A stretch of 64,000 nt of DNA from Polytrichum commune (Eukaryota; Streptophyta; Polytrichopsida; Polytrichales; Polytrichaceae). The stretch spans positions 10,877,001-10,941,000 of the forward strand of contig OX485807.1 of NCBI GenBank assembly GCA_950295325.1, written 5' to 3'. The notes beneath the pieces are model-generated. The model had not been told where the DNA came from and made no database searches. It worked only from the letters and a program-made list of their open reading frames with translations. Below are positions 1 through 64,000 of the stretch, piece by piece. The translations under genes were made by a program, and so were the position numbers. Position 1 is the first letter of the stretch. Each line of letters begins with the position of its first letter.

Positions 1-73
1 AAATTGGTCATCTTGATATTGTCTCATAACATTACTCAGCACTAGGGTGTTGCTCCCCTAGTGTCGGGGTTGA

Positions 74-492
74 AGCAAGACTGATTCTCCTCTTATTCTA
101 GTCCATCCTTGCATAGTGAATAGTTCTCACCCTCAAGGACCGTAAGGCCCCCAAGGGGCTTTTGATTGTAGAAAAGTGCAAATTGGATGAGATTGTTCCA
201 AAGAAGTCCAAATTTGCGGGAAGAGGACCCTGGCTGTTTTTGCGAGATGGATCCAATGGTCTTTGCCGATCAGAAAATGATGAAGGATTGGATTTTTGGC
301 GAATTCTTTGAGTTTTCAGTTTTTGGGCCCAATCTCATTGCTTGGAGACTTCAGAGTCCCATATCTTTTTTTCCACACCTCAAAATTTGACGAAAAAAAT
401 TCCACATTAGGATCACAATGTTCTTTACATGTGGTAAAAATTTCAGATGTTTCGGAGCAAGACTGATTCTCCTCTTATTCTAGTCCATCCTT
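74..492 (+). repeat. 37-bp direct repeat pair (74-110 and 456-492)
   Basis: The same 37 bases, starting AGCAAGACTGATTCTCCTC, occur at 74-110 and 456-492 with no mismatch that I see. The first bases downstream differ. The pair may be the edges of an old insertion or tandem duplication, but no TG...CA ends or TSD are visible. Confidence 0.6.
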
Positions 493-2164
493 TTCATAAA
501 CAAGCTATGTAAGTCTTCTTTAGTTTCAACGGTGCCGATCGTGAAAATCACCCCACACTAATAAGAAATTGAGCTTGTTACAAGAGCTAATCAAGAAAAC
601 ATGACCTAAGCTAAAACACCCCCGGTCCTTTAGGGGTTAAGTATTGATCACTCTACAGGGTAGATGCAAAGTGACATACATGTATGACAAACTATCAAAA
701 ATTTATCATGTTTGGTTTTGTTTTCGGGCTTATTAAGCCAACTTGCCAACTCTCTTGCTTGCTTGACAACTTGCACATGGACTCGACAATGCAGTGAGCA
801 AGTCACGCATCCACACTTGGCTTGCTACACAAAATCTTCCCAATATAAAATAGGCTACGTACCAACCTACCAACAACCTACATGGAGCTTTCCCCTCCTA
901 GAAAGGAAACTCAACCCCTAGGTTGAGTAATGTTACGACTCCATGTGTTTTCCTTGTAAGACACAAGAAACACGTTCATTTCATTGCTAAAAAACATAGA
1001 AGACAATCATGACCCAAAATAAGAGAGTGGGCCTAAGGGTACTCCCTTGGGTGCACCCAAAGCAACACTAGGTGTTAAGTGGGATGGGAAGAATGGACTC
1101 AACATTGTGAGGTACATAAAATATTGATATTCTATACCTAATCTATTCTTAGTGTACAACCTAGGTGAATTCATTATCAACCTCTCAAAGGATTGTAAAG
1201 GGATTGTAAATTTCACTTCTACTAAACTAATTTGGGATCTTTCAAGCTAATTATGGTATCAAATTGATTAAAAACGTTAAGCTTTGTGATGCATACTATT
1301 TCAAAGCTTTTATATTGGATGAATGAGAGGTAAACTCATATGCAATAATCCTCCCTTTCCAAGTAAACTCTTCTTCTTGACCTATGTTATCCTAGATCAA
1401 GATGGTGCATCACTGTCTCTTTGTATTTGTATCAAGGCATTTTATGGACTTGGTTATATTTTTTATGGGATTTTTTTTTTGTTTTGAATAACATATGGTT
1501 GGAACCATGTTTGTTGTTTTCAGAGATTTTGACACGTTTGATTGTAACCGTTTAATTCCAATTACTAGATATTAGAAAGTTAATAGTCTAGTGGGCATGA
1601 CCTTCCTTTCTTGTGTTGATGTTAGAACATTAGATTGCTTGTAATCATGATTGTGATTATTAGAGGTAAATAAAGATCAATGAATAAAGTTTGAATAACC
1701 TTATTCAAGGATTAAAGGGTGTTGAATTGGAATAAAGAACAAGGCAAGAAGTGGAGGCGATCATCTCACTCCAAACATTTGTTCATATGCCTTTGTATAT
1801 GTGTATTTACTTATGCAATTTGGTCTCTAGTTCTCTTGTGCTTCAATAAGTTATGGGCCCACTATGCAAGTTGTGGAATTAGAGATTTAATTGGTAGTTG
1901 GTAAGGGAGTGGATCTTGAGTGATTGTAGTACTTGGAGGAGCCTTTGGGATGCTCTATGTTGGAGGTGCCTTAGTGCACGTTTGGAGCATCCGTTGGTGT
2001 TCGAGGTTTGGAGCATTGTCAGTGTACAAATAATACACATTTGGAGATTATAAGTATTACATCAAGTCTCTCTAATGCTTAAATGCATATATTTGATTTA
2101 ATTGAGTGTTGATTTGAGTTGGTTAAGTACAATTGTGCATATTTGAAGGTGATTTGAGTATATT

Positions 2165-2530
2165 GAGGGTGCAAAGATACATTTGAGTTAAAGACGGCGT
2201 AGTCTGAGTAGGTTGAGGGTGCAAAGACATATTAGAGTTAAAGAGGGCCTAATTTGAGTTGTTTGAGGGTGCAAAGGCACATCTCATAACATGAAGGCTT
2301 ATTTGAATTCAAAGGGATATGACTTGAGTAGATCAAGGGTGCAAGAGCATATTTGGAAGCAAGAGGGCTCATTTGAATTTAAGAGGGTTTGACTTAAGTT
2401 GATGAAGGGTGCAAATACACATTTGAGAGCAAAAGGACTTGATTTGAATAGGTCAAGGTGCAAAGGAACATTTTAGAGCAGAAAGGCCTCAATTGAGTGG
2501 ATTGGTGTGCAAGGCCATATTTTCAAGAGG
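2165..2530 (+). repeat. Decayed 50/70-bp minisatellite
   Basis: The core GAGGGTGCAAAG (or AAGGGTGCAA) recurs at about 2165, 2215, 2265, 2335, 2405, 2455 and 2504. The spacings are 50, 50, 70, 70, 50 and about 50 bp. Each core is followed by a variant of ACATTTGAG and a purine-rich AAAGAGGG stretch. The seven units are strongly diverged, so this is an old tandem array. Confidence 0.6.
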
Positions 2531-4030
2531 GGTTCATTTAGTGTTAGAAGGGTTGATTGAGGATTTTGAAGCCATTGAGTGCATATGATCGTTAAGAAAA
2601 TGCTAAATTGAGTGATTAAAGAGTATATCCCAAGATTCCCAACCTTTGAGCGTAAGATTGCATTACTCAAAGATGAGGGTGCTAGAGTCATAGACAAGTT
2701 ATATATATAGATAACTTGTTTCTAAATATATGCATCTTCTTATCTACAACCTAAATTTGAGTTCTTGGGAAATGATTTTTATATGGAATATATATTTCAA
2801 ATATTGTCCATATTTGACATGTGCCTAAAGTAAGCCTAGGAAACCATAGTAAATAAACTCCAAAAGTGTTTTTCTTTTTCTTTTGTAGATAAGCTCAAAC
2901 CACATGCAGAGGTCTAGAAGGAAAAAAAAGGTCACCTCAAAATTAATAAAACAACCATCAAGAAGGCAACACCAACCAAAAACTAAACTTTGACACCTCC
3001 TGGACCATTCTATGATTGGGATTTCAAGGCTTAATCTCGATGGTTAAAAAATCTCAAATGACATAAAAATAAAATATCATTGTCCTGAATACTACTATAT
3101 CCAATCCATAGGGATGGTTTGAGAAAAGTTTAAACGAACACCCACTTTAATGTCCCCCATTGAAGACGTGAAAATTGTTGTAAATTCTACTTTGCTCTAC
3201 ACCTGGTCCTTTAGGGTTAAGGGTTACAATCAAAACAAAGTCCCAAGTAAAACTATAGGGTTTCCTATGGAGGAAGGTTTTGGGAGGGGGGGGGGCATAC
3301 ACCAAGATCATGAGATAAACATTAGGTGGATGAGTCATTAGTATCTTTCATAAGTTGACCTTATTGTTAGGGAAGGTGCATGGGAACTAGGGAGGTCGAG
3401 TAAGGTGGAAGCAAGAAAGAGTCACATTGTGGGCTTAAGAAGATGGATGCTTGAGGTCTAGGCCGCTTGATAAGCAAGAGTGATGCTTGAGGTCGGCAAG
3501 TTGACGACAAATGGATTTGGAGCTTGATGTTTGGAAACAACCTAAAGACGTCATAGTAAGTAGACAATTTATAGTTTTTCTTAGCCACCGGAGCATTATG
3601 GATATAAGAAATGAGCTGAGTTGCAAAGGTTGCATGTCAAAAGTTGCATTGTAGACCCACATTACAATATCTTCACATGTTTCATGCACAAGTTGTCATG
3701 ACTACAGAACATGAATTGGTCGTGCTACCAAACAAAACTATATAAAATCATAACATTAGTTAGAGATTGTGCTAGGGCTAAGTATTAGGATATTGACAAC
3801 CAGGGTTGTTTATTGTATCGTGACGGAGGCTAATCTCGGCATAATGTCGTGCCGTCACGACACGTATCCGTCACGACATTATGCCGGATGCTGTCTTTAT
3901 CCTGACGGACTTGAATTTTACCGAATTTTGTGTGTAATTACATTACCCCATTTCGGACACGTAGGATGTAAGATATCCACGTGTGATGACATGTCAGCAA
4001 AGTAGAGGTAAAGTGGGGAAAAAATTACTA

Positions 4031-4153
4031 GCCCCCGATCCAACCCCCGTTTGCCCCCCTCCATCCGCCCCCCCCGTCCGTCCCCGTGTTCCCCCCGTCC
4101 GCGACCGCGTTCCCCCCCCCCCCCGTTCCCGCCCCGTCCGCCCCGTCCGACCC
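4031..4153 (+). repeat. Left subterminal C-rich array of the hAT element
   Basis: Irregular repeats of CCCCGTCCG, with variants such as CCCCCCGTCCGCGACC, follow the 230-bp left end. The matching right array is at 9389-9563. In hAT elements, subterminal repeats are usually transposase binding sites; that role is inferred here. Open frames through it are low-complexity Pro/Arg and not genes. Confidence 0.65.
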
Positions 4154-4904
4154 ATTTTCTCCCTAACAAACTAACGCCCTGCCTTCCGAATTCATCCATC
4201 CACCAAAATACATCGTAATAGCCACTTATGTACTCAAATGAATTAAGAATATCTATCACTTGCACACTAAAATGGAAGCATATGACATTTTTCATTAGTA
4301 TACTCAATAGTATCCTTGATACTAAAATGCAAGCTACCATCTGAAGTATTCCAATGTGCAATGCTAAATATTATAATGTAAATACTTTTCTATTTTACGA
4401 AGTTAGTAATGTTCATAAATAATGTCATATTGACACTTTGAGTCCTCTAGGCATCTAACTTAGGCCCTTTGCAAATAATATATGTGACACTAAATACCAT
4501 AACCGGTTTACTTATCTACACAAAACTAATTAGGGATCCCTCAAGCAACAAAGTAACCAACGTAGTATGATGACCAACAAATTATCACCGCTATGGAGAT
4601 TTTTGATCTATACAACAATTTGTCATAAGGACAAATACACTAAAATACACATATTCGCTACTCTATATATAACATTAAAATTTCAAATTTTGTAAGATAA
4701 CGATGAACATGCATAGAAGTATGCAATAATAAACGGTTGGTTGAATTTTTAAATAAAATAAAAAATCTTAAAAATGGTACAACATATTGTACAAGTAATA
4801 ACTTTATTATTGGGATGACGGTACAAATGCCATTTATAAATCACATACATGAAAAAATCATACACAATCTAATATTCCACTTCATTCCGTCAATTTGACT
4901 TCCG

Positions 4905-5340
4905 TCATGGCAACCTCGTAGATGCTTGTAGCTTCCGTCGAGGATCCAATCTTGGCGGAAGAAGATCCGGCCTAAATAAATCAACATAGCTAATCGTTCG
5001 GTTTTTCATCCGTTCCTTCAACGGTAGCCGATGAGGCGATAATCCTCTCCTCTTCTTACGAAAAGGTAAAGTCCTTAAAGATTCTTCCGCTACCTTGACT
5101 TCTTCAATGTCGATTGAATTGTCATCCACATCCACATCCCCGGGCTTCCGTAAAATATCCGCGCTCAAATCAACCACATCATTTGGATCTCCACCCACGC
5201 TTTTTGTTAGGTCCTTCTCCACCGCATCGATCTCGAATTTGACCGCATATTGTCGTTGGTCCTCCTCCGCCCTAAACTTCCATGTTTGTGTAGATTATGA
5301 GAAGGGGTTCATGACATAGTCATCACGAAATCGATCTCTA
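4905..5340 (-). pseudogene. hAT internal coding remnant (basic/acidic tail)
   Basis: A minus-strand frame reads through an internal stop near 5299. It encodes a charged segment with WKFRAEEDQRQYAVKFEID, then an acidic DVDVDDNSIDIEE stretch, then a basic FRKKRRGLSPHRLPLKERM stretch, ending near 4905. It lies at the 3' side of the element's coding region, just past the MITE at 5466-6020. I do not recognise a domain. It may be the C-terminal tail of the transposase or a second element-encoded protein. Confidence 0.35.
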
Positions 5341-5465
5341 GCACTTCTCTCATCTCTCTCACGCTCGGGTGATGGATTGAATGGAATATGGGGTTCTCCT
5401 AATTTTTTATCTTCTCATCACATCCTAGACCCTCAAACATGTCTCTCTTCTCTCCCATCCTATCC

Positions 5466-6020
5466 CCCGGGTACGCAACTCCCGTATTATATGGTCCTGA
5501 TTATAATAACTTATAATGCGTTTTAGTCCAATATTGAGTGATACAATTTGTTTTAATGTAGGAAACCCTTGTAGCCCTTCTAACAAGGAATCCAAAAATG
5601 TAATTATATATAGGAAATGAATATATTTTGAAGCATATAATTGTATTAAAAACCTAATTATATGATTTTTTTAATACAGGTACCATAGGTCAAACTACCC
5701 AACTTTTTGGACTTTTTAATAAAATTTTAACATTGCGAATGAATTATAATTTTAATGGGAGGCTTAATAAATATGCAACCCAACTTTTTTTTCATCTCAT
5801 TTATTTAATTTGATCTTCACCCAACTTTTTTTCATGTCATTTTATTTAATTTGGTCTTTATCCAACTTTTTTTTCATCTCATTTTATTTAATTTGGTCTT
5901 CACCCAACTTTTTGATCATTTTAATTTGATATAATTTGATATAATTTTTATAAAAGCCGTCCTCTAAGCCGTTTTAAGTACGATGCCCCCTACGTATAAT
6001 ATGGGAGTTGCGTACCCGGG
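5466..6020. mobile_element. MITE family 1, copy 1 (555 bp)
   Basis: The terminal inverted repeats are CCCGGGTACGCAACTCCC at 5466 and the inverse ending at 6020, extending about 26 bp with one mismatch. A perfect 8-bp TSD, TCCTATCC, lies at 5458-5465 and 6021-6028. The interior is AT-rich and non-coding, with three to four direct repeats of about 45 bp (CCCAACTTTTTTTCATCTC...). A second copy at 26062-26559 keeps about one of these units. The TSD length suggests a hAT-mobilised MITE. Confidence 0.85.
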
Positions 6021-6205
6021 TCCTATCCATGATATTCTACTCTCGTTATATGTGTGAGTCTAAAGGCTCTACTTATATACTGAGCTCAAAGGACTTCATG
6101 AAATATACAATAATTGATGTAATCCAAGATGTAGAGAATTCAATTATCGTTGGTAAGATAAAGACAACATAATAGGAATAAAAAGAAAGTTGGTGAAGTC
6201 AAAAA

Positions 6206-7300
6206 GTTAGTTGCATTTTTTAGAAAAGTCTCCCGACACCCGCATTGGAAATCTCTTTGATACCTCTTTGAAGCTTGTATATTAGATTAGTTATCAATTC
6301 ATCCAACAAATCACATATTTGTGCTTCAACCTTAGTAGTTCATATGGTTTCACAACCCATATCACGCATCCGAATGCCACTCTTATTCAACAAATCACAA
6401 ATTTGTGCTTCAACCTTAGTGGTTCATATGGTTTCACAACCCGCACGCATCCGAAGACCACTCTCATTCAACAAATCACAAATTTGTGCTTCAACCTTAG
6501 TGGTTCATATGGTTTTACAACCCATGTCACGCATCCGAATGCCACTCTCATTCAACAAATCACATATTTGTGCTTCAACCTTAGTGGTTCATATGATTTC
6601 ACAACCCATGTCACGCATCCGAATGCCACTCTCATTCAACAAATCACATATTTGTGCTTCAATCTTAGTGGTTCATATGGTTTCACAACTCACACGCATC
6701 CAAATATCACTCTCATTCAACAAATCATGAATTTGTGCTTCAACCTTTGTGGTTCATAAGCCCTAAACCCCTAAACCATTCCAAATTGCTACCACATATG
6801 TGCCATTGTTTTGTTCTCACACTCATGTAGAAGTGTTTTCATAAATTCCAATAGTTCTCCTTTACACATGTGACTTTCTTCTTCCGTGTATTGAAACTCC
6901 AACAATATTCTTTTGAGCCACAATTCGGTATTTGTGTTTGGATCACTATCATCGTTTGGATATTTACGAGGGTTAAAAAGTTTGGCTGCATTAAATATTG
7001 GGAGGTATGGGAAACAATCATTCAAAGTATGAACAATTTTTTGCATACAAAATGCATCCAATAATATGAATGGTTGTAGTTCATTGGGCCCATAACATCA
7101 AATAGCAAGGCTAGGAGGGTACCCTTTGAGTACCCGCAAATTTACCTCAACAAGAAGGGAAAAGCTTGCAAAGCAAGGGTGAATAAATGGATAATTAATC
7201 AAATATAGAAACTTAAAAAATACATCAAAGATGTTTCCAATGCGGGTGTCGGGAGACTTTTCAAAGTGTGCAACTGCCTTTTTGACCTCACCAAGTTTTC
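6206..7300. repeat. 80-bp inverted repeat inside the hAT element (6206-6270 / 7223-7300)
   Basis: The stretch containing AGTCTCCCGACACCCGCATT at 6228 returns in inverted orientation near 7235-7262, and similarity extends over about 80 bp. The 7223-7300 arm reads on the minus strand as EVKKAVAHFEKSPDTRIGN, part of the degenerate coding region. The other arm is therefore an inverted duplication of transposase sequence, flanking the minisatellite and about 0.9 kb. Confidence 0.65.
6304..6759 (+). repeat. 81/84-bp minisatellite, about six units
   Basis: The core CAACAAATCACATATTTGTG starts at 6304, 6388, 6469, 6553, 6637 and 6718, so the period is 84, 81, 84, 84 and 81 bp. Each unit runs on through CTTCAACCTTAGTGGTTCAT and CACGCATCCGAATGCCACTC. 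Both period lengths are multiples of three, so two plus-strand frames stay open for about 150 codons. The array lies directly 3' of the last degenerate transposase exon, which stops at 6789 on the minus strand. I consider the plus-strand frames incidental. Confidence 0.75.
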
Positions 7301-8207
7301 CGTTGCTATATAGCTATTAAGATTTGTTTAGATCGTAATTTAGCCTAGATTAGAACCTTTACCACCACTTGGCATTAGTTTTGTCCTACAAACCAACATA
7401 TTAATTTTAAACATTGAAAGTAACTATCCAAATAGTTTCAGCACGCGCCGGTTTGATGCTCTTTTGAGAAGGTCAATGCGGGCTTGCTACTTAATGTTAT
7501 GCCCATCAGTTGCCAATGCATGAACAACACAATATCTTGTATTGTTTTCATAACTCAACTGAAGATTTCTTACAAATTTCCTTAAGAATTTTCCCAAATT
7601 CTTGCTTGTACGACCCAACATAGGTCCATTCCTAGATTTTAAATTGACGTGATAAATTGAAATAATGAAATTGATGATTGCATTAATAGTTGTGATATCA
7701 ACCATATCATATTTAAATTTCATATTCAATTTATTCAACTCTTGTAAAACATCTTCAAGCAAGTTCAAATAAAAATATATTTTAAAAAAACCTATGATCT
7801 CATACCAATGTTGCTCTTCATCTTTGAATATTCCAATAGCGCCAACATGCATTGTAGGGAGTAGGTGATGACATTACCAAATTGCATGAATGTGTAAAAC
7901 CACTACATAATCTTCTTCAAATACATCCTTCAACAATCGTTTCAGCTCGTTGCGTCGATTTGTACTAAGGTAGAGACACCTATTCATGACAACGACCTAA
8001 TTCTGCCGACTTTCAATATATACATGAACATTTCTCGCCATCATTTGTGTTGCTTCACAATTGTTCATTTGTTTCTTTTGGATAAGTCTATGGGTCATGA
8101 ATAGGTGTCTACAACAGCCTTGCTTCAAAAAATTGTGTAAAATTGCTCAAGCCTCCAAAAATTCAGATTCCAACGTCCAACACTTCCTTTCGGATTTGCT
8201 AACACAT
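6789..8207 (-). pseudogene. Degenerate transposase-like coding region of the hAT element
   Basis: On the minus strand, fragments can be read at about 7850-8050 (HVYIESRQN, then after a stop VVVMNRCLYLSTNRRNELKR), at 7487-7852 (121 codons with LLEDVLQELNKLNMKFKYD and GPMLGRTSKNLGKFLRK) and at 6789-7061 (AAKLFNPRKYP, LWLKRILLEF). Stops and frame changes separate them. The AAxLFNPxxY stretch is loosely like hAT/DUF659 transposases, where a similar Leu-Asn-Pro motif occurs, but I cannot assign the fragments with confidence. Position inside hAT ends with a perfect TSD is the main argument for a transposase origin. Confidence 0.4.
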
Positions 8208-8259
8208 TCATGATTTCACTCCATGCTCTTTGCACTCCCAGGTTACCAATTCCCTTATA

Positions 8260-9034
8260 CACTCTAACCTTGATAATATCAGACCATCCATTTCACCATA
8301 AAGTGTGATATAAGCAAGGTGTGACATATTTGATAATGTCACATTTTGAAGATTTGTGCATAATGTGATATTATCAAAAAAATAGGTAGAAATATAACAA
8401 ATACAAGACTTCAATGTTTTTGAATGTAAAATATAATTCAAAATTGTGAATAACAACAAGAGCACATCATAATGTGTCATTGAGATCAGGTAAAGACCTC
8501 TCACTAGAGACAAAGAAGCTTCCAATGTCACATTGTTTTAGTGATGTTAAATGTCCAACACCAATTCTAATGAGTTTGTCGAGGATTTTTTCCTTTCCTA
8601 ACAACTCCTGAGTGTTGAAAATCTGAGAACCTTGGCTAGCCATAAAATTCAAAACATCTTTGGCATATTTTTGTGCATCGCTTACCTTCACTACTTTAGA
8701 CTCATCATCACTGCTATCAACAATCAATGGGTCTTCTTCCATGGAATCAAGTACATGTTCGCCATCTTGCACTAATTGCACAAGCTCCTTAGTAGAATAT
8801 TCCACCTGAAAATCATCTTCACCTTCCATGTTTATGTACTCACCATCACATACAATCCATTCATATTTGATATTATCACATTTACACTATGGATTTTGGA
8901 AAAAATAGTGACATTATCAAGGGTGATAGGGATAATAACAAGGGAGTTTTACACTAAGAAAATCGGTTTCAAACTTTTAAGTGACAATATCGAGGTGTTC
9001 TATTAACAAGGGTGACATTATCAAGGTTAGACTG
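8260..9034 (-). mobile_element. Nested pogo/Tigger-like element, internally deleted (775 bp)
   Basis: The left terminus CACTCTAACCTTGATAATAT at 8260 and the inverse of CAGTCTAACCTTGATAATGT ending at 9034 form terminal inverted repeats. Each is preceded or followed by TA (8258-8259, 9035-9036), the Tc1/mariner-superfamily target. Extra inverted motifs of TTGATAATGTCAC occur just inside both ends. The only coding content is a transposase C-terminal fragment (8467-8829, minus). The element sits inside the hAT element, so it inserted later. Confidence 0.75.
8467..8829 (-). pseudogene. C-terminal fragment of a pogo/Tigger-type transposase
   Basis: This 120-codon open frame begins at an ATG (MEGEDDFQVEYSTKELVQLV). 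It has an acidic stretch (DPLIVDSSDDESKVVKVSD), then a helical segment (AQKYAKDVLNFMASQGSQ, KEKILDKLIRIG), then a tail ending KQCDIGSFF. This acidic linker plus helical tail ending in (T/D)IxxFF is the look of the C-terminus of Tigger/jerky-like DDE transposases. The DDE core and the CENP-B DNA-binding domain are absent. It is framed by pogo-like inverted repeats. The family assignment rests on pattern memory, not alignment. Confidence 0.5.
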
Positions 9035-9049
9035 TACTGTCATGAATAG

Positions 9050-9391
9050 TGTTGTGAGAAAGGAGAAAACGAGAGAGAAACGAGAGAGAGAGAAAATAAT
9101 GTAACAATTGTATGTTACCCCAAGAGGTGTGGGGTATTTATATTGAGGTTGGGGCGACCCTTACAATAGTGTAAATAGAGTGTAATATATAGTTACTTTT
9201 ACTTCGCTCAAGTTACTTCATACTTAGGATTTACTCAACACTCCTCCTCGAAGGAATAAGCAACTAAAAAATTTAATCTAGTGATTGGTCTCTACCAATT
9301 CTCTTCCTCGTGCTGATAACGTGTTGTGAGAAAGGAGAAAACGAGAGAGAAACGAGAGAGAGAGAAAATAATGTAACAATTGTATGTTACC
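9050..9391 (+). repeat. 70-bp direct repeats (9050-9119 and 9322-9391)
   Basis: Two near-identical copies of a segment starting TGTTGTGAGAAAGGAGAAAA lie 272 bp apart. The second is preceded by GTGCTGATAACG and runs straight into the right C-rich array of the hAT element. The TG start suggests LTR-derived sequence, possibly a relic insertion that duplicated its flank. No second end could be defined. Confidence 0.55.
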
Positions 9392-9563
9392 CCCCGTCCG
9401 TACCCGTTCCCGCCCGTCCGCACCCCATCCCGCCCATTCGCGCCCCATTCCCGCCCCCGTCCGCCCCCTTGTTCCCCCCTGTCCGCCCCCTTGTTCCCCC
9501 CGTCCGACCCCCCTTGTTCCCCCCCGTCCGCCCCACCCTCGTCCCCCGTCCGCCCCACACCCT
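9389..9563 (+). repeat. Right subterminal C-rich array of the hAT element
   Basis: About 17 irregular units of CCCCGTCCG/CCCGTCCGCC with embedded TTGTTCCCCC, in the same strand orientation as the left array at 4031-4153. It is followed by the 270-bp right end. The two arrays share enough sequence to recombine, which is the likely origin of the short copy at 47203-47869. Confidence 0.65.
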
Positions 9564-9843
9564 CCTTAGTCGTTTTTTACTACTTTGATTTTAACAAAAT
9601 GGTAAACAGAATGGCAAAATGGTTTACTTGGCGCTAGGCATATCCACGTCCATGTCGGCGTTTTCTGCCACATAGGACGCCACCTTGGCAAGAAGGTAAG
9701 TATTTTACCCACCCTACTCCGTTCCCCCTATGTTGACCCTACGTGGACCCTATTGTGTCGTGACGGAGGGATCCGTCACGACACGACACGTCATGACGGC
9801 ACGACACCGTCATAACGGCGGGATAGACAACCCTGTTGACAAC

Positions 9844-22016: not shown

Positions 22017-25000
22017 CAAAAAGTACTATGACTTTTGATAAGAAATCTGGCAAGATTTGTCGAGCACAGTGTTTGTAAATTTGTTTGTACTACAAGTTTT
22101 CACTTGCTGAAGTTTGTTGGACTGAAGTAAAAAATTATGTATGTCATGTAGAAAGCTTATGTTCAAACCAATTTGGTACCCAATACATCTTTATTGAGCA
22201 CAAGAAATTGTCGTTCTCGAACACATAAGGTAAACCGGTGATAATTCCAACCTCTTCCAAAAAGTGACCCTTCTGCACGTCTACTAATCCCACAATCAGA
22301 ACACACATTTAAGCGTCTGTATGTCTCTGGAACAAATCAGGGACAAATTTGAGTGAAAATGGGACAAAACTTGAAAGAATGCGAGGTTGGTTATGGACGA
22401 TTGTGGAATTAGATTTGGGCAAGCGTCTTAACATAATATATCTTGTCCACCAGTTTAATCTCCTGCAAACATTGATCAATAGTCTACTGCAAGATGTCAT
22501 CTGGGCATACTAGTTTAATTGATCGTGTTTTGTAACTTGGCAGTTTAACTTTAATTTCTGAGTTTATTGTGTAGTAGTTGGTTGTAGGGATGAATTCTGT
22601 CATAACTTTGAAGGTCACGCATCAGTTGAGGTTTGAGGAATTTCATGACAGTCTGATCCTGGGAAGTTCCAGTAGCTACAGGGAATATAGTAGTTAGTGT
22701 CACCAATACTGTTTGTCTTGCTGAATACTAATTGTGCACCGGATATCTAGAATCACCAACACTATTTGCAAACTTACAATTATTTGCCATTCCTGGTATT
22801 TCTTTTGGGGGTCTGAAGGAATTTGTACAGTACTGCTATTATTCTCATTTACTAAGTGAATTTTCATCCAAATTACAATCATCTATAACAATATTTCACT
22901 ACAGATTTGTTAAGATACAAAATATACCAATTTGTTTCAATAATTGGTATGGAATTCATCTAACTTCAATCATCCATGACAACACTTGTGAACTTATTCA
23001 TAAGAAGTGACATTAGAAAAGCATAATATACCATATGACAGTAAGTACAATAGTTGGTGCAGTTATGCGGATATGAGGCCTTGGTTGGGTCGCTTGTTGA
23101 TCACAATTGCAGATTCAGGGACTAGCTACAACCTGGAAATATAATTGTGTTTTGGAAGAACAACTTGGGTTGCTTGCGGCTTCCTCAGTCTCTCGAACAT
23201 GGTTTCCTTTTGGTTCAAACGAAAATAGACTTAAATTAATCGGACTTACTTTTGATTGGAAACTCGCAGTTGTGTCAGGTAAAATATCTATGGGTTCTAC
23301 AACTTTTCACTTGCAAAATTTTACAGAATTGAGGAAGTTTGTTGGAATCGAAGCAGAATTTCGAGAGATTTGGCTGGATTGGGAGCGTAAGAGCCACACC
23401 AGTGGGAGTGAAGAAAGTCAATGCAGATAGTATATATGGAGGAATCCAAACACCCCACTCTTTCAAAGCCCTCATAACGTTATTCAACTCCTCCATCTTG
23501 ATGACAATCTGTTTTTTTCCTCAAACTATCATTTAGGACTTCTTTAGGTTGCAACCCCTGCACACGTAAGATTGAACTGTTGACCAAAAAATTGAAAGAG
23601 CTAGTTCTTGGGGAAATTTCATGAAGTTCTTCCTCTCTTTCAACCAAGCCTTTATGGCGGTAATTCCCCCACGAGCTTCCGCATCATGGTCATGAAGGAG
23701 GCATCAAATTTGTCCTTATTGGACATGTCCACCCAGTTTTGATAAGCCCACACCTTGTAACCATTCCCCTTGCGGGGACGTTCCCAACCATGCCGTTTCA
23801 TGAGCTCTTGCCTGATATTACATCCTCTCACATATACAAACATGAAACTCCATGATCATCTGATATTACATCCTCTCACAAAGTTTGATGCAATTCTTTT
23901 AGGATAATAAGCAATTAAAATTGTGCAAGATTTGAACTTACTTGGGCTAGAAACACACAACAACTTCTATCTGTGCAACTCATGTATGTTTAGGTAGCTT
24001 GCCAATTTTCACCACAAAATGCTCTACATAAGTATGGTGAAAATGGAAAAAATTGGATTAAAATTGATGACAATCGAATGAAAATTGTATATAAGATAAA
24101 TGGGGATAGCAACGAGGATGGTAAACTAAATCTTGTTGCAAGCTGTGAGGGATTTATGTTTGCTCCGCAACGTAGCAGGGCCTCGCAGTGGAAGCAAAAT
24201 TGAAAATGGCTATGAGAGAGCTCCCCATATATACTACTCTCAACATGATCACACCACCCTAACAAATCATAGTTCTATGTAGATAACGTGTAGACTATAT
24301 TGCGTTATGAGTGGTTGTCATTGAAGTTATATGTCCGTAATCGCCATTTTAAGAGATTAGATTTCTAATTTGGTGTGGACATTTCATTATGATCACGCCG
24401 TGGATTTTATGACAGTGCTAACGACCCGCCTCCACAATTCATTTTGAAAAGACCTCTTGAAATGTGTACACTGTCAATATCAAATTTACGACACAAAGTC
24501 AAATCGTCACTCCCTCCATGAATTTCATATATAACCATTTAATGAGCTCAAAAATCTTTACTTTGAAAATGGATAAGATACACGTATGAGCTCCAGAAAT
24601 TATGAAGGGAATGGCTACGGATAACATGAATTGAAGTTGGCTACAGCATCGCAACTATTGCATGCTTTGCATCCTAGTAAAAGTGGGTGCATATTAATCA
24701 AAACTGTCCATTCAACCCTTATTATTCCTACACCACTTGGGTCTCCAAATGTCGCAGCTTGACTCATTCTCACTCCCGAAACATGCGATAGCTGAAAATT
24801 GGAGTGGAAAGGGGGAGATGACTCCTAATCAAGTGATCTTCAGCAAAGTACCCGGCGAGATTTTTGGGAATAATTGGTCAAAATCCTAGTGTTCCAAAGT
24901 CCACCTGGTTACATGTTGTGATCTTTTGGTACTTCTTTATGGATTCGAGGTATATTCCACAGATTACCCTAAATTGATGGGTAATTTTCCTGGGGTCTTT

Positions 25001-26053
25001 GAACTTCAACTGGTTCATCTATAACTAGCGGTCAGTTCTCCCTGTTCATTGCTTCAGCACATGCTATGATTAACACTTTAGAAAGAACTTGGGGGCATTC
25101 TACCCAAGAGAAGTCTCTCATGTTAACGGTTGGCCTGGTCCATCAATGATCAAGGGTTGACCATTGCCATTTCAACACTATACAACAGTAAATCTAATAT
25201 TCGGGAACAGCTTTGATATTCATTCAATTCTTAGATTTATTTGGGGGCTTGAATCGAAGCCAACGCTCACTCTTCACTCATCAGAGTACTGGAAAATGAT
25301 CTCTCATGATTAAAATACAGTTTGGAGTTTTTGTGAGACCCTTACACTTCAAGGACCTGTATTAGTTTTAGTTTTACCTCCCACAATAAGGGTCTAACCT
25401 CAAAATGATGTGACATGAGTTGGGTGTCCGACTGACAAAAGGAACGGTCTGATTGTGGGTGCACAAAATACCCCTTTGTCATATAAAATCTCAGCTATGC
25501 TATCTGATCATAAACTATGCACAAATTTAGGGTCACTTCACACACGGGCCAAGAGCCGTGACCATGAAAGTGTGAGAGCCCTAAAGAAAGTGTCCAAAGG
25601 CCATCCCAAGATACCATCCAAAATCATGTAGTGTGGTCACGGACCGTCAAGTGTAGTGTGAAATCACATGTGACTAGGCCCTCAACCAAATGCTATTTCA
25701 ATGAATTTCTAGTCATGCAGGTCCTCATGCATGATAAAATAGAATAAACCAACGGTTGTGAGCGTTTGGAGTGCCATGGTCTCACGGTTTTGGGTTAGGC
25801 CTACCTCCAAGAGGTGGTTTTTGAGAATAGTCCAAGTGACCATGAAACATGATCCATTCGATGCCATGTAGGAATCCATGTAGACTTTACATCCATCTTG
25901 CATTCACATACTCCGTTGGTCCCTCAAGCGTAGTGTGAAGCGAACTTGGACCGGCTCCGCCTTTTCCTCCAATGAGAGTGCTTGAAGTGTAATGGTCACA
26001 GGCTCTCAGTCTTGTGTGTGAAGTGGCCCTTATAGTCATTATAAATCAGCAAA
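22017..26053. other. Intergenic region with diverged repeats, no gene called
   Basis: Open frames at 23107-23430 (+, 107 codons) and 23652-23843 (-, 63 codons, containing KRHGWERPRKGNGYKVWAYQ) match nothing I recognise. About 22690-22900 is a relative of 13880-14190, and about 24930-25060 is an inverted relative of 17100-17249. The rest is AT-rich. The 25531-26030 element is listed separately. Confidence 0.45.
25530..26030. mobile_element. TIR element family C, about 500 bp
   Basis: Left AGGGTCACTTCACACACGGG and right inverse AGGGCCACTTCACACACAAG form imperfect terminal repeats of about 38 bp, both continuing to a TGACCAT core. A partial inverted relative of its left portion lies at 11872-12030, sharing GTCACATATGATTTCACACT-type sequence. 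No clean TSD is visible and no coding sequence is present. Confidence 0.55.
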
Positions 26054-26061
26054 TCCTCAAG

Positions 26062-26559
26062 CCCGGGTACGCAACTCCCGTATTATATGGTCTTGATTAT
26101 AATCACTTATAATGCATTTTAGTCCAATATTGAGTGATACAATTTGTTTTAATGTAGGAAACCCTTGTAGCCCTTCTAACAAGGAATCCCAAAATGTAAT
26201 TATATTTAGGAAATGAATATATTTTGAAGAATATAATTGCATTAAAAACCTAATTATATGATTTTTTTTAATACATGTACCATAGGTCAAACTATCCAAC
26301 TTTTTGGATTTTTTAATAAAATTTTAACATTGTGAATGAATTATAATTTTAATGGGAGGCAACTATTCGTGGCTTATAATTTTAGTGAGAGGCTTAATAA
26401 ATATGCAACCCAACCTTTTTTTTTATCTCATTTTATTTAATTTGGTCTTCACCCAACTTTTTGATCATTTTAATTTGATATAATTTTTACAAAAGCCGTC
26501 CTCTAAGCCGTTTTAAGAACGATGCCCCCTGCGTATAATATGGGAGTTGCGTACCTGGG
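26062..26559. mobile_element. MITE family 1, copy 2 (498 bp), TSD split by a retrotransposon
   Basis: Same termini and body as 5466-6020, with fewer internal 45-bp repeats. The left TSD is TCCTCAAG (26054-26061). On the right, TCCTCAA is followed directly by the LTR start at 26567, and the missing context TCAAGG resumes at 36957. Removing the 10.4-kb element and one TCAA recreates a perfect right TSD, TCCTCAAG. This fixes the order of insertion: MITE first, retrotransposon second. Confidence 0.85.
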
Positions 26560-26566
26560 TCCTCAA

Positions 26567-27114
26567 TGTCGTGTAAATAGCGATCGTGTGTCACTGCAGC
26601 TCGAGTACCAACCACCACTAACAAACAACACTAAAACATAGCAAAGTAACACATAAACAACACACCTCGACAGAGAAGGAAGAGAGTAGAACACTCACAA
26701 TAGCTCTAAATCTCTCTTCAAATGCACACAACTAGTCAAGCTATCTCTCACTCCACCAAGGGAGAATCCAAGAGTGTAAGTAGGGGAAGAAGAACTCAAG
26801 ATTTATTGCAAAATCATGCAATCTACACCTCACACAAGCTCTCTCCACACACTAACTCACAAGACTTGACTTGGCAAGAATGCCAAGCCAAGGAGGAGGC
26901 TCCTCACTTAGGAGCCTTCCTCTCCACATCTAGATTCATCCATCCAAATTTAGATGGATGAAATCCAACGGATAAGGTGCGGCCGTCGACGCCGCATACC
27001 GTGACAGCTGTCGTGTAAATAGCGATCGTGTGTCACTGCAGCTCGAGTACCAACCACCACTAACAAACAACACTAAAACATAGCAAAGTAGCACATAAGC
27101 AACACACCTCGACA
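26567..27114 (-). repeat. 3' LTR region with flanking 106-bp direct repeats
   Basis: In element orientation the order is: 27114-27009, a 106-bp unit starting TGTCGAGGTGTG and ending CACGACA; two bases; 27006-26673, the segment homologous to the 5' LTR start (TGTCACGGTATGCGG); then 26672-26567, the same 106-bp unit again with two differences. The last unit ends the element next to the TSD. The polypurine tract directly precedes the first unit. The 106-bp unit itself has TG...CA ends. The 5' LTR has neither copy, so the two LTRs are not colinear. Confidence 0.75.
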
Positions 27115-27128
27115 TGCCCCCCCTCAGC
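27115..27128 (-). promoter_or_regulatory. Polypurine tract of the methyltransferase-bearing element
   Basis: On the minus strand CAGCTGAGGGGGGGCA runs directly into TGTCGAGGTGTG. This is the expected position of a plus-strand primer, immediately upstream of the 3' LTR. It supports 27114 as the LTR start in this copy. Confidence 0.6.
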
Positions 27129-27401
27129 TGACTATGGAGTTCCGCCAAGCAGCTAGGACCAACGCCAATCTAAAGGGCATGGATAATGAAAGATTGCTCC
27201 GTAACTAACTAGTGTGGTAAACGTTATTCTAAGGGACTGTAGGCTGGGTGCAAGGTGAGCCCCATCCTTAATCGCCTCTGATGTTTGGCCATCAAATCCC
27301 AAAGAATTAAATCCACCGCCTCATGTTGATTGTGTCTCTAAGCCATAACTCCTCATTTTCCATTTGGGTAGGCACAAGATGATGAAAACCACACAGGATC
27401 A

Positions 27402-29003
27402 TTAAGTACGATTGGTGGAAGCACCAAGTACCGAAGATCCTCGACAGCGAGGACAACTCCACTGTCCAGATGGTAGAGAAGTCAAGGGTGGCCTCAAGCA
27501 TACCATGTGTCAACCGCGTTGACACTGATCACACAAGAGCATAGTAGCCGCTCCTTTCTTCTCTCCACACACAAAACATGGAAGACCGTCTGGCACGACG
27601 GCCAGTTCAAGATGAACTGTACCCTCAATAGGTAGATGACATGGGGCACAATTTTTGGAATGCTCGCGACATTCCCTGCCATCCTTGCCTTCCAACAACA
27701 AACCACTCGGCAACACCTCCTTCACCCGAAGGATAGTACGCCCCGCCCTGACATCCAATGTCGTAGGCGCCTCACGTTGGAGGTAGACATAATCCCCTTG
27801 CCGAAATCTCCGCAACTGAGGTCGGTAAGCACCACTACGAATGCGTGCATAACGCAATGTGTCACGGTGCTGAGCAATGGACAAATTCTCCATGGCCATA
27901 GGCATGGCCCTCTGGAAGAATTGAGCCCGCTCCTGCAAACACTCTGCCCAAAGGTCTGGGTCATCCAAGTTCACAACAGGAGCTAGTTTTTCCCGAATAG
28001 AACTCGGGAGTATAGGCTCACGTTCATACAATAATTGATACGGGCTGTAGGATGCCAAAGAGGCCTGCCTACTAAATCGATAACCCATAGCAATCCAAGG
28101 CAACATAAGGTCCCAATCCCGGTGGCTTCCCCGAAGTAATCCATACTTCCTCAAGCCACGCTTGGTTGTCTGAACAACCCGTTCAACCAAGCCATCTGCC
28201 TCCGGAAGATCCCGAGAGGTGGTGCGGTGATCTATGAGCGCATTAGTGCACAACTCCTCAAAAACACCAAGGAACTCCCTCCCTTGGTCCGTCAACACCT
28301 CAGCCGGTGCTCCAAAACGTGCCAACACACGATCCAAAAAGGCGGCCGCGGCCAACTCTGCAGAGTTTTGGGGTAAAGCAACAAGCTCAATCCACTTGCT
28401 AAAATGCTCCACCATCACCAACACGTACTTTGCTCCACGTGGCGTGACAACCAACGGTCCCACAAAGTCTAGCGACCAACGGTAGCCCAATCCCATGATA
28501 GGTAAGGGCTGTAACTAAGGTGACAAGGTGTTAAAGCTAGACCTGACCCGGTCACAAACTTCACACCTCCCGACATAAGCAGCCACCTGTTGATACATGC
28601 CAGTTCACCAATATTGGCCACGCAACATCGAATGTGTCCTGCGTATGCCAAAATGGCCAAGTTCCTCGTGTACTTGTCGCACCAAGGAGGTCCTCTGATC
28701 CGGCCTAGGAACAATACGCCTTGTCCCATCTGGCCACAATTGAAATAACAAACCGTTCTCCCAACGGAACCTTGTTATTCGATGTCCAATCCTATCCCTT
28801 TCCATTGCCGAAATAGACAAAGGAAAGGTACCCTGTTGAAGCTTATGCAATACGGGAAGATCCTCCCATATATCCATAATAGCTTGAGGCCGATCAGTCT
28901 CATCATCCGAACCCTGTATCGGAATCTCAACAGATGCACCAGAAAATAAAGTAGTAGGCAGCCGCGTGCCAACCTGGAACCGCCTCTCGATCACAATCTC
29001 CAT
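27402..29003 (-). pseudogene. Integrase with C-terminal PHD finger (3' part of pol)
   Basis: Frame 28605-29003 holds a linker and the integrase zinc finger (HEELGHFGIRRTH, then CEVCDRV past a stop). Frame 27510-28496 holds the catalytic core with the acidic triad visible: Asp10 (SLDFVGPL), Asp70 (LTDQGREF) and Glu105 (ADGLVERV). The C-terminal region (RRFRQGDYVYL) follows. The last part is a PHD finger: CFVC, 11 residues, CDQC, then after a TGA the expected His and Cys (HMVC), then CPRC, giving C4-H-C3 zinc ligands. A Trp next to the His is replaced by the TGA at 27510. Pol then ends at a TAA at 27402. Other stops are TGA at 28605 and TAG at 28515. Chromoviruses usually carry a chromodomain at this position. 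A PHD finger normally reads histone H3 tails, so it may guide integration; that is inference. Confidence 0.85.
27438..27580 (-). other. PHD finger domain at the integrase C-terminus
   Basis: Zinc ligands in order are Cys-x2-Cys (CFVC), Cys-x2-Cys (CDQC), His-x2-Cys (HMVC) and Cys-x2-Cys (CPRC). A conserved Trp sits two residues before the last Cys pair (GQWSCPRC), as PHD fingers require. One in-frame TGA (27510-27512) lies between the second Cys pair and the His, at a position where PHD fingers usually have Trp, consistent with TGG to TGA. Confidence 0.85.
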
Positions 29004-30528
29004 GCCATCTGGCCCCGGTCAAGTCCTCATCTGAAGGATTTGGATTGCGTGAGAGTCCATCTGCATCCATGTTGGTAATCCCAGTACGGTGTACCACCTC
29101 AAAATCATACTCCTGGAGCAATAAAGCCCACCTGGCAAGCTTGCTAGTAAGCTTATCCGACTCCATGAGCCACCGTAACGGCTGATGGTCAGTCACTAAA
29201 GTAAAGTGCTGACCATAAAGATACGGCCGAAAATGGGCAATAGCCCATACCGCCGCTAATGCTTCTCCCTCGTAGGATGAATAATTAACCTCCGCCGTGT
29301 TATTGCTTCGCGAAGCGTAAGCAACAACATACTCCCGACTAAAATCATCCTTCTGAGTGAGAACTGCTCCCAAACCCAATAAACTCCAATCTGTATGCAA
29401 CTGGAAAGATTTGGAGACATCTAGACGTCGAAGCACTGGAGCCGTACCCAGTTTCTGCTTCAATGTCTCAAACGCCTGTTGTTGCTCACGACCCCAAGTC
29501 CACGGTTGGTCCTTGCTCGTGAGAATGGTGAGAGGCTTGGCGATCAAGCTAAAATTCTTGACGAATCGCCGATAGTAATTCGCCAAGCCCAAGAAAGCAC
29601 AAAGTCTCGGCACATCAACCTGTGCCGGAATCTTTTGCAAGGCGTCCACCTTAGTTTGTTGTACCCCAAGACCTCCTAGAACAATCATATGCCCCAGATA
29701 TGCCAGCCGGTCATGGAAAAACTTGCACTTGCCGTGGTGCAAGCATAATCCCCACCGCTGCAACCGCTCAAAAACAGCTTGAAGATGCCTTACATGCTCC
29801 TGTGGTGTTATACTGAAAATGATAACGTCATCAATGTAACACCGAGCAAAGGGTAAGCCAGAGAGAACTTGGTCCATCACTCTCTGAAACTCCGCAGGTG
29901 CATTCTTCAGGCCAAACGGAAGAAACTTCCAATGGTAAAGTTGATCCTTTCCATCTTGATCAACTCCCCAGAATGCGGTTTTCACTCAGTCTCCCACAAG
30001 TAATGGGAGTTGGTGATAGCCGGATCTCAAGTCCAACGTGCTAAAAACTCGAGCAAATCCGAGGGCATCGAACAACTCCTCCGGGATTGGCATGGGATAT
30101 CGATCCAACTTGGTTTTTCGATTAACTGGACGGTAATCCCCGCACATCCGTTTCTCCGTCCAATTGCCAAAGATATCATTTTTCGATGGCATAACCGTAG
30201 CACAAGCATACTCCCCGTTGGAAAGTTCGATTAGCCTTGCTGCCAAAAGCTCTCGGCAACGAGCCTGAACGCCGCTCCGCTCGGAAACACTGAGCCTATA
30301 AGGTCTCCGAAAAATGGGATGGTCGTCCTCCAACTGAATGTGGATGGGTTTTCCTTTATAACCTTCAAGATCCTGAAGGCTAAAAGCAAAACATCTACGG
30401 TACGAGCGAATAAATGCTCGTACCTTCCGTGCCTCAGCACCAGTGAGACAAGGGCCTAATTCAAGTGGCCAATCATCAAACTCTGTAGTCTCCGTCTCCA
30501 CCAAAGGAGAACCACCTGATGCTGGCAC
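28927..30528 (-). pseudogene. Reverse transcriptase and RNase H of the gypsy element
   Basis: Two in-frame blocks, 29986-30528 and 28927-29985, are separated by a single TGA (29986-29988). The first holds the RT start (MCGDYRPVNRKT, FSTLDLRSGYHQ with the first catalytic Asp). The second holds FLPFGLKNAPAEFQRVM and the YIDD catalytic box at residues 50-53, then the connection (FLGLANYYRRFV). RNase H follows with its acidic residues (LHTDWS, SYEGEALAAVWA, LVTDHQPLRWL, NMDADGLSRNP). The frame is lost near 29015, where a one-base shift moves pol into the 28605-29003 frame. Domain order and sequence are those of Ty3/gypsy. The catalytic residues are intact despite the stop. Confidence 0.92.
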
Positions 30529-30540
30529 AGACTCTAATTG

Positions 30541-32307
30541 CTAATGAGAAGAGGGGGCATTAACCATGCCCCCAGTCTCGGTGCTAGTACTAGAGTCTGA
30601 CATTTCTTCATCACCACCAATATGTGATGATGAAGCCACCACCGGAGGCGAAGAAACCGAAGCAGTGTAAAAATGTTGAGCTCGAAGCTCCTCCATCACA
30701 TGCTGCTCGAATTGAAAAACTCGTTCGGCTTCTCCAACCATGGCGTGAATTCCCTCTTCCATGGGTGTGGACCGCTGTGCCCCCTGACCAAAGTCCTCTG
30801 CCCCCAGAGACAACCACTGGTCACCACGATGCCTTTGCAATGAAAGGCATAAAGCAACAGTCCATACCATAGTATGAAGATCCATAGCTTGGCCCAACAC
30901 GAAGCGTCGTTGGCCCTCAGAAAGGCCGGGAGCTGCGGTGGTGCCAGTGCGGAATCCCATGGCACGTTCCCGTTCGTCAGCCAATGGTTCGGTGTGGGTT
31001 TTGGTGTGAACATCCCACACCATACCCGGCCCCCTATCGCGGAAAACGAATGACTGTGGAAACGTCATAAATGTGGGAAAGGCCCGCCGTGGTGCCCCCA
31101 TTTTGTTGACCAATGCCAACGGGGGTAAATCATCTCGAATAACCGGCAAAGAAGTCCGGTTTGGATCCAACATGTCATCCACCTTTTGATCAAAAGGTGG
31201 AGGCAGTGCAGAAAATGTTGCAGCTAAAGTAGATGACGGTGTGAGGTTGGTCCAAATCCACCGAGGTCGGTGGGCATAAGAACCAATGCTCGCGGCATCC
31301 ACAAAAATGGGATCTCCAAGGTGTTGACGAACATAATAATCGCCTTCCAACACCTTGTCCCGAGAGTCTCCCAACAAAGGTACATTCTCGAAGATATACC
31401 CTGGAGGGGAAGGTTGGTGGGTAAACCACCACTGCATAAGCCGGATGAGGTCCCAGAAAAGGCTAGACCTGGGATCCTCTAAACCTCGGCCTGCTCCAGC
31501 ACGTGAGTGGCCTTGGCATGGCCATCCCGCAATCACCATATCCACCGGGCCCAAGTGTCGTAAGTCGGCCTCACTGATGAGTGTAACATCACGAGGGAGA
31601 CGTAAAAAACACCCACAAATGGCAGTTGGAGGTAACTGCTGGGGGTACAATACCATCAACTGGTGAAGATGGTGACGAGCCACACGGGTGGACACTTGAG
31701 AGTTGTCCACATAGACATACCATCTAACCGTGAGGTCAGCCTCCAATACGGCCGCTAAGCCTGTGCCGATGCCTCCAAACAGTTCCACCAAAATAATCCC
31801 CGCGTCTGGCGGTTGCCATAAAATGGGATCTGCCAATGCCGAGAGGACACCCGGTATGATCGGTGTCCTAGGAGTAAGAGAATGAACAATATCCTCGCAC
31901 CTCCGAAATAGCTCGGCGGAATCACGCCAAGGAGGAAGGGGATCCTTGGGATGGCGCACCAATGCATTTTTAGGTGCCATATCCCGTTGATCGTCTGTAC
32001 TCCCCATGAATGCCAATGACTCCTCCAACAATGCGGAACCATAAGGCAATGTGTCCACCATAGCACCACATCCAAAAACCATAGATAATGGTGCTATGGT
32101 CGCGGCCGCCGCGAAAGCTACGGGAATAAGTTCCCTGCGGCCATCCCCAGCCGACCAACCTGGTCGGATCCACGCCTCCTCAGTCCAGTTGTCCAAACCA
32201 AAACCAAGAGGGTAAAGTGCTTGCTGACCAACTAAAATGTCATAGTTGGTCGCATTTGTCACCGCACACCTAAGAAGAAGAGGTGCGGGTGAATCTCCAG
32301 GCTTCAC
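30541..32307 (-). CDS. C5-cytosine DNA methyltransferase domain within pol, between protease and RT
   Basis: A 588-codon uninterrupted frame in phase with protease and RT. Residues 1-50 finish the protease region (NYDILVGQQALYPLG). The methyltransferase spans about residues 172-485. Motif I is ELFGGIGTG (177-181, S-adenosylmethionine binding). Motif IV is GWPCQGHSRAG with the catalytic Cys264. Motif VI is FENVPLL (Glu307). Motif VIII is HRPRW (347-349). Motif IX is about 446-470, and motif X is GQAMDLHTM (472-475). Motifs run in the standard I-to-X order, unlike the permuted plant DRM enzymes. A target-recognition stretch of about 90 residues separates VIII from IX. A Ser/Glu-rich tail follows. 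All core residues for 5-methylcytosine formation are present. The current frame is bounded by a TAA at 32326 and a TAG at 30541. It could be translated only by readthrough or from an internal start. Confidence 0.9.
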   Translation of the reverse strand: MKPGDSPAPLLLRCAVTNATNYDILVGQQALYPLGFGLDNWTEEAWIRPGWSAGDGRRELIPVAFAAAATIAPLSMVFGCGAMVDTLPYGSALLEESLAFMGSTDDQRDMAPKNALVRHPKDPLPPWRDSAELFRRCEDIVHSLTPRTPIIPGVLSALADPILWQPPDAGIILVELFGGIGTGLAAVLEADLTVRWYVYVDNSQVSTRVARHHLHQLMVLYPQQLPPTAICGCFLRLPRDVTLISEADLRHLGPVDMVIAGWPCQGHSRAGAGRGLEDPRSSLFWDLIRLMQWWFTHQPSPPGYIFENVPLLGDSRDKVLEGDYYVRQHLGDPIFVDAASIGSYAHRPRWIWTNLTPSSTLAATFSALPPPFDQKVDDMLDPNRTSLPVIRDDLPPLALVNKMGAPRRAFPTFMTFPQSFVFRDRGPGMVWDVHTKTHTEPLADERERAMGFRTGTTAAPGLSEGQRRFVLGQAMDLHTMVWTVALCLSLQRHRGDQWLSLGAEDFGQGAQRSTPMEEGIHAMVGEAERVFQFEQHVMEELRAQHFYTASVSSPPVVASSSHIGGDEEMSDSSTSTETGGMVNAPSSH

Positions 32308-32328
32308 TCGGAAGCTAAGCTGTAATTA

Positions 32329-33052
32329 TGGCTCTCGAGTATAACCCATGGCTCGCTCCACGTGACCAATGGATGTGACAATGGTGAATGGACAGGGAGC
32401 CAAATCCTCGGCCGTCAACCTCAACTCTTGGGCAAGCCTCTTGCCGATCATAACTGGTTGTGCCCCTGAATCCATCATCACACAACGGGGAGCAACCCGA
32501 GTAGCATTGCTCCCAGTGCGACTGACCACCAAAATTCCGGTATTATTCACCATACGCACAACACCGGGTCGAATGCCGCGGCGCTCGCGGACAGGTCTAG
32601 CAGCGACATCAGACAGATAGGCTGCACCCGCGGATACTGGTGAGTCATAAGACGTGGTCGGTGCCTTGTCATCTGAGGCGTGTGCGTCAAAAGACGCAAT
32701 GGTCTCTGCCGCAAATCTCGCACGCCGTTTGGCCACATCCTCAGGATCTTCAGAAGCAGGGATGTCCATAGTGGCTTGAGCCACGGTCAGAGAAGGTAAT
32801 GATGCCTTCCCTTCCAAAATCCTACCTGCTAAGTGAAAAACCTTAGCAGGTTGGAACTCTGGCGATGACCACTCCATGGCCGTGAACAAAGGTGTGTGCA
32901 ACACCTTGGATGCCAACGTGTGCGCCACATCAGTCGCTGAATGTGAAACCTCATCGTTTGGATGACGACCACTGACAGATTGGACGGCATCGGCCAATCC
33001 AAAAGATAATGGTAGTCGTGCCTGACCAATTTGGTCCGCGGGCGCATTGTCC
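32329..33052 (-). pseudogene. Retropepsin-type aspartic protease region of pol
   Basis: This frame (best seen at 32326-32997) carries an N-terminal spacer, then the retropepsin core: MMDSGAQPVMIG holds the catalytic Asp-Ser-Gly, followed by IVTSIGHVERAMGY. The closing flap side (YDILVGQQAL) lies beyond a single TAA at 32326-32328 in the next frame block. Upstream, the frame joins gag only if an 8-bp tandem duplication near 33055-33075 is discounted. Length and motif match gypsy proteases. Confidence 0.8.
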
Positions 33053-34637
33053 CGAGCTCGCGAGCTCGCGAGCTTGCCACATATTCATTTGTAGTCAAAG
33101 GTATGGATTGTGACACGGCTTGAGCACGTGTCACGGCCGTGGAACTCACCACCTCGCCCGAGGCTCCGAACATATAATAATCTGGAGTGGAAGAACTAGC
33201 CTGAGCTCCGGAGGAAGACGGTGAGGCCAAGATTTGGCCGAATGACGCCAAGCTTTTGAACCTCTCCTCCATGACTCCAATCTTCGCCTCCAACGTCTTC
33301 TCCCGGTCGGAAGAAGGATGTTTCTCAGGATGGAGAGCAAAGCAGTTTTCTATCGCGTGATTGTTCCGCCCACAATGGGAACACTTCAACTGCTTGGGTA
33401 ACTGATTACCCGTCATCCCCTTCGCCGAGCCCTTAGCGGGAACAAATGGTTTCCGCTTCGGAGTAGTGACGGTCTGGGCTTGCCTTTGCTTCGAAGGACA
33501 GTCCTTCTTAGCATGGCCGGCCTGCCCACAAGACCAACAATACATGGTCTTGTCTACCTCGGCCTCCGCCAATCCCGCAGCCGCAACCGGAACTCTTCGG
33601 GATTTGCTAGAATCCACAAGCAAGGACACCAAATCAATGGCATCGTGCTGACATAATGCACGATCACACTGCTCCACCACGGCGAATGCCTCTGCGAGTG
33701 TCGCTCGACCATCAAACTCCATGATGATCCTGGGTAGCGCCAAGTCAAGGAGACGTTTGTCAATCTTTGACAAAAACACCTTCACCAACTGACTTTCCGC
33801 GAACACACCTCCAGATTCTCTGGCAAACCTCGCCAACCTCGTATACATGGTACGAGGTGTATCATCCTTATCCCGTCTGAAATCTTGTATCCGCTGCATT
33901 TGGTCACGACGGAAGCCTCCGTACTCCCCCTGTAGATGCAGCTCAAATGCCCGCAATGGCTCAAAATCTGGCGGAGCCCCTAAAGAGGCTAAAGCCACTT
34001 GGGTGGCCATGGCATAACGCGAGAGTAGAAGAACTGGGCTCGACGTACTCGCCGCAGTGGGAACAGGACCCGTAGCCCTCGGCTCATCAGGAGGAGCTCC
34101 CTCCACATCCACCACATAACCTCCCTTCGGTACCTCCGTCTTGACATCCGGAACGGCCATGAAACTGGAAGCTGCGCCTTCCTTCAATGCGGATACCAAC
34201 TCAACCCGAGTCTCCCAGTATCGCTCCACCTGGCGCAGCTCCATCCAATGAGCCTCTGTCCACTGCTCATAAGTTTGGAGAGCTTCATGCTCCAAATGCT
34301 GAGGCAGAAGCTCAAACGCATACCAATCGTTAAAATTGGTATTGCGTTGGCGTTTCTCTCGCATCCACGTACGAAACTGGATTTTCCAGTCTTGCAGAGA
34401 AATGGTCCCTGCTCGACCGAAAAACCGGTCCCGTATCCCTCCCCTAGTCTCCTCCTCCATATCGTCAAAGGTTCCCACCCACAGGACGTGAGACCGAGTG
34501 ATAGTCCCCCACGCCGAAGTAGGCTGAAAAGCCTCGTTGGGTGCTACCACTGGTTCAACGTCCAAGAGGTCCGAGGGATGACCTTCCGATGCTCCTGGGG
34601 ACAGAGAACGATAGTGTTGAGTACGAGTTGTAACCAT
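33053..34637 (-). CDS. Gag polyprotein with two CCHC-type zinc knuckles
   Basis: Starts at ATG 34635-34637 (MVTTRTQHYRSL). Residues about 60-330 form a helical gag core, including FRTWMREKRQRNTNFNDWYA and a retrotransposon-gag segment (DDTPRTMYTRLARFAR, FLSKIDKRLLDLALP). The first knuckle is CWSCGQAGHAKKDC (about 33498-33544), the second CSHCGRNNHAIENC (about 33342-33383). A short coiled-coil-like stretch (EKTLEAKIGVMEERFKSLAS) follows. The frame then runs out of phase at the duplicated GAGCTCGC near 33055-33075 and ends in a spurious tail at 32829. Gag binds element RNA and builds the particle. Confidence 0.88.
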
Positions 34638-36633
34638 AAACCCACAATGGGATGGTCACCGAATCAACAACCCAAATGAATTAGTATCCAGGTACAAAGA
34701 GAAAAAGGGTCAAAGGCAACCTGCACCTGCAACCACCACCAAAATTTATGGTCTGCTGGTCATTAACCCAGCCTCACCACAAGTGAAAACAAGCACCGCC
34801 CACTTGGTGCACAAACAAAGGTCCCGTCGGTCATTAATCCGACCTTACCTCCACAGTACCCTATCACAATCTAGGACTACACAAAATGGGGCAGTGCTAG
34901 AACACTCCAGCACTACAGCCCGCCACAGGGGAAGGTACCAAAACAAAATACAAGGAACAATGCAAGAACAACACTAGATCCTCTTCCCCAAAACAACATT
35001 CAAGCAGAAATTGAAAACGACCGCAACCAACTGGCACCCGCCTGCAGTTGGTGGTCAAAATAAAAAGCCCCTGTTGCTTAAGAAAAGAAATTGCATAAGC
35101 ACATCGCTCATCTAGTGCTACAACATAAAATCCTCTCCTCCCCGAAGTCCCGGGAATTTGTGTTTCTAAACACAATTCGCCCTTAACAATGATATTGTTA
35201 AGTCGAATGGTAATTCCATGTACCAATTTGCCCCACCCCTCGGCAATTCCCTAAACAATCTATAAACTTATCCCAAAATAAAATTTACAACAACAATCAA
35301 CCTATCCCCAAATAAATCCTAACACTCACAACATCCTAAAATGATTCATAACGCCCACAAATTGCCCCTAAATAAATCCAATACCCACAACCCGCCTCAA
35401 TTAAATCCAATGCCCACCACCTGCCCCTAAATAAATTCAACGATCACAACCCGCCCCTAATCCTTTTAAGCAAAAGGGAAAAAAATGAAAATCCCACTAT
35501 GCCAAGTACCTCTATCAAGTCGAGGTGAAAGGTGAATAAACCAATCGCAAATGGCCGCGATCCAACGCCCTCCGCGTGTTGCCGAATGCGTTCGCGAACC
35601 TCTCCCGCAATGCTCCACCCTCCCGAATCCCAAAAAGCCTTAATGGTCCATAAGGCATTTAGAAACGCCGGTATCGGATCGTCTCCGAGTCCCCAAATTT
35701 GTTCTTGATTAATGGCAATAACCTTGGCAACAATACTTGTCCAAAGGTTTGGTTCACAAAGCCAAGACTATATAGGAAACTCTATAGAGATAGAGATATA
35801 TTGAAATATATCTACATAATATTTTTGAAAATAAAAATAAAAATAATTTATTATTATTATTTTGGTATAAAAAAAAATGAAGAATGGGGGAGGGTTGCTG
35901 GCTGCTGCAGGGCCCCGAAAAGGGGGGGTGGGGGGGGGGAACCACGTGGCGGGGGGGGGGGCGGGGGGTAGGGTTTAGCTGGAGGGGGAGGGGGTAACCT
36001 AGGGGATCTAGGCTAGGAGGGGGGACCGGGGTGGGGGTTCGCCTAGGGAATCTAGGCTAGGGGAGGGAGGAAGGAGGGGCAACCTCCTTAAATGGGGGAA
36101 GGGAGGTAGGTGACGAGGGGGGGAAGAGGAAGGTAGGGAAGGAAGGGAGGAGGAAGGGGGGGAGGAGGGGCCGCTAGGCAGGGTTGGCCGCTGCCCGGGC
36201 ACCGGCGGGCAGGCCGCCGGTTGCCGCCGAGTGGGGGCGGCCCAGCAAGGCCAGGAGCTCCGGCTCCGGAAGCCAACTCTTGCCCTCCTCCTCCCTAAAT
36301 TTTTTTTTTAAAAGATTTTAAATAAATCTTACTTGAATCCGCATCAAGAGTTCTCCTTCACAACTTAATGGCATGAATTCGTGCTTGTAAGCAACCAAAT
36401 GATACAAAATTCCGTGGGAAATTCAAAAATTTCTCACCACAATTCAAAATGATGTGCACACATCACAAGCACACATTTTTCCTCCTTGTTTCTCCGCAAT
36501 TCCGCAATGTTTGTCTTCCTTCACTCCAAAATCTCGCAACCACTTGTCCTCACACTCTTTCTCGAGTGTTGGAGCTCAAGATTTGAAGAAAAGAGAAAGA
36601 ATCATGCACATTCTTGCCAAGTGAGAAGAAAGA
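34638..36633 (-). other. Leader between 5' LTR start and gag
   Basis: Non-coding. It includes the rest of the 5' LTR, whose inner end I could not place, and a leader of at least 1 kb. Near 34755-34860 it contains GGTCATTAACCC and GTCGGTCATTAATCCGAC, shared in similar form with 54868-54945 inside another LTR insertion. No convincing tRNA primer site was identified. A G-rich block at 35884-36180 is listed separately. Confidence 0.5.
35884..36180 (+). repeat. G-rich block in the retrotransposon leader/LTR
   Basis: The top strand has many runs of three to twelve G (for example GGGGGGGTGGGGGGGGGG near 35920 and further runs to 36180). There is also a short duplicated motif, CTAGGGGATCTAGGCTAGGA / CTAGGGAATCTAGGCTAGGG. 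It could form G-quadruplexes in the DNA; in element orientation the transcript would be C-rich. Pro/Arg/Gly-rich open frames across it are composition artefacts. Confidence 0.6.
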
Positions 36634-36956
36634 AAGTAGAACAGTCACAATAGCTCTAAATCTCTCTTCAAATGCATACAACTAGTCAAGCTATCTCTCA
36701 CTCCACCAAGGGAGAATCCAAGAGTGTAAGTAGGGGAAGAAGAACTCAAGATTTATTGCAAAATCATGCAATCTACACCTCACACAAGCTCTCTCCACAC
36801 ACTAGCTCACAAGACTTGACTTGGCAAGAATGCCAAGCCAAGGAGGAGGCTCCTCACTTAGGAGCCTTCCTCTCCACATCTAGATTCATCCATCCAAATC
36901 TAGATGAATGAAATCCAACGGATAAGGTGCGGCCGTCGACGCCGCATACCGTGACA
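36624..36956 (-). repeat. 5' LTR start segment
   Basis: Matches 26673-27006 with about five differences in 324 aligned bases. In element orientation it starts TGTCACGGTATGCGG at 36956, directly next to the TCAA target duplication. Beyond 36624 the sequence departs from the 3' LTR, which instead switches to the 106-bp unit. Confidence 0.8.
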
Positions 36957-36960
36957 TCAA

Positions 36961-39018
36961 GGTTGCCCTTACGAAGCTCCAAAACGATGTGGCAGTGCTG
37001 GATTGGCAAACATGTGTATTTTAAGGCCCAGCTACTTAGTAGTAACACAAGTCCACTTTCCCCTAGAATTAGAAGGACAACATCATCCAAGGTAGAAGGA
37101 AGTGTGCCAATAGGTAAAGGCAGTTGAGTCTAAAAGCAACAACTTTCAGAAGGGTTTTCTATTTCAGGAAGGTTACATAAGTTTGGAAAGTATTCTAACC
37201 TGATGTACAAAATCATAAAGAGTTTACAAAAAAATTTCAAAAAATTATAAATTAATATGCAACCTACAAAAAATTTGCATAGTTGTTTTAAGAAATGAGC
37301 CTTTTCCTACCCACTAAGGGGGTCCATTGATGTTGGATTGTTAGGTAAGAATCACCACACAATCCAGCCATACTGCAGGTGAGAGTCCTCATTTCAATAA
37401 CTTAGGTGTTGTCCCTCTTTTATGGATCACCTCTTACACCTTCTCGTTAAGCAAGCTAATCCTCGATTAGCCATCTATGATTGGCCAAAGTTGGAGCTCT
37501 TTTAAAAGTTTTCTTGCATCTTATTTATACCGCTATTATGATGGCCAAAGTGGTGCTATTATGTACTTGATGCTACATATGATTAATCACTTTTCATAAT
37601 GACTTACTTGTCAATGATGACGCCGTTGCACTCACTTGTTGAAGGTTTAAGGATGAAAATAGGTGTCGCCAAAAGGAAGGTGTTACTTTCAGGCACTTGC
37701 TACCTTAGGTATATACATTGAAAAAGTGAGGAGGTCCATTTTTCCTCTATACTTCACTCGAAAAATATTAGAAATTGGGTGAGACCTTATTTATAGAAGA
37801 AACTTTTTTGAGAAATATTCAATATATTTTACCATCATTTCTAATCACATACTTACATCATAAATACTATATAGTACCCTCCAATGTCATGTATGAACTA
37901 CGTATAGGGTATTGTGTTTAGGATGGTACAAACCTTGTAGAAGATCACAAGTTTTTCCACTCAAGGCCTCAACTCTTAAGTATTTAGTAATGTTTCTTGT
38001 AATGCTTAGTCATGTTATTGCAATGTTTTTGTATTGTTTAGTAATTCTTGTTCATCATGTTGCATCTCTCTCATTGTTTGGTGTCTCAATCCCTTGTCAT
38101 TGTTGTATTCTGCCTTTATTGACAAACTCGGTTCCATAAGCTAGCCCAAGATTTATGTTAAAGGATTGCTTATGCTACAAGGGTCCAACCACACATCCTG
38201 GTTAAGGCTTCGGTTAACGTAACCACTCAAATTAGTTATATTATGCCCGCACTACCTAGTTAAGAGAGTTACTAACATATGAGGTAGCTAACCTATGTGA
38301 GAGATCATCTATCTCACGGCCGCATCATCTAGTTAAAATTAAGGTTTGAATAAAAGTTATCAAAATAGAAGTTAACTGATTTTTGGTGCCTTACAACCAG
38401 CCAGCCGAAGCACTTTGGGACTTTGTCCCATGCTCCCTAGCTGGCCGCCCTCGCCTCTAAGGGCGGGACAGTGAAGGACCTGCGCCTCACTGCCCGCTCT
38501 ACCTCCTGCCCGCCGCTCCCCACGCTCCCCACGCTCCCCACGCTCCCCACAGATACCCGGGAGATACCCGGACGCCGGTTTAGGGTGACGCAGCTGCCTC
38601 TGGTGTAGCACTCTCGGTTCGTCACTCTTGGTTTGGCACTCTTGGTTTCAAATCTTGGACGATTTTCTTTTGCAATTGGGGTTGGTTGTGAACTTCATTT
38701 GATGTTGGAAGCTGTGCGGGAGGACTGGAGTTCGGGATTGTGAGTTCATTCGGAGCCTTGCCTTCACTCTCTTTGCCTAGAGTCCTAGCACTCTTGGTTG
38801 TTGAGCAATTGGGGGATGTTGAGAAGGAGGTTGCATTTCTACAATTTCTGGCTCCGGATGTGAGAGGCGGGAGGAGGAGAAGGAGGCGAGGTCGTTGCCG
38901 TAATTCCATAATTCGGGAATCCTCCTTATGGTGTGTGTTGTGCTGGTATGTAGAGATGATCTGCATGCATTGAATGCCTCAGACAACTAAGTTTTTGTTG
39001 CCACATTTTTTGAGCTTT
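36961..39018. other. Intergenic region, no gene called
   Basis: Nothing recognised. Short frames at 38372-38973 are GC-rich and match no family I know. A small tandem repeat (38514-38550) and two copies of AGATACCCGGG follow it. The right end is the insertion point of the LTR at 39024. Confidence 0.5.
38514..38550 (+). repeat. 9-bp tandem repeat, four units
   Basis: CGCTCCCCA is repeated four times without error, then GAGATACCCGG-type units of 11 bp occur twice. Simple local slippage repeat. Confidence 0.7.
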
Positions 39019-39023
39019 AAGAA

Positions 39024-40702
39024 TGTCACCAAAAAGCCTCCACCCTTCAATTTCGTCCTAGCCCGAATGGAGAAGTTTATAATGACATGTAGAGATTTCT
39101 CTCTTTGTAACACAATGTATGATTCCAATCTATCGTTGGAATATACACAACTTAGCCAAGCCTATACTATGTCTTCTTAGACTCCTTAACCTCGGGTAAT
39201 GTCACATCCTTGTACTTCTCTAAAGTCCACCCGGCCGCTTTGGCCACGCATGCCTTCAAATATATCCCTCTTGTGAAGCGAGTCCTTGCCGTCGACTCCA
39301 CACTACTACATGAGTTCTTGCTTATTGATTCCATGAATTACACAAGTTTAAGTATTGATAAATACTTGTCACTTATTGTAGTTTTCTCCTCACGCTTCAA
39401 CCACTATATTGGTTTAATGAACTAATGGTTATCCCTAATGGAATCAAGCAAATTTCCTTTGTTCCCCTCGACTTTACTAGCTAATAGTGTAACTTTCCCA
39501 TTACTTCTCGGAATGTCCTGAAATTTTATCTGTAACTAGGGAGACAAAGCAAAAAAAAAAAACATCTCACCAATTTGTGAGCCTATCCCATTTTCTGTCC
39601 GACAATTATGACCATTTTAGTGTGTCAGTCTACCCAGATTTCAGAATGTCATAACTTCCTCTCACAGGCTCCAAAGAACTTCAAATTTTGGGAGCAATCA
39701 CAAAAACTAATTTTTTATGACCCCCTAAAATTTCAAACTATTTTCATTTTCTGCCAAAACGTTATGGCCTTTTTAGTCTGCAACTCTTGAAAACACTTCA
39801 GAATGATATATCTCCTTCTCATCTACTCGGAATGACTTGAAATTTGTACCACAACTAGGAAACCTAAGAACAACGCATCCCTAAAAATTTCATACGTTTC
39901 CAAGCCTTTATTCAGGAGTTATGCCATTTCAGCTCGAAAATGTAGGCAAAGTTCAGAATATCATAACTGCTGCTCCAATACTCCAAACATCCTCAGATTT
40001 TGACCATGTTCATATATACAAGTTGCTTACTAACCCTCTAAATTTCAACGAAGTATCTTTTTCTGCTCGGAAGTTATGCCCCTTACAACCTAGACTACTC
40101 AAGAAATACCCAAGAAATATGAACTCAAATACTACAACTTGAAGCCATAAAATATCTTAAAATTATTCGCACCAAAACTAATTCTAACAAGAGGTCAAGC
40201 CCTCTTCAAGGCCAACTAGCCTTGGCTCTCCAACTAAAAACTAAGCACACACATGTGCTCCAATCTTGCTTCCAACACACCCACATTTATAACACGTGGG
40301 GTGTCTTAGAGCATGAAGGGAAGAGAGGATGAGTGAGGGAAGAATGAGGGATTATATAGTAAGTTTGAGGGGGTGAGCACCCTCAAGGCTCACGATAAGC
40401 CCTCGAGATCTCCTCCTACTTTGTAGGCTCTAATCCTATCTCCTAAGCCTTCCTCCCTCAAATGATCAACAAGGATCCTAATTCAAACATTTAACTAACC
40501 TTGGCTTTCTACCTACCACACTTTACCAAGGTTTGTCCTTCTCCTACTTAAATCCACTCCACAAAAGCCTAATGCTTCAAACTAAGCTTTCTTCAAGCTT
40601 CACTCTTTTTATATTTTTGTGAATAATCATAAATCACCAAAACACCACTTGTAATGTTTTACAAGTGTTAACAACCAATGTGGGCATCAATTTGGGCTCA
40701 CA
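39024..40702 (+). mobile_element. LTR, family A, copy 3 (about 1,679 bp), next to LETM1-like exons
   Basis: Starts TGTCACCAAAAAGCCTCCAC and ends GGGCTCACA, matching copies 1 and 2. The flanks AAGAA (39019-39023) and AAGAG (40703-40707) agree at four of five bases. No internal coding region. Its right end lies 19 bp before a splice acceptor of the LETM1-like gene, so it sits in an intron. Confidence 0.65.
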
Positions 40703-40721
40703 AAGAGTATGTGTTTTGCAG

Positions 40722-42013
40722 GCCAACATTGGTGAGTATGTGCAAGGAGATGAACATACAACCATATGATACTGATGCATATCTTCGATACAGTCTCCGG
40801 ACCAAATTGAACTGGTACTTCGTCCTACTCTCTATACACACCTATGCAGGTCCTCTTTGTACAACTATATCTTTTTGATGGCCTGAAATCTACTTAAGCA
40901 GACAAGTACTTGTTTCATCACTTTAGGAACTGCTATTACTTTGTTGCACCCTTAGCAACTCATGATGTGATATTCAAAAACATGCTCTTTATTGCCCAGT
41001 TCAGAAACAATGTGGTGTTTTCCTTAATTTGAAGAGTTATTTGATGCATGCCGAGTACAGGATCAAAGAGGATGATAGGATGATTCAGAATGAAGGTGTG
41101 GACTCACTTTCTGAAATGGAACTCCGGCAAGCTTGCAGAGACCGTGGAATGCTGGGCTTGAGATCTAAGGAAGATATGCGAAAACAGGTCAAATATTGTA
41201 TTAATTCCTATGAAAATCTGTAGTTTTGTGGTTAATGACTATCTGGAGTGTTTTGTCTATCTTTCCACTGTAAATTAGTTTTATTCAGTCAATGGGATAA
41301 TACACCACCAATCTGAAGTTTGGGCTTATGACTTGGCATAGAAGCTGATGTTCTGTTTGTTTTGGTGCAGCTTCGAGATTGGCTGGATCTCTCATTAAAT
41401 CACTCTCTTCCCTCTTCTCTTCTTATTCTATCAAGGTAAAGATCTACTCTTTTATCTTATATGAGAAACTTGTTACCCTGCAAGGAACCAGAATTTTTAA
41501 CTCATAGGAAAGCTCTTTGATCATCTTAACCATCTGGTAAGCATTTATAATAATGTGGAATTGAGTTTTGAGTTTACAGTTGCTCTATTCTTTGAGCATT
41601 TGATGAGTCGTATGTTGTACATGCTCCAGGGCTTTCTTGGTGGCAGGCAAGAAGCCAGAAGAGGCAGTTCAAGCTACCCTTTCCTCATTGCCTGATGAAG
41701 TTATTGACTATGTTGGAGTTTCATCTCTGCTTGGAGAAGAGGCACTAGCAGAGCATAGGCACAAGCTGGAGTTCTTGCAGCAACAAGAAGAGCTTATCAA
41801 GGTCCAATTTCCTGCAAGATAAATTCAATTTGGTAGTTTGTCACTGGTGAAGTTGTGCAATTGCAGGATTAGAAATCAATTATGTAAGTTCTAGTGTGTG
41901 GACATCATTTAGCTTATTTGATTGCCTGATTCTTGTTTGAATTGTACTGGTACTTTCTACTTGTGGCCTCTTGGTATTAAAAGTTTGTTTGGTTACAGGA
42001 AGAGGAGGAGTGA
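40722..42013 (+). pseudogene. LETM1-like: LETM1-like mitochondrial carrier-associated protein, last five exons of a truncated copy
   Basis: Five exons with GT-AG borders join in frame to 156 codons plus stop: 40722-40814, 41061-41187, 41371-41435, 41630-41801 and 41999-42013. They encode the LETM1 ribosome-binding-like core: MNIQPYDTDAYLRYSLR, IKEDDRMIQNEGVDSLSEME, LRQACRDRGMLGLRSKEDMR, LRDWLDLSLNHSLPSSLLIL, then PDEVIDYVGVSSLLGEEALA and the start of the coiled coil (EFLQQQEELIKEEEE). Plant LETM1 proteins act in inner-membrane K+/H+ exchange and mitochondrial translation. The transmembrane region and upstream exons are not in the preceding 2 kb. The protein stops right after EEEE, losing the usual C-terminal coiled coil and EF-hand-like region of about 200 residues. 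No damage is visible inside the five exons. It is probably a partial duplicate, though a distant 5' end outside what I can recognise is possible. Confidence 0.8.
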
Positions 42014-44079
42014 GGAGAGTGTAGTCAAATCTACCTTCTTCACCTCAATGCAAATGACCAGGGATAGAGCCAAAAAGAGTTCCTAGCAAGATCCTAGAAA
42101 GATGGAATATTGAAGTTCTCCATCCACAGTTAGCCCAAAGCACATTGATGTAACCAAGCTCAACTTTTTAGTAGTGTGGAGAAAATGATGTGACTTGTTG
42201 AGGTGACAACCATAATTCGTCTGTGTCTTGTACAAGTGTAGTGTGGATTGAGGTGGCCTCTTCTGGTAGCACATGTTTCATACACTAAAACTTTTGCATT
42301 TAAATAGGCATGCTCTTCTGCAGCACTGGATAAAAGTGATTCAACTATGCACTGCTTCGTGTAATCTCGACTCATGACTATAAAAAACCAAATCATTTTT
42401 GTTGCTCCTGGCTTTGGTGTTATAGTACAAATAGGTCCTGGATCAGTGATCTTTGAATATCTTCAGAAAGGCTAAATCCCCTGCCTGGATTTCTATGGTT
42501 CACCAACTACAAGCGAGTCTGTTCCATATATGTAAAATGACCAGCCATAACACACAGCACAACTCCAAATTGCAACCATCCAATCATTATATATTTTGCT
42601 CGGGGGGGGTAGTCATTGGTTGGAGTAGCAATATACGTGCGAACAAATGATAGAGTATTTTAAAAACATGGGGGCTAAAAATTATAAATGGACTTATGAG
42701 TATTATAGGGTATCAAAAATGGCACTGGACATCTTTAAAGTACTATAGGGTAAGGGAATAATAAGTAATTTGGAATTATATGTAATGCAAGCCATTTTTC
42801 TATTAACCCAAAGTAGAAATTTACATAATGATAGCATGTGAAAAAAAATAAAAATTGAAAGTAATACCCCCCTATTAAATAGTGGTTGTTCGCACCTATA
42901 TCCTTAACTTTTTAACACACTCCCCCCCCCCCCGAGATATTTTGAAGAGATAGAATTCTTTTCTTACACATAATCTCTCTATGCTAAAGATTTGCCATCC
43001 CATTCCCGATTCCTTCTCCTCAGCTTTGCCTGCTCCTTGTTAAATTTCTCCTTCCCTTTGGCCAGGAGTGGGTCATGCACCACATACTGGTTGGGATCCT
43101 CATTCCTAGCCAGATGTGTAGCAAAAAAAATATTTTACTCAAGTAGGTCACACACACAACAGGAGATCACATACATTGAGAACAGACAACTACAACTACT
43201 TCAGAATGGTTCACCAACTACCCCAAGTTATTTTCACAGTTTAACAGAATTCTTCAAATTGTACTGAAAATAAACTAAAAAACTAAATTTCGGGTGTTGG
43301 CATTCTTGTCATTGATGTGTATGTGTACGTTGTCTGTATACAGAGCTCTTACCTGGGCTATGAGGTTATTCTGCAAAGTTTTTGAGCTCAACCAATCTTT
43401 TGTATATTAGTTACTACTGAAATCCTTCAAAGAGAGTGTGATTATTTCAACTTCTTTACCTTTCTCAGTTCAAAACCTTAGAAATATCTTTCATGTACAC
43501 TGTGATAGGCGCTTTGCACAACACACATAAATATTCTCCATTGAAGCCACATGGGACAGACAAGAATCAAACCAATACTGGAGGAACTTACTACATGTCA
43601 TGTCAATATTCATAAGGAACTTTTGGCATGAGCCAATCTTAAACTTGTTACATGTTATGTCATTATATATAAGAAATTATTGAAGTTACACATAGACATG
43701 TTTCATGCCTTCTATGTGGTATAACCAATCAATCGAGAGAGCTCCCAATGTGTGGGTAGTCCTTAGTGACTCCTCTCTAGAGTTGGCAAACTTATGTATG
43801 GGCAAAACATGGTACCCAACTATGATGTACCAACTATAAGGATGGTAGTTGAGACATCCTACATGTTATTTTAGCTTTGTAGAAATTTTGTGGTTGAGAC
43901 ATTCCACATGTAACATATTGCTTTGCATTCTTAATATATATATGTAAAGTGAAAAGGGGTTCACAAAGAAATCTCAAAATTGAGCCTATTAAAATAAAAG
44001 ATATGCATCATGCATGTAAAATCAAAATATATGAATACAAAGTAGTATGATAGTCAATGCAAAATTGAAAACTTAAACT
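42014..44079. other. Intergenic region
   Basis: Probable 3' flank of the LETM1-like copy, then AT-rich sequence. Apart from a MITE (42599-42936) I see no feature; open frames are short and featureless. Confidence 0.5.
42599..42936. mobile_element. MITE with perfect 8-bp TSD (338 bp)
   Basis: Ends are CTCGGGGGGGGTAGT and the inverse ACTCCCCCCCCCCCCGAG. Inner inverted motifs GTGCGAACAA and TTGTTCGCAC lie 40 to 50 bp inside. Flanked by the perfect duplication ATATTTTG (42591-42598 and 42937-42944). Non-coding. The TSD length points to hAT. Confidence 0.8.
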
Positions 44080-46776
44080 TTATTTCACAAACATTTCATG
44101 GTGACAATCTTTGCAACAAATAGAGTTTGCTCCTCCTTCTACCAATGTCTTTGTGGCACATATATCACAAGTGAACTTAGGTAATTTACGAAAAATAGAC
44201 CTTTTTTGCTTGGAGTGTGATACAAACATATGAGGGGGCCGTTTCAAAGGGGGGCGTGAAATACTTCTTTCACCAATTTTGGAAGTGGGGTGTTTCCTCC
44301 CATGCCCCATTCTAGTATGCTTCACATTCTCTTATATGGAAGAAATAAAATCTCGGAAAGGGAGATCAATTGTTTTGGGCCTCTCAAAACTTGAAGGTTC
44401 CAAAAATGTGGCAATATAAGCTTGAAGAACTTGCAATTTCCGTTTCATCTCATCTTCATTATCAACATCTAGAGAAGCTTTGCATAGTGAATCGATTTTA
44501 TTCAATGAATTAAGCATCTTCTCTCAGATGACGTCATTTGAAGTAGCATCTTCTATTGGTTCATCCACTTTAGATGAACTCATAACATCTATGGTTTCCA
44601 TGTTGGATTCCATATGCAAAATTTCTTTCACAAATTCATCGTCTTTAGGTTTTTCAAAGAATTCCTTGACTATAGATTGCACCCCAAATATATGTTTGCA
44701 CGTAGAGACCCTATCCGGGCAATTACAATGGTCTGTTTTTAGAGACACACTATACTAAAGGGTAGGATTTGTCTCATTTTTTATATGGAATAGAAGATGT
44801 TCTTTGTCAACAACCTCCAAAACATCTATTGGAGACGATTGATAAGCTTTAAAAATCCTCTCTCCTCCCTTCAATCGATGTCGATGAACTTTGTCATTTT
44901 CTCTTCTTATGAATCTCTTTGAATCACCTACACGTTAAACAAGTAAAATTCAAATTAATATCATATACGATACACATTTGTAAATTATGACAATTCAAAC
45001 AAAAAATGATCTAAACCCAAATAACAAAAACAATTAAGGAACTTACTTATTCGTTCAATTATTTTGAATTGACTCAATAATGCAGGTTCGCCCAAACGGG
45101 TGCCATCTTTCACACTTCCGATAATTACCACAATTAGGTCTCTAAGAGACCGGTTGACCTTCCCTTGGAAGAGAGTATACTTTATCAACTCCCAATGTCG
45201 TTCAACATGGTTCGTCGTGTCTATGCCACTATATGGGAAAAACCTTCTAAACCGAGGCCGCAATCTTCTCCAAGGCACATTAATTCCGGCCCATCCGGAA
45301 TTAATGTATATAGCAAATGCCGGAATGTGTTGAAATTCAACACAAAATCATCTCAAATTCTCATCAAAGTGGATGTTATTAGGACAAAACATCAAAGATG
45401 TGTAAAGCTCTCCATACACGGTATTTGTCCTCGTTAGGGACTCAGATGAATAAGTTCTCATTCCATGCTTTCATGACATAAAAGTGACATAAAAACAGCC
45501 TTCTAACGGGTTATAATTTTGTACCCCCTTCATAAGTCCAAAAATAGACATCATTGTTTACAATATTTTGAATAGCATTCAATGATGTCTTATGTTTATC
45601 AATTACAATGGCGGAAGGCCTAATTTTTCCCAACGACTCAAAAACATGTGTTAAAACCATTTCTATAGCTAGACCCTCGTGCCCTTGTTTCATGTCATTG
45701 CTACAAAGCATGTAGAAGACGGGAATTCCTATTCCATCTTTATTCGGGACAATTGCCGTATAAAGCAGCAATCCATATTGATTAGTTTTGAAAGTATAGT
45801 CCAAGGCCTAAGAGTTAGTAGCGAAAAACCTTTGAGCCGAAGTTTTCATGAACTCATCTTGAATGACAACCACAAATGGTTTTTTCCGTAGATCCTCGTC
45901 CATAGGTGCATATGATTGGTAGTAAAGAACTTTCCCTTGGGCTTGAAGTCTAGTGATCTCAATTTGTGCCGCATTCCAATCGTCCTTACGAAGTGAATCT
46001 ACATGAAAAAAAATAATAGTCATAAGCAAGTTAAAATATTAAAAACTTATAAATTTATGAACTCTAAAGCACATATTATAAAAAAACTTGTGTAATTTTT
46101 TTATTTTAGAATAAATTATTTATATTGAAAATGGTGATTACAATCATAAGGAAAAAAATAAAGTCATAGGAAGAGTTAACATACCATTGATTATCAAGGA
46201 ATATGCAAGAATGTGCACTTCATTTTTTATGATGAAGAACCTATATGTAGGACGCTTTAAATCCGTCACCCTTTCGGAAAATAAGTCTTGCGCCCTCTCC
46301 GATGCCGCTTCCACGATTCGCGGCGAATGCATGTATTTTAAATTCTTCATAACTAATGCTATCACGCGAGGGTGAACCGGTACCAAAAAAAGATCCGCAT
46401 CGGATCCCGGGTTATGACCACTATGTTTGCTATGAATATATATGGTGGCATGGATCAAATTACTTGAACACCTCGATATCTTAGGTTCCACTACTTTTAT
46501 TTGAAACTCATAATCACATAATCTAGAAGTCTTATTTCCTCTAGATTTTCTTCGATCTATGGGTTTCACATCACTCACTTTTCTATGAGGACGCTCTTTG
46601 TTTCCACCCCGGTGACAACGATAATAAGTCACCGTTTTTGTTTTCCACACATGACATTTATAACGCCTCCTTAAAACAATGTGTTTTGTATAAAATAAAT
46701 CAAGGGATGTATTTAGTTCCTCCAATGAAACAGTTACTATTTCATCCCACATTTTTTTTTTCTTGACACACTTCAC
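44080..46776 (-). pseudogene. FAR1/MULE-type transposase gene with SWIM zinc finger, inactivated
   Basis: Block 46144-46776 (210 codons) has an N-terminal FAR1-like Cys/His region (YKCHVWKTKTVTYYRCHRGG) and HSKHSGHNPGSD. An intron with donor near 46188 and acceptor before 45998 joins to 45808-45997, then 45511-45804 with the MULE transposase core (DYTFKTNQYGLLLYTAIV, VFYMLCSNDMKQGHEG, AIVIDKHKTS). A further block at 44985-45278 shows NHVERHWELIKYTLFQGKVN, typical of the end of the MULE core. After another intron comes the SWIM finger CNCPDRVSTCKH (44524-44748) and a C-terminal Cys-rich tail (CDICATK, CCKDCHHE). In-frame stops at about 45808, 44755 and 44518 and broken frames around 45300-45500 show it is dead. 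No flanking inverted repeats were found, so transposon or former host gene is open. Confidence 0.75.
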
Positions 46777-47202
46777 ATAAATTCATACAATCTTGTATGA
46801 ATAAAAAATTAATACCTCCCAAATTGATATCTGTACTCCATTGAATACGAATTCCATTTGTTGTCGAAGATATTGACAAATATTTTCAATTTTTATTAAC
46901 ATGTCATTTGTGCACAATCGAACGCCCATACTCGATTGGTGGAATTTTTCTATCATTTGTGTCTCTTAAAGAACACAATGCAAAGACACCAAAAAATTGT
47001 ACAACTTTTAATTTTTTTTGAATTTTTTTCCACCTCTCAATTGTATGGGTTTCCATGTTGTTAATTGTGGAACGCCCATGAAGCTTTGAGAAGGGACAAT
47101 AAAAAGGATTTGCTTTATGAATTTGGTGAAATGAAGGAAAATATTCCCCTTATGCAATCAATCATAAATGCTTCGGATTGAAGGGTGAAATGTACATACT
47201 TT
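46777..47202. other. AT-rich flank of the MULE-type pseudogene
   Basis: No gene or repeat recognised. Probably the 5' region of the pseudogene; the right end is the target site duplication (CATACTTT, 47195-47202) of the next element. Confidence 0.5.
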
Positions 47203-47490
47203 CAGGGTTCTCTATCTCGACGTCGTGACAGTGTCGTGTCATGACGGACCCCTCCGTCACAACACAATAGGGTCCATGTAGGATCAACCTAGGGGGAAGC
47301 TAGTAGGGTGGGTAAAATACTTACCTTCTTGCCAAGGTGGCGTCCTATGTGGCAAAAAAAGCCGACGTGGATGTGAATATGCCTAGCGCCAGGTAAACCA
47401 TTTTGCCATTATGTTTATCATTCTGTTAAAATCAAAGTAGTAAAATATGACTAAGGAGGGTGTGGGGCGGACGAGGGCGGAGGGGGGCGG

Positions 47491-47521
<31 letters not shown>

Positions 47522-47869
47522 GACCGGGGGGGGGGGAACAGAGCGGACGGGGGAGGGAACACGGTTTTTTTGTTTTTTCTTTTTGCGGACGTGGGTTGGA
47601 AACGGGGGCGGACGGGGGCGGACGGGGGCGGACGGGCGCTAGTAATTTTTTCCCCACTTTATCTCTACTTTGTTGACATGTCATCACACGTGGACATCTT
47701 ACATCCTACGTGTCCTAAATGGGGTAATGTAATTACACATAGAATTCGGTAAAATTCAAGTCCGTCAAGATAAAGACAGCATCCGGCATAATGTCGTGAC
47801 GGATACGTGTTGTGACGGCACGACATTATGCCGAGATTAGCCTCCGTCACGACACAATAGACAACCCTG
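47203..47869 (-). mobile_element. Non-autonomous hAT derivative of the 6-kb element (667 bp)
   Basis: Carries both ends of the element at 3801-9835 in inverted orientation: CAGGGTTCTCTAT at 47203 and ATAGACAACCCTG at 47869. It has a perfect 8-bp TSD, CATACTTT (47195-47202, 47870-47877). 47203-47455 matches the right end of the long copy; 47641-47869 matches its left end. Only the G/C-rich array (47456-47640) lies between. It is therefore an internal-deletion derivative with its junction in the subterminal arrays. Two long T-runs (TTTTTTTTTTTT) sit in the array. Confidence 0.9.
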
Positions 47870-47896
47870 CATACTTTGGAAATTTAAAGTCTCAAT

Positions 47897-48650
47897 GGGG
47901 CCATTCACGGTTAGGGTACTACTTTTAGCCGTCTAACGGAAAACGGATTTTTTTGGATAACTTCACATTCTTGGTATGCTTAGATTTGTATTGTGAAGCA
48001 TATTTTGGATCATACCTACATTTCATACTCCATATTGAGTACACTGACAAAGTTAATTTAGAAGGAATAGGGTCATCCAAGATATCCTTTTGATTCCTTA
48101 AAGGACATTAAGGAGTATTGTCTTAATTGTTCACCTTAGGATCAAGGAATGAAAAGGACAACAAGAATCAATCGAAACAATCTCAAATTTTTTCCTCACA
48201 CTCATCGTTCAAGTGTGTACCAATAGAACCAAATATGTATTGAATAGCAATTGCCCAACTTTACATGTGGCACCAAACATGTCCAAATATACATATACTC
48301 ACGGCCACACGTAAAAGGAACATTTAGTATTAGAATTGGACAAAAAAATTTATATGAATGGACACATGACACTTTTACTAAGGTACCAAGATACATAACA
48401 GGAAATAATTGACCACCAATGCACACCTAAATAGCAAAAAAATGCCACTGATGTGGCCTAGGGTTTAGGGTTTAGGGTGATTATTAAATAATAATAAAAA
48501 TCTTTCTTGATAAAGCTTATGAACTATCTACTTGTTTATGTAAAATTTATTGATCAAATAATAATATATCATGATAAAAATCAAAATTAATGCGACAAAG
48601 TCCTTAAGTCCTTTGTCCCGAAAGTAGTACCCTGATCGTGAATGGCCCCC
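47897..48650. mobile_element. TIR element family B, copy 2 (754 bp)
   Basis: Colinear with 18963-19779 at high similarity, including the terminal GGGGCCATTCACGG and its inverse. A segment matching about 19525-19600 is missing and replaced by a telomere-like run. No coding sequence. It begins 28 bp after the hAT derivative. Confidence 0.8.
48459..48477 (+). repeat. Interstitial TTTAGGG run at a deletion junction
   Basis: TAGGGTTTAGGGTTTAGGG, nearly three plant telomere units, sits exactly where copy 2 of the TIR element lacks about 60 bp present in copy 1. Confidence 0.7.
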
Positions 48651-48760
48651 AATACGAATATCCTCAAAGGATGATGAAGTGAACTCATGAGGTGTCGGAG
48701 TTCCAATGTTCATATGTTCAATACCTTCCACCAACAAGTCTTCCGGGAAACTTAGTAGTG

Positions 48761-48767
48761 AGAGCGT

Positions 48768-48844
<77 letters not shown>

Positions 48845-48845
48845 T
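48761..48845 (+). repeat. 7-bp microsatellite (AGAGCGG), about 12 units
   Basis: Almost perfect tandem AGAGCGG, with one T variant in the first unit, ending at a degenerate GGTGATTGGAGAGCGA. Purine-only on the top strand apart from C. Confidence 0.85.
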
Positions 48846-49337
48846 GATTGGAGAGCGACAAAATTTAGATTTTATTGGGTAATTTTAGGAGAAGCCGTGC
48901 CTATTTCTGTGGATTTAGGGGTAGTTTGAATTCAATTTGTTGGAAAGGCACCCCATTCCCGTGGACATAAGAAACCTGAATTGTTCGAGAAACCAACGGA
49001 TCCTATAGGCGTGGAAGATTCCATTTGTTCTCAAACATCCTAGAGTCTAGGTTTGAAATGTTTCATATTAAATTAGGGCTGACGTCACCACTTGAAATCA
49101 AACATAAACATATGATGAACAATGTAAGTGTACATAAATGATTTCCACAAAGTGATAAATTGCGCCAAGTAGGTTGGGTACTATTTCCAAGTACGATTAG
49201 ATTTCAATAATTACCATACACAAAATATTTGATTGGCCGAGAAAATGTTCATGAAGATAGGTGCCAAACTCAAGACTTACAAAAATGTGTATTCAGTTCA
49301 AGTAGCTATATACAACCATCCTCTACTTTATTTCCAT

Positions 49338-49847
49338 CTACACCCTATCGGCCGGGCATGTCCAATATGGGTAAAATGATTCAAAGATCATGCCATATAA
49401 CTCCTCCGCACACCAGCAACTCTCCAATTCATCCCTTAGTTTAGCCAATGAACGCAATGATAAATCCCCCAAGTCCGACATAAGAATCCTCTGCGAAATT
49501 TTTGAGCTGACGTGGCGGCTACGAGAGAACCACATCATGTTCATTTGAAATTGTGTGATGAGGTTATGTTCGCGTGGCAAACACACCCTTAAGTCTACAT
49601 TGGGACCCATGGCGTATTCATATTGAGCCAAACGAAGAGCATTGTACTCCACACTTTTATCCACAACATTTTTCCATGATTTGCAACATAGCCTCAAATC
49701 GTGGATTAGCGACAAACGACGTTGGGTGTCCAATACCGTCTCCCGGCCCGTATCCACATTTGCGGCACCCACCAATAAGTTGGGAACTAAGACTGACAAT
49801 TGTACATATAGGTCCAGATGTAGTACGAGTGGCTCCATGACGTGCAA
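49338..49847 (-). CDS. Unrecognised 169-residue ORF, possibly an exon
   Basis: The longest open frame in the gene-poor 48-60 kb apart from repeats. It encodes LDTQRRLSLIHDLRLCCKSW, then KNVVDKSVEYNALRLAQYEY, then LPREHNLITQFQMNMMWFSR, RSLAKLRDELESCWCAEELY and YPYWTCPADRV. Codon-level sequence looks protein-like: mixed composition, Trp and Cys placed singly, no low complexity. The LCCKSWKNVV stretch faintly recalls the helix of F-box proteins. A splice acceptor-like TTCATCAG lies just upstream near 49869, so it may be a last exon. A repeat array begins 75 bp beyond. No function can be given. Confidence 0.45.
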   Translation of the reverse strand: MHVMEPLVLHLDLYVQLSVLVPNLLVGAANVDTGRETVLDTQRRLSLIHDLRLCCKSWKNVVDKSVEYNALRLAQYEYAMGPNVDLRVCLPREHNLITQFQMNMMWFSRSRHVSSKISQRILMSDLGDLSLRSLAKLRDELESCWCAEELYGMIFESFYPYWTCPADRV

Positions 49848-49878
49848 TTAGAGCGATCTTCCACAACCTGATGAACAA

Positions 49879-52656
49879 ATGATGAGGTACACAAATGAAC
49901 TCAAAATCCAAGTAAATTTTGGCCAAGAACTTAACCTCAACCCAAAGACTCAAGAATGCTTAAAATTCACAAGAGTCTTAAACTCACACACAAGAGCATA
50001 CAATTTGAAATTTTTGGCCAAGGCCTCAACCCCATATACAAGAGCTAACAATCACAAACTTTTGGCCAATGCCTTAACCTCACACACAAGAGCCACTAAT
50101 CTGATATGTTTGGCCAAGGCTTTAACCTCATATACAAGAGCCCACAATCTGAAATATTTGGCCAAGGCCTTAACATCACATTCAAAAGCCTACAATCTGA
50201 AATTGTTGGCCAAGGCCTTAACCTCACACACAAGAGCCAACAATCTGAAATTTTTGGGCAAGGGCTTAACCTCACACACAAGAGCCACTAATCTGATATG
50301 TTTGGGCAAGGGCTTAACCTTACACACAAGAGCCACTAATCTGATATGTTTGGCCAAGGACTTAACCTCATATACAAGAGCCTACAATCACAAATTTTTG
50401 GCCAAGCCCTTAACCTCATATAGAAGAGGATACAATCACAAATTTTTGGCCAAGGCCTTAACCTCACATACAAGAGCCACTGATCTGATATGTTTGGCCA
50501 AGGACTTAACCTCATATACAAGAGCCTACAATCACAAATTTTTGGCCAAGCCCTTAACCTCATATAGAAAAGGATACAATCACAAATTTTTGGCCAAGGC
50601 CTTAACCTCACATATAAGAGCCCCTAATCTGATATGTTTGGCCAAGGCCTTAACCTCACATACAAGAGGCTACAATAACAAGTTTTTGGCCAAGGCCTCA
50701 ACCCCATATACAAGATCTAACAATCACAAACTTTTGGCCAATGCCTTAACCTCACACACAAGGGCCACTAATCTGATATGTTTGGCCAAGGCTTTAACCT
50801 CATATACAAGAGCCCACAATCTGAAATATTTGGCCAAGGCCTTAACATCACATTCAAAAGCCTACAATCTGAAATTGTTGGCCAAGGCCTTAACCTCACA
50901 CACAAGAGCCAACAATCTGAAATTTTTGGCCAAGGCCTCAACACCATATACAAGAGCTAACAATCTAAAATTTTTGGGCAAGGGCTTAACCTCACACACA
51001 AGAGCCCCTAATCTGATATGTTTGGCCAAGGCCTTAACCTCACATACAAGAGGCTACAATAACAAATGTTTGGCCAAGGCCTCAACCCCATCTACAAGAG
51101 CTAACAATCACAAACTTTTGGCCAATGCCTTAACCTCACACACAAGAGCCACTAATATGATATGTTTAGCCAAGGCTTTAACCTCATATACAAGAGCCCA
51201 CAATCTGAAATATTTGGCCAAGGCCTTAACATCACATTCAAAAGCCTACAATCTGAAATTGTTGGCCAAGGCCTTAACCTCACACACAAGAGCCAACAAT
51301 CTGAAATTTTTGGCCAAGGCCTCAACACCATATACAAGAGCTAACAATCTAAAATTTTTGGGCAAGGGCTTAACCTCACACACAAGAGCCCCTAATCTGA
51401 TATGTTTGGCCAAGGCCTCAACCCCATCTACAAGAGCTAACAATCACAAACTTTTGGCCAATGCCTTAACCTCACACACAAGAGCCACTAATCTGATATG
51501 TTTGGCCAAGGCTTTAACCTCATATACAAGAGCCCACAATCTGAAATATTTGGCCAAGGCCTTAACATCACATTCAAAAGCCTACAATCTGAAATTGTTG
51601 GCCAAGGCCTTAACCTCACACACAAGAGCCAACAATCTGAAATTTTTGGGCAAGGGCTTAACCTCACACACAAGAGCCACTAATCTGATATGTTTGGGCA
51701 AGGGCTTAACCTTACACACAAGAGCCACTAATCTGATATGTTTGGCCAAGGACTTAACCTCATATACAAGAGCCTACAATCACAAATTTTTGGCCAAGCC
51801 CTTAACCTCATATAGAAGAGGATACAATCACAAATTTTTGGCCAAGGCCTTAACCTCACATACAAGAGCCACTGATCTGATATGTTTGGCCAAGGACTTA
51901 ACCTCATATACAAGAGCCTACAATCACAAATTTTTGGCCAAGCCCTTAACCTCATATAGAAGAGGATACAATCACAAATTTTTGGCCAAGGCCTTAACCT
52001 CACATACAAGAGCCACTGATCTGATATGTTTGGCCAAGGACTTAACCTCATATACAAGAGCCTACAATCACAAATTTTTGGCCAAGCCCTTAACCTCATA
52101 TAGAAGAGGATACAATCACAAATTTTTGGCCAAGGCCTTAACCTCACATATAAGAGCCCCTAATCTGATATGTTTGGCCAAGGCCTTAACCTCACATACA
52201 AGAGGCTACAATAACAAGTTTTTGGCCAAGGCCTCAACCCCATATACAAGATCTAACAATCACAAACTTTTGGCCAATGCCTTAACCTCACACACAAGGG
52301 CCACTAATCTGATATGTTTGGCCAAGGCTTTAACCTCATATACAAGAGCCCACAATCTGAAATATTTGGCCAAGGCCTTAACATCACATTCAAAAGCCTA
52401 CAATCTGAAATTGTTGGCCAAGGCCTTAACCTCACACACAAGAGCCCACAATCTGAAATATTTGGCCAAGGCCTTAACATCACATTCAAAAGCCTACAAT
52501 CTGAAATTGTTGGCCAAGGCCTTAACCTCACACACAAGAGCCAACAATCTGAAATTTTTGGCCAAGGCCTCAACACCATATACAAGATCTAACAATCTGA
52601 AATCTTTGGGCAAGGGCTTAACCTCACACACAAGAGCCACTAATCTGATATGTTAG
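49879..52656 (+). other. 925-codon ORF through the 48-bp minisatellite (coding status doubtful)
   Basis: Starts ATGATG at 49879, reads 30 codons of non-repeat, then 16-residue repeats of the form LAKALTSHTRANNLKF to a TAG at 52654 caused by one T-to-A change in TGTTTGGCC. The repeat is basic (Lys, Arg, His) with no acidic residues. Because 48 is a multiple of three, a frame without a stop in the unit stays open automatically. Minus-strand frames are open over parts too. I see no promoter, signal peptide or family match, so it is listed as a structural feature, not a gene. Confidence 0.3.
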
Positions 52657-52750
52657 GCCAAGGACTTAACCTCACAAACAAGAGCCTACAATCTGAAATT
52701 TTTGGCCAAGGGCTTAACCTCAAAAACAAGAGCATAGAATCTGAAATTTT
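49920..52750 (+). repeat. 48-bp minisatellite, about 59 units
   Basis: The consensus unit is GCCAAGGCCTTAACCTCACA followed by CACAAGAGCCAACAATCTGA and AATTTTTG (48 bp). Variants are shared in blocks: units starting ACCCCATATACAAGA recur at about 50031, 50703, 51087, 51423 and 52239, at spacings of 14, 8, 7 and 17 whole units. Segmental duplications of several units therefore built it. No unit-length changes are seen over 2.7 kb. Confidence 0.92.
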
Positions 52751-53179
52751 TGGGCCATTAAAAGTGAGAGCATCCTAAAATCCTAACCAAATCAACACCT
52801 GAATCCAACTCAAGAATAAGGACTACACATCTAGGGCAATCGGAAGTGAGAGCATTCACCTGAAACAAGGTTGACAATCTTGTAGAAACAGAGTTGAGAG
52901 TCTGAGCACTCAATAGGTTGGAGTAGCACAATGCTTGGGCTTGAAAGTATTACATGCCGAAATAGGAGAGCACGTGCTTGGAGCGGCACAATGTGAAAAG
53001 GGTGCACGGGGATGTGACCATAATTGGAAGGAGATATGCATTCAATGCATTACATTAATGGGATGAATCTGAACTTAACTAGGGGATCTTAACTAATATT
53101 GCACATAATGACAGAGGATGCAATATATAACATTATGGCTGTAATGCCACATGCAAAAATCTGGGATGAACCCCATACC

Positions 53180-56100
53180 CGGGGACCCTCTCGAAACCGA
53201 GAGGGTCCACAAGTAGTCCAACCACTCAAGTTGACAAAATCTAATTACCTACCTAATCCACATACATTCATGTAAAAATGAATACTATCCATAATATCCC
53301 CACCTTGACCCTCTCGGTTCCGAGAGGGTCTCACTGTCAAGGATACACAAACGTTTTCAACCTAAGTACCTACGTAATACACATACATGCACGTACAGAA
53401 GGCACATAATAGTTGTGAAAATCTGGTCCTTACTATCACAACCTACACCCGAGAGGGTATCACTCTCATGCATATACAAAAATTTCAAACGTAAGTACCC
53501 ACCTAGACCACATACATTCACATCCACAAGGCACATCATAGTTGTAAAAATCTGGTCCATACTATCCCAACATTGACCCTCTCGGTTCCGAGAGGGTGGG
53601 CCTCTTATGAATACACAAACATTAACAACCTAAGTACCTACCTAGTCCACATACATACACATAGACAAGCCAAGTCATAGTTGTGAAAATCTGGTCCATA
53701 CTATCCCCAACTTGACCCTCTCGGTTCCGAGAGGGTCTCACTTTCATGCACACACAAAAGTTTTGAACATGAATAACTACTTGGTCCAAATACATTCACA
53801 TAAACAAGCCAAATCAGAGTTGTCGAAATGTGGTCCACACTATCCCAACCTCGACCCTCTCGGTTCCGAGAGGGTCTCCCTCTCATGCACTCGTAAACAT
53901 TTTCAACATGAATTACTAGTTGGTCCACATACATTCACATACAAAAGCCACATCATAGTTTTCAAAATCTGGTCCATACTAAACCCATCCTAGACACTGT
54001 CTGTTCCGAGAGGGTCTCATCCTAGTGCACAAACAAAACTTTTCAACATGAACTAATAATTGGTCCACAAACAAACATATACACAAGACAAATCATAGTT
54101 GACAAAATCTGGTCCATTGTGGTACTTTTGGGCCACCCCCTTTCGAGGGAGCCTAAAAGTATCACACAAGCCCTTCGGTGAAGGTGGCCTGCATTTGCAG
54201 GCGCCCAAGCCGAACCCGGATGATAGGTGTATAACGTGAGTAGTTAGATTTTTAAGGGAGATTAAATATGCGTCGTAGTACCTCCGGAGGTTAGGCCTTA
54301 GTTTTTTACTACTGTGGCTTTAAACTCCACTAACCAATTTCATATCTAGTTCTAACCTTAACCTACACCTATTCTACGCGCAGACGCACCAGCCTTGAAA
54401 CCAAGGCAATCCTAATTTGTGAATTGGGATGGTTCTGATACACCCAACCGGGTGTGACTCATACCACCCTAACTCAACGAACGGAATAACGACAATTTGA
54501 TGGACCATTCAATTCTTCCTATTTCTTTATTTAGTTCTATTTAGTTTTCTAAGCGGGGGAACTTGGCCTAAGTCCCACCCTTCACACAAATTCCTTCTTA
54601 ATTACTTATTTTTGTTTGCACGTCCTAACTTACTACATTAACATATTAGGCATCACCCCTTACCTCGGGTCTCTTGCCAACAAGGCTTTACGATTTATTT
54701 TGTATGTTTTGATTGTTAAATGTGTTTACACTGGATAGACCACGAAATGCAACTCAATGGAACCAGGGTGACGGGCGACCTGTAGGTTCAACCTGTTGCG
54801 CAATCTTCATAAATTGGGGCCATTACTCCCAATCTATGGGGCCAACAACATAATAGTGGATTCGCGGGTCATTAACCCCACCTTTCCACCAACAACATTC
54901 AGAGTGGTCGTGTCGGTGATTAATCCGACTTACCACACACGAAACTTGCTAATAAATGAAGCTACTACCACAAAACATACCAAGGGCCCCGAAAACAATG
55001 GAATTGGGTACTCCCTTGGCGGTCAAGTGGTCAAGCCACTTGACCTTACGAGATAGGTGAGTGGGTTTAGAGATGCGTACCTTAGCCGTGCTCCCTCCAA
55101 TCCTAAATGGAAGGCTTAAGGTTAGTTAATTTACCTCAATTTTCCTCGGTTGATTTGGGCTTGATGTAGGCCGAGCCGCTACCTCCTTCCTTGCTCCACT
55201 TTCCGAGCGTCGACCTTGCCTCCTTCTTTGTAACTAGTTTGGTAGTAAGCGTACCTTAGTTAACAATTAAAATATAAAGTGTTATTCTGCCCTGTAATTT
55301 AATCCTAAGCATAATATTTATACTTAGTGCACCAAATTATCTTTCCAATGATCTAAAAATCACTCTAATCGGATAAGAAATGCAAAAGTTATGAGGGTTG
55401 GAAGTGTGAGGTCGATTCAACCGACCCTTCCAACCCACCTATCTACCTTCTAACTTCAAGAATTCATAGCACATTCCTTACTACTTGGATCTAGGCTTTC
55501 CTTATACCATTGGAAAGCTATGAACAAGCTCTAACTAGAAAAAATTATGACATCAGCAGGTTAAGCTAATAGAAATTCAGCGGACTCCTTGTAACACAGC
55601 AGTCAATCAAGAAGGCTTAAACTATGTATCTCGCCTTCAACAATTCATATCTAATTCAAATCTTAGTCAAATCAAACGTTCTATATGACCCTGGAGAGAT
55701 ATTAAAAAGATGTATTTGATAAAAATATGTGATTAGAAAGGTAAGCCGAAGTGAACCCAGCAGGTCCTCTGTAATGCAGCAGTCAACCAAAAGTTCTCAA
55801 ACTATGTGTCCCATCTTGCACAATTCATATCTAATTCAAATCATGCTCAAATCAAATGTTCTAAGCCATTTTGGAAAGCTACACAAAAGTTCTACTTGGG
55901 AAAAATATAATTTCTTGGAATTAAAATTCCTATTGGGCTCGCAGGTCTGATCCAGCAGCCGCTACCCACAAGACCACCCAGTTTTTCTACTCCATCTTTG
56001 AAAATCCATAACTAATTGTCATCTCAACCAAATCACAAATGGGAAACGGCTATGGATAGCTATATGAAATCTCTCTAAGAGAAAAATGATAAGTATCTTG

Positions 56101-57807
56101 TTCTAGCTTTTGAACTAAGCCTTCAGGGCATTGGCAGATGAGGTCTATAATGCCTCTACTCAAAACTCTACCATCCAACCTACCTCTACAAAAGAAGGAA
56201 TAATTTTGTTGGTGTGTTAATAAACACACAACCTAACTAGGAGAGAGAGAGTAGAGGAGGTTCTCAAGCCTTTCTTTTAGACCATTGAGAATACATGCTA
56301 AAGGATTTTTTCCTAACTACATTGAAGCAGGGCTTCGCCCAAAAACTAGAGAAAGAGAGAGTGCTACAAGGTGGAAGGAGGGGTTTTTAAACCCTCTCAC
56401 AAAAGGGTTGGACCCCTCCTCCACCGGATCCATTTTTCAAACCCTTTCCCGAAATTTTGGCTCGGGGGTTTTCCCGGTTGAGGTTGCCACCCTCTCGCCG
56501 AGGTGGCTCCGACAAAAAACCTTTAGAAATCTTTCTAATTTTTCCGCCATCGAGTTGGCAAGGGGGCAAGTGGGCAAGTATCCCCCTTGCTCTCTTTCTT
56601 TTTTGTCTTCAAAATTCTTCACGCCGATTTTATCTTCTTACGTAAAACACCTCCAATAGTCTTGTGTGCCTCACACTAACTAATAAACTAACACTTGCTT
56701 AGCTAGCATCTACTAACATTTGCTTAGCTAGTTGTTTTTACTAGCTAGCACATTTTTTCTACTTTGCTATCTTCTAGCACTACTTAGTTTCATTTTGACC
56801 TTCCTTCTTCTAGGCTAAATGCTAAATGAACTAATTTTCCCTAAATTCCCTATCAATTCTAACTTTTAATGCTAACATTCTAACTAAAAGTGATCCCGCA
56901 GAGTGGTGGACCACTCAAAGGGTTCACATCCATACTGTCCCCAGCTTGACCCTCTCGGTTCCGAGAGGGTCTCACTCTCATGCACCCAAAATCAATTTCA
57001 TTATGACTAACTAGATGGACCACATACATACACATAGACAAGCCAAATCATAATTGTCAAATTCTGGTCCATACTAACCCCAAATTCACCCTCTCGGTTC
57101 TGAGAGGGTCTAACACTCATGTACACACAAAAGTTTTGAACATGAATAACTAGTTGGTCCAAATACATTCACATACACAAGCCACATCAGAGTTGTCGAA
57201 ATCTGGTCCACACTATCCCAACCTCGACCCTCTCGGTTCCGAGAGGGTCTCCCTCTCACGAACCCGCAAACAATTTCAACATGAATTACTAGTTGGTCCA
57301 CATACATTCACAAACAAAAGCCACATCATAGTTTTCAAAATCTGGTCCATACTAAACCCATCCTAGACCCTCTCGGTTCCGAGAGAGTCTCATCCTAGTG
57401 CACACACAAAAATTCTCAACATGAATTACTAAGTGGTCCACAAAGAAATCTATACACAAGCCACATCATAGTTGTCAAAATCTGGTCCATACTATCCCCA
57501 CCTTGACCCTCTCGGTTCCGAGAGGGTCTCACTCTCTTGCAAACACAAATCTTTTGAAGATGAATAACTAGTTGGTCCAAATACATTCACATACACAAGC
57601 AAAATCATAGTTGTCAAAATCTGGTCCTTAATATCCCCACCTTGACCCTCTGGGTTCCGAGAGGGTCTCCCTTTCATGCACCCGCGAACAATTTCAACAT
57701 GAATAACTAGCTGGTCCACATACAGTCACATACTGAAGCCACATCATAGTTGTGAAAATCTGGTCCATACTAAAACCATCCTAGACCCTCTCGGTTCCGA
57801 GAGGGTC
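53180..57807 (+). repeat. 139/140-bp satellite with a conserved near-palindrome, about 14 units
   Basis: Each unit carries GACCCTCTCGG, then TT, then the exact inverse CCGAGAGGGTC. It occurs at about 53307, 53575, 53714, 53853 and 53993 (degenerate), and at 56948, 57087, 57226, 57366, 57505, 57644 and 57784. Weaker copies are at 53184 and 53447. Between palindromes are the shared phrases CTGGTCCATACTATCCCCAC, ACTAGTTGGTCCA and CATACATTCACATACACAAG. The array is interrupted by an LTR at 54118-56928; removing it restores the 140-bp phase exactly. Confidence 0.88.
54118..56928. mobile_element. LTR-type insertion in the satellite (2,811 bp)
   Basis: Starts TGTGGTACTTTTGGGCCACC and ends GGGTTCACA, flanked by a perfect 5-bp duplication, TCCAT (54113-54117 and 56929-56933). 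No coding frame. I see no internal copy of its own start, so it reads as a very long solo LTR. A leader-like motif near 54868-54945 is shared with the gypsy element's gag leader, so a LARD-type non-autonomous element is an alternative. Open frames (for example 55729-55950, 56285-56659) show no domain. Confidence 0.8.
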
Positions 57808-57986
57808 GGCCACTTATGGACATAAGATAAGTAATTGAAAGAGAGATTGAAAGGTAAAAAACACATAAGATGATGGAGTTAAATGGGGTTTTAAAAAGGG
57901 CAATGGAAATTCAACAAGGGAATTTGTAAGTAACTCAAACATAAAGAAAACATAAAGAATAGGGGTTCCAAACGCACTAGGTGTAG

Positions 57987-59605
57987 TCAACAACTAGGAC
58001 TATCATGTCTATCACTAACCTCGCCCTGGTCGGCCTCTATGTCTAGGAAATCAAATACTACTTTGTTGAGAGGGCGAATGCGACGAGGAGGTGGGGAAGA
58101 TGCTTCTGCCAAAAGATTGGCAAGGTCAGCGGCATACGAAGGGAGCTGGAAGGTTGTCGAAGGGGTTGCAAACATGTCCGCATTAAGGACACGAATGGGA
58201 CTCTCATTTTGAACTCTGCACAGTCAAGACGGAAAAACAAAACAAATTAGTACAAGCCAAAAAATCCGATAGAAGAAGATACAAATACAAGCAAGTAAGA
58301 AGACAAGAACGAACTTACGCACACAACAAATCGAAATTGCGCTTGGCCATCTTCCGGGGAGGAGGACCAAAAACGGATCCTCGTTGTGGGGCAGCATGCT
58401 GAGAAGTGTGTTCTTGCTCAGTTTCACGCATAGGAAGGAGGATGGACTTAAAGATGTCGAGATCGGACTCAAGCGCCACAATATGACGTTGAATGGAACG
58501 ACATGCAATCACGGAACCTCCTATAAAAACAAAATGGCATAAGATGAGCATAAGGGAATGAATGGGAAATGAAGTAAGGAAAAAAAACAAGGAAATGAAA
58601 CAAGGAAAAGAAAAACCGACCAATGCCACATTGCCAATCCATAATAATGTCGTCTTTATCCGTGAGGACGGAGAAAATGATGGAGAAGAACTCCGGGCGC
58701 TTCTCACGAACACCTCTCCAAGGGACACCGTCCTCCCTCATCGACTGGTTTTTGGCATCCGCAAAACTGTTGAGCCAACCATCTCTCTTCAAATTGTAAC
58801 CCATGTCTTCGAAGTCCGAAGTCCGAAGTCCGGACATTCAAAACCGAATCATTGCGCACAAGAACCTTGATGAAGAACTTGCGAGTCTGTAAGAAATGAA
58901 AATGATAGTATTAGGAAAACAAAATGGAAGAGCAAAAAAAAGAAAACTAGAAATGGATGAGGCAAGAAAGACATACCAAATCAGCTGGATTAGTAGGCGA
59001 TTGGAGGTCGAGGTCATTCATCCCAAACCAGTCTTCGGCAACGTAGAAATCCTCTGTGTGTGCCCAGTTATGTATGGATCTAGAGACGTCAGGATCGGCG
59101 GCGTGTGCAAAGACAAGGACGCCGTCATCATGGAGGTTTGCGTTAGCGAAGGCAAATAGAACCTCAAAGTAAGAGGAAGAACGCTTGTTCCATTGAGGAA
59201 CATCGGACGAAGATGACGAGATGCCAGGAATACATAGGTTCTCCGGCACATCTGCGAAGAGAAGATCAAGCCCTGTGTGCACCTTAGGTTTGGTATTAGG
59301 ACGAATACGACCCGCTCCCACCTGGAAATAAAAAAGCCAAAGAAAAATATAAGAAACCAATTGGTAAAATAGAATGAATGAACGAGAAAACAACAGAATG
59401 TCGCACAAACCTTAGTAAGAAATTCCTGGATGCGACGGTAAGCCGGGGGGGCAACCTTGGACCGCATGCGTTCCTCTATAAGCTTCCCCATATCGACATT
59501 CTCAAGCAAAGACAGAGAAGACGACTTCTCCGAAGAAGTTGCGGAGGTATCCGGAGCGACGGCCTTCCTCTTGCGTGGCACGGAGGGAATGGTGACACCG
59601 CTATG
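57987..59605 (-). pseudogene. Five-exon gene with a DNA amino-methyltransferase (N6/N4-type) fold, disrupted
   Basis: Exons on the minus strand: 59605-59411 (5' incomplete; basic VPRKRKAVAPD, possible nuclear signal), 59321-58977, 58886-58621, 58520-58319 and 58215-57987. All introns (89, 90, 100 and 103 bp) are GT-AG and phases agree. Exon 2 has LLFADVPENLCIPG, at the place of motif IV (usually [DSN]PP[YFW]), then QWNKRSSSYFEVLFAFAN and LHDDGVLVFAHAADPDV. Exon 3 has WRGVREKRPEFFSIIFSVLT and IIMDWQCGIG. Exon 4 continues GSVIACRSIQRHIVALESD, the late motif I and acidic end of beta-class N6_N4 methyltransferases. Catalytic DPPY-like residues are replaced by DVPE, so activity is doubtful. Exon 3 contains GAAGTCC three times (58811-58831); its length fits the flanking phases only with one copy fewer, so a 7-bp duplication breaks the frame. 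The 5' end is cut by the LTR at 59606. The C-terminal exon is Pro/Arg-rich and its end uncertain. Confidence 0.72.
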
Positions 59606-61360
59606 TGTCGCAACCCTTGCTAGCCCCCCTTGACCATCTTGGTTATTTTGAATTCTAGCAAAGGTTACGAGTGGCTAACCCTTAGCATTCCGCCATGCTA
59701 ATGGATAGCTCCTCTTACCCCGGACCAATAGTTCATAGGAGGGAACCAACCCTCCTACTTTGCTTTCGGGACTCACCCCTTAATCGGTAACCCATTTCCC
59801 CAATGTGGACTTCCATCCATGGAAGTCCAATCCTATGTTGATCATCGCGTTGCCGGGGCAACACTACAACAACCCGAACCATACTAGGCAACTATGGCCT
59901 CACAATGGGCCAATGCCCATGGAGGCCGTGCCGTTCGGCCTCGGGTGGGTGAGGCCACACCACCTCACCCATATAAGCCTCTAGGACTCTACGCGGGGCC
60001 CCTACCCCACCGTCAACCAACCTCTTGTCTCTCCACCAAGAGTTGGGGCCAAGTGGACATTTTCCCTTAGCCGCTGGGCCTAGAAGCCCCCAGCAGCTTC
60101 AGACCATCATAACTTCCTTGTATGATGTCTGATTCCAGCAACCAACCACTCCATCTTCATCTACGCTTCACGTAGATGCCGATGGACTCCTCACTTGCCC
60201 CATTCGGGCAAGTGGTGAGGAAGTTATGACTGTTTGAACCTTGGCAGTCCCGGGAATCACTCCCAGGCACTGCTGTAGCAGGGCGCTGTCCCGGGACAGC
60301 GCCCCACTCAAATGGCCATAACTCCTAGCTCACACCTCCGATTGAGGTGTTCTTGAGCATTCTAGAATCACTACGCCATGAGCTACGCATAACTCATGGC
60401 CTTACCCTTGTGCCTCCTAGTCTTCGTGGATGGGAGGCGTTCCCAACGCCCGGGGACCTCATCCACACTAGGATCACTTGGGCCCTCTCACCAACGGCGC
60501 CACAAGTCCCGGGTGTCACTCCGGGGTCCCCCTTGTGCCCATGGTGTTTCGGCCACTCCTCATGGAGAGGTGCGCGACACTCACCCCCACCAAACGGAGT
60601 CGATGCCCTCATCGACTATACTCGTAGTCGGCACACCAATTCTCAAGTTGCCATCCTCTATGGTGCGGCATTGTGTTTACCTTAGGGCGCGACCCCCACA
60701 ATGCTTCTTCAAATTTGGCATAGTCCCAAAGGTGTCGTTTCTAGGTGGTCTGTTAGCGACCTTGGATTTTTCATCCAAGGACCTAAGCTATACTAGACCA
60801 ACCTACTTTGGGACTCACTTGGGTTGCCCCTCCTTTGGGGCCTCCCCCGTTAGGCTCCACTAGCCTAACGTGACACATCTAGGCGAGACCTCAACGCTTC
60901 CACTAAGTTGTCTCGGTTGCAACTCCGAGATGGCTTTCCATTGTTAAGCCACGCCTTGATTGCACGGGGGTGATGCCAAGTCCCGCCCGACTCGGTTCCC
61001 ACTTTGCTCTTTCGAGACATGGGTTCATGACTCCCATGCGCCAACTCTCGTTAGCTCGCGGGTAGCACTTTTATGAGCACGCGCCATCACCTGTCCCCGC
61101 CCGGACAAGCCCACAACTAAGAAGTTTCTTGGTTTTATCCAAGGCCCCTCCAAGCCATGGCCCCCAATTACTCGGCTTACCCAACCTAGTTTGGCATGTC
61201 TATTCCCCCTCTTCCATTAACCAAGCACAAGTACAAGACTAGGACCTCATCTCATACTTTTCTCTTTGCACCACTAAAGTTTGGACTTTATTCCCTCAAG
61301 CCAAAGAACAAGTGCATGTTGTGGAGCAATTAACCTCGAAGCTATGTTTGCTACTAGAGT
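59606..61360 (-). mobile_element. Probable 3' LTR of a chromovirus (ends uncertain)
   Basis: TGTCGCAACCCTTGC starts at 59606, inside the first visible exon of the methyltransferase-like gene. The body is C-rich and non-coding, like other LTRs in this window. On the minus strand it follows the chromodomain end of the pol fragment and a purine-rich TAGTGGGGGAGAGAC (about 61361-61375) that may be the polypurine tract. The second LTR lies outside the window, so this is not proven. Confidence 0.45.
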
Positions 61361-61375
61361 CTCTCCCCCACTAAA

Positions 61376-64000
61376 GGAGATTGATGTCCTCATCAATGCC
61401 TACGCTTCTTTTTATTGGAATGTCTAGCCTTAGTTTCTTTAAAGTGCTTCACCAATTCATTGGTGTTCACCATGTCTCTTGCCGCCACCCAAGCGGTTTC
61501 TTTCTCATGGTATCCTCACCATTTCACCAAGTATTCCTTTGTACTTTTTCTTTCCTTTTCACTTGGGCTTCCTACACTTGAGGATGCCCTCTTACCTCAT
61601 GTTCCAAATGACGTCCACAAGGTCGGGAGGTGGCCTAATCACTTGCTTGTGATCGGGCCACAAGGTGTCGTCCTAAAATGACTTTCGTAATGAGACATGA
61701 AATGTCGGATGCACTTTGATATCCGGCGGTAATTCCAACTTATACATGTCCTTGAACACTTGTTCCACAATGGAAAACGAAGCTCCAATTTTGGACATGA
61801 ACTTTTGGAGCGAGGCCTTCCGGCTAAGTGAAGTTGTTCACATTCAACAACACCTTTTGGCCCACCTCATTCTCCACTTCGCGTCTTCCGGCATTGACTA
61901 GCACTTCGTAGCACCTTCGGGCTTTCTCCACCAACAACTTGGTCATCTCCAAGACTTGTTTACCATCCTTGGCCAAGTCCTCACCATCTTGGTTGAACTC
62001 TAGTGTTGAATGTGCCCCCTCGAGAACTAGGTTAATAGGTTGGAGCGCATCCACTCCATAAGCCACCACGAAAGACCACCCCTTGGTGGCCAAGTGCGTG
62101 GCTACATTGCAATTACACTCCGCTCGACCCACATAGTCCGCCCAATCTCCTTGGTCCGCCCCCACCAAGTTCCTCAAGTATTGCTTCAAGTCTCCATTCA
62201 CACGCTTTGTTTTCCCATCCATTTGGGAATACACGGCCGTGCTAAACCTTAGTTTCAATACAACCTCCTTAGAGAAATGCATTGAAAATGCACTTGTGAA
62301 CTTTGGATCTTGATCCCACACAATCACTCTTGGCAACCCGTGGTGCCTCAACCATCATTTGAGAAAAGGCTATGCGGTCTCCAACGCGGTGGCGGTTTCC
62401 ACAATCGGCACCATGTGTGCCAACTTGGCAAACCACTCTACCATCAACAAGATGGCATCATACCCATGTGACTCCGGCAAACTTGTGATCAAGTCCATGC
62501 ACATACTATGCCATGGCGCCGACGGGATAGGCAACGGTTGCAAGAAACCGCCTTGCTTTTGATAAGAGGCTCGGTTCACTTTGCACTTTGATTCAAGCCT
62601 CCACAAAGTGGGCTACATCTTCCTTTATGCACCGCCAATGGTACCTCTTTGACACCATTCTATGGCGGCTTTTTCTTTCTCCTCTATGGCCGGCAATAGG
62701 ACTATCATATTCCTCCTTCAAAACCGATAGCCTCAACTTGCCTTGTGGCACATATACCCGACTTTGTTTGCACTTGAACAATCCGTCCACCAACTTAACC
62801 TCTTTGAGCACCTTGCTCTTGCGAAGCTCACCTAAAAGCTTTTGTGCTTTGGGGTAGTTAATTTACCCCTCCCGTATCTTGCATCACAAGTTTCCTTTGC
62901 CGGCACACATTAGCCACAAGGTCTGGATGGTTCTCATTGCTTGGAACTATTCCGGTCTACTTCGCGCATCCGGCACCACATTTCCACGGTCCGGTTTGTG
63001 GATCAAATCCACCTTTATAAGCGCCAAACTATCATGCCACCGCAATGACTTGGCGCTCACTTGCGATTGAATGTCAAAATTCTTTTAGGACACATTGTCC
63101 ATGTAGACCTTTGATTTGTGCGACCCCAAATAGTATCGCCACATCTTCAAGCAATGCACTACCGCAAAGAAGTTGTTTGGCATGAGTTGGTTGTCTTCTT
63201 TGACAACCATCGAACTTCATGCTCGCATATGCAATGGCCATCCATCTTACATTAACAATCCATCATTGGCAAAGTCATTCACCCCCGTATGCACCCCTCA
63301 AAAGGTTTGTCAAGCTCCGCGAACTTGAGCACGGGCGGCGAAGAGAACTTGGTCTTAAGCTCCCCAAAGACTCGTGACAAACATCATCCCACTCTTGGGA
63401 TAGCCATTTCTTTCACAAGTCGAGCTTCATGCTCTCATATGCAATGGCCATCCATCTTGCATCAACATCCGCCAATGGTAAAGTCACTCGCCCCCCGTAT
63501 GCACCTCAAAAGGTTTTTCAAGCTCCGCAAACTTGAACACGGGTGGTAAAGAGGAACTTGGTCTTAAGCTCCTCAAAGACTTGGTGGCAAGGCTCATCCC
63601 ACTCTTGGGATAGCCATTTCTTGCACAAGTTGCACAAGCTTCTACAACCATGGAGCTTAATGCTCCTATAAGCAATGGTCATCCATCTTGGATCAACATC
63701 CGCCAATGGTGAAGTCCTTCGCCTTCATGTGCACCTCAACATGCTCATGAAAACCCGGAAACTTAACCACATCTTGTGAAGGGAACTTGCTCTTGAACTT
63801 CCCAAAGGCTTGGTGACCAGGCTCATCCCACTTTTGGGATAGCTATTTCCTCAATAAGTTGAGTAAGGTCTTAGCAACCTTAAAACAAATCTAGAATGAA
63901 GTGGTGGTAGTAGTTGGCTAGGCCAACCAATGACCTAAGCCTTTTTTGAGTCAAGGGCCAATTCTCTTCTTGGATTGCCTTGACATTCTTCATGTTTGTC
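61376..64000 (-). pseudogene. Chromovirus (Ty3/gypsy) pol fragment: RT/RNase H, integrase, chromodomain
   Basis: Reading the minus strand from the window edge: the RT-RNase H connection (RLRSLVGLANYYHHF near 63900), a triplicated RNase H start (63200-63860), the integrase zinc finger (HRGERKSRH, 62593-62811), the integrase core (MCMDLITSLPES, 62370-62606; VIVWDQDPKFTSAF, 61824-62351), then near 61480-61560 a chromodomain (KEYLVKW, stop, GYHEKETAWVAARDM). In the core the usual TER of the third catalytic motif reads TKR, so the catalytic Glu is Lys. Many stops and frameshifts: an inactive copy continuing beyond the window. Confidence 0.8.
63200..63860 (-). repeat. Tandem triplication of the RNase H start in the chromovirus
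   Basis: CAATGGCCATCCATCTT (or a variant) recurs at about 63232, 63442 and 63673, at spacings of 210 and 231 bp. Each unit includes CTCAAAAGGTTTTTCAAGCT-type and TGGGATAGCCATTTC-type sequence. It corresponds to the segment coding for ...FEELKTKF...KPFEVHT...MQDG. One copy is normal in pol. Confidence 0.7.

Follow-up and report, generated by a model that had tools for sequence, protein, structure and literature searches.

A DNMT3-class methyltransferase upstream of a conserved leaky-type stop in a Ty3/gypsy-like retrotransposon family of Polytrichum commune

The window analyzed here, a 64,000-nucleotide stretch of the Polytrichum commune genome (contig OX485807.1), holds a dead member of a multicopy Ty3/gypsy-like retrotransposon family that encodes what is, judged from its sequence, a DNMT3-class cytosine-C5 methyltransferase (MT) of predicted activity. 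In this family the MT sits on the Gag side of the ORF boundary, outside pol, and not inside pol as the original prediction had placed it: open copies carry it in a Gag-protease-MT frame upstream of a conserved stop of leaky type. The recognition of an MT-bearing element stands, as does the minus-strand ORF at 30541-32307 with every motif named for it, while the split repeats, the self-primer and the PHD finger described below had been missed.

The window MT matches PF00145 with an E-value of 6e-12, above the curated cut-off, in the profile comparison that had been proposed for it, and its best solved relatives are DNMT3A and DNMT3B (E-values of 7e-9 and 4e-8). It is closest to DNMT3 by both sequence and fold, and motifs I, IV, VI, VIII and X are present in unrearranged order. 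The expectation of a retrotransposon-borne cytosine-C5 MT like the one described from a charophyte was borne out, the class being that of KnitGypsy-Dnmt3. For the MT domain, dN/dS is 0.21 in one main subfamily and 0.38 in the other, with 16 copies in each, and for the tail behind it 0.82 and 0.71, in a set that consists of copies with an open MT only (32 of the 58 with the motif I pattern) and is biased toward low values. L062 and L077 were left out as frameshifted, and the comparison was kept within subfamilies because the synonymous rate between them is saturated. Copies that are open in the reverse transcriptase (RT) as well give MT/RT values of 0.22/0.15 (9 copies) and 0.35/0.33 (14 copies). 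These ratios indicate that the MT domain is under purifying selection.

The domain could in principle be kept for a job other than methylation, for instance to bind nucleic acids or help assemble particles, and the Closterium relatives P0040 and P0042, in which motif IV reads ARWECQG vs. GWPCQG and the proline beside the catalytic cysteine has become glutamate, lend this some plausibility. Motifs IV, VI and VIII are retained in nearly all other aligned rows, however (P0018 is without one motif VIII arginine), and together with the purifying selection this makes a non-methylating role improbable. The CpG content of 0.72 in the element and 0.53 outside it does not suggest that the copies were heavily methylated in the past.

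The window copy runs on the minus strand from 36956 down to 26567, from the left end of repeat A1 to the right end of repeat B2. A1 (334 bp, 36623..36956, beginning TGTCACGG) was delimited by self-BLAST and is preceded by the target duplication TTGA; near the other end, self-comparison gives B1 (106 bp, 27009..27114), then after two bases (GC) A2 (334 bp, 26673..27006), and finally B2 (106 bp, 26567..26672, ending in CACGACA), followed again by TTGA. By self-BLAST, A1 and A2 are 97.9% identical and B1 and B2 98.1%. Between the repeats lie the gag part of ORF1 with its zinc knuckle (32829..34637; 19.1 bits vs. a Pfam cut-off of 20.8), the aspartic protease part with a protease-like DSGA (32326..32997; 17.7 bits vs. 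24.3), and the ORF of the MT with the C-terminal tail of ORF1 (30541..32307, catalytic domain about 30853-31791). The stop between MT and RT, a TAG followed by CAA TTA, occupies 30541..30543 and is conserved across copies. Behind it come the RT and RNase H part of ORF2 (28927..30528, with one internal stop; the RT ORF with YIDD spans 28927-29985), the DDE core of the integrase (27510..28496, by Pfam) and a PHD finger at the integrase C terminus (27444..27578, with one internal stop), which was seen in the sequence and is matched by PF00628 in copy L020. The zinc-binding and core domains of the integrase were both recognized by the Pfam scan of another copy. A G-rich, polypurine-tract-like GAGGGGGGGCA (27115..27125) directly precedes B1, and a similar G run precedes B1 in the other subfamily.

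Protease and RT flank the MT as predicted, albeit with a protease match below its cut-off, and the protease, MT and RT ORFs do share one phase; gag and integrase lie in another in this copy. The claim of one continuous pol frame does not hold, since the MT ORF of the window is bounded by stops and the open copies have a stop that splits MT from RT. The window copy is broken in both ORFs. ORF1 changes phase between gag and protease and is interrupted by a stop shortly before the MT ORF, and ORF2 has a stop in its RT part, changes phase ahead of the integrase and has another stop inside the PHD finger.

Elsewhere in the window, a 48-bp tandem repeat of 57.9 copies (49977-52753, plus strand) lies open as a single 925-codon frame (49879-52656) encoding a 16-residue repeat like LAKALTSHTRAYNLK; it is probably a minisatellite that is open by chance. 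Tandem arrays also occur at 53288-54117 and 48760-48857, one with a 139/278-bp period containing CCGAGAGGGT and one a 7-bp GAGAGCG array.

A profile search of the genome (407.8 Mb, 64 contigs) gave 353 candidates and at least 123 scored PF00145 matches, of which 71 were inspected: 10 with their ends, 60 around the MT, and the window copy. This sample was hand-picked and comprises ten whose open frame is 1366 or 1386 codons long, the top and the lower part of the list, and the window copy. Counting the last, 70 of the 71 resemble the window MT; the exception, L060, is by eye a host gene of the DRM type, its motifs being rearranged. Such a gene fits a streptophyte, as a 2025 paper gives DRM as restricted to streptophytes. 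There are at least three families, namely that of the window, one about 57% identical to it in the MT ORF and one 42% identical. Copy number and common layout rule out the single chimeric insertion that had been named as the finding that would speak against the original prediction. One scan of viral contigs gave no match.

In the open copies, Gag, protease and MT together make up ORF1 (1366 or 1386 codons), which is closed by a stop; beyond it, ORF2 continues without a change of frame and encodes RT, RNase H, integrase and PHD finger (PF00628 at 6e-11 in L020 and 9e-11 in a second copy); among the ten copies fetched with ends, L011 and L015 have further breaks in ORF2 and that of L003 opens later. 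An RT anchor was found in 65 of 70 copies, and a TAG stands exactly 21 codons upstream of it in 64 of these 65; the remaining one meets a different stop first, further upstream. The 64 contexts read TAG CAA TCA (31), TAG CAA TTA (26), TAG CAG TTA (5), TAG CAA CCA (1) and TAG CAA TCT (1), i.e., TAG-CAR in all 64. Among the five copies without the anchor, L028, L036, L041 and L068 (the last a member of the third family) also show TAG CAR YYA, and L057 ends before the site. A stop that arose by random decay is ruled out by this conservation of position and context. UAG-CAR-YYA, the leaky (readthrough) stop context of tobacco mosaic virus and other tobamoviruses, here likewise separates two in-frame coding regions (63 of 64 copies), and readthrough is predicted. 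Since the MT lies upstream of a conserved leaky-type stop, it should be made at the level of Gag, with RT and integrase at a few per cent of that.

The stop is not universal among relatives of the family. In P0002, P0003, P0008 and P0013, from other data sets, ORF1 seems to end behind the MT, whereas in P0035, P0066 and the gene models P0042 and P0096 the MT continues into RT with no stop; P0066 represents what is seemingly a Klebsormidium-type clade, unlike the Polytrichum family in this respect. Named MT matches come from Marchantia polymorpha, Calypogeia fissa and Closterium. Relatives of the integrase-PHD part, among the 120 matches listed of at least 307, come from Klebsormidium nitens, Haematococcus lacustris, a Chrzof1-labelled record (Chrzof1 presumably being Chromochloris), Marchantia and Calypogeia. 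Klebsormidium integrases with PHD fingers (P0106, P0133) are related to that of the element, a protein 79% identical to a Klebsormidium integrase-PHD (P0139) is probably on the same contig as the MT protein P0084, and Klebsormidium probably carries an MT-bearing relative of the element.

Other relatives show, in pieces only, a second gene order in which the MT lies between RNase H and the integrase-PHD part (RNase H-MT in P0068 and P0101; MT-integrase in P0059, P0062, P0065, P0067 and P0070), and the MT stands upstream of the integrase in 11 of the 120 listed matches of the profile search, which are limited in length. One branch (100/99) of the MT tree splits 18 PR-MT-RT rows from 12 RNase H-MT-integrase rows; the outside row is a single DNMT3A fragment on a long branch, the third-family row was left out (124 profile positions), and the domain of P0071 was cut too long (661 aa). 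Beyond the PHD finger, P0062, P0067 and P0070 have 105-137 further residues and the Chrzof1 relative P0217 has 388.

The ends of the element are those of a DDE integrase product. Each of the 11 copies recovered with both ends starts in TGTC, finishes in GACA and is flanked by an exact 4-bp target duplication (TTGA, ACTT, AACG, GAAG, TTAT, TCTT, TAGC, CATC, ATTG, ACTT and GATG), a length that agrees with the 4 or 5 bp of Ty3/gypsy elements. The conventional arrangement of two identical terminal LTRs is not found in these 11 copies, unlike in those elements; the order is the DIRS-like A-coding-B-A-B in nine of them and A-coding-B in two (L001/L002 and L003/L004, each with one A, one B and exact target duplications). 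In 8 of the 9 copies that have both, the two A repeats are 98.8-100% identical, so the family has moved lately.

Directly after A1 lies the putative primer-binding site (36609..36622 in the window copy, minus strand), which is complementary to a stretch of 14 nt within A1 itself (36819..36832). Such a complement is present in 7 of 7 copies tested and always begins at the first base. L019 has 15 nt of it, the window copy 14 nt and the five copies from subfamily 2 have 13 nt; the longest complement among 300 other 40-nt internal stretches of L019, taken as a control, is 11 nt. The letters differ between the two subfamilies and the pairing is kept in both, which leads us to predict that the element self-primes its reverse transcription. 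Conventional tRNA priming was considered and rejected, as no TGG follows A1 directly in these 7 copies and the self-complement stands there instead.

If reverse transcription follows its usual course, the expected repeat unit is B+A, reaching from the purine tract to the primer site, yet the integrated ends fall at the B/A junction inside this unit. The sequence GACA-GC-TGTC between B1 and A2 looks like a junction processed by integrase on both strands. Random cutting of a tandem-repeat circle is rejected because it predicts A-B-A-coding-B as often as A-coding-B-A-B, and these were seen 0 and 9 times among the 11 copies, which makes a directed or linear route likelier. The two A-coding-B copies may come from cutting of a single-repeat form or from later recombination between B1 and B2. 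The latter origin is also what could be said for the view that the split repeats are altogether a product of recombination between conventional LTRs and no feature of replication, a view that we hold to be very unlikely: the same arrangement recurs in two subfamilies whose MT ORFs share about 57% identity, the A/B boundaries coincide with the primer site and the purine tract, the target duplications are exact, and the legend for KnitGypsy-Dnmt3 gives a DIRS-like arrangement as well (PMC5890265).

MT capture by a Gypsy-type element is already known, and its closest published case is KnitGypsy-Dnmt3, the Gypsy elements of Klebsormidium nitens described by de Mendoza et al. (2018, PMC5890265). 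As far as the main text and legend of that paper go, the two have in common Gypsy-type domains, a Dnmt3-class MT in the polyprotein under purifying selection, and repeats in a DIRS-type arrangement, which another passage of the paper spells out as A-coding region-B-A-B; they differ in that the paper places the MT in the Pol ORF and the Polytrichum family has it on the Gag side. The words gag, PHD and readthrough, and the names Marchantia and Physcomitrella, occur 0 times in its main text. The same text describes SymbioDIRS-Dnmt3 and SymbioLINE-Dnmt, retrotransposons with a cytosine MT, and reports that the SymbioDIRS enzymes methylate CG in yeast. These move by a tyrosine recombinase or LINE machinery, whereas the Polytrichum element has a DDE integrase and 4-bp duplications.

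The Polytrichum element shares the split direct repeats of DIRS/PAT elements, and departs from them in its DDE integrase and exact 4-bp target duplications; Pfam scans of the window and of two open copies found no tyrosine recombinase, and tyrosine-recombinase elements are not known to make target duplications. The order of Gag, protease, RT-RNase H and DDE integrase is that of Ty3/gypsy (Metaviridae-type) elements, with protease and zinc knuckle below Pfam cut-offs. Tf1/Sushi and the plant Tcn1 chromoviruses resemble it in a predicted self-priming and in a chromatin-binding module in the polyprotein, as far as the main text of Neumann et al. (2019, PMC6317226) describes them; that module is a chromodomain, in place of which the Polytrichum element has a PHD finger, and the MT and the split repeats further set it apart. 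Neither methyltransferase nor PHD is mentioned in that main text (0 occurrences of either word).

A 2019 article has MT-bearing retroelements absent from land plants, and a 2025 paper repeats streptophytes and dinoflagellates as their range. The Marchantia and Calypogeia matches, as sequences, speak against such an absence for bryophytes. Titles and the starts of abstracts yielded no paper on bryophyte MT-bearing retrotransposons, the leaky stop or the PHD finger of this lineage, and within the literature so searched the leaky stop, the self-primer, the PHD finger and the second gene order were not found in print.

The predicted structure of the PHD part resembles the readers UHRF1, BAZ2A/B, BHC80 and ATXR5, which, in part judging by the titles of the structure entries, bind unmodified H3. 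Only this part of the model of the integrase C terminus and PHD finger (overall pTM 0.39) was used for structure matches, and the longer top matches, to the tandem domains of PHF1 and UHRF1, have an rmsd over 12 Å. From this likeness, one may reasonably guess that the PHD finger targets chromatin that lacks K4 methylation.

An account that covers all of these features, and to which we give an even chance of being right as a whole, joins the layout of dead copy and open family to an MT made at the Gag level, a self-primed cDNA methylated by that MT, cutting at B/A and integration steered by the PHD finger. Readthrough of a few per cent at the stop would give Gag-Pol, and the MT would accompany every Gag molecule, such that many copies of it would be packaged per particle. 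The 5' part of the element RNA would pair with the site after A1 and prime reverse transcription, as in Tf1, and the packaged MT may then methylate the element's own cDNA. A copy arriving methylated could be taken for resident DNA, or be protected. The DDE integrase would cut where B meets A (GACA-GC-TGTC), for which the cDNA intermediate would have to be joined end to end or processed internally, and the PHD finger would steer integration to chromatin without H3K4 methylation. A wider version, which we offer only tentatively, envisages a Gypsy-like group throughout the green lineage that carries both a writer and a reader: the bryophyte-type Gag-level DNMT3 would methylate cDNA within the particle, the PHD-tipped integrase would read unmodified H3, and end-joined cDNA would be cut at B/A before integration, so that a DIRS-like repeat order would be served by a DDE integrase.

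The MT might instead act after integration, on flanks or the host genome (neighbors, competing elements, host defense genes) and not on cDNA. DNMT3-class enzymes are de novo methylators, and a PHD finger on the integrase suggests business with chromatin. The MT, however, is on the Gag product, Gag products are expected mainly in particles, and the two copies scanned have no Pfam chromatin reader in ORF1; we regard this action as rather unlikely, though effects on the host methylome are discussed in the main text of de Mendoza et al. (PMC5890265). The same text proposes as one option that self-methylation serves to let the host hold the element at a tolerable copy number, and many copies do persist. 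Such self-restraint would have to benefit the host lineage and sits poorly with the recent movement seen in the A repeats, and we find it no more probable than the non-methylating role considered above.

Methylation of the element's own cDNA by a particle-borne MT is the likeliest reading. DNA methylation normally silences transposons, and a working-looking de novo MT under purifying selection within a transposon is thus a puzzle. With the MT placed on the Gag side, self-methylation is no longer a vague idea and can be tested, as particles should be rich in MT, and the coexistence of split repeats with clean integrase footprints raises the question of how the cDNA ends of this family form.
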